This document shows, piece by piece, positions 1 to 34,584 of a DNA stretch of 34,584 nt. The stretch comes from Pseudomonadota bacterium. GTDB lineage: Bacteria > Bdellovibrionota > Bacteriovoracia > Bacteriovoracales > Bacteriovoracaceae. The stretch's first letter is position 1; every line of letters begins with the position of its first letter. A program made the translations under genes and the position numbers. The DNA lies in assembly GCA_027487685.1 (NCBI GenBank), contig JAIYDC010000126.1:1-34584 (forward strand), read 5' to 3'. Below the pieces are notes generated by a model, which worked only from the letters and a program-made list of their open reading frames with translations, did not search any database and was not told the DNA's origin.

Positions 1-88
1 AATCAACTTCACTAGGAAGAACTTCAGAGTAACCGGGAACGATGAGAACGTCGTCGTAGGTAAGGGCATAGTCCTGAGTGTAAAACAT
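1..88 (-). CDS. guaB: IMP dehydrogenase, N-terminal fragment (cut by window edge)
   Basis: Translating the minus strand from the ATG at 88 gives about 29 residues containing ALTYDDVLIVP and YSEVLPSEVD. This is the characteristic amino terminus of IMP dehydrogenase, the NAD-dependent enzyme that converts IMP to XMP in guanine nucleotide synthesis. The rest of the gene lies beyond base 1, so the catalytic loop and CBS domains cannot be seen. The start is supported by an AAAGGAT ribosome binding site about 8 bases upstream; the earlier ATG within that site is in another frame. The gene follows a response regulator on the same strand with a 57-base gap, and its ribosome binding site lies inside a hairpin described separately. 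Confidence 0.9.
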   Translation of the reverse strand, partial: MFYTQDYALTYDDVLIVPGYSEVLPSEVD

Positions 89-90
89 AA

Positions 91-120
91 AGCCATCCTT
101 TGATTTTCCAAAGGATAGCT
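91..120 (-). promoter_or_regulatory. Hairpin covering the guaB ribosome binding site
   Basis: On the minus strand, AGCTATCCTTTG (120 to 109), a six-base loop GAAAAT and CAAAGGATGGCT (102 to 91) form a 12-pair stem with one G-U wobble. The 3' arm contains the AAAGGAT Shine-Dalgarno sequence of guaB and ends two bases before its ATG. It could restrict translation of guaB, or act as a weak terminator for the response regulator upstream, although no continuous U run follows it. The pairing is seen directly; the regulatory role is inferred. Confidence 0.5.
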
Positions 121-145
121 GAATCGATATCGTTTGTAGAGGAAA

Positions 146-823
146 CTATATGCGAAGAACGTAGCCGAGATTTTTGAGAGTTTTGATGTGTGTCGAAAAC
201 GGCTTTAGCTTGCGCCGAAGATTCGAAAAGTGCGTATCCAGATTGTTCACCTCAACGTGCACATCTTTCCACAGCATATGGATGAGATCATCCTTGTGAA
301 TAACCCGGTTCGGGTTTTGAGATAGAACCAAAAGGAGCTGATATTCCTTCGGTGTAAGACGTACGGCCTGATTGTTCAAAATCACCTGATGGCCATCGAG
401 GTCGATGGTAAGATCTTTAAACTTAATTAATTTATTGTTCTGTAGATTTCGTTTAGAGAGTGTGATCCGGTTTCTAATCCGGGCAACGAGCTCTTCCGTG
501 TGGACTGGTTTAAGCAGAAAGTCATCCGCTCCGATATCGAGACCTTTAACCCGCGCCCCGATGTCGGAATCTCCAGTCAGAAACAACACAGGCAGATTGA
601 GTTTCGCCCGCTTGACCTCCTCATAAATCTCGAAACCATCTTTCCCTGGAATATGAAGATCCAGAAGGATTGCGTCCGTGTGATTATTCCTGATGAAATC
701 AAGGCCTTTGTCTGGCTCGGTAAAAGCTTCAGTAGCAAATGAATCACTTAAAGAACTAGAGAGGGCTTCTAATAGATCTAGGTTATCGTCAATGATGGTG
801 ACATGCATTTTATTCTTATCCAT
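146..823 (-). CDS. OmpR/PhoB-family response regulator
   Basis: Two-domain DNA-binding response regulator of about 225 residues. The receiver domain (about 6-120) has the acidic pair IIDD, the phospho-acceptor aspartate in LLDLHIPG (about residue 55), the switch threonine in FLTGD and the conserved lysine in LLKPV (about 105). The C-terminal winged helix (about 135-225) has the family pattern LTPKEYQLLLVL and ends in LGYVLRI. All key receiver residues are present, so it should be phosphorylated by a histidine kinase; none is encoded here. The frame is open upstream to 865, but the start at 823 (or 808) fits the family. No strong Shine-Dalgarno sequence is visible. It lies between a FecR-domain gene and guaB on the same strand. 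Target genes are unknown. Confidence 0.88.
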   Translation of the reverse strand: MDKNKMHVTIIDDNLDLLEALSSSLSDSFATEAFTEPDKGLDFIRNNHTDAILLDLHIPGKDGFEIYEEVKRAKLNLPVLFLTGDSDIGARVKGLDIGADDFLLKPVHTEELVARIRNRITLSKRNLQNNKLIKFKDLTIDLDGHQVILNNQAVRLTPKEYQLLLVLSQNPNRVIHKDDLIHMLWKDVHVEVNNLDTHFSNLRRKLKPFSTHIKTLKNLGYVLRI

Positions 824-860
824 GTCGGTTATGATAAGGCAAATAAAGATGGAGAATAAA

Positions 861-898
861 CTCAAGATATCTTAAATCTTTTTTACAGATCTCAAGAT
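861..898. repeat. Direct repeat CTCAAGAT, two copies 30 bases apart, first copy overlapping a palindrome
   Basis: The octamer CTCAAGAT occurs at 861-868 and 891-898, about three helical turns apart, in the gap upstream of the response regulator. The first copy runs into the perfect palindrome AAGATATCTT at 864-873. Direct repeats in front of an OmpR-family gene could be binding sites for the regulator itself, but this region is AT-rich and the repeat is short, so chance is possible. Confidence 0.3.
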
Positions 899-965
899 TA
901 ATAAATTCCAATACTCTAGGAAGTTTGTCGCAAGAAAAAAAAAGTTCACGCCACTTTCTTAAGTC

Positions 966-1988
966 TTAGTAACTTTTGAGTTCATCGATGAGGCTTTTGA
1001 GTTCTTTCGAATACTTAGGCTGATCCCCCTCATGCTTCTTAAGGGAGTCCCCAAACTCTGTATCGGTCTGAACGGTCCCTGCCATGAGCTTTTGAGCTGG
1101 TGGAGACAGGGCCGGAATCGAAGCTGGAATCCTGGGCGCTACTGCGGCCTGAGTTTTCTTCCATGCCATACCGTAAAATTTAATCGGAACCGAGGCATTC
1201 CGAGTCCCAGAAACACGTGTGACTTTTTTGAAGTAGGAGTGGGCATCTCCCGGTTTTACCGAGGCGGGCATACGGGTAGTCTGAATGAAAATGATCTCGC
1301 CTTTTTTAGCTGTCATTTCGGATGGTGCTGTCGCACCTTCAACGGATGCGATACCCCGGGCCGGTTTCTCTGTATCAAGCATTTGTTGGGGAAGTTTCTT
1401 GAACTCACCCAGGGCCGAATTGAGAGACTGAAGTCCGACTCGAGTCGGTGCACGAGGAGTCCCACTTTCTACTTCCGGGTCTACCATGGTGAAAGATCCC
1501 GCAGCAACGGTAGTTTTAAGACCTCGGTTCAGGACGTTAGAGACCTCAACCTCACCATTGACAACAAGAACTTGAGAACGGCTGGTGGCGAGGTCGAAGG
1601 TGGTGATGAACTCGCCCTTCCAGAAATCGACGTGACCATTAGCAGTTGTGAGGGCGAGCGGTGCCCGAGTGTTGACGGACTGAATCCAGGTCTTTCCGCG
1701 TTTAAGCTGGACCGATCTATTAAAAAACTTCATGTGAGATCCGCCGGTCAGGTGATAGGTCGCATTGTAGTAATCGTTCATGGTTATGCTCGCACCTTCC
1801 TCGACCATAATCTCTGAGCGCTCTTCGACATGCTGGCCTGCTTTAAGCTGTGACGTCTTGCCGTCGATCCCGGTGGCAAAGACTTTGCCAGAGACTTCCA
1901 CGACCAGCGCCACTGGCTTTGCGGCCGCAACCGTCGATAGGGCGAGGAGAAGGAGGCTACTGCTTAATTTTATACGAAATGTCTTCAT
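966..1988 (-). CDS. Secreted FecR-domain protein
   Basis: A 340-residue protein with a clear signal peptide (MKTFRIKLSSSLLLLALSTV, cleavage near AAA-KP). Residues about 25-165 look like a FecR-type beta-rich domain: VSGKVFATG, LKAGQHVEERSEI, a charged core with an RGKTWIQ-type segment, then VVNGEVEVSN. Stand-alone periplasmic FecR domains in this kind of genome are usually of unknown function; iron signalling needs a membrane anchor and a sigma factor, neither seen here. The C-terminal 150 residues are basic, Pro/Ala-rich and lysine-ended and match nothing I recognise. The start overlaps the end of the YbgF-like gene by 32 bases and has AGCAGG upstream, so the two are probably translated together. 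Confidence 0.75.
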   Translation of the reverse strand: MKTFRIKLSSSLLLLALSTVAAAKPVALVVEVSGKVFATGIDGKTSQLKAGQHVEERSEIMVEEGASITMNDYYNATYHLTGGSHMKFFNRSVQLKRGKTWIQSVNTRAPLALTTANGHVDFWKGEFITTFDLATSRSQVLVVNGEVEVSNVLNRGLKTTVAAGSFTMVDPEVESGTPRAPTRVGLQSLNSALGEFKKLPQQMLDTEKPARGIASVEGATAPSEMTAKKGEIIFIQTTRMPASVKPGDAHSYFKKVTRVSGTRNASVPIKFYGMAWKKTQAAVAPRIPASIPALSPPAQKLMAGTVQTDTEFGDSLKKHEGDQPKYSKELKSLIDELKSY

Positions 1989-2670
1989 AGTACCTGCTTA
2001 AAATTTTCCATTCATCGGTGTTACGGTATTTGAGTCGGAATTCCTCGACGGTTTTCAAAAACTTCTGGTGCTCGCCCTGATTATACTGGGCCAAGGCCAG
2101 CCACAGTTTGGCTCCTCGATAGAATTCTGACTTAGGGTGGTCCTTCACCAGTCGGGCAAGGTATTTCTCGGACCAGTCGTAGCGCTTACCGGTTTCAAAA
2201 GCCGCTACTCCGGCCCCGAAAAGGACTCGGTCTCCTACAAGCTGATGCTTTGGAAAGCGGTGAATGAGCTCATGGTAAAACTGCGCCGATTTCTCATAAT
2301 TTTTAAAATGAAACTCCTTTTCGCCGATGGCGAGGAGCTTCTCCGGAGTCCACTTGTAGACTTCATAGTTCACCAGGTCTTCAGCACTCGTCTTGGGGAT
2401 GCTCGCTACCGCTCGAGAGGCTCCAGTGTCACTCTGAGGGGCCTGGGCCGCAAAGTATTTGTTCTTCGACTCGAGCTCTGAGACCTTGTACTCAAGGTCC
2501 GAGATCGTCTTCCGGAGGTGACGATTATCCTTGGCAAGTGCAAGCGCAGTCTGCTCGTGCCTGAGCTGGGCCTCCCACTTAGCCGTCACAGACTTGTCAA
2601 GACCGCCCCACTTCCAAAGAGAGAAGACGTAGGCGAAGGAAAGCAAAAGGAACGTGAATAGAATCTTCAT
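1957..2670 (-). CDS. Membrane-anchored YbgF/CpoB-like TPR protein
   Basis: About 237 residues. It begins MKILFTFLLLSFAYVFSLW, a membrane anchor or uncleaved signal, followed by a coiled coil (about 30-75, with heptad-like runs such as LRKTISDLEYKVSELESK) and a TPR-like helical repeat region (about 105-235: EKEFHFKNYEKSAQFYHELIHRFPKHQL and similar blocks). This layout resembles CpoB/YbgF, which couples peptidoglycan synthesis with Tol-Pal, but no tol or pal gene is nearby, so the role is not assigned. The start at 2670 is chosen over the open frame to 2778 because the hydrophobic segment begins there and AGGGTGG precedes it. It overlaps the FecR-domain gene by 32 bases. Confidence 0.7.
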   Translation of the reverse strand: MKILFTFLLLSFAYVFSLWKWGGLDKSVTAKWEAQLRHEQTALALAKDNRHLRKTISDLEYKVSELESKNKYFAAQAPQSDTGASRAVASIPKTSAEDLVNYEVYKWTPEKLLAIGEKEFHFKNYEKSAQFYHELIHRFPKHQLVGDRVLFGAGVAAFETGKRYDWSEKYLARLVKDHPKSEFYRGAKLWLALAQYNQGEHQKFLKTVEEFRLKYRNTDEWKILSRYYEDISYKIKQ

Positions 2671-2725
2671 GGTCCACCCTAAACAAAAGAAAAGACTCGC
2701 AATTTTATCGGTCTTTTCCCGGAGA

Positions 2726-2739
2726 TCTTTAGCTAAAGA
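2726..2739. promoter_or_regulatory. Palindrome in divergent intergenic region
   Basis: TCTTTAGCTAAAGA is a perfect 14-base palindrome between the divergent YbgF-like gene and the small membrane protein gene at 2782. Its position would suit an operator controlling both directions; no further evidence is available. Confidence 0.25.
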
Positions 2740-2781
2740 ATTCGTGCGGAAGAACCGATGAAAGACCAAGGAGAACACCTA

Positions 2782-3204
2782 ATGACCTTCCCAACACTTG
2801 GACTTTTGTTCCTACTCCTTTCTACAGCCGCCATGGCCCAGGGAAGAAAGCCTGCTGTCGAAGACTTCGTTGGTATCGACGTAGAAGAGTCGCGGGTGGC
2901 CCCCCAAGGTTCCGAATCACTTTATAATTTAGAGCAGGATGTGGGTCGAATCCAGGCCGGGAAGAAGGAAGCTCCTGCGGTAGCACCAAAGACAACTCAG
3001 AGTGCTGAGTCCGGTTTTCCGATGAAAGTCCTTATGCTGGCCCTGGCCCTAGGCCTAGGCCTTCCACTTTCTGTGTGGTTCATGATCATGGCCAACGTAA
3101 AGAAAAAGGCGTCCCTCGAGAGCGCCTCGAACATCGAACTTCTGGAAAAGTATCGCCGGGAGCGAGAGAAAAAGAGCGAAGACCAGGTTCGAAAGGTTTC
3201 CTAG
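2782..3204 (+). CDS. Small exported single-pass membrane protein, function unknown
   Basis: A 140-residue protein not assigned to a family. It has a signal peptide (TFPTLGLLFLLLSTAAMA, cleavage before QGR), a polar linker rich in Glu, Pro and Ala (about 20-78), a hydrophobic helix (about 83-105, VLMLALALGLGLPLSVWFMIM) and a charged cytoplasmic tail (NVKKKAS to KKSEDQVRKVS). This predicts a type I topology with the tail inside. The start at 2782 is preferred to the ATG at 2758 because AAGGAG lies 8 bases upstream. It is divergent from the YbgF-like gene, and its stop codon overlaps the stop of the facing gene in the shared bases CTAG. Confidence 0.7.
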   Translation: MTFPTLGLLFLLLSTAAMAQGRKPAVEDFVGIDVEESRVAPQGSESLYNLEQDVGRIQAGKKEAPAVAPKTTQSAESGFPMKVLMLALALGLGLPLSVWFMIMANVKKKASLESASNIELLEKYRREREKKSEDQVRKVS

Positions 3205-3842
3205 AGCCGCTCCCATTCTCCTTTAGCCAGATACTTCATGACCCGTTGAATATGATTGTAGTGGACCAGGATTTCCCGGGTTCCGTCCCCGTTAATGTCC
3301 AGAACACTCACCGTAAAATCCCGCCGCCAATACTGCTCCCGCTGCTTTTGCTTTTCATGAAAGAAATGGGGTCCCAAAACTAACGATGCCCGTGAAATGT
3401 CATGACCTTCAAACGAGAGAACAAAGAGCCGTGCGGTGGACTCGAAGCGACGGCCCTCGGTTCGTCCCTCGTCCAGGAACAAGATGAGTGCCTTGGTCAT
3501 TGGCGTGATGTGAACAAGCTTTAACTTATAGAGAGTGCTAAAGGCTCCCATAGCGAGAAGCTTTGCTGAGAAAAGAGAGCGACCAGAGGAATTTTGGATC
3601 TCGATCCAGTCGACGCCGTCTCGTTTCTGCGAAATGATAATCTCTTCGATCCGATCGCCATCAAGGTCCAGGTGGTATCGAGGGCCAGAAACAGTGAACT
3701 GAGGACCGCGATCGACGGTAATCTCGTCGTTGACCTTAGGAAGCTCACCCGTGAAGATCTGGCGGTAGTATCGCTCATCCTGGGCCCTAAGCCCTACCAG
3801 CGGAAAACATAGTAGGAAGAAAATCAACCAATGCTGCACCAT
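3201..3842 (-). CDS. Secreted FG-GAP/VCBS-like protein of unknown function
   Basis: About 213 residues starting MVQHWLIFFLLCFPLVGLRAQ, a signal peptide. The mature part holds two calcium-loop-like sequences, HLDLDGDRIEEIII (about residue 60) and VSVLDINGDGTREILVHY (about 185), which match the D-x-(D/N)-x-D-G-x-x-E loop of FG-GAP or VCBS beta-propeller blades. With only two such loops it is too short for a full propeller. The start at 3842 is chosen because the signal peptide begins there; the frame itself runs to 3911. It converges on the small membrane protein gene with overlapping stop codons and is divergent from the gene at 3904. Confidence 0.65.
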   Translation of the reverse strand: MVQHWLIFFLLCFPLVGLRAQDERYYRQIFTGELPKVNDEITVDRGPQFTVSGPRYHLDLDGDRIEEIIISQKRDGVDWIEIQNSSGRSLFSAKLLAMGAFSTLYKLKLVHITPMTKALILFLDEGRTEGRRFESTARLFVLSFEGHDISRASLVLGPHFFHEKQKQREQYWRRDFTVSVLDINGDGTREILVHYNHIQRVMKYLAKGEWERL

Positions 3843-3849
3843 GAGTCCA

Positions 3850-3878
3850 TTGTAACTTAAAGCTGGCCTTGTTAGTAT
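3850..3878 (+). promoter_or_regulatory. Sigma-70-like promoter candidate for the 3904 gene
   Basis: TTGTAA (3850-3855), a 17-base spacer and TAGTAT (3873-3878) lie 26 bases before the start codon. Each hexamer matches four of six consensus positions, so this is a plausible but unproven promoter. Confidence 0.35.
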
Positions 3879-3903
3879 GACACGGTTTAAAGGAAGGTTT
3901 TGC

Positions 3904-4674
3904 ATGATCATTTCACTCGGTTTCGTCCGCTCCAGCAGTCAAGTTCTAATTAAAGAGCTCGATTGGACACAGAATTCACTTTCGACGAAGATCATCGACG
4001 TCACGGACATTCCTGACCAGAATCTCCAGGGGCTTTTTGTCGACGACAATGACCACTTCAGCTCCCTCGTAAACCTCCTAGAAAAGGAAAAGGCCCACTA
4101 CCCTATTCTCGACGCTCGTGACGAGGGTCTCGGTTTCACCGCCTTTGAGGCGCTTGCGGCCCAGCAGTTTAAGGATCTTTTTCTGAAAGTCATGAATCGC
4201 TGGACTCTTCATCAGAACCTTTCCTCCGTCGAACACCTCTTTAAGCTCACCAACCATTTCCGGGACCTCTGGAAAAAAGATCGGATCAGTTTCTTCGAGG
4301 AGCTTTGGTACTGGCTCAAGCGAAATCTCGGAGCAGCGGACCTGTCGATCATTTTTAACGACATCGTTTCTCTTGAGGAAAAGGATGAGAACAATGAGAG
4401 AAAGGAGCGCCCGAAGCTCACTCAGGCCCTTCTCTCCGGAACGAAGAAAGCGAACTTCTCGACTGGAACCTTGAGAGAAAAAGAGCTCATGCAAACGTAT
4501 CTAGAGAAGTTCCACGATGTCTTTGAAGTCACGGAGTTTAATGGGGCCAAAGGTCAGTTTGTGGCCACTGCACAGATCGAGCGCAGCCCTATCATCTTCA
4601 TGGCACGTGCCGGGCAGCTTAATCAGCTTCAAAGAACAGTCATGGCGGCCCTGTTTAATGGCCTGCAGCAGTAA
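3904..4674 (+). CDS. Conserved-looking cytoplasmic protein, function unknown
   Basis: A 256-residue soluble protein with no signal peptide or membrane helix. The N-terminal 85 residues alternate beta-like and polar stretches (MIISLGFVRSSSQVLIKELDW, KIIDVTDIPD). A helical middle (about 90-165) contains aromatic-rich segments such as FFEELWYWLKRNLGAADLSIIF. The last 60 residues (VFEVTEFNGAKGQFVATAQIERSP) again look like sheet. The overall shape could be a GAF- or PAS-like sensory fold, but I see no diagnostic motif. The start at 3904 has AAGGAAGG six bases upstream, better than the earlier ATG at 3877. It stands alone between a divergent gene and the peroxidase gene. Confidence 0.6.
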   Translation: MIISLGFVRSSSQVLIKELDWTQNSLSTKIIDVTDIPDQNLQGLFVDDNDHFSSLVNLLEKEKAHYPILDARDEGLGFTAFEALAAQQFKDLFLKVMNRWTLHQNLSSVEHLFKLTNHFRDLWKKDRISFFEELWYWLKRNLGAADLSIIFNDIVSLEEKDENNERKERPKLTQALLSGTKKANFSTGTLREKELMQTYLEKFHDVFEVTEFNGAKGQFVATAQIERSPIIFMARAGQLNQLQRTVMAALFNGLQQ

Positions 4675-4706
4675 TCCTTTTTTTTACAACCCGTTTGCAA
4701 AACCTA

Positions 4707-4728
4707 ATCAAAGTTTGATATATCAAAC
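4707..4728. promoter_or_regulatory. Nested inverted repeats, operator candidate
   Basis: The half-site TTTGAT appears three times with alternating orientation: ATCAAA-G-TTTGAT (4707-4719) and GTTTGATATATCAAAC (4713-4728), two perfect palindromes sharing the middle half-site. They lie 33 to 54 bases upstream of the peroxidase start, where a promoter would be. The sequence resembles an FNR-type TTGAT/ATCAA site, but the gaps of one and two bases are shorter than the four-base gap of FNR boxes, so another dimeric regulator is more likely. Confidence 0.45.
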
Positions 4729-4760
4729 CAGTTCGTTATTTATTCATCATAGGATTAATT

Positions 4761-6809
4761 ATGCGCTTTTTTTTGGCAGGAATTCTTATCTGCGTCTCTT
4801 TCGCAACACACGCTAACATCGACCAAAAACTTTCCGAATATATTGCAAAGTTTAATCTCACCCCCCTAACAAAGCCGCAGAACGTAAACGCCAAGCTGGC
4901 GCAACTTGGCCACGAGCTGTTTGAAGACCCTCTCCTGGCCGGCAATCGAAACATCACTTGTCGTGACTGCCACCATCCCCGCAGCATGACGGTAGATGGC
5001 CTCCCCTTAAGTCTCGGCGAAGGCGCTGAAGGGATTCAGGCAGCAGGTCGATTACGCCTTCAGAAAAAAGGAAAAATTCTAGCTCGCAATACACCGTCAC
5101 TGTTTAATTTGGACGGCGTTAACACTATGTTCTGGGATGGCCGCGTTTCGTTCAATCAGAACACCAAAGAACTGACAACTCCGACTCCACTACGAAATGA
5201 CGTCAAGGTCACTCTTCGAAGTGCCTTGGCAGCCCAGGCCATCTTCCCGATTGCTGACCATGCTGAAATGCGAGGGCAACCGGGTAGTAATGAAATCGCC
5301 GATGCCAAAAGCGACCATGAAGCGTGGGACCTCGTCACCAAGCGAGTCCTTGCTGTTCCGGAATACAGCGCTCTTTTCAAAGAAATTTATCCAGGAGAGA
5401 CTATCAACATCGGTCACATCGGTGAAGCGATTGCTGAATTCCAGCGCGCAGCTTTTGCATTCAACGATACTCCTTACGACAACTACCTTAGAGGTGACAA
5501 AACGGCGCTTAATGACATTCAGAAAGCCGGCATGGACGTCTTCTTTGGTAAGGGTAAGTGCGGCGAGTGCCACAACGGTCAACATCTTTCAAACTTTGAG
5601 TTCCATAATGTCGGAGTTCCCCAGATCGGTCCCGGTAAAACCGATGGTGACGATCTGGGCCGTCAGCAGTGGAACTCGGAGAGCGCAAACCTCTACGCTT
5701 TCCGAGTTCCCGCACTAAGGAATGTGGCCCTAACAGCACCCTACATGCATAACGGATCGATCAAGACTTTGGCCCAGGTAGTTGAACACTACGATATGGT
5801 CGTAGAAAGTTTCACAGGCTTTAAACTCGTCAACAACTGGAAGAATTACGTAGAGAAGATCGCAGATCACGATCATCGCAATGACGACCTCCGCCAGAGT
5901 TCGCTCTCAAAGAAGCTCACACCGAAACTTCACTTTGAGGAAGAAGAAGAAAAGGCCCTCACTGAGTTCCTGGCCACTGCCTTGACGGACAAACGGCTCC
6001 TGGCCCGGGAACTTGACGGTGACTACGAAACCTACTTCCGTCTCCAGTTGAAGCCTTCTGGCTTTGAGAAGCTGGACCAGCGCTTCACAGGAGTTCGCGA
6101 CCAGGAAACATTCTACTACTTTGATGCCCTCCTAGAAGGAGGGTTTTTCCTCCGTGAGCTCGCACAACCAATACGCCTGATTCTGGTCAAAAAGAGTGAT
6201 CGAACTGAACTTGTTTTCCGCGAACAGATCTATAAAACGGCCGTGGCCGATGAAGGGATGGTCCTCGGTGGAAACTTTAACCGGCTTGAGAAACAATTGA
6301 TCTCTGGCGAAGACTTCCAGTCGATTGAAGGCGCGTACTTGGACATCTTCGACCGCATCTACACCTACAATAACGGCACACGCAACGATCCGATTCCTGT
6401 TACCGAACTCGCCATCATTCGAAGCCACATTTCTACAATCAACGCTGGTCTTGGCAGGATCAAATTCGCTGGAGCTGATCGCATCTCGGATGTTCTGAAC
6501 CAGGCCAAAGACGAAGTCCTTTATGTCCCGACCTCATTTAACAGAAAAGAAACCAACACTTTCAACCTCACTGTTGAGGGGAAAGCGGTAAAGAGTATCC
6601 TGCAGCGCTCTCTCCTCCGTACAGAAACCGGTGCACTTGTAGAAACCTGGGCGATTGAATTCGAGACCGGAAGAGTTCTTAAGAGCGAGATACAGAAGTT
6701 TGGAAAATCATTACTGAGAGCACTCAATCTCAAGAACAGCGAGATCGGCGGCGGAACACCGAGCCCATCGAAGCTCACCCTTCAGGTTCTGGAGAAAGCG
6801 CTTAACTAG
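4761..6809 (+). CDS. Di-haem cytochrome c peroxidase (MauG/CcpA family) with long C-terminal extension
   Basis: A 682-residue periplasmic protein with a signal peptide (MRFFLAGILICVSFATHA). The N-terminal 400 residues match bacterial di-haem peroxidases: first haem site CRDCH (67-71), NTPSLFN and FWDGR (110-128), FPIADHAEM (162-170), second haem site CGECH (267-271) and FRVPALRNV...APYMHNG (about 315-332), which contains the distal methionine and histidine. Such enzymes reduce hydrogen peroxide or oxidise protein side chains. The family is usually 320-400 residues; here about 280 more follow, of mixed helix and sheet, with no haem motif and no match I recognise. The ATG is preceded by AGGATT. 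It converges on hinT, and a nested palindrome lies upstream. Confidence 0.85.
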   Translation: MRFFLAGILICVSFATHANIDQKLSEYIAKFNLTPLTKPQNVNAKLAQLGHELFEDPLLAGNRNITCRDCHHPRSMTVDGLPLSLGEGAEGIQAAGRLRLQKKGKILARNTPSLFNLDGVNTMFWDGRVSFNQNTKELTTPTPLRNDVKVTLRSALAAQAIFPIADHAEMRGQPGSNEIADAKSDHEAWDLVTKRVLAVPEYSALFKEIYPGETINIGHIGEAIAEFQRAAFAFNDTPYDNYLRGDKTALNDIQKAGMDVFFGKGKCGECHNGQHLSNFEFHNVGVPQIGPGKTDGDDLGRQQWNSESANLYAFRVPALRNVALTAPYMHNGSIKTLAQVVEHYDMVVESFTGFKLVNNWKNYVEKIADHDHRNDDLRQSSLSKKLTPKLHFEEEEEKALTEFLATALTDKRLLARELDGDYETYFRLQLKPSGFEKLDQRFTGVRDQETFYYFDALLEGGFFLRELAQPIRLILVKKSDRTELVFREQIYKTAVADEGMVLGGNFNRLEKQLISGEDFQSIEGAYLDIFDRIYTYNNGTRNDPIPVTELAIIRSHISTINAGLGRIKFAGADRISDVLNQAKDEVLYVPTSFNRKETNTFNLTVEGKAVKSILQRSLLRTETGALVETWAIEFETGRVLKSEIQKFGKSLLRALNLKNSEIGGGTPSPSKLTLQVLEKALN

Positions 6810-6820
6810 CCATTAAGCGC
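6798..6820. terminator. Hairpin shared by two convergent genes
   Basis: GCGCTTAA (6798-6805) and TTAAGCGC (6813-6820) form a perfect eight-pair stem with a seven-base loop. The peroxidase stop codon lies in the loop and the hinT stop codon is in the right arm. It could be a two-way transcription barrier, but neither side has a long U run, so it is not a classical intrinsic terminator. Confidence 0.4.
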
Positions 6821-7157
6821 CGAAGGATCCTAGCTGTTCTCCGGCCAAGACATGAAAATGAGTATGAAACACGGTCTGACCGGCGTCGGGTCCAAGGTTC
6901 GTGACTAGACGGAAGCCTTCGCGGGTTAAACTCTCTTTTGCTGTGTAAGTTGCGATTGCACGGAAGAGGTCTCCAAGCTGATCAGGGTCGCAACTTACAA
7001 GATCAATAATGTCACGGGTGTGACGCCTATGAATGAAAAGATGATGAACCTGGGCCTGAGGTCTAAGATCCTTAAATCCAATGACGTTTTCGTCTTCATA
7101 AATTCTGGTCGAAGGAATTTTGCCTTCGACCAGTTTACAAAAGATGCAATCGCTCAT
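6813..7157 (-). CDS. hinT: Histidine triad (HIT) nucleotide-binding protein
   Basis: A 114-residue protein of normal length for the HinT branch. The N-terminal CIFCKLVEGKIPS is typical, as is the histidine triad HTHFHVL (H98, H100, H102), whose middle histidine is the nucleophile in purine nucleoside phosphoramidate hydrolysis. Cysteines at 4 and 7 and histidines at 38-39 resemble the zinc site seen in some HIT proteins. It starts one base after the murA stop on the same strand, so the two probably share a transcript, and it converges with the peroxidase gene. Confidence 0.93.
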   Translation of the reverse strand: MSDCIFCKLVEGKIPSTRIYEDENVIGFKDLRPQAQVHHLFIHRRHTRDIIDLVSCDPDQLGDLFRAIATYTAKESLTREGFRLVTNLGPDAGQTVFHTHFHVLAGEQLGSFGA

Positions 7158-7158
7158 C

Positions 7159-8424
7159 TTAGGCCTTCACTCGCTGGATAGATGCTCCGAGCTGAGTGAG
7201 TTTTTCATCGATTTTTTCATACCCTCTATCAAGGTGATAGACCCGCTGAATCTCGGTCTGTCCTTCTGCCTTAAGGGCACAAAGTATGAGTGCGGCCGAG
7301 GCACGCAGGTCGGTGCACATGACCGGGGCCCCGCTCAAGCTTTCTACACCCTCAATCAACGCTGATTTTCCTTTAAGAGTTATCTTGGCACCCATCCGAC
7401 CCATCTCCGGCACATGCATGAAGCGATTTTCAAAGATCGTCTCGGTGACAATAGAGTTTCCTTCCACGACGCTCATAAGTGCCATCATTTGCGCCTGGAC
7501 GTCGGTCGGAAACCCTGGGTAAGGAGCAGTGTCAATAGCGGCCCCCTTCAAGCGCGGGGACTTTCGCACATGAACGTAGTCCACACCTGCTTCAAGATTC
7601 GCTCCCATTTTGGTGAGAGTTTCAAGGACGTAGGAGAGGTGCTTGGGATTAAAACCAGTCACCTTCACATCTGAGCCGGTCATGATTGCAGCGATGATAA
7701 AGGTCGCCGCTTCAATCCGATCACCGATTACACGGTAAGCAGTAGCTGCTGGGCTCAGGTCCTTCAGTTCCATACCGTGGATCGTTACCCGGGACGTTCC
7801 CGCACCTTCGATCCGTACACCCTGAGCGATAAGGAAATCGGCAAGGTCGTCAATCTCAGGCTCCATGGCGGCGTTTTCGATAACTGTCTGTCCCTCGGCC
7901 AGAACCGCGGCCATCATCAGGTTCTCTGTTGCTCCAACGCTTGGAAATGGAAGCGTGATCACCGCCCCCTTAAGCTTTTGCGCCCGGGCCTTAATGTAGC
8001 CGTTTTCAATATGAATCTCGGCCCCAAGTTTTTCCATTCCCATGAGATGGATATCTACAGGCCGTGCGCCGATGGCGCAACCGCCAGGGAGAGACACAGA
8101 GGCCTGACCGTACCGGGCCAGCAAAGGACCCAAAACCAAGACCGAAGCGCGCATCGTTTTCACCAAAGCATAGTCTGCATGCTGGTTTGCCAGTTCAGTG
8201 GCATCGAGTGTTGTCGTGCTACCCCTGTTACTAAGCTTTACTCCCAGACTCTGGAGGAGCTTAATGATGGTGCCTACGTCCATGAGTGCAGGAATGGTTT
8301 CAAAGTTGACTGGGTAAGGGCATAATAAAGTAGCGACGAGGATTGGTAGTGTTGCGTTCTTCGCCGATGAGACGCGGACCTCGCCGGTAAGAGTGCAGGG
8401 TCCATTGACGATTAGTTTATCCAT
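7159..8424 (-). CDS. murA: UDP-N-acetylglucosamine 1-carboxyvinyltransferase
   Basis: A 421-residue cytoplasmic enzyme, full length for the family. MurA transfers enolpyruvate from PEP to UDP-GlcNAc, the first committed step of peptidoglycan synthesis. Seen here: [12 protein letters not shown] (about 18-29) with the conserved Lys-Asn pair, and [25 protein letters not shown], containing the loop cysteine C116 that makes the enzyme fosfomycin-sensitive where present. [11 protein letters not shown] and the C-terminal DLRASAALI and [10 protein letters not shown] blocks also fit. The ATG has GGAG nine bases upstream. hinT follows after one base; a ChaN-like lipoprotein gene is divergent. Confidence 0.96.
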
Positions 8425-8450
8425 AGAATTGTCTCCGTTGGGGTAGATCG

Positions 8451-8479
8451 ATTCTAAAAGTAAAAAGAGGATTTGTCTT
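8451..8479 (-). promoter_or_regulatory. Promoter candidate for murA-hinT
   Basis: On the minus strand AAGACA (8479-8474), a 17-base spacer and TAGAAT (8456-8451) lie 27 bases before the murA start. The -10 hexamer matches five of six consensus bases and the -35 four of six. The -35 element abuts the start codon of the divergent lipoprotein gene. Confidence 0.4.
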
Positions 8480-8480
8480 T

Positions 8481-9344
8481 ATGGCTTTTAAGGCCCTTCT
8501 CCCTACACTCCTGGTGCTCTTTGCCTGTGCTCATCGCGTAGAGGTCAGGGACCTCGCTACCGGAAAAATCCTGAGTGAGGATCGGTTGGTGCGGCGGTTA
8601 CCTGACCGAGGAACGATCGTTATCGGGGAGTCCCATTATACCCCGGTCATCCAGGAGGCCGAAGGTCGCCTCATCCGAAAAGTTGTCACTGAGAAATACC
8701 GAGAAGCGGGATTCACTGTGGGATGGGAATTCCTCCCCTATACGCGGCAGCCGCAGATCACGAAGGCGATGGAGCGCTGGCAAAACGACGGACTTGGCAA
8801 CTGGCAATTTCTTAAGGCCCTCTTTCCCGAGCAAAAATCCCGAGAGCAACACCAAGACTATCTCCCTATGCTCGAGGCCATCCGGGATCTCCGAGGACAG
8901 CTGGTGGGCCTCAACGCTCCCGATGCCTGGAAGAAGACCATCACTAAGTATGGCCTATCACAGCTCTCGAGGGCCCAACGGCCAACCGACGTCTCTACGG
9001 GGACTACGCAGTACCGAGAACGTTTTGATCGGGCGATGAAGCACCACGTACGGAAAAACAATTCGCTTGAACGCTACTTCGAGGCCCAGAACTATACCGA
9101 TGCTGTGATGGCATGGGCGCTTCGGACCAGCACCCACCATACCCTAAGATTTGTGATCACCGGCGCCTTTCATGCCGATTACAATGACGGAGTTGTGCGG
9201 GCGATAGCTCGCACACCGGAAGAGCGTCCTGTAACCATCAAGATGATAGACGCGACAGAGGTCGAAGATAATGACAGCATCGAACTCTTTGAGAATGATG
9301 AAAAATACGGAAAAATCGCCGACTACCTCTATATCATCCGGTGA
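8481..9344 (+). CDS. ChaN-family lipoprotein
   Basis: A 287-residue protein with a lipoprotein signal (MAFKALLPTLLVLFAC, lipidated Cys16). The body matches the ChaN-like haem-binding uptake family of the Tiki/TraB-related superfamily: TIVIGESHYTPVIQ (the GEsH motif, about 46-60), WEFLPY (about 84), LVGLNAP (about 141), YTDAVMAWAL (about 205) and FVITGAFHADYNDGV (about 225-240). Family members have been linked to haem or iron uptake (ChaN) or metal-dependent proteolysis (Tiki). The paired GESH and GAFH histidines could bind a metal or haem. The start has AGAGGA upstream. The 3' end overlaps prmC by 16 bases in convergent orientation. Confidence 0.8.
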   Translation: MAFKALLPTLLVLFACAHRVEVRDLATGKILSEDRLVRRLPDRGTIVIGESHYTPVIQEAEGRLIRKVVTEKYREAGFTVGWEFLPYTRQPQITKAMERWQNDGLGNWQFLKALFPEQKSREQHQDYLPMLEAIRDLRGQLVGLNAPDAWKKTITKYGLSQLSRAQRPTDVSTGTTQYRERFDRAMKHHVRKNNSLERYFEAQNYTDAVMAWALRTSTHHTLRFVITGAFHADYNDGVVRAIARTPEERPVTIKMIDATEVEDNDSIELFENDEKYGKIADYLYIIR

Positions 9345-10078
9345 GCACGGAGGAATCGATCCCGTCCTAGGAGGTCCGGGAGAACTACAGGGTCTGAGAA
9401 TCCTGCGGCCTTAAGCAGAGGAACCTGCTGGGCCACCTCAGACTCGTGGCCTTCCATGAAAAAGACCCCTCCAGGAACCAGGGCCTTAAAAGCGCCGGTG
9501 AACAGCTGAGTAAACCATGCTTCATAAATATCGTCTGAAAGGTACAGGGCAAGCGCCGGTTCGTGCTCATGAACCATTGTGTGGACTCCTGAACGATGAG
9601 CATCTCTCTTAATGTAGGGAGGGTTACTTACAATAAGGTCAAATTTTTTCTCCGCAATACCTTCAAAGCGATCGGTTTGCGAAAAGTTGCAACGGTCAGA
9701 AAGCCTTAGCCGGTGAGAGTTTATCTTCGCCACCTCCAAGGCCTCAGGAGAGATATCTGCACCAGTGCCACATGCATGAGGCAATTTCGCTAGAAGGCTC
9801 AAGAGGATCACACCACTTCCTGTGCCCAGGTCGTAGATCGAAGAGTATTTTTTCCCAGGGCGGAGGATGAGATCCACCAAGAACTCGGTCTCAGGCCTTG
9901 GGATGAGGACCGCCTCGTTGACAAAAAAGCGGTTCTCATAGAAATCAGAAAAGTTTGTGAGGTAGGCAAATGGAACTCCTCGCCGAAGCTCCTCTCGAAG
10001 CTCCCATCGAATACGGATCGCCACCTGGTGCACAGAGTTATCTAGGGAAAGGGCCGGATTTGAGCTCCTCGCCTTCAA
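9329..10078 (-). CDS. prmC: Release factor glutamine methyltransferase (start unresolved)
   Basis: PrmC N5-methylates the glutamine of the GGQ motif in release factors, and it directly follows prfA here. Motifs: FYENRFFV and VLIPRPETEFLVD, the AdoMet loop IYDLGTGSGVILLSLL, and the catalytic NPPYIKRD. From the TTG at 10078 the protein is 249 residues, about 30-40 short of the family. The same frame continues upstream to a stop at 10196-10198 and encodes residues that look like genuine PrmC N-terminal domain (NYPGIELPRFLLEVEDI). That stretch holds no ATG, GTG or TTG: only CTG at 10156, ATA at 10192 overlapping the prfA stop, and other rare candidates. Two ATGs (10176, 10172) lie in the other two frames. 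Confidence 0.9.
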   Translation of the reverse strand: MKARSSNPALSLDNSVHQVAIRIRWELREELRRGVPFAYLTNFSDFYENRFFVNEAVLIPRPETEFLVDLILRPGKKYSSIYDLGTGSGVILLSLLAKLPHACGTGADISPEALEVAKINSHRLRLSDRCNFSQTDRFEGIAEKKFDLIVSNPPYIKRDAHRSGVHTMVHEHEPALALYLSDDIYEAWFTQLFTGAFKALVPGGVFFMEGHESEVAQQVPLLKAAGFSDPVVLPDLLGRDRFLRAHRMI

Positions 10079-10188
10079 AATATCCTCGACCTCAAGCAGA
10101 AAACGGGGAAGTTCGATTCCCGGATAATTCTTCGTGAGTAGCGGCCCATCTTCCAGGAAGAGGGCACTCCATTCATTCCGGAGCGTCT

Positions 10189-11259
10189 TTATTCTTCAGT
10201 CCCCTGGAGAAGGATCGCCTGATTATGGGCAATGAGCGCATCGATCACTTCCTCGATGTCACCATTCATGAACGTCGGAAGATTATAAATCGTGTAATTA
10301 ATCCGGTGATCCGAGATCCTGCCCTGAGGGTAGTTATAAGTCCGGATCCTCTCAGAGCGGTCACCAGTGCCGACCAGACCTTTCCGGGTCGCCGCTTCCT
10401 TGGCCGCCGCTTCCTGGACTTTAAGGTCAAAGATTTTCGTTTTAAGAATCTTAAACGCCTTATCTTTGTTTTTAAGCTGCGATCTCTCATCCTGCATGGC
10501 GATGACGATTCCCGTTGGAAGGTGGGTCAAGCGGACGGCCGAGTCCGAGGTATTCACGGATTGACCACCAGAACCTGAGGAGCGGTATACATCGATCCTG
10601 ATCTCGTTCATATCAAGAACGACATCTCCCACTTCATCGGCTTCGGCCATGACCGCCACGGTGATGGTTGAGGTGTGAATCCGCCCCTGAGCTTCAGTGT
10701 CTGGAACTCGTTGCACTCGATGAACGCCAGACTCGTACTTCATCTTGGAATAGACCTTGTCACCTGAAACATTGACGACAATCTCTTTGAGACCCCGGTC
10801 CCCTTCAGAAATCGATACGACTTCCGAGCGCCAGCCCTTCGCATTGAAATAATTTTTATACATCCGCCAGATGTCTGCGACGAAGATAGATGCTTCGTCT
10901 CCGCCGGCACCGGCCCTAACCTCAAGGATAACGTTCCGGTCGTCGTTCGGATCTTTGGGAAGTAATAAAAGCTTCAGTTCATGTTCGACACCGGGAAGAG
11001 TCTTCTCAAGATCGTTGAGTTCTTCCTTGGCCATCTCCCGCATCTCTTCGTCTTTCTCGTTGTGGATGATGTCTTTATTGCCGGCAATATCGGCGACCAT
11101 CTTTTTGTACTCTTTGTATTTAACAACGATGGGTTCGAGGTTCGAGCGCTCCTCGTTGGTCTCACGGAGTTCCTGGGCGCGATCATAAAGACTCGGATCT
11201 GCAAGTCGCTCGGTCAATACTTCAAAACGTCTGATAACGGCATCTAATTTATGGAACAC
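10189..11259 (-). CDS. prfA: Peptide chain release factor 1
   Basis: A 356-residue class I release factor, full length. It recognises UAA and UAG and triggers peptide release. The GGQ motif is at 231-233 in SGSGGQSVNTSDSAVRLTH. The codon-recognition tripeptide region reads RVPDTEAQGRIHTST; the PxT form marks RF1 rather than RF2 (SPF). No programmed frameshift is visible. The start is GTG at 11259, with CGGGG upstream. prmC, whose product methylates the GGQ glutamine, follows immediately, and the DUF1385 gene precedes it by 21 bases. Confidence 0.96.
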   Translation of the reverse strand: MFHKLDAVIRRFEVLTERLADPSLYDRAQELRETNEERSNLEPIVVKYKEYKKMVADIAGNKDIIHNEKDEEMREMAKEELNDLEKTLPGVEHELKLLLLPKDPNDDRNVILEVRAGAGGDEASIFVADIWRMYKNYFNAKGWRSEVVSISEGDRGLKEIVVNVSGDKVYSKMKYESGVHRVQRVPDTEAQGRIHTSTITVAVMAEADEVGDVVLDMNEIRIDVYRSSGSGGQSVNTSDSAVRLTHLPTGIVIAMQDERSQLKNKDKAFKILKTKIFDLKVQEAAAKEAATRKGLVGTGDRSERIRTYNYPQGRISDHRINYTIYNLPTFMNGDIEEVIDALIAHNQAILLQGTEE

Positions 11260-11280
11260 GTCAATTTCCCCGGATGGTAG

Positions 11281-12405
11281 CTATTCTAAGAATTCTTTGA
11301 GTGAGCCGTTATTGACCTCAATCTCACCGAGGTGACGAATGTCAATCTCATCAAGAGTCACGACTTTGGCCGTTGCGGCTTTGAGGTTGTACTTCTCCTC
11401 CAGGTATAGAACGGTTTTGATGGAGGAGAGGGCCACTTCGAGCTGCTGATCGTCCGGTTCTTTGGTCGTTAGCTTCTGAAGCAGCATTCCTGGGGCGGCC
11501 ATTGCCCGGGCCCACCACTGATCTGCACACTTGCCGGAAGCCTTAATGAGTTCGTAACTAATCCCTGCAACTGGAAGCATTAGCGCCACCTTGAACAAGA
11601 CAGCAACTACATGCCGCAAGATGGGAGGAAGCCCCACCCCAATAGGAACTAACGTAAAGACGGCCGAGAAAAGTACAATCGAAATAAGAATCAAAAAGAA
11701 CACGAAGCTCGTTCCGCAGCGCGGGTGAAGCTTCGTAAATTTGCGAGCGTTATCGACCGTAAGATCAAGTCCTGCCTCGAAGGTTGCAATCGATTTGTGT
11801 TCTGCCCCGTGGTACTGAAACACGCGGTAGACATCCTTCATGAAGGAGATACCCCAGATATAACCAATGAAGATCAGCGCCTTGACGACGCCATCGACGG
11901 CGTGAAAAGCAAAGCTATCGAGGGTCCAACTCTGACCTAAAAGGTCTCCGATGCCGAAGGCTATCATGTGGGGAGCAAAAACAAAAAGACCGATACCAAA
12001 AGCGAAGGACACGGCCATAGTAAGGAAGGTGGCGATGTCGACTTTTTCTTTCTTTTTTTGTGAGGCTTCAAACTCGGCGAGAGTCTTTCCTTTTTTCAGC
12101 GCCTTCTCGCGTTCCTCTTCGGCCATAGCGATATTGGCCGAGTAGTTAAGAGAAACCAGACCATTGGCCATCGTTTCAACCAACATCAGGATACCCCGGA
12201 GAAACGGCTTCTTAAGGAAGTCCAACTTCCTTGATAGTCCGTACCACTGGTCCCGCCGAAGCCGAATTGTCCCGTCCGGCTTGCGGACGGCCACAACAAA
12301 TGCATTCGGTGATCGCATCATCACACCTTCGATCACTGCCTGACCACCGATGGAGGTGTATTGCTTAGTCGTGAGGAGAATGGCTTTTCTAAGGGTCTTG
12401 ATCAT
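11281..12405 (-). CDS. DUF1385 (YqhQ-like) membrane protein
   Basis: A 374-residue integral membrane protein. The N-terminal signature SIGGQAVIEGVMMRSPNAFVVAVRKPDG (about 18-45) is diagnostic of the DUF1385/YqhQ family. Several hydrophobic segments follow (about 125-150, 165-190, 232-262 and 268-290), with FQYHGAEHKSIATFEAG and LHPRCGTSFVFFL between them; the conserved HGAEHK and PRCGTSF motifs suggest a metal or catalytic site. No biochemical function is established that I can name. Location next to prfA is common for the family. The ATG overlaps the rho stop by one base (TAATG), indicating translational coupling. Confidence 0.88.
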   Translation of the reverse strand: MIKTLRKAILLTTKQYTSIGGQAVIEGVMMRSPNAFVVAVRKPDGTIRLRRDQWYGLSRKLDFLKKPFLRGILMLVETMANGLVSLNYSANIAMAEEEREKALKKGKTLAEFEASQKKKEKVDIATFLTMAVSFAFGIGLFVFAPHMIAFGIGDLLGQSWTLDSFAFHAVDGVVKALIFIGYIWGISFMKDVYRVFQYHGAEHKSIATFEAGLDLTVDNARKFTKLHPRCGTSFVFFLILISIVLFSAVFTLVPIGVGLPPILRHVVAVLFKVALMLPVAGISYELIKASGKCADQWWARAMAAPGMLLQKLTTKEPDDQQLEVALSSIKTVLYLEEKYNLKAATAKVVTLDEIDIRHLGEIEVNNGSLKEFLE

Positions 12406-13991
12406 TAGCCGTTCATCTTATCCAAAAAGGCCAGGTTGGTCTTCGTGTCTCTCATCCGCTCAAGGATAAACTCCATCGAATCCATCGTGTTCATAGGATT
12501 TAGAACCCTCCGAAGAACGAAAACTCGCTGAAGGTCTTTATCGCCCATGAGAAGGTCTTCTTTACGCGTACTTGATTTATTGATGTCTAGGCATGGGAAT
12601 ATACGCTTCTCCATCAGCTTCCGGTCAAGCTGGATCTCGGAGTTACCAGTCCCTTTGAACTCCTCAAAGATCACTTCGTCCATCCGCGAACCGGTATCAA
12701 TAAGCGCTGTAGCAATAATCGTAAGGGATCCGCCGTTCTCGATATTACGAGCGGCACCGAAGAAGCGCTTCGGTTTATGAAGGGCGTTCGAGTCCACACC
12801 ACCTGAGAGGATCTTCCCGGAGGGAGGAACAACGGTATTGTAAGCGCGGGCAAGCCGGGTAATGGAATCGAGTAGAATCACAACATGCTGCTTGGCCTCA
12901 ACTAAGCGTTTCGCTTTCTCGATGACCATCTCCGCAACCTGAACGTGCCGGGTGGCAGGCTCATCGAAGGTCGATGAGACGACTTCAGCGCGAACGTTCC
13001 GCTTCATGTCGGTCACTTCCTCTGGACGCTCATCAATCAAAAGAACGATAAGCTTCGCATCGGGATGGTTATCAGAGATGGAGTTGGCGATGTCCTGCAT
13101 GAGCATCGTCTTTCCGGCCTTGGGAGGTGCCACAATCAAGCAGCGCTGGCCAAATCCTTGAGGCACAAAAAGGTCAATAACCCTAGTCGAATAGTTCGCA
13201 GGCTTAGACTCAAGATTAATCTTTTTGTTCGGGTAGAGCGGCGTCAAGTTATCAAAGAGAACCGTAGAACGGTGCTTTTCTGGATCTTGGAAGTTTATAT
13301 GACTGACTTTCAAAAGGGCAAAGTAGCGCTCCCCTTCTTTAGGTGTGCGGATCTGACCTTCAATGGTGTCCCCAGTGCGCAGGCCGAAGCGCCGGATCTG
13401 AGAAGGAGACACGTAAATGTCATCGGCCCCTGGCAGGTAGTTATAAGATGGCGACCGAAGAAAGCCAAAGCCGTCTGGAAGAATCTCGAGAACACCGTCA
13501 CCGAAGATCTCCTCATTGTCCTTGGCCTTCTTAGTCAGGAGAGCAAAGATGAGTTCATGCTTTTTGAGGCCTGCAGCGTTTTCAATCTGCGAGTCTTCAG
13601 CAATTTGAGTCAGCTCTTCGATATCCTTTTCACGCAAGGCACTGAGGTGCATTTTTTCTCCACGGTCGACAAGGGTTCTTGTGATATCTGACTCTGTATG
13701 TCCGGTGCCGCGGAGCTGGTCATCTCGCTGCGGTCGACGGCTACTTGGGTCGTTACGCTCATTCCGATCGCGAGGACCACCGTGCCGGCGAGGTTGCTGG
13801 TCGATCCGGTCGTTACGCTCCGATCGGTCGCTATGAGCGCGCTCACCTTCGACCGATCGATCAGACTCCGCTTCTACAGAGTAGCTGGCCTCAGGGGCTT
13901 CACTTTCTGCCACGGAGACTCCAGTCTCCATAGAGAGATCAGAGTTTTGATCGTCATTCGGAACAGATTTTCTTGGTTTTCTTGTTGTCAT
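12405..13991 (-). CDS. rho: Transcription termination factor Rho
   Basis: A 528-residue RNA-dependent ATPase that ends transcription. The conserved body starts near residue 114 ([19 protein letters not shown]). It has the RNA-binding cold-shock-like domain ([33 protein letters not shown]), the Walker A loop APPKAGKT (about 288-295), [12 protein letters not shown], the Walker B region [16 protein letters not shown] and the Q/R-loop area [22 protein letters not shown]. The first 110 residues are an extra low-complexity Asp/Arg/Ser-rich segment, likely disordered. No Shine-Dalgarno sequence precedes the ATG. A good promoter lies at 14062-14089. It heads a block with DUF1385, prfA and prmC. Confidence 0.96.
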
Positions 13992-14061
13992 TAAATAAAT
14001 TTTTGTTGGGAGTTGATTCTCGATTAAGAGAAATGATCGATAACTAGTATGATTCCCAACT

Positions 14062-14089
14062 ATCTTAACCTGAAACAGGAGGAAGTCAA
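14062..14089 (-). promoter_or_regulatory. Sigma-70-like promoter for rho
   Basis: On the minus strand TTGACT (14089-14084), a 16-base spacer and TAAGAT (14067-14062). The expected transcript start is near 14055, giving a leader of about 65 bases before the rho ATG. The leader holds an imperfectly placed inverted repeat (GTTGGGA 14060-14054 with TCCCAAC 14011-14005) and a small hairpin TTCTC/GAGAA (14032-14017), which might serve autoregulation. The first arm would be only partly transcribed, so this is tentative. Confidence 0.5.
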
Positions 14090-14213
14090 TTTCTCATTTT
14101 CGAACCCTGGTTTAGGATCCACCTGATTTCAAACAAATAACTGAATACCTAACCTCAAGATTCCATTAATTCTCCCTATTGTTATGTGCGTATCTTTTCC
14201 GTACACTAGTAAG

Positions 14214-15278
14214 ATGAGGAAGATCATACATATTGATATGGACGCCTTTTTTGCGGCGGTAGAAATGAGAGACAACCCCGAACTCCGCAATGTTCCGATG
14301 GCAGTCGGAGGATCGAGTGATCGGCGCGGAGTCATTTCAACCTCCAACTACGAAGCGCGTAAGTATGGTGTCCGATCGGCCATGGCCACGGCCCATGCTT
14401 TCAAACTATGCCCCCAACTCGTCCTAGTCCGAGGGAGATTTGAAAAATACCAAGAGGCGTCGGCAATAGTCTTCGAAGTCTTCCATGAGTATTCTGACAA
14501 GGTTGAGGGGCTTTCGCTAGATGAGGCCTATCTAGATGTCACTGCCTGCCCGCTCTTCAATAATTCGGCAACCTTAATCGCTCAGGATATCCGCCGGAAG
14601 ATTTTTGACCGTACCGGGGGCCTCACGGCATCTGCGGGGATTGCATCAAATAAGCTTCTCGCGAAAATGGCGAGCGATCTGCGAAAACCCAATGGCCAAT
14701 TCACTATTGCTCCACATTCAGTGAACGAGTTCATTCGTACGGTTCAAGTCGAGAAGATTCACGGTGTCGGAAAGGTCACCGCCAGTGCTCTCCACGAATT
14801 AGAAATTCGCACCTGCGAGGATCTCCAGCGCTATCAGCGGAGCTTTCTGACTCAGCATTTTGGAAAGTTCGGCGACGCCCTTTTCGACTATTGCCGAGGC
14901 CATGACGAAAGATCTGTTGAAACTCAACACGAGAGAAAATCCCTTGGCTCTGAGGAGACCTTCGCGCGGGATGTGGGCAACTTCGAAGAGATGAGGTCCC
15001 ATCTCGTCCGGATTTGCGAGGACATTCGCGAGGCACTGACCAAGTATTCAGACCGCAAAGTGAAATGTCTTTTTGTGAAAATTAAGTACCTCGACTTCAA
15101 AGTCACAACTATTGAACGGACGATGCCAGTCACTGTAGAGAACTTTCTTTACCTTCTTGAAGAGCGCTGGGCGCGAGATCCAAGACCTGTTCGACTCCTT
15201 GGAGCTGGAGTTAAGTTCGAGGACACTCCCCCAGTTTCCCAGCTTCGCCTCTTTGACGATCTCCAAGCGCTGGGCTAG
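14214..15278 (+). CDS. dinB: DNA polymerase IV (Y-family)
   Basis: A 354-residue translesion polymerase, normal length for DinB. Catalytic palm residues are intact: IHIDMDAFFAAVEMRDNPEL (first Asp near residue 8) and LSLDEAYLDVT (Asp-Glu pair near 103). GVRSAMATAHAFKLCPQLVLVRG, GIASNKLLAKMASDLRKPNGQ and the helix-hairpin-helix stretch KIHGVGKVTASALHELEI are typical, followed by the little-finger domain. The C-terminal QLRLFDDL resembles the beta-clamp binding motif QLxLF, so it should dock on the sliding clamp. The start at 14214 is chosen because homologues begin with this MRKIIHIDMD pattern; the frame is open to 14184. Divergent from rho; ruvX follows after nine bases. Confidence 0.94.
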   Translation: MRKIIHIDMDAFFAAVEMRDNPELRNVPMAVGGSSDRRGVISTSNYEARKYGVRSAMATAHAFKLCPQLVLVRGRFEKYQEASAIVFEVFHEYSDKVEGLSLDEAYLDVTACPLFNNSATLIAQDIRRKIFDRTGGLTASAGIASNKLLAKMASDLRKPNGQFTIAPHSVNEFIRTVQVEKIHGVGKVTASALHELEIRTCEDLQRYQRSFLTQHFGKFGDALFDYCRGHDERSVETQHERKSLGSEETFARDVGNFEEMRSHLVRICEDIREALTKYSDRKVKCLFVKIKYLDFKVTTIERTMPVTVENFLYLLEERWARDPRPVRLLGAGVKFEDTPPVSQLRLFDDLQALG

Positions 15279-15287
15279 AAACTCTTT

Positions 15288-15761
15288 ATGTCTGAATTCC
15301 TCCTTCCTGAAGACCACCCCTTCCATCTCAAAACTATCCTTGCGCTAGACTTCGGAGAAAAATTCATCGGCGTGGCAACCTTTTGTGTCAACCGAGACCC
15401 CTTCCCAACTCCCTATGGGCGCATAGCGAATACTGGACCGAATGCTGTTCTCGGAGAGCTTCGACGCATTGTGGACGATGAGAGCGTCGAGCGCATCGTC
15501 ATCGGCCTGCCTCACCTCACAGACGGCAAGAAGACCTCAACAACCGTTAAGGCGCAAGCTTTTGTCGACTTTATACGAGAGCATTTTACTCTGCCTGTCG
15601 ACGATCAGGACGAGACGCTCTCAACCTATGAAGCTCAGGAGCGAATGAAACAGTCTCCCCGTTACAACTTTCGAGTGGACCTCAAACAAATCGACGCCGT
15701 TGCCGCAAGTGTAATTTTGGAAGATTTTATTCGCCGCACGAAGGACCGTCCTGATTTATAA
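15288..15761 (+). CDS. ruvX: YqgF/RuvX family RNase H-fold nuclease
   Basis: A 157-residue protein. ILALDFGEKFIGVAT (about 17-31) carries the first catalytic aspartate of the RNase H fold, IVIGLPHLTDGKKT (about 70-83) matches the family's IVIGLP block, VDDQDETLSTYEAQERM (about 104-120) carries the D-E-x-x-ST motif, and QIDAVAASVILEDFI the last catalytic aspartate. E. coli YqgF is needed for pre-16S rRNA processing; the family was first predicted to resolve Holliday junctions. It has 15 extra residues at the N-terminus relative to the usual length. It sits between dinB and mltG, spaced by 9 and 7 bases; ruvX-mltG pairs are common. Confidence 0.9.
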   Translation: MSEFLLPEDHPFHLKTILALDFGEKFIGVATFCVNRDPFPTPYGRIANTGPNAVLGELRRIVDDESVERIVIGLPHLTDGKKTSTTVKAQAFVDFIREHFTLPVDDQDETLSTYEAQERMKQSPRYNFRVDLKQIDAVAASVILEDFIRRTKDRPDL

Positions 15762-15768
15762 TCATAGG

Positions 15769-16794
15769 ATGAAAAAACTCCTGCTACTGCTGATCGTCGT
15801 TATCCCGCTTTTCATCCTAGGGGGCCTCGCCGGTCATTTTGTGATGGTCTTCCAAAAAACTTACCAAGGTCCAGACAAGACCTTTGAAGTCAAAAATGGT
15901 GAAACCTTCGGCCGCATCAACCAACGCCTGTTTGAAGAGGGCCTCATTCCCGATAAGAGGCTATTCCATTACTATGCTAAGTACCGGAAGGTGATGACTC
16001 GCTTTAAGGCAGGCCAATTCACAGTTTCTAGTGGCTCCAATATGATTCAGGTAGTTGAGACTCTAGTGCATGGCCAGCCCAACCTCGCGAGCATCACAGT
16101 TCCCGAAGGTAAGAACATGTACGAGATCGCCCGGCTCCTTGATGCCGCGGGCATCACATCCGAGAGGGACTTCCTCGCTGCTGTTGAGGAACCTGAACTT
16201 ATTGGAATGCTCGATGTAGAGGCCAGCTCACTTGAGGGCTACCTCTATCCTGAGACGTATCGTTTCGCACCCAAGACCCCGGCCCGGGTCGTAGCTAAGA
16301 GCATGATTGATTTGTTTAAGGCAAAAACCAAGGGCGTCAACTTTACTCACCCCTTTCTTAATAAGCACCAGGTGATTGTCCTGGCCTCCGTAGTTGAAAA
16401 AGAGACGGGGGCCAAGATCGAGCGTCCTACCATTGCTGGAGTATTCACAAACCGCCTTCGAAAGAGGATGAGGCTCCAGTCAGACCCGACAACCGTTTAC
16501 GGCATCTGGGGGCGCTACCGAGGAAATATTAGAAAAGCAGATCTTCTCGAGTTTACTCCCTATAACACCTACAAGATACCCGCACTTCCGAAGGGCCCCA
16601 TCTCAAACCCAAGTATCGATGCCATCCGTGCCGTTCTTACCCCAGAAACCCACGACTACCTGTACTTTGTAAGTAAAAATGACGGCACTCATATTTTTTC
16701 TAAGACCTATGAAAACCATGAGCTCGCGGTCGATGAATACCAAAGGAATGCAAGGGCGAGGCAGGGAAAAAGCTGGAGAGATTTAAAGCAATGA
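15769..16794 (+). CDS. mltG: Endolytic murein transglycosylase
   Basis: A 341-residue inner-membrane enzyme that cuts nascent glycan strands and may set their length. It has one N-terminal membrane helix (LLLLLIVVIPLFILGGLAGHFV), a LysM-like part (about 38-112), then the catalytic domain: LEGYLYPETYRF (about 155-166), LASVVEKETG with the catalytic glutamate near 210, LQSDPTTVYGIWGRY and YNTYKIPALPKGPISNPSIDAIRAVL. All of these are conserved in MltG (YceG). Last gene of the dinB-ruvX-mltG group. Its end overlaps the facing lipoprotein gene by 12 bases. Confidence 0.94.
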   Translation: MKKLLLLLIVVIPLFILGGLAGHFVMVFQKTYQGPDKTFEVKNGETFGRINQRLFEEGLIPDKRLFHYYAKYRKVMTRFKAGQFTVSSGSNMIQVVETLVHGQPNLASITVPEGKNMYEIARLLDAAGITSERDFLAAVEEPELIGMLDVEASSLEGYLYPETYRFAPKTPARVVAKSMIDLFKAKTKGVNFTHPFLNKHQVIVLASVVEKETGAKIERPTIAGVFTNRLRKRMRLQSDPTTVYGIWGRYRGNIRKADLLEFTPYNTYKIPALPKGPISNPSIDAIRAVLTPETHDYLYFVSKNDGTHIFSKTYENHELAVDEYQRNARARQGKSWRDLKQ

Positions 16795-18135
16795 GACCGG
16801 ACACTCCTCGGTGATCCCTGGGAAAGTCCGTAATTCATCATTATCATTTCGGGTCCACATTAAGATCGATGAACGACCCGAGGACCTGATATTTCTTAAT
16901 GAGAATTGCACAAAGTTAAGTTTGTCGGCGGACTCAATAGTCTCCCCTGAGATACGGGCATAAGCATCCATGCTGCGTTTGAAAGATCTTACCGGTAAAA
17001 CAACATTGTCTACGAATATATTCCGATTGGCGCTCATCGTCGCCAACCATTCGGCGAAGGGTTTAAAGCAGCGAGGAAAGATCTCCGCTTCCTGGCGCCC
17101 GTTTTTAGGGACAAGTTTCACACCGAATCGAACGTAGCGGCTGGCCGAACGGATTGAGTCCTCAAGCTTTTTACGAAGTTCACCAAAGAGCATGGTGGAA
17201 GAAAGCATCTCCGAACGGAAGCGATCAACACGAGCGTAGTTAAGGTCTTTAGCGCATTCGCGGTCGTCTAGGACCGTTCCATCCCAAGGAGTCGGTGCAC
17301 AGGCAAAGTTTGTGGCATGAATCATCTCCTTAAGTTTCTCCCGCAATAGGCCGGTGGACTCAAGGAATTCGCGCAGTTTGGGATCTATGTTCTGAGACAC
17401 CATACTCCGGACTCTGCCACGAGAGTCTATGATCGGTGCACCCGTTCCACCTTTAAGGACGGGGCAGTCGGCGAAAAGCATGTTCGGCGAGGACTCCGTC
17501 CAGACCAGAGGATTGATGTAGTTATTATGAACACTCTCGCAAGTCGCTTTCTTAACCAGGGCGGAGTACTCGTCCTGTTGCTCAATCATCCAGGTAGTAA
17601 ACCGTTGACTATTGGGTACACCGTCACGGCTCAGAACTGCTCGGCGACGGCCCGGAAGCGGCGCCGCCAGTTCGAGGAAGGCAACGTCATCGCGCCATAG
17701 GATGGGATCAGACCCTTCCGTTTTTGAAACAAGGACGACCTTACTGCAACCGATTCGCTCCATCGGTCGATTACCGGCGGCGGGAAAGAAGATAAAGACA
17801 TCCCTGCTGCAGTCCTGTCCATTAAGTCGCAGGAGGGCCGGGAGACAACTTGCACTAGTGGCGAGGAAGTTCTCCTCGGTCAGGAAACCCGTGCATTGCC
17901 TAAAATTATTTCCCAGGATAACTACAATCTTTGCAAGATAGTTCGGGCATGCTTGATTGCCTGGGCAATCCACTGTTTGCCTATCAAGGTACGAGTCAAT
18001 TTCAGTCTGATTTGGCCGAACGACTTCAGGCCTTCCCTCATCACCGGTTTTTGTTTTTTTCCCGCAGGCACTGAAAAGGAGGCAGAGTCCAAGGGAGAGA
18101 AACAGGCTATTCAAGAAACAAAGCCGGGCCACCAT
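16783..18135 (-). CDS. Trypsin-fold lipoprotein with lost catalytic residues (pseudoprotease)
   Basis: A 450-residue predicted lipoprotein (signal ending LLFSAC, Cys24). Residues about 65-260 follow an S1/trypsin-like layout: CTGFLTEENFLATSASCL aligns with the usual TAAHC block, RDDVAFLEL with the aspartate block, and GGTGAPIIDSRGRV with the GxSGxP block. The catalytic histidine is replaced by Ser96 and the nucleophile serine by Thr231; Asp150 remains. If the alignment is right, the protein is probably not an active serine protease and may bind a ligand. The last 190 residues are unassigned. The start at 18135 is used because the signal begins there and the ATG overlaps the stop of the flavin reductase-like gene (TGATG), implying translational coupling. 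Confidence 0.7.
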   Translation of the reverse strand: MVARLCFLNSLFLSLGLCLLFSACGKKTKTGDEGRPEVVRPNQTEIDSYLDRQTVDCPGNQACPNYLAKIVVILGNNFRQCTGFLTEENFLATSASCLPALLRLNGQDCSRDVFIFFPAAGNRPMERIGCSKVVLVSKTEGSDPILWRDDVAFLELAAPLPGRRRAVLSRDGVPNSQRFTTWMIEQQDEYSALVKKATCESVHNNYINPLVWTESSPNMLFADCPVLKGGTGAPIIDSRGRVRSMVSQNIDPKLREFLESTGLLREKLKEMIHATNFACAPTPWDGTVLDDRECAKDLNYARVDRFRSEMLSSTMLFGELRKKLEDSIRSASRYVRFGVKLVPKNGRQEAEIFPRCFKPFAEWLATMSANRNIFVDNVVLPVRSFKRSMDAYARISGETIESADKLNFVQFSLRNIRSSGRSSILMWTRNDNDELRTFPGITEECPVSLL

Positions 18136-18617
18136 CAGTACTCGGCTCCGGATTTTCGAATATGCGACATGGGTTTGGCCTCTTCGTTCAAAACGTAGGA
18201 AGAGAGAACCTCTGCGAAAACAACCTCGTGGTCCCCTGGTTGAACAGAACTGATGAGTCGACATTCAAAGGCGGATTTCGCTTGCTGGAGAATGATTCCC
18301 CCATTCTGGCCGCAAAAGTGGTCAAGGGTCGAAAAAGGGTTATTCACAGGATCATAGCCCTTCCAAAAATGCCTTAAATAGGATTTATCGTGATCGCCAA
18401 CGATATTGACACCGAAGGTCCTGCCCGCCTTAATCAGGTCGTAGGCTGGCCTTCCTGGCTTAATGGCCATCGATATCATTAAAGGTTTGAAAGACACTTG
18501 CTGAACCCAGCTTGCCAGGTATCCGTCGATAGTCTGACCATTCTCATCCTTAACTGCCACAATAAAAAGCCCTGAGGGTATATGGCCAACTGAAATCGCA
18601 ACAACGCTTTGCAGCAT
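18135..18617 (-). CDS. Flavin reductase-like FMN-binding protein
   Basis: A 160-residue protein of the flavin reductase-like split-barrel family. The patterns are IPSGLFIVAVKDENGQTIDGYLASWVQQVSFKPLMISMAIKPGRPAYDLIKAGRTFGVNIVG: a G-(L/I)-x-V-(V/A) strand, the A-S-W-V-x-Q-V-S-x-x-P-(P/L) FMN-phosphate region and the F-x-V-N-x-(L/V) strand. The gap-filling ECRLISSVQPGDHEVVFAEVL also fits, with GDH and V-x-A-E-V typical of the family. Such proteins bind FMN and often use NAD(P)H; the partner is unknown. A promoter with a perfect TTGACA lies upstream. Its stop codon overlaps the start of the pseudoprotease lipoprotein gene. Confidence 0.82.
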   Translation of the reverse strand: MLQSVVAISVGHIPSGLFIVAVKDENGQTIDGYLASWVQQVSFKPLMISMAIKPGRPAYDLIKAGRTFGVNIVGDHDKSYLRHFWKGYDPVNNPFSTLDHFCGQNGGIILQQAKSAFECRLISSVQPGDHEVVFAEVLSSYVLNEEAKPMSHIRKSGAEY

Positions 18618-18649
18618 AAATCCTCGTTATTTATCACTTAGGGCATAAT

Positions 18650-18679
18650 AGATTACAGATTAGAGAGCACCATTGTCAA
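18650..18679 (-). promoter_or_regulatory. Promoter candidate for the flavin reductase-like gene
   Basis: On the minus strand TTGACA (18679-18674) matches the -35 consensus exactly. TAATCT (18655-18650) after an 18-base spacer is only a weak -10. The start codon is 32 bases downstream of the -10. Confidence 0.4.
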
Positions 18680-18708
18680 TTAATCACCCCCTATCTGGTG
18701 AACGGCAT

Positions 18709-18730
18709 CAATTTTTGATCAAAATTGCCG
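18709..18730. promoter_or_regulatory. Inverted repeat between two divergent promoters
   Basis: CAATTTT (18709-18715), a five-base centre TGATC and AAAATTG (18721-18727) form a perfect inverted repeat, flanked by CGG and CCG. It includes the palindrome TTTTGATCAAAA and lies between the two promoter candidates at 18650-18679 and 18745-18773. It could be an operator or a hairpin; there is no downstream U run for a terminator. Confidence 0.35.
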
Positions 18731-18744
18731 ATAAGTCAGGTCAC

Positions 18745-18773
18745 TTGAGTAGGCCGGAGTTGCCGCTTAGAAT
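18745..18773 (+). promoter_or_regulatory. Sigma-70-like promoter for the DksA-type gene
   Basis: TTGAGT (18745-18750), an exact 17-base spacer and TAGAAT (18768-18773), which matches five of six -10 positions. Predicted start near 18780, leaving a leader of about 68 bases. In that leader GCGGGT (18782-18787) can pair with ACCCGC (18822-18827), and AGC with GCT just inside, so the leader may be folded. Confidence 0.5.
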
Positions 18774-18847
18774 AGTTAAGAGCGGGTAGCTTTGCTTACG
18801 TCATGCGTTATTCTGGCTAAAACCCGCATACCGTCCGAGGAGGATTC

Positions 18848-19219
18848 GTGGATAAAAAGAAAACTGAACAATTTAAAGAATTGCTCCTGAAGCACCGTCA
18901 ACAGATTCTGAACGTAGGCCTTCTCAATAGATCAGAAGACCTGCACGTATCCGAGGAAGACCTTTCCGATGAGACTGACCTTGCCTCATCTCTCATCCAG
19001 CAGCAACTCAACTGCACCATCAGGGAGCGAGAATACACAAAACTCCGTCGCATCGACGCTGCCTTGGAAAAAATCTCCGATGGAACCTTTGGCCACTGCG
19101 AGGAATGTGAGGAGGAGATCGGCATGAAACGCCTCGAAAATCAGCCCTGGTCAGAGCTGTGTATCACCCACGCTGAAGAGAAAGAGCGTGAGGAGTCCCA
19201 GACCTGGAAACAGGCGTAA
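18848..19219 (+). CDS. DksA/TraR-family RNA polymerase-binding protein, C-C-C-H zinc site
   Basis: A 123-residue protein. The helical N-terminal part holds DETDLAS (41-47), which fits the D-x-x-D-x-A coiled-coil tip that DksA inserts into the RNA polymerase secondary channel. The zinc-finger region reads GHCEECEEEIGMKRLENQPWSELCITHAEE: Cys84, Cys87 and Cys105 are present, but the fourth ligand position, Cys in E. coli DksA, is His108. GTFGHCEECEEEIG and the R-L-x-x-x-P spacing are classic. The start is GTG, with a strong GAGGAGG site. It has its own promoter and terminator, so it is monocistronic. Shorter than E. coli DksA (151), as in many paralogues; whether it is the main DksA cannot be told. 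Confidence 0.88.
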   Translation: MDKKKTEQFKELLLKHRQQILNVGLLNRSEDLHVSEEDLSDETDLASSLIQQQLNCTIREREYTKLRRIDAALEKISDGTFGHCEECEEEIGMKRLENQPWSELCITHAEEKEREESQTWKQA

Positions 19220-19240
19220 GCCGAATTATTTTAACTACAT

Positions 19241-19266
19241 AAGGGCCCCTAGAGGGCCCTTTTTTT
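19241..19266 (+). terminator. Intrinsic terminator after the DksA-type gene
   Basis: AAGGGCCC (19241-19248), loop CTAGA and GGGCCCTT with a run of seven T bases to 19266. An eight-pair GC-rich stem followed by a U tract is a textbook Rho-independent terminator; it lies 21 bases after the stop codon. Confidence 0.9.
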
Positions 19267-19370
19267 GTCTAAAAATTCAACACTCTGCGAGACTTTCGAC
19301 GCTTTTCCCTATCCAACTTGCTGATACCTATAAGAGTCCGTTGGCAACCCCTTTGCTTTACTAATTACAC

Positions 19371-19388
19371 GGAAGCGGCAGAGCTTCC
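19371..19388. other. Small hairpin upstream of the subtilisin-like gene
   Basis: GGAAGC (19371-19376), loop GGCAGA and GCTTCC (19383-19388). It falls in the probable 5' leader, 34 bases before the start codon, and could affect mRNA stability or binding of a regulator. Nothing else is recognisable between 19267 and 19421. Confidence 0.3.
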
Positions 19389-19421
19389 CTGTTAAATTTT
19401 AAAATGTGGTAAGGAACGGGC

Positions 19422-20459
19422 ATGAAAAAAGCTGTTAAAACAATCCTCTCGCTAACACTCAGCTTAAACCTAGCGGTCGCCTCTGCGGCACCCCTGGCCT
19501 ACAATCCCGAGCTCCTCATCTCGCGGTACGCCTCTTGGGGCATTGACCCTGACAAGCACCTCGCCTCCATTAACTTAAAAGACTCATGGACGCGCTTTAA
19601 GAAGAACAAAGACGTTGTTGTTGCCGTCGTCGATACCGGAATCCAGGGAGATCACGCCTTCCTTCAGAGCAACATTTACATTCCCGGGATGAAACCTTCG
19701 GCCACCAACTTCGGGGTCGATTTCTCAGGGGAAAAAGTCACAAATACTCCTACGGATGCACACGGACACGGGACTCACGTCGCAGGGATCGTTAAATCCA
19801 TTTTCCCTGACGTAAGAATTCTCGCGTTGAAGTATTACAATCCGAAGGCATCAGGTCAGGCCAACCTCGACGCAACCATCAGGGCACTCCAGTACGCTGT
19901 CGAGCAGAACGTAGATGTCATCAATTACTCAGGAGGAGGTCCGGAAGCGTCTGTTGAAGAGCTCCGCGTTCTCAAGCTCGCTGAGAAAAAAGGAATCCTG
20001 GTGATTGCCGCTGCAGGAAACGAGCGTTCGAACATTGATGACAAGCGCCATGCTTACTACCCAGCATCTTATGGTCTGACGAACATTATCACTGTCGGCG
20101 CTCACGACGATGGACTCAACATTATTCCTTCGTCCAACTACGGTAAAAATTCGGTCGATATCGCGGCCCCTGGACACCGTATTCGCTCGGCGATCCCAGG
20201 GAACGGCGCCGGTTACATGACTGGAACATCCCAAGCGACCGCATTTGTTACGGGTGTGGCGGCCATGATTAAATCGAAATACCCGAAGATGAAGTACGAC
20301 CAGATAAAGAACATTATTTTGTCGTCTTCTCTCAAAGTTAAAAACTTCGAAGGTAAGATTCTCGGCGCAGGCAAGCTCGACGCCGGTCGGGCGATAGAAC
20401 TCGCCGATTCGGTGAACCAGAAACTTAAGAATCCTACACGCGCAGTAGCTAACCGCTAG
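19422..20459 (+). CDS. Secreted subtilisin-like serine protease (S8)
   Basis: A 345-residue protein with a signal peptide (MKKAVKTILSLTLSLNLAVASAA). The catalytic triad is complete: Asp71 in VVAVVDTGIQGDH, His116 in AHGHGTHVAGI and Ser270 in MTGTSQATAFVTGVAAM. The oxyanion asparagine is probably Asn168 in VDVINYSGGG. The pro-region is short (about 30-50 residues) and nothing follows the protease domain, so it is a minimal subtilase, probably periplasmic or secreted. AAGGAA lies six bases before the ATG. lnt follows after 18 bases on the same strand. In a predatory lineage such enzymes may digest prey protein, but nothing in the sequence shows the substrate. Confidence 0.93.
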   Translation: MKKAVKTILSLTLSLNLAVASAAPLAYNPELLISRYASWGIDPDKHLASINLKDSWTRFKKNKDVVVAVVDTGIQGDHAFLQSNIYIPGMKPSATNFGVDFSGEKVTNTPTDAHGHGTHVAGIVKSIFPDVRILALKYYNPKASGQANLDATIRALQYAVEQNVDVINYSGGGPEASVEELRVLKLAEKKGILVIAAAGNERSNIDDKRHAYYPASYGLTNIITVGAHDDGLNIIPSSNYGKNSVDIAAPGHRIRSAIPGNGAGYMTGTSQATAFVTGVAAMIKSKYPKMKYDQIKNIILSSSLKVKNFEGKILGAGKLDAGRAIELADSVNQKLKNPTRAVANR

Positions 20460-20477
20460 AGAATCTCCTACAATGGG

Positions 20478-22022
20478 ATGATGCGATCTCTCTTTTTATC
20501 ACTCGGGCTTACAACAACCGCCGGGGGGCTCTACGCTCTCTGTTATCCTTCGTCTTTAGGCCCTGGGTGGCTCCCCTTCTTATTCCTGGCCCTGCCTTTT
20601 TTCCTTTGGCGCCTCGAAGTAGCAGCTAACGTTCGAAGCACTCTCCTACACGTCCTGGCCTATAACCTTGGATTAAACCTTGTAGGCTATTATTGGATTC
20701 CTCATACCCTGCGGGAATTCGGGCAGCTGCCATATGCAATGTCGCTTCTGCTTGGACTACTTTTCTCCCTAATTCTTCAGCCGCACTGGTGGCTCTACGT
20801 GGTTTGGAAAAAATATCGGCCTGAACTTTCTTGGTATTCCGAGCGTGGAGTCATTGTAACTGCCATCGTGATGACTATCTTCGAGCGGTACTTCCCACAG
20901 CAGTTTCCAACATTCGCAGGAAGTCCGTGGCTACATCTAGCACCTTTTCTGGGCCTCGCCCCCTTTCTTGGAATCGCTGGTTATAGCTTCATGACATACT
21001 GGGTAGCACTCGAAACCTATACTCAGCTGGCGCTTAAGAGTTTCAGGCCTCAGGTATGGATTGTCTTCGCGGTCTTTATCGGAGTCAACGCACTCCTCCC
21101 GCTTCGCGACAGGTACTCGGAGCGGATGCTTCCAATACGGATCGTTCAGGCCAACATAGGAAACTTCCTGAAGGTTCAGTCAGAACAGGGAGACGCCAAT
21201 TCTTTTGAGGCGATTCGTCGAGACTATGAGGAGCTTTCAACAAGTGAGACAGGATTTAGGCCAAAGCTAATCGTCTGGCCTGAAACGGCTTACCCGAACA
21301 TGTTTGAGGGAACGCAGACACAACTTGATGAAACCTTCGATCGGGTGATCGAGAAGACTGGCGGTGAGCTCCTGATAGGTGGGTACGATCAGGATCCTTC
21401 CAAATCACCAGGTGAATCCATTGAAACTGTCTTTAATTCCTCAATCCTCATCCGGGACGGCAAGTTTCAAAGCGCTTACCACAAAAATATCCTGATCCCT
21501 TTTGGAGAGACACTTCCCTTCGGTCCCCTAAACTCACACATTGTCTCCATTGTTCCTGCGGTTTCTCTTTTCGCCCGAGGCGAGGGAACACCGGAGATGA
21601 CAACTCGAGACGGGTACCGATTAGTGACCCCGATCTGTTACGAAATCCTCGAATCCAATTACATGCGCTCTCTTCTCAATCAATGGGGTGGCAACCACCT
21701 CATCGTTAACCACACCAACGATTCCTGGTATGGTGCTACGGCAGAACCCTACCAGCACCTTTTCCTCTCAAAATGGCGAGCACTTGAATTCCTAATACCC
21801 ATCGTTCGCAGTACCAACACTGGTATCACCTCAGTAATCTATCCCGATGGATCAGAGTCACGGCGCCTCGGTATTGGAGAAAAAGGAAGTCTGGATGTGG
21901 ACGTTGCTCTGGGCTCTGGGGAAGCGACATTATACCAACGCTTTGGCGTCTATCCCCTCTTGATATTGGCCGCACTGCTGCTGTTGACGACTTGGCTCCG
22001 GGAACGAAAACTCAGCGTGTAA
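20478..22022 (+). CDS. lnt: Apolipoprotein N-acyltransferase
   Basis: A 514-residue inner-membrane enzyme that adds the third acyl chain to lipoproteins. About eight hydrophobic segments (1-210) precede the nitrilase-like catalytic domain. The expected Glu-Lys-Cys triad is visible: Glu269 in LIVWPETAYP, Lys336 in AYHKNILIPFGE and Cys387 in VTPICYEI. NHTNDSWYG and EPYQHLFLSKWRALE are also family hallmarks, and a last membrane helix near the C-terminus (LLILAALLLLTTW) completes the layout. Full length. Two in-frame ATGs lie at 20478 and 20481. The 3' end overlaps kdsD by 11 bases in convergent orientation. Several lipobox proteins in this window are its likely substrates. Confidence 0.95.
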   Translation: MMRSLFLSLGLTTTAGGLYALCYPSSLGPGWLPFLFLALPFFLWRLEVAANVRSTLLHVLAYNLGLNLVGYYWIPHTLREFGQLPYAMSLLLGLLFSLILQPHWWLYVVWKKYRPELSWYSERGVIVTAIVMTIFERYFPQQFPTFAGSPWLHLAPFLGLAPFLGIAGYSFMTYWVALETYTQLALKSFRPQVWIVFAVFIGVNALLPLRDRYSERMLPIRIVQANIGNFLKVQSEQGDANSFEAIRRDYEELSTSETGFRPKLIVWPETAYPNMFEGTQTQLDETFDRVIEKTGGELLIGGYDQDPSKSPGESIETVFNSSILIRDGKFQSAYHKNILIPFGETLPFGPLNSHIVSIVPAVSLFARGEGTPEMTTRDGYRLVTPICYEILESNYMRSLLNQWGGNHLIVNHTNDSWYGATAEPYQHLFLSKWRALEFLIPIVRSTNTGITSVIYPDGSESRRLGIGEKGSLDVDVALGSGEATLYQRFGVYPLLILAALLLLTTWLRERKLSV

Positions 22023-23001
22023 GAGATGAGTTAAAGCCGGCCTTGAAGAGGTCATGGAGTCGTAAGACGCCACGAAAGGTCCCGTCGTCGACGACAGGAG
22101 CAACGCTTAAAGGCCGATCGGTGTTTTCCATCGTCTTAAGGGCATCAAAAGCAAGGGTTGTGGTACGTAGCATGGTCGGAGTTGAAGTCATGATCTCTTT
22201 TACCGGGACCTTGATAGCATCAGGAGACTTAGCAAAGGCCCGGCGTATGTCTCCTTCAACGAGGATTCCGGAAAGCCGATCATTGTCGATGATCGCGCAC
22301 ATCCCCACCGGCTTCTTTGTCATGGCGAGAATCGCGTCCTGAAGAGTGGCCGTCTGAGAGACTACCGGGCAGTCCTGGGCCAGAATCATAAGGCGCCCTA
22401 CAGTTAAAGAGAGAGATTTCCCGAGAAGCCCAGCAGGATGGTTAACTGCGAACTTCTCTTTGGAGACACCCATTACGTTTTCATAAAGCACGGCCATGGC
22501 GTCACCGATCGCAAGGGCGAGTGTCGTAGAGGTCGTCGGTGCCAGATCATTGATACAGGCCTCTTTCGTGACCGAAGCGTCCAGGACAACTCCAGCTCGC
22601 TGACCAATGGGTGAATCGACCTTCCCAACCAACGCGATGATGCGCTCCCTAGGAATCTGAACGTAGGGAAGCATACTCAAGAGCTCCTCCGTCGTCCCGG
22701 ATTTCGAGATGAGCACAATAGCGTCAGACTTGGTCACACGACCGAGGTCCCCGTGCATCGCCTCAGTGGGGTGAAGAAAAAAAGACGGAAGGCCGAGGGA
22801 AGAGAAGGTCGCAGCGATCTTCGCGCCGATGTGTCCGGACTTACCCACACCCGAGATGATCAGACTTCCACCAGTTCCGGCGAGGAGTTCGAAAATTCCC
22901 ACGAGTTTCTGGATTTCTGTGTCCTGGATCCGCTCTGCAGCTTCCTCCAGGGCCTGGGCCTCAGTAAGTAGTACCTGGGTAAAAAGATATTTGTGTCCCA
23001 T
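22012..23001 (-). CDS. kdsD: Arabinose-5-phosphate isomerase (KdsD/KpsF/GutQ family)
   Basis: A 329-residue enzyme. It has an N-terminal SIS domain (about 30-175) with ISGVGKSGHIGAKIAATFSSLG, the catalytic-site-like HPTEAMHGDLG and LISKSGTTEEL, followed by two CBS domains (about 205-260 and 265-325, VGMCAIIDNDRLSGILVEGDIRRAF and VAPVVDDGTFRGVLRLHDL). This converts ribulose 5-phosphate to arabinose 5-phosphate for KDO and thus lipopolysaccharide synthesis. Domain order and length are standard. Other LPS genes are not in the window. Convergent with lnt, divergent from the lipoprotein at 23052. Confidence 0.93.
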   Translation of the reverse strand: MGHKYLFTQVLLTEAQALEEAAERIQDTEIQKLVGIFELLAGTGGSLIISGVGKSGHIGAKIAATFSSLGLPSFFLHPTEAMHGDLGRVTKSDAIVLISKSGTTEELLSMLPYVQIPRERIIALVGKVDSPIGQRAGVVLDASVTKEACINDLAPTTSTTLALAIGDAMAVLYENVMGVSKEKFAVNHPAGLLGKSLSLTVGRLMILAQDCPVVSQTATLQDAILAMTKKPVGMCAIIDNDRLSGILVEGDIRRAFAKSPDAIKVPVKEIMTSTPTMLRTTTLAFDALKTMENTDRPLSVAPVVDDGTFRGVLRLHDLFKAGFNSSLTR

Positions 23002-23051
23002 GATCCGTCCTAGCGTTTCTTTTTGTTTGATTCATTGATAACATAAAAGTC

Positions 23052-23573
23052 ATGAAATTTTATCTTCTAATAATGGCGTTGTTTCTTTTCGGCGGATGTG
23101 CGAGCTACGAAAAGTTTCGGCAGATCACCGAAGAGCTCGAAATTCCGAGTAAGATCTATAAGGCCGACTACAACCAGGCCTGGCAAGCGGTGATCTCAGT
23201 CATGCGCAAGTACGATATTGCCCAGCAGAATCAGGAAGCGGGTTTCATCAAATCGCGGTGGATGGATAATACACTTGAGGTGAACTTCGCCGACTCCTTT
23301 GGGTCTTCAGACGCCGTCAAGGCGGCGAAGTTCAAACTCGTCGTGAACGTTGTGAAGGGATTTCGGTCAGCGCGGGAAGTGACGAAAGTAACGATCTACA
23401 AGCGGCAGCTGGTGGAACAGGATTTCCTTCAAGGCTGGAAAGAAATGAGTCCCGATGGAATCATGGAGAAAACACTCCTCTACCGGATCGAAAGATTGAT
23501 CGCAATTGACAATAAGCTCAAAGAAATCGACAAGGCCCGGGAGAAGGAGCAGCTTCAGTCGAATGGACTTTAA
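23052..23573 (+). CDS. Small lipoprotein, possibly BamC-like
   Basis: A 173-residue lipoprotein (MKFYLLIMALFLFGGC, lipidated Cys16). The mature part starts with a helix and then YNQAWQAVISVMRKYDIAQQNQEAGFIKSRWM, a pattern (an aW.a....... g..i...d...G.i....) also found in BamC/NlpB-type helix-grip domains and many lipoproteins of unknown role. The centre is beta-rich (FKLVVNVVKG, EVTKVTIYKRQLVEQD), and the C-terminus is a charged helix. BamC identity is a suggestion only. Convergent with the HEAT-repeat gene 17 bases away; a hairpin with one wobble pair (23588-23607) lies over that gene's stop. Confidence 0.65.
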   Translation: MKFYLLIMALFLFGGCASYEKFRQITEELEIPSKIYKADYNQAWQAVISVMRKYDIAQQNQEAGFIKSRWMDNTLEVNFADSFGSSDAVKAAKFKLVVNVVKGFRSAREVTKVTIYKRQLVEQDFLQGWKEMSPDGIMEKTLLYRIERLIAIDNKLKEIDKAREKEQLQSNGL

Positions 23574-23590
23574 GTCTGGATTTTGTCAGT

Positions 23591-24391
23591 CTAGATTTTT
23601 CTGGACTCCGCCGCAGCAAGCTTTGACCAAAACTTTCTACGTTCACTCACACCATTGGGCGAGCGCTCTCCGGTGATCTTCTCCAATGAATAATCCAGAT
23701 CTTCAATCAGATCCTGGTACATGGGCTTTTGAATCAGCTTCGCTAAAGGTCTTTTGGCCTTCTCAAAGCGTACGTCTCCTAGTGTACGGATAATACTCTT
23801 AACAATCGATGTCCGCTTCCGAGTGCCCTGGTTTCCCGTATAGTTGGTCTGGTCATACATCATGCTCCAAACATTCGGCGCAAGCTTAGTGATGCCGAGC
23901 TTCGAGATATTATCCAGGGCTTGGACCCGAACAATCAACGAAGAATCTCTCAGTGCTTTGGCATAAACGGCGGTGTATTCGGCCTGGCGCAACCCCAGAA
24001 GCGCTTTTAGTGAGGCGACTCGCATCATCCAGTGCGGATGGTCTGTAAACTTCGCAATAAACGGGGCCGACTTCTCACCCATGATCTGCGCCAGAAGCAT
24101 AGTCGCGTGCCAGCGGTTCTGTTCTGGGTACTTACTTTCTTTCATCACTTTAATCAGAGTTGGAACGGCCTTCTGTTTGTGCCTGAAAGCGTTGCGCTTG
24201 AGCATCGCTGCTAATCCCGGACTACGGGCATCCATCATAAACATTTGCTCGAATCGCTCCAGAGAGACAACATCTTCCCGCTGAAGCTTCTGGGGTGATC
24301 CGGGATTTTTCAGAAGCTGAATTGCATTCTGCTCAGCGCCCAAAGCGAAGGCCGAAACACCGAGGAGTATGGCAAAAATAGTAGCTTTCAT
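23591..24391 (-). CDS. Exported HEAT-repeat protein
   Basis: A 266-residue protein with a signal peptide (MKATIFAILLGVSAFALGAE). Residues about 50-240 form helical repeats of HEAT/PBS-lyase type: AVPTLIKVMKESKYPEQNRWHATMLLAQIMGEKSAPFIAKFTDHPHWMMRVASLKALLGL, then DSSLIVRVQALDNISKLGI and GTRKRTSIVKSIIRTLGDVRFEKAKRPLAKLI. Such repeats are protein-binding scaffolds; no catalytic motif is seen. It lies two bases after the coiled-coil membrane protein gene and is probably co-transcribed from the promoter at 25425-25453, suggesting the two proteins may work together. Confidence 0.75.
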   Translation of the reverse strand: MKATIFAILLGVSAFALGAEQNAIQLLKNPGSPQKLQREDVVSLERFEQMFMMDARSPGLAAMLKRNAFRHKQKAVPTLIKVMKESKYPEQNRWHATMLLAQIMGEKSAPFIAKFTDHPHWMMRVASLKALLGLRQAEYTAVYAKALRDSSLIVRVQALDNISKLGITKLAPNVWSMMYDQTNYTGNQGTRKRTSIVKSIIRTLGDVRFEKAKRPLAKLIQKPMYQDLIEDLDYSLEKITGERSPNGVSERRKFWSKLAAAESRKI

Positions 24392-24393
24392 CG

Positions 24394-25377
24394 TTACCCA
24401 AGCATCTTTTCGAACTCCGAGAGGAGGTCGTCATTGTTTAAATTATCCGCTTTCCCCACCGAGGGCGGTGGCGCCGAGACATTGGATTCTGCTTCCGCGA
24501 ACATGCTGTCAATATCGTCCTGGGCCGGAGAAGAGGATGCGGACTCGGCCGATGGGGCGAGGAAATCCTCAAGTGCCTTATTGTCATCCATGGCCACCTT
24601 AGGTGGCGTTGGCGCTCCAAGATCCTGGAGGAGGTCGCTCACATCTGTCTGCGAAAGGATATTATTGGGGTCAGCTGGAGGTCTGATCTGAGGGGCCGGA
24701 CCTGGGCTCTGGGCCGCGAGAGAACGTTTGAGTTGTTCATTCTCCTGCTGGAGGCGCTTCAGGTTTGCAAGATCATCAGAGATGATTTCAAATTCCTTAA
24801 GACGATCGCGGATCTCATCCCGCTCTTTTGAGACCATAACGAGTTCGGTTTTTAAGGCCGCATCGCCTCCCCCACCCCCAGCGCGGGCCTGAGCGAGAAG
24901 AGCCTCGAGTTCTCGGATTCTTGCTTCAGCTGAGGCAAGTGCCGCCTGGGAAGCTGCCAATTTCGCCTCGATTTCCCTTTGTGAAGCCTGAGACGCAGAG
25001 AGCTGCGACTCAAGGGAGGCGATAATGGCTCGCTTCTGATTTAATTCCTCGAGAAGCGCAGTAGACGGAGCACCAGAAACTCCGAGTGATTCTCCTCCCG
25101 TGAGATGGGACAGTGGCATAACCGAGGGAACACCGGTGGCCTCGAGTCCTCCACCGCGAAAGAGTTGAGACTTAAGTGCTGTAGAATTCTGAATAATAGA
25201 GTCGAGATAACTTTTAACTACAGTAGCGGGGATGGCGTGTTTGAGGTTGTGATACTTTCGACGATTCGAAAACCACAGCCATAGGAAGAGCGTGGACAAG
25301 ATGACCAGGAAGCCGAACTGGATGACAAGCAGTTCGGGCCCAAACTTGTCCAAGTAATTTACAACCGTTTCGAACAC
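24394..25377 (-). CDS. Membrane-anchored coiled-coil protein with repeated FliM-like acidic motifs
   Basis: A 327-residue protein of unknown function. One N-terminal membrane helix (about 13-36, ELLVIQFGFLVILSTLFLWLWF) leads to a long coiled coil (about 105-222, Leu/Glu/Ala heptads). The last 90 residues are Pro/Ser-rich with four short acidic-hydrophobic motifs: LSQTDVSDLLQDL (241-253), NKALEDFLA (266-274), AQDDIDSMFAEAE (285-297) and NNDDLLSEFEKML (314-326). The first and third resemble the SQ-x-(E/D)-(I/V)-D-x-L-L peptide at the start of FliM that binds CheY. The start is GTG at 25377, preceded by GGAGGGG. It is transcribed from a near-consensus promoter and followed by the HEAT-repeat gene. 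Confidence 0.7.
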   Translation of the reverse strand: MFETVVNYLDKFGPELLVIQFGFLVILSTLFLWLWFSNRRKYHNLKHAIPATVVKSYLDSIIQNSTALKSQLFRGGGLEATGVPSVMPLSHLTGGESLGVSGAPSTALLEELNQKRAIIASLESQLSASQASQREIEAKLAASQAALASAEARIRELEALLAQARAGGGGGDAALKTELVMVSKERDEIRDRLKEFEIISDDLANLKRLQQENEQLKRSLAAQSPGPAPQIRPPADPNNILSQTDVSDLLQDLGAPTPPKVAMDDNKALEDFLAPSAESASSSPAQDDIDSMFAEAESNVSAPPPSVGKADNLNNDDLLSEFEKMLG

Positions 25378-25424
25378 CTACCCCTCCGTGGATATAGTTC
25401 GCAGAAACACGTGACTGCTCTTAC

Positions 25425-25453
25425 ATTATCTAAGCCATCAGAATTTATGTCAA
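25425..25453 (-). promoter_or_regulatory. Near-consensus sigma-70 promoter for the coiled-coil/HEAT genes
   Basis: On the minus strand TTGACA (25453-25448, six of six), a 17-base spacer and GATAAT (25430-25425, five of six). Expected transcript start near 25418, giving a leader of about 40 bases. It is the best promoter match in the window and suggests strong constitutive expression. Confidence 0.7.
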
Positions 25454-25466
25454 AGTAAAGAATTTC

Positions 25467-26333
25467 CTACTTCTGATTAAGGATAGCAAGAAGTGGTCTA
25501 TAGAGCGCCGGGTGCGCACAGAGGACGGAGCTGCCAAAAGCATGGTACTTCTCGCCGCCTATTCCTGAGATCTTCACTCCAGCTTCCTGACAAATGAGCC
25601 CGGCCGCGGCCATATCCCAGGGCTGAAGCCGATGCTCCCAATAGGCATCCAGCATCCCAGCGGCGACATAGCTGAGTTCTAAGGCCGCACTTCCGAACCG
25701 GCGCATGGCCCGGACTTCTGGGAATTCCTTCAAGAGATCTTTCTCCACTCGCTTGCTGGTAAGATTTGCCGACAGAAGCGCTTCCTTAAAACCTTTCTTG
25801 CTCTTCGTGGCCTTGAGCTGTACTCGAACTTCTCGCTCCCCGATGAGCCGAACCAGATAGGCCCCTTCACCTCGAACTGCGTAGAAGAGTTCGCAGCTGA
25901 CAGGATTATAGACGACACCGGCCAGAGTGGTATTGCCGTGGTTAAGCGCCAGGCTCACCCCGAAGAAGGGAACCCTATTATAAAAGTTGTTAGTTCCATC
26001 TAGGGGATCGATGAGCCAAAGGTACTCGCTGTTCTTGACACCCTCGACCTTAAGCTCTCGGGCGAAGGCATCCTCCTCTGAAAGGATCTTGTGGGTTGGG
26101 TAAGCTGCCCGGATCTGCTCCATAACATACTTCTCTGATAGCACGTCAGCTTCCGTGGCCACTCCCTGCTTCCCTTTGTCGATTACCTTCATAGGCGTCT
26201 CATAAGACTGGACCAGATAGGAGTTCAGAATATCTCCACAGGCGAACGCCCATTCAATCATGTGGTTTAGGACCTCCTCCAGGTTAACGGAGGTCGTCTT
26301 CGTCGCTGCTTTCTTCGTCAGAGTTTTTTTCAT
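25467..26333 (-). CDS. suhB: Inositol monophosphatase-family phosphatase
   Basis: About 288 residues. Magnesium-dependent sugar phosphatase motifs are intact: ILSEEDAF (Glu-Glu-Asp), [25 protein letters not shown] and the late [29 protein letters not shown] with the Trp-Asp metal ligand. Family members hydrolyse inositol monophosphate, histidinol phosphate, PAP or fructose 1,6-bisphosphate; the actual substrate cannot be told here, so suhB is a family label. The start at 26333 overlaps yacG by 50 bases. An alternative ATG at 26261 follows GGAGGAGG (11 bases away) just past the yacG stop, but the [19 protein letters not shown] helix that homologues share begins before it. Confidence 0.87.
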
Positions 26334-26520
26334 TGATAAGTTGCTCGAGGGTTTGCTGTTCGTCTTCCGTAAGTTTCTGCACCGGAACAGCGTAAGACTC
26401 AGTAAGCCACTGACCGAGGTCAATCAAACGGCACCTCTCGGAGCAGAAGGGCCGGAACTCAGAAGAGTAATAGGCGAACTTTTTCTTACACGTCGGGCAG
26501 GCGACTTCAATTTTTTTCAT
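26284..26520 (-). CDS. yacG: YacG-type zinc-binding DNA gyrase inhibitor
   Basis: A 78-residue protein. ACPTCKKKF and [24 protein letters not shown] are the full YacG signature, with zinc ligands Cys8, Cys11, Cys26 and Cys30. In E. coli YacG binds GyrB and inhibits gyrase. The C-terminal third is acidic ([15 protein letters not shown]), a little longer than average. Its ATG overlaps the upstream aminotransferase-like gene by four bases (ATGA), and its 3' end overlaps the predicted phosphatase start. Confidence 0.92.
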
Positions 26521-27317
26521 GGTGCTACACGCTCCCTGAGCCGGACGAAGAGCTCAAGAAAGTCCTTCGTATACGTTATGGCATGGTCGTCAATACGGTC
26601 TACTAAAAAAAGACCCCTCACCGAATTTGCTCCAAAGACCGCATCCGCCAGATGGAGCTCTTCGAGAGTCGACTCGGCTTCGACGACAGTGCTGAAAAAC
26701 GCACCAGCCGCATTGAGGACCTTGCGTCGCATGACACCTCCAAGGACATTCGGGCCCGCTGGTGCCGTTGAAAGGCGGTTGCCGTGAACAAGGAAGACGT
26801 TGGCAATAGAAGTCTCTAGAACCGTGTTCTTGCTTGATATGAAGAGGAGATCGTCGTCTCCCTTCTGCAGGAAGAGCTTCTGAGCAAGAATTGTCTCAAG
26901 GTAGCTTCCCGCCTTAAGGCAAGACGGCCACCATGGGGGCCTCGGTGAGGACGGACAAGTCCGAAGCGCCATCCGATCTTCTGGGCGGTGCTTGCTTAAA
27001 GGCGAGACGTCGACCTGGGTCCGAAGGTCGGTAACGGAGATTAGGCCCATGCGGAGGGGCATACGACCTCGAGGCGCCAAGAACACCGAGAGTCGAACAA
27101 TGCCATCACCGTTCAACTCGATCATCTGCCCTTCGAGCTTGCGTCGAAGCAGAGCTACCCAGTCATCCGTATCTAAAAAAGGCCCGTACACGAACTCGAC
27201 ACCCTTATGCAGGCGATCGAAGTGAAGCTCCCAATCCTGAATGATTCCGCCTAAAATACGCATCGTAGTGAAGACCGACTCACCGTACATGAAGGCCCTA
27301 TTGCTGTTCTCTGTCAC
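26517..27317 (-). CDS. Fold-type IV PLP enzyme (aminodeoxychorismate lyase / branched-chain or D-amino acid aminotransferase)
   Basis: A 266-residue enzyme. [15 protein letters not shown] and [11 protein letters not shown] are the N-terminal class IV pattern. The PLP lysine is Lys135 in [11 protein letters not shown], followed by [23 protein letters not shown], which binds cofactor, and [11 protein letters not shown]. The two main candidates are aminodeoxychorismate lyase (PabC, making 4-aminobenzoate for folate) and an aminotransferase such as IlvE or Dat; the sequence alone does not settle this. It lacks about 20 N-terminal residues present in many homologues. The start is GTG at 27317 with AAGGGG upstream. 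It heads yacG and suhB, and is divergent from the pantothenate operon. Confidence 0.78.
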
Positions 27318-27392
27318 GCGTCCCCTTAATACTTGGCCAAGCGCTGCCTAAACATGATAGCTTTTTTGGGGAGTTTCAAACTAGTCATTTTT

Positions 27393-28328
27393 ATGATGCG
27401 ACTAACAATCATTGGCTTCGGAAATCAAGCAAAATCCTGGGCCTTGAATCTTAAGGATTCCGGCTTTCCGGTCCGCGTGGCGCTCAGGCCTGACAGCTCC
27501 TCCTTCGAAGCTGCCGTTCGTTTGGGTTTAGATGTAGTAGAAATCGGCTCCGCCGGATTCTATGGCGATGGTGCTTACGCCCTTCTCACTCCGGATCTGG
27601 CGCATCATGAGTTCCTCGTGGCCCAGTCCAACCTCCTCTCCCCGGGTACTGTGATTCTCTATGCCCACGGCTTCTCTCTCCTCAGTCACAACTTTCATTC
27701 TCGCTACCCGCACTTGCAGCACGTGCTCTTTGCACCTAAGTCCATCGGCTCAGAGTTGCGCCGCCAGTACGAACTCAAAGGTAAGCTCGGGGCGGTTTTT
27801 TCCTTCGAGCATTTCCAGGGACCAACAGTCGAGATTGAGGAGTGGCTTCGGCACCTGGCCCGGGCGCTTGGGATCAATATGGGGCCCTTTGCGACCAGCT
27901 TTGAGCGCGAAACGCGGGCAGATCTTTATTCTGAACAGGGTCTTCTCTGCTCACTAGTCCCCTACGCTGCAGGTGAAATGTTCTCTCATCTGGTAGAGAC
28001 CGGCGCCGAACCGGAACTGGCGTATTTTGAGTGCTGGCACGAGCTGAAGCTGGTTGTGGATGCCATGGTGGACAAGGGCCCAGAGGCCTTCTTTGACCTC
28101 ATTAGCCCCAACGCTCTTGTAGGCTCCGAGAAGGGCTACCAAAAACTAATTACCGAGGACTTCCGGTCCCGATTGCGCTCACTCCTCACAGAAATCCAGG
28201 ACGGAACCTTTAACCGTGAGCTCGAGAACAATAACGTCGAAGAAACGAGACGCCGGATCCGCGATCGCTGGCACCAGTCGCCGCTTCAGCGGACCTTTGA
28301 TACGATTAACCGTCAGGATGGCCCATGA
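27393..28328 (+). CDS. Ketol-acid reductoisomerase-like protein heading the pantothenate operon
   Basis: A 311-residue protein related to IlvC. The Rossmann motif is IIGFGNQAKSWALNLKDSG, then LRPDSSS, YAHGFSLL and FAPKSIGSELRR. The metal ligands of class I reductoisomerases are conserved: Asp177 and Glu181 in DLYSEQGLLC, Glu213 and Glu217 in YFECWHELKLVVDAM. The family loop ISNTAEYG, which contacts substrate, instead reads ISPNALVG (237-244). IlvC can also reduce ketopantoate. The operon has panB, coaX, coaBC and panC but no panE, so a ketopantoate reductase role is inferred. No ilv genes are near. The start at 27393 (or 27396) lacks a clear Shine-Dalgarno site. The gene overlaps panB by four bases. 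Confidence 0.8.
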   Translation: MMRLTIIGFGNQAKSWALNLKDSGFPVRVALRPDSSSFEAAVRLGLDVVEIGSAGFYGDGAYALLTPDLAHHEFLVAQSNLLSPGTVILYAHGFSLLSHNFHSRYPHLQHVLFAPKSIGSELRRQYELKGKLGAVFSFEHFQGPTVEIEEWLRHLARALGINMGPFATSFERETRADLYSEQGLLCSLVPYAAGEMFSHLVETGAEPELAYFECWHELKLVVDAMVDKGPEAFFDLISPNALVGSEKGYQKLITEDFRSRLRSLLTEIQDGTFNRELENNNVEETRRRIRDRWHQSPLQRTFDTINRQDGP

Positions 28329-29086
28329 AAAAACTTACTCTGCGTGACCTCAGGAAAGCCAAAGGAACGAAGCTTCAGGTCCTCACCTGCTATGACTTCC
28401 AAACGGCAGCACTCCTGAATGAAACCGACCTCGACATGATCCTCGTCGGTGACTCCGTCGGGAACGTGGTGCTGGGCTATGATACGACGGTAGAAGTGAC
28501 TCTTTCCGAAATGGAGATCTTCGGCAAGGCCGTCCGCCGTGGAGCGCCGGAGAAATTCCTGATCGTCGACCTTCCTTTCGGCGCTTATTCAACTGTCACG
28601 CAGGGAGTATACTCTGCAACAAAATTATTTCAGACCACTCGCTGCGAAGCCGTAAAACTCGAGGGCGCCTTCCCGTATCAGCTCAAACTCATCGAGAGAC
28701 TCACTCAGACTGGTATTCCCGTGATGGGCCACATCGGTCTCACCCCCCAGTCAGTCCATCAGCTCGGGGGCTATTTCACCCATGGGAAAACGGAAGATGA
28801 CGCCGCTCGACTCCTGAGCGAAGCCACGGCACTCCAGAACGCCGGCTGCTTCTCCATAGTCCTCGAAATGGTTGCCGAGCCGGTGGCAACGCAAATAACC
28901 CAGCAACTTAAAATACCAACCATCGGCATCGGCGCAGGCCTCCATACTGATGGCCAGGTGCTCGTCATCAATGATCTCTTAAAAATGGGGCCACGCACTC
29001 CACCCAAATTTTGCCCTCCAGTCGCTGACCTCTACGAACTCCGAAAGGAGCTCATCACTCAGTATCTCCGCGACCAGAGGAAGTAA
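28325..29086 (+). CDS. panB: 3-methyl-2-oxobutanoate hydroxymethyltransferase
   Basis: A 253-residue enzyme of normal length. PanB adds a hydroxymethyl group from methylene-tetrahydrofolate to alpha-ketoisovalerate to give ketopantoate. Motifs: LTCYDFQTAALLNETDLDMILVGDSVGNVVLGYDTT with the metal-binding aspartates (DS and the later VDLPFGAYS), AVKLEGAFP, MGHIGLTPQSVHQLGGY and IGIGAGLHTDGQVLVINDLL. The ATG overlaps the reductoisomerase-like stop by four bases, and coaX follows after one base. Confidence 0.96.
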   Translation: MKKLTLRDLRKAKGTKLQVLTCYDFQTAALLNETDLDMILVGDSVGNVVLGYDTTVEVTLSEMEIFGKAVRRGAPEKFLIVDLPFGAYSTVTQGVYSATKLFQTTRCEAVKLEGAFPYQLKLIERLTQTGIPVMGHIGLTPQSVHQLGGYFTHGKTEDDAARLLSEATALQNAGCFSIVLEMVAEPVATQITQQLKIPTIGIGAGLHTDGQVLVINDLLKMGPRTPPKFCPPVADLYELRKELITQYLRDQRK

Positions 29087-29087
29087 C

Positions 29088-29831
29088 GTGCAAGGCCTCG
29101 TCACTCTCGATTTCGGTAATTCAAACCCCCATGCTGGTCTCTTTCAGAAGATTCAAGGATCCTGGGGTCTGATCAAGGTCATCCCCCTTAAGGAACTTCC
29201 GCTCTACCTCACCCAGCTAGAGATGAGCGCTCACAATACGAGCGTCGTCGTGTGCGAAGTTCGGGCTCGGGAAGAAGAGATCACCAAGCTGATGGAGCAG
29301 GGATTTCTTATCACAAGGGTCAAAGACTATTGGCGTGGGAAGCGCTTTGCGGGCATGCCTGTCGACTATGCCACAACACTTGGGGAAGACCGTTTGATCG
29401 AAGCGTTCTTTGCTTACAAAAATGAGAAAACTCCACAGCTCATCATCGACGCTGGAACCTTTGTCACGATGGATGTCGTAACGGAAAGAGGCTTTGAAGG
29501 TGGATACATCATCCCGGGCCTTGCAGCTTTCTGTGAGACATTCGGCAAAGGTGAACAACTCAAAGGGGTAACACTTGAGGCACCTCCTGCATTAAAACTC
29601 CCGAAAGACACGGCGGCGGCCATGCTCGGAAGCTACACTGCCTTTGCTGCACTCGCCAAGAAGCTCGTTCTGGAGCTTGGCCTAAGAAAGATCGTACTCA
29701 CCGGAGGTCAGGGGCCAGTCTGGAGAGGCTTTTTCGAAGATCCAGGTGAGGCTCTGGTTGTAGAAAGTAACCCTCATTTGATACACTGGGCCCTCCACTT
29801 TTGGATGACAACACAAATTGAGCCGCAATGA
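29088..29831 (+). CDS. coaX: Type III pantothenate kinase
   Basis: A 247-residue protein. It has the acetate-kinase-like fold seen in CoaX: the first phosphate loop LVTLDFGNSNPHAGLF (about 4-19), GMPVDYATTLGEDRLIEAFFAY (about 85-106), and LIIDAGTFVTMDVVTERGFEGGYIIPGL (about 118-146), which contains the catalytic and phosphate-binding motifs, and later IVLTGGQGPVW. CoaX phosphorylates pantothenate without potassium-independent feedback by CoA, unlike CoaA. The start is GTG, one base after panB. It overlaps coaBC by four bases. Confidence 0.9.
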   Translation: MQGLVTLDFGNSNPHAGLFQKIQGSWGLIKVIPLKELPLYLTQLEMSAHNTSVVVCEVRAREEEITKLMEQGFLITRVKDYWRGKRFAGMPVDYATTLGEDRLIEAFFAYKNEKTPQLIIDAGTFVTMDVVTERGFEGGYIIPGLAAFCETFGKGEQLKGVTLEAPPALKLPKDTAAAMLGSYTAFAALAKKLVLELGLRKIVLTGGQGPVWRGFFEDPGEALVVESNPHLIHWALHFWMTTQIEPQ

Positions 29832-31057
29832 ATATCCTCCTCGCCGTCACGGGATCGATCGCAAGTTACAAAAGTCTTGATGTTGCCCGGCAACTCGTCA
29901 AGAACGGTCACTCCGTAAAAGTCGTCCTCACCGCCGGTGCTCTGGAATTTGTGGTTCCCGAGACTTTCCGCTACCTCGGAGTTGAGGAGGTTTTTTTACC
30001 TGAAGACGACTTCGTCCCGGACGCACTCGCTCGAGGAGAGACAGTTTTGCATATTGCACTCGTGCGCTGGGCGGACAGGATTGTCATCGCACCTGCTTCA
30101 GCTAATACTCTTTCGCGGCTGGCCCTCGGGATCACTAACGACCTTCTTTCAAGCCTCTTCCTCGCTGCAGGCGGAACACCGGTGCTTTTTTTTCCTGCAA
30201 TGAACACAGCGATGTGGGGTGATCCCCGCATTCAAGAGCACCGTCGTACACTCGAAGGATTACGGCGCGTCCGAATTGTGAACCCCGCATCGGGGCTTCT
30301 GGCCTGTGGCGATATTGGCGCCGGTAAGTTTCCGGAAGTCGCTGCCGTCGTCGACCTCATTGAAACCCTCGTCCCGCGGGACACTCCGGCCAAGCACATC
30401 CTTATCACCGCAGGTGCAACGGCCTCTCCCCTCGATCCGGTCCGCTACCTTACTAACCCTTCAAGTGGCAAGATGGGCATTTCAATCGCGAAGGCCTTCC
30501 TGGCCGCTGGCCACCGTGTGACCCTCTTGGCCGGACACCAGTGTTCTTCAGAAGCGGAAAATCTTCTTGGGCATCCGGCGTTTGCAATCCGGAAAACTCC
30601 CACCACGGCACTAATGCGAGACGCCGCAGTAGCACTTTTCCCGGAATCAGACTTGTACATTTCAACCGGTGCCATCGCGGATATTGAGTTTGACCCCGCC
30701 ACACTGAAGTTAAAAAAAGAAGCAATGGGCACCACTCTTGCTTTCAGACAGGCAGCTGACATTCTCAAAGAAATCCTCGCTCTCAGGACCCAGCAAAAAA
30801 TCGTAAGTTTCGCAGCCGAGACGGAGACCACGAAAGAGGTCTTTATGGAAAAAATGGCGCGAAAACCAGTAGATCTCATGATCGGTAACAAGGTTTCCAA
30901 TGGCCTTATCGGAAGTACCGAAGTTGAGGGCTTCCAAAAACCTCAGGGCGAGTATTTTATTGTAGAGAAAACAAATATCCGGGGTCCGGTGAAACTTTCG
31001 AAACTCCAGCTTGGGGAAAAACTCGTGCAGTGGTTCGAAGGCCGGGGTACATGGTAG
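29828..31057 (+). CDS. coaBC: Bifunctional phosphopantothenoylcysteine decarboxylase / phosphopantothenate-cysteine ligase
   Basis: A 409-residue two-domain enzyme, full length. The CoaC half (about 1-180) is an FMN-dependent decarboxylase: AVTGSIASYKSLDVARQL, the catalytic histidine in LHIALVRWADRIVIAPASANT, PAMNTAMW and the clamp cysteine in LLACGDIGAGKF. The CoaB half (about 190-409) has ITAGATASPLDPVRYLTNPSSGKMG, LKLKKEAMG and MIGNKVSNGLIGSTEVEGF. Together they turn 4'-phosphopantothenate plus cysteine into 4'-phosphopantetheine. It overlaps coaX by four bases and panC by seven. Confidence 0.95.
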   Translation: MNILLAVTGSIASYKSLDVARQLVKNGHSVKVVLTAGALEFVVPETFRYLGVEEVFLPEDDFVPDALARGETVLHIALVRWADRIVIAPASANTLSRLALGITNDLLSSLFLAAGGTPVLFFPAMNTAMWGDPRIQEHRRTLEGLRRVRIVNPASGLLACGDIGAGKFPEVAAVVDLIETLVPRDTPAKHILITAGATASPLDPVRYLTNPSSGKMGISIAKAFLAAGHRVTLLAGHQCSSEAENLLGHPAFAIRKTPTTALMRDAAVALFPESDLYISTGAIADIEFDPATLKLKKEAMGTTLAFRQAADILKEILALRTQQKIVSFAAETETTKEVFMEKMARKPVDLMIGNKVSNGLIGSTEVEGFQKPQGEYFIVEKTNIRGPVKLSKLQLGEKLVQWFEGRGTW

Positions 31058-31905
31058 CGCTCATCCGTGAAACTGCCGAGCTCTGTCAAAGGCGTTCGAA
31101 GGAGTCTCATGCCATCGGGTTCGTCCCAACCATGGGAAACCTGCATGCTGGGCACGCTTCTCTCCTGGAGCGCGCACTGGCCGAGCACACAGTCGTTTAT
31201 TTCTCCATTTTTGTTAACCCGAAGCAGTTTGGGCCATCGGAAGACTACGGGCGCTATCCCAGGACCCTCGAGCAGGATCTCTCTGTAATCAGGGACTGTG
31301 CTGCCCGTTTCCCTTCATCTCAGGTGGTGGTCTTTGCTCCGACCGATCCGACAGAAGTTTTTCCTCCGGGTGACACACAAACGATTGCCGTCAGTGGGCT
31401 CAGCACCATCCTAGAGGGCAAATCAAGGCCCGGCCACTTCGAAGGGGTGGCCACCGTAGTGTACAAGTTATTCAATCTCGTTAGACCTAGCACTGCCTAC
31501 TTTGGTCTTAAGGACTACCAGCAGTACCTGGTGATTTCTCAGATGGTAAAGGACCTATGCCTCCCTGTGAAAATCCAAGGCATGCCGATCATCCGTGAAA
31601 CTTCGGGACTGGCACTTTCGAGCCGTAACCAATACCTCTCGCCCGATCAAAGAGCTGCCTCCCTGGTTCTTTCGCAGACGCTTCGTGAGCTAACGGATCT
31701 GATCGGCGGATCCCGCGATCGGATTTCAAAGGCCAGGCTGTTGATTTCAGATTTCCTCAAAGACCCCAATTGGAATTACCTCGAGCTTCGAGATGCGCAA
31801 ACGCTCGCCGAAGACGTTGACCGTTCAACCCACATCACTATCCTTGCCGTTTATCAGCTCGGAAGCACTCGGCTTCTCGATAACGTGCAAGTGGAGGTTT
31901 CGTGA
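31051..31905 (+). CDS. panC: Pantothenate synthetase
   Basis: A 284-residue enzyme that joins pantoate and beta-alanine using ATP. Signatures: GFVPTMGNLHAGHASLLERAL with the HxGH nucleotide motif, FVNPKQFGPSEDYGRYPRTLEQD, GHFEGVATVVYKLFNLVRP, YFGLKDYQQYLVISQMVKDL and GLALSSRNQYLS. The start at 31051 overlaps the coaBC stop; homologues start here rather than at the earlier in-frame codon (31030). panD, which supplies beta-alanine, is not in the window. hflX overlaps its stop by four bases (GTGA). Confidence 0.95.
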   Translation: MVALIRETAELCQRRSKESHAIGFVPTMGNLHAGHASLLERALAEHTVVYFSIFVNPKQFGPSEDYGRYPRTLEQDLSVIRDCAARFPSSQVVVFAPTDPTEVFPPGDTQTIAVSGLSTILEGKSRPGHFEGVATVVYKLFNLVRPSTAYFGLKDYQQYLVISQMVKDLCLPVKIQGMPIIRETSGLALSSRNQYLSPDQRAASLVLSQTLRELTDLIGGSRDRISKARLLISDFLKDPNWNYLELRDAQTLAEDVDRSTHITILAVYQLGSTRLLDNVQVEVS

Positions 31906-33236
31906 ACCAAGAAGAATACAAACTCCCTCTGGGCCAGAAGGCGTCTCTCGTCTCCATCGTCTGCGAGAAATTCGAAAACCATGCCACTGTCCTCGAGACC
32001 AACAATTCCCTGCGGGAACTGCGAGAACTGCTCCGAACGCTGGGCCTGGTTGGCGGGGAAGAGTACGTCCAGAACAGAAAGCAGCTCGATCCGGCGACAA
32101 TGCTCGGTGAGGGTAAACTTCAGGAAATCGCCGACGCTGCCCGAGAGGAGGGCTCTGAGCTCCTGGTCTTTGACTTCGAGCTGACGGGCGCCCAACTGCG
32201 GAACATTAAAGAGATCACAAAGCTCGAGATCGTGGACCGAAACACTGTGATTCTCGAGATCTTCGCGCACCACGCCCGCACAAAGGAGGCGAAAATCCAA
32301 ATTGAGATCTCACGCCTTCAGTATCTCATACCCCGGCTCACAAGTATGTGGGGCCATTTTTCAAAACAGCGTGGCGGTGGACGTGCCGTCGGCGGTGAAG
32401 GTGAACAGCAGCTTGAGCTCGACAGGCGGATGGTGCGGGAGAGGATTGAATACTATAAAAAGCAACTCGAAGAAGTTCAGCGCACCAGAGAGCAGCAGAA
32501 GAAAAAGCGCCAGAATCAGGCCGTCACTGCTGCCTTGGTGGGCTACACGAACGCAGGCAAATCATCGCTTATGAACCGACTTTGTAAAGTCAACGTCCTC
32601 GAGGAAAACAAGCTCTTTGCGACCCTTGACTCCACCTTTCGTACCCTGAATCCAGACTCCAAGCCACCCATGATCATGATCGACACCGTCGGATTCATCT
32701 CGAACCTTCCCAACACGCTCGTCCAGGGATTCAAAACGACGTTAGAGTCCGCTATGGAGGCGGACCTCCTGATCCTAGTCTGCGATATCTCAGACCCGAA
32801 CTACGCCAAGCACCTACGGGTGACTCAAGAGGTCCTTAAAGAGCTTAAGATTGAAGACAAAGAGCAGGTCATCGTTTTCAACAAAAAAGACATCCTGAAC
32901 GATCCCGTCCGGGCCCGGATCATCATGCGAAATTATCCCAATAGCTTCCTGGTCTCATCCTATGACGAGCAGGACATGCGCGGCCTGCGGGATTTTGTAA
33001 TTAATTTTTTTCTCTCGAAGCAAGACCACTACGACTTGTTCGTTCCCTATGAGGCCGGCGAGGCGCACTCGCGGATTCGAGGCAACGCGAACATTCTGAA
33101 CTCCGTTTCTCATGAACAGGGCATTTTCTACCGAATCCGGATCCCAGATTTCATCTTCCAGCAGCTAGGCCTCAATAGTTTTATTTTGGCCCCGACAGAG
33201 GCCAAGGAATGGGAACAGAATCGCCCTACTTTCTAA
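31902..33236 (+). CDS. hflX: Ribosome-associated GTPase HflX
   Basis: A 444-residue GTPase, full length, that splits stalled ribosomes. The N-terminal domain carries NRKQLDPATMLGEGKLQEIADAAREEGSELLVFDFELTGAQLRNIKEIT. The linker GGGRAVGGEGEQQLELDRRMVRERIEYYKKQLEEV includes the family's Gly-rich loop and helix. G motifs: G1 GYTNAGKSS, G3 DTVGF, G4 NKKD. The C-terminal domain contains RIRGNANILN. The start is GTG overlapping the panC stop. It ends the pantothenate operon; the link is probably positional only. Confidence 0.95.
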   Translation: MNQEEYKLPLGQKASLVSIVCEKFENHATVLETNNSLRELRELLRTLGLVGGEEYVQNRKQLDPATMLGEGKLQEIADAAREEGSELLVFDFELTGAQLRNIKEITKLEIVDRNTVILEIFAHHARTKEAKIQIEISRLQYLIPRLTSMWGHFSKQRGGGRAVGGEGEQQLELDRRMVRERIEYYKKQLEEVQRTREQQKKKRQNQAVTAALVGYTNAGKSSLMNRLCKVNVLEENKLFATLDSTFRTLNPDSKPPMIMIDTVGFISNLPNTLVQGFKTTLESAMEADLLILVCDISDPNYAKHLRVTQEVLKELKIEDKEQVIVFNKKDILNDPVRARIIMRNYPNSFLVSSYDEQDMRGLRDFVINFFLSKQDHYDLFVPYEAGEAHSRIRGNANILNSVSHEQGIFYRIRIPDFIFQQLGLNSFILAPTEAKEWEQNRPTF

Positions 33237-33246
33237 GACTTTTCAG

Positions 33247-33275
33247 TTGTCAGATTTTTGTCAAAAAACTAAACT
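33247..33275 (+). promoter_or_regulatory. Promoter of the DnaA domain I-like gene, possibly leaderless
   Basis: TTGTCA (33247-33252, five of six), a 17-base spacer and TAAACT (33270-33275, four of six). The ATG is only nine bases after the -10, so the transcript would begin at or almost at the start codon. No Shine-Dalgarno sequence precedes the ATG, consistent with a leaderless mRNA. Confidence 0.45.
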
Positions 33276-33283
33276 TTCGAGCC

Positions 33284-33697
33284 ATGAAAAAAAAACGGTC
33301 TCTCAAGACAAGATGGTCTCAGCAGAATAACCGGTTTAAGGAAAAAAGCCTTAACCTGGCCCACCCTGTTGTGAAGGCCTCTTATATCTGGTCTATACTG
33401 TCCGATCAGCTCTGTGACGTGCTGGGCCCAGCAGTTCACCATCAGTGGTTTAAAGAAGTAAGACCTCTCGTGATTTCCCATAACGTTCTTATTTTAGAGG
33501 TCCCGAATCATTTCTCGGCACAGTGGATTCACACCCACTATCATGAGCTCGTTGATATTTTACTGTCGGTGATGGATAAAAAACTCACGTCTTTTTTCCT
33601 CTCTCAGTCGGAGCGCCACCAGCCGCCGAAGGTCGCGGAACTGAGTCTATCAGAAAGCTCCGCTTCGGAAATAAAGCGTCAGACCGAAGACCAGTAA
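33284..33697 (+). CDS. Stand-alone DnaA domain I-like protein
   Basis: A 137-residue protein. Residues about 35-100 match the N-terminal domain of DnaA: WSILSDQLCDVLGPAVHHQWFKEVRPL, then LILEVPNHFSAQWIHTHYHELVDILLSVM, with the conserved W, WF, P, VPN-F, WI and Y positions. Domain I mediates DnaA oligomerisation and binding of DnaB and regulators. No ATPase (domain III) or DNA-binding domain IV follows, so this cannot be a replication initiator. The first 33 residues are strongly basic (MKKKRSLKTRW), the last 35 polar and acidic. The start at 33284 is chosen from the basic N-terminus and the promoter. A function as DnaA or helicase partner is inferred. Confidence 0.75.
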   Translation: MKKKRSLKTRWSQQNNRFKEKSLNLAHPVVKASYIWSILSDQLCDVLGPAVHHQWFKEVRPLVISHNVLILEVPNHFSAQWIHTHYHELVDILLSVMDKKLTSFFLSQSERHQPPKVAELSLSESSASEIKRQTEDQ

Positions 33698-33742
33698 GGT
33701 CAACGTAATTCCAACGGAGATGATGATTTTATCTCTGTCCAA
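33650..33742 (-). CDS. Candidate 30-residue single-pass membrane peptide
   Basis: From a TTG start at 33742 the minus strand encodes a peptide with a charged start (LDRDK), a hydrophobic helix of about 20 residues (IIISVGITLTLLVFGLTLYF) and a short basic tail (RSGAF). GAGG lies five bases upstream, and the frame follows the receiver-gene stop by 18 bases, so both may be on one transcript. The last 48 bases are antisense to the 3' end of the DnaA domain I-like gene. Too short to be certain; conservation would decide. Confidence 0.4.
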   Translation of the reverse strand: MDRDKIIISVGITLTLLVFGLTLYFRSGAF

Positions 33743-33760
33743 GCTCGCCTCGTTCCCATT

Positions 33761-34114
33761 TCAGTTTTGTTGCAACATACTTTGAAGTATATCAGGTATT
33801 TTGAAGGGATCAAAAGGTCGGTCGATCTGCCCGATTCGTTTTCCCAGGAAGTCGAGCTCAGCACCACCATCAACGGTCACAACCGGCAGGGCGCGGAAAG
33901 CGGGAGAGGCGTCGTATTGGCGGCGAAGGGCATCGGCGTGAACTCTCGCTGCGGCCAGGTCTAAAACCAGAAGTTCTGGCCTTAGGTCGTCGATCAAGTA
34001 GTTGAAATCCTCAGCAGTCTCAAGGGCATAGAAGGGAAGGCCTCGTTGTTTGAAGACGCGCTCCAGGAATCCCGTCGCAATTGTATTCGAATCTATCCAG
34101 AGGACCAGACCCAT
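33761..34114 (-). CDS. Degenerate receiver-domain protein
   Basis: A 117-residue single-domain protein with a CheY-like pattern: VLWIDSN at the first strand, LLVLDLAAA with the likely phospho-acceptor aspartate (about residue 48), LPVVTVDGG where the switch residue lies, and IDRPFDPFKIPDIL. The invariant Lys of the K-P-x-x motif is Arg (DRPFDP), and the acidic pair is reduced to one Asp, so phosphorylation is doubtful. The start at 34114 is taken because the first beta strand begins there. Divergent from the small acidic protein gene, and a short membrane peptide may follow it. Confidence 0.65.
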   Translation of the reverse strand: MGLVLWIDSNTIATGFLERVFKQRGLPFYALETAEDFNYLIDDLRPELLVLDLAAARVHADALRRQYDASPAFRALPVVTVDGGAELDFLGKRIGQIDRPFDPFKIPDILQSMLQQN

Positions 34115-34162
34115 GGCTCGTATCCTTTGACAAAGAGGGTCACCGATAACTACCATCGGACC

Positions 34163-34453
34163 ATGGAAAATGAAAAGTCAAAAATCCTCGTGCGAGACAT
34201 CCTTTCTCAGCAAACACTCTTCGCATGCGAGATCGCAGAATCTGAAAAGGCGTACCAGTACGCCGCTCAGATGGAAGAACTGGGCATCGAGGTCGAAGTT
34301 ATCTCTCCCACCCTAGCTGAAACCTTGACTGCCTCCCTCGGCTTGTCGGCCGAAGCGCGGGAACAATACCAAAAGAGCTTAGAAGAAGAAATGGACTCCC
34401 ACGAGGGATCCTGCTGCTTTGAAGAATCCTCGACTTCAGACAAGGTTCATTAA
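34163..34453 (+). CDS. Small acidic protein, function unknown
   Basis: A 96-residue protein: a beta-like start (KSKILVRDILSQQTLFACEIAES), a helix, IEVEVISPTLAETLTASLGLS, a charged helix and a cysteine-containing tail (GSCCFEES). No domain is recognised. The ATG at 34163 lies 49 bases from the divergent receiver gene, and the frame is open to 34046 but that part is antisense to the receiver gene. Its stop overlaps the TonB-receptor stop by three bases. Whether the two divergent genes are functionally related is unknown. Confidence 0.55.
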   Translation: MENEKSKILVRDILSQQTLFACEIAESEKAYQYAAQMEELGIEVEVISPTLAETLTASLGLSAEAREQYQKSLEEEMDSHEGSCCFEESSTSDKVH

Positions 34454-34584
34454 AACCGATGCCCATACCCCACGAAGAGTGAGCGCGGAAGGACAGAAAA
34501 TCCATAAAGCTCTTCGTACTCCCGATTCAGCAGATTGCGCATTTGGACACTCACATCGTCCCGTGCCCAGCTCTTGCGAAGGCC
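34450..34584 (-). CDS. TonB-dependent receptor, C-terminal fragment (cut by window edge)
   Basis: The minus strand encodes the last 44 residues of an outer-membrane beta barrel: NLLNREYEELYGF, then PRSLFVGYGHRF and the stop codon. N-L-x-N-x-x-Y, P-G/P-R-x-x-x-(V/L)-G and the terminal Phe in an alternating strand are the typical end of a TonB-dependent receptor, where the last phenylalanine is the BAM signal. The ligand cannot be told. The stop codon overlaps the stop of the facing small acidic protein gene. Confidence 0.75.
   Translation of the reverse strand, partial: GLRKSWARDDVSVQMRNLLNREYEELYGFSVLPRSLFVGYGHRF

Follow-up and report, generated by a model that had tools for sequence, protein, structure and literature searches.

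A phylum-wide membrane coiled-coil protein of Bdellovibrionota with a probable docking-peptide tail and a distribution that follows the flagellar motor

The window analysed here, a stretch of 34,584 nucleotides of Bacteriovoracaceae DNA, contains a gene for a real, uncharacterised scaffold protein that is found phylum-wide and carries a tail of docking peptides. The family has one plan and stands as one copy in nearly every genome, and its normal form follows the flagellum. We give even chances to the reading in which this protein is a membrane-anchored flagellar or chemotaxis scaffold at the cell pole, where the pole and the clients are what we infer.

Gene, predicted architecture and conserved blocks

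The scaffold ORF (327 amino acids, Table 1) reads from 25377 down to 24394, begins with GTG after a GGAGG ribosome site and ends with a stop codon at 24394–24396. It is a real gene, of which the 3.79 Mb genome has only one copy. The ATG of the HEAT gene lies 2 bases downstream of this stop codon, and the upstream neighbour is a gene that we take, from its sequence, to be suhB-like. The surroundings are metabolic genes and no flagellar operon, a setting that counts against a flagellar role. Two other genes of the window deserve mention: a lipoprotein-like gene (23052–23573, plus strand), which in the window and its relatives is convergent with the HEAT gene almost class-wide and often beyond, and a gene for a 131-residue protein (33761–34156, minus strand) that by eye looks like a degenerate receiver (LLVLDLAAARV, IDRPFDP) and gave no Pfam match.

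Table 1. Features of the scaffold locus (window coordinates; aa, residue numbers of the scaffold protein).
Feature	Position	Strand	Basis or remark
HEAT-repeat protein gene, apparent signal peptide	23591..24391	-	HEAT_2 E=3.7e-8; conserved neighbour
Membrane coiled-coil scaffold gene	24394..25377	-	ORF reading and orthologues
C-terminal docking peptide NNDDLLSEFEKMLG	24397..24438	-	near-invariant in class, recognisable across much of phylum; model helix 315-326
Motif 2 AQDDIDSMFAEAE, aa 285-297	24487..24525	-	this genome and one relative (87% identity) only
DDNKALEDFLAP peptide, aa 264-275	24553..24588	-	genus-level conservation; short helix in model
Motif 1, FliM-like peptide NILSQTDVSDLLQDLG, aa 239-254	24616..24663	-	p ~0.001 against shuffled tail
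Coiled coil 2, aa 178-223, conserved end EFEIISDDLANLKRLQQENEQL	24709..24846	-	alignments and model
Coiled coil 1, aa 107-164	24886..25059	-	model, sequence; many weak coiled-coil family matches
Juxtamembrane block, aa 41-77, KYHNLKHxIPAxVVKxYLDSIIQNSTALKSxLFRGGG	25147..25257	-	highly conserved in Bacteriovoracia
Membrane helix, aa 17-36	25270..25329	-	sequence; inside confident helix 13-48 of model
suhB-like inositol monophosphatase gene (presumed)	25467..26423	-	conserved upstream neighbour (synteny)

An AlphaFold2 model built on 19 orthologues (mean pLDDT 68, pTM 0.25) gave helices at residues 13–48, 51–74, 106–166 and 172–223, with high confidence up to residue 223. Over most of residues 224–314 the pLDDT fell below 50, indicating a disordered tail, in which short helices were placed at 267–272 (ALEDFL) and at the C-terminus (315–326). 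The model thus supports the membrane helix (about 17–36), the long coiled coil (106–166 and 172–223) and the disordered tail that the earlier note had described. The sequence RRKYHNLKH that follows the membrane helix suggests, by the positive-inside rule, that the C-terminal part of the protein is cytoplasmic and its short N-end periplasmic, and the protein probably forms an oligomer through its coiled coil. Searches of Pfam, NCBIfam and PHROGs found no known domain in it, and these searches, like the PDB sequence search, returned coiled-coil noise only.

Of the 129 class genomes 116 gave scaffold matches, as did 295 of the 369 genomes of Bdellovibrionota, the named relatives being Bacteriovoracaceae, Halobacteriovorax and Bacteriovorax (class stands for Bacteriovoracia, phylum for Bdellovibrionota and family f3 for Bdellovibrio, as assigned from the names of relatives). 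Among 75 class orthologues three blocks are conserved: the juxtamembrane block (KYHNLKHxIPAxVVKxYLDSIIQNSTALKSSLFRGGG in this set), the final part of coil 2 and, at the C-terminus, EDLLSEFEKMLG. No other element of the tail comes as close to invariance as the C-terminal DLLSEFEKML, which varies little or not at all; LLSEFEKML is invariant in the 19-row alignment. The earlier note had listed this extreme C-terminal stretch as a looser FliM-like copy. The peptide is indeed present, yet it is the truly conserved element of the tail, its strongest one, and it is not FliM-like in detail.

Co-occurrence with the flagellum

Bdellovibrionota swim with flagella, and FliM was present in 319 of the 369 genomes. 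Scaffold and FliM occurred together in 283 genomes and were both missing from 38; the scaffold was found without FliM in 12 and FliM without the scaffold in 36, which gives an odds ratio of 25, a value that ignores phylogeny and includes losses from few lineages and reduced genomes. The FliM-only class of 36 comprises at least two false negatives for the scaffold (G262 and G263). All 12 genomes with the scaffold and without FliM are less than 90% complete, and among genomes at least 90% complete none had a recognisable scaffold form without FliM.

Many flagella-less genomes retain the HEAT gene and the lipoprotein gene, and the HEAT gene was for this reason rejected as an obligate flagellar partner. 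In flagella-less G065 the scaffold gene is cleanly missing and suhB abuts the HEAT gene; in flagella-less G250 it is a presumed pyrC-like gene (named by its sequence) that abuts the HEAT gene, and in flagellated L269 these two genes flank the scaffold gene. An explanation by the flagellum alone was nevertheless rejected, since the flagella-less genus g28 (L260, L262 and L263, all without FliM) retains at the same place a short, strongly diverged homologue with the C-terminus DKDEIIDVFKKLLAS. Because this homologue keeps the C-terminal peptide without FliM, whatever binds there is not necessarily a flagellar protein. The normal form follows the flagellum, but the contact made by the C-terminus may be of greater age or breadth.

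The persistence of this peptide class in g28 and its standing as the only near-invariant tail element also speak for a general organiser of the pole or envelope, resembling FimV/HubP in its work and not by descent. Its main client, which would bind DLLSEFEKML, would be non-flagellar; the link to the flagellum would then be one among others, with FliM-like peptides as occasional additions. Such an organiser would fit the conserved company of a HEAT gene whose product is probably periplasmic and which many flagella-less genomes retain, as well as the variable acidic cytoplasmic regions by which HubP/FimV deal with many clients (PMC12918733). We nonetheless consider it rather unlikely: the scaffold gene was cleanly lost beside a retained HEAT gene in G065 and G250, and near-complete genomes with a recognisable scaffold form all have FliM.

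FipA and HubP are membrane scaffolds of similar layout that position flagella and chemotaxis arrays in other bacteria (PMC11620751, PMC12918733). Like HubP/FimV, the scaffold protein has a membrane helix and a long, acidic, largely unstructured and fast-changing cytoplasmic region with repeats, which here are short peptides; it differs in being smaller, unrelated in sequence and without a TPR domain. LysM and the FimV C-terminal domain gave no Pfam or NCBIfam match in the window protein and are absent from the families listed for 19 orthologues. The layout shared with gammaproteobacterial FipA suggests another rival, a receptor for FlhF: helix and coil would bring FlhF to the pole, and FlhF or FlhG, instead of CheY, would be bound by the tail peptides. 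FipA likewise has a tiny periplasmic N-end, a single N-terminal membrane helix and a coiled region (PMC11620751), and both the co-occurrence with flagella and the FlhF-like and FlhG-like genes of this genome agree with such a role. Against it, DUF2802 of FipA had no match in the window protein and is absent among the 25 families listed for 19 orthologues, the scaffold gene is not linked to flhF, and FipA has nothing corresponding to the long disordered tail with its docking peptides. We therefore regard a FipA-type receptor as quite improbable, and membership in either the FipA or the HubP/FimV family was rejected, their defining domains being missing.

A single flagellar cluster of this genome contains the genes for FlhA, FliL, a sigma factor, an SRP54-type GTPase and a MinD/ParA ATPase; by their sequence and position the last three read as FliA, FlhF and FlhG, respectively. 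Near the flagellar cluster, on L345, a long, proline-rich run of PPPPFQ repeats at 8343–8798 (plus strand), opposite the ORF at 8144–10264 (minus strand), results from one way of reading a simple DNA repeat. L345 also carries three tandem paralogues (15553–16686, 17035–18147 and 18197–19000) with NSPFNRIPVxDQDGIGLCYA, a stretch reminiscent of a papain-type active site; the first of them gave no Pfam match.

FliM-like and other peptides of the tail

Tandem FliM-like motifs had been proposed in the tail, and the coordinates and letters of the earlier note were right: LSQTDVSDLLQDL (residues 241–253) and AQDDIDSMFAEAE (285–297) are there verbatim, and two looser copies are present as ALEDFLAP and DDLLSEFEKMLG. 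We scored the tails with a BLOSUM profile that combined the FliM N-ends of the class with three others; the N-end of this genome's own FliM is AQVLSQDEVDALLNAV, nearly invariant in the class. Motif 1 (ILSQTDVSDLLQDL) was a significant match, with p ~0.001 when the tail that holds it was shuffled for comparison. By this scoring most orthologues are without motif 1, and 12 of 100 tails, which are not independent, reached p <0.01. In a genome scan made as a DNA pattern, with the reversed pattern as control, FliM-like peptides were not enriched (23 sites versus 20), so that the argument for motif 1 rests on its place and conservation and not on rarity; a plausible disordered context was found at two pattern sites only, FliM itself (VLSQDEVDALLNAV) and the scaffold protein.

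Alignment of orthologues, a check that the earlier note had suggested, upheld the claim of tandem FliM motifs for one motif only and did not support two conserved FliM copies. About half of the sequences from the same genus retain motif 1, often as DVSDLFEDLG, and the rest of the class has lost it; motif 2 is limited to the window and one close relative. Under the refuting condition of the earlier note, motif 2 therefore fails beyond that relative and motif 1 beyond part of the genus, although the linkers are likewise unconserved. ALEDFL is conserved at genus level. Compared with the 87% relative, motif 1 shows 9 synonymous and 1 nonsynonymous codon changes and motif 2 shows 6 and 1, whereas the linkers between the motifs show 2–6 synonymous and 4–8 nonsynonymous changes. 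As the motifs hold against synonymous change and the linkers do not, motif 2 may be young and not random.

Better FliM-like peptides were found in orthologues of other families, as LDQDAIDALLEG (family f22), SQEEIDRLF and SQDELDSLL. Family f22 keeps LDQxAIDALLEGxPxxPP within a hypervariable tail (L274–L277, L279, L145 and L149). Elsewhere we found SQDELDSLLG in G344, VDQSAIDALF in G337, SQEEIDRLF in G207, ADQDAIDAML in G265 and two copies of an ADDIDALF-type peptide in the G226 tail. These tail peptides resemble the N-ends that FliM has in the class and in the phylum. In the shuffle test the best members of the window clade, f22 and G344 reached p <=0.001, and G207 and G265 p ~0.002–0.004; G226 and G210, each taken alone, were not significant. 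With the C-terminus excluded, the tails contained 24 peptides of the DDLLxEF class (0.2 in shuffled tails), 16 of the DTDKMLxEM class (1.0) and 24 of the FliM-like IDALL class (0.6), counts that are descriptive, as the patterns were picked once the tails were in view and the sequences share ancestry. Candidate docking peptides take forms such as ILSQTDVSDLLQDLG, LDQDAIDALLEGKP (f22), DDIDSMFAEAE and DDLLSEFEKMLG, beside the peptide VLSQDEVDALLNAV of this genome's own FliM. Since the FliM-like, DDLLxEF and DTDKMLxEM peptides recur in orthologues, far above shuffled expectation, the multivalent docking tail is a property of the family, and a docking tail of this kind on a membrane coiled coil, as the earlier note had supposed, is the best reading. 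Within it the FliM-like peptide, as read from these tails, is a recurrent, lineage-specific module. The L321 tail (G196) has three tandem copies of a DDLMxEF-type peptide, VDDDLMAEFAAAVADQKAGTLDS, two exact and one near-exact, besides several DTDKMLSEV peptides, a recent amplification of docking repeats.

As another rival, the FliM-like peptides might be chance products, amphipathic acidic stretches within disordered tails that are themselves acidic and rich in alanine/proline. This would suit the genome-wide pattern that does not exceed its reversed control, the absence of motif 1 from most orthologues and the near uniqueness of motif 2, but it is improbable, since shuffles of the same tails rarely reach FliM-like scores, the peptide is constant inside the variable f22 linkers, the motifs of the window pair are held against synonymous change and such peptides appear in several separate families.

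A possible role near the motor

We propose that the protein would be a Bdellovibrionota-specific, single-pass inner-membrane coiled-coil scaffold at the flagellated pole, whose disordered cytoplasmic tail would display several short amphipathic helices, each serving as a docking site. In the window lineage these would be the FliM-like peptide, ALEDFL, DDIDSMF and the obligatory C-terminal DLLSEFEKML. Most likely it would keep clients from the flagellum or the chemotaxis system close to the motor, and the FliM-like peptide would tentatively bind a CheY-type receiver, a step that we put at somewhat below even chances. CheY binds the EIDALL peptides of FliM and FliY, and this contact is a first capture site that raises local CheY-P before the binding to the FliM middle domain (PMC9126983). 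A scaffold with one or more EIDALL-type peptides near the motor could likewise capture CheY-P, or compete for it. The likeness lies in ILSQ..V..LL of the window and xxIDALL of f22, in the same register as FliM N-ends; unlike in FliM and FliY, the scaffold peptide is internal in the disordered tail of a membrane protein and not N-terminal, and in the window motif S-D replaces D-A. The FliM domain PF02154 and the FliN domain had no match in the scaffold, and the true FliM is encoded elsewhere in the genome.

CheZ was found in none of 125 class genomes. On the scaffold protein the CheZ model PF04344 remained below its cut-off (13.0 versus 30.7 bits), its last residues aligning to the stretch that holds motif 1 (E=0.097). 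CheZ ends in VDDLLDSLGF, which resembles SDLLQDLG and DDLLSEF of the scaffold; unlike CheZ, the scaffold is without the phosphatase helix bundle. As these bacteria have no recognisable CheZ, the membrane peptide site may act as a local CheY sink or concentrator beside FliM.

A single-domain CheY-like receiver (L097:6832–7233, Response_reg E=2.3e-20) directly follows the HEAT gene in Bacteriovorax sp. BSW11_IV (L097/L129), and a receiver also follows it in G349 (L143). Such a CheY-type receiver adjoins the scaffold locus in two lineages among about 150 loci, no more than chance might give, and an operon-encoded receiver was rejected as the general partner. Rare as this arrangement is, it offers a natural partner lead.

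The boldest form of our proposal, in which a phylum-wide, domain-less membrane scaffold would repeatedly evolve FliM-mimicking peptides and pool receivers of the CheY type at the flagellar pole of predators that lack CheZ, seems doubtful; if true, there would be a second CheY site outside the motor, shaping switching by local sequestration. The best-ranked papers from our search on polar landmarks and FlhF did not deal with Bdellovibrio, so the way in which Bdellovibrionota build and steer their pole seems little described. Since its distribution follows that of the motor, the family probably serves as an overlooked organiser of this pole, and a nearly universal membrane protein that follows the motor and bears a docking array is a direct candidate for this building and steering. 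The family would also test the repeated evolution of CheY-binding peptides outside FliM, FliY and CheZ, with its natural variants ready-made.
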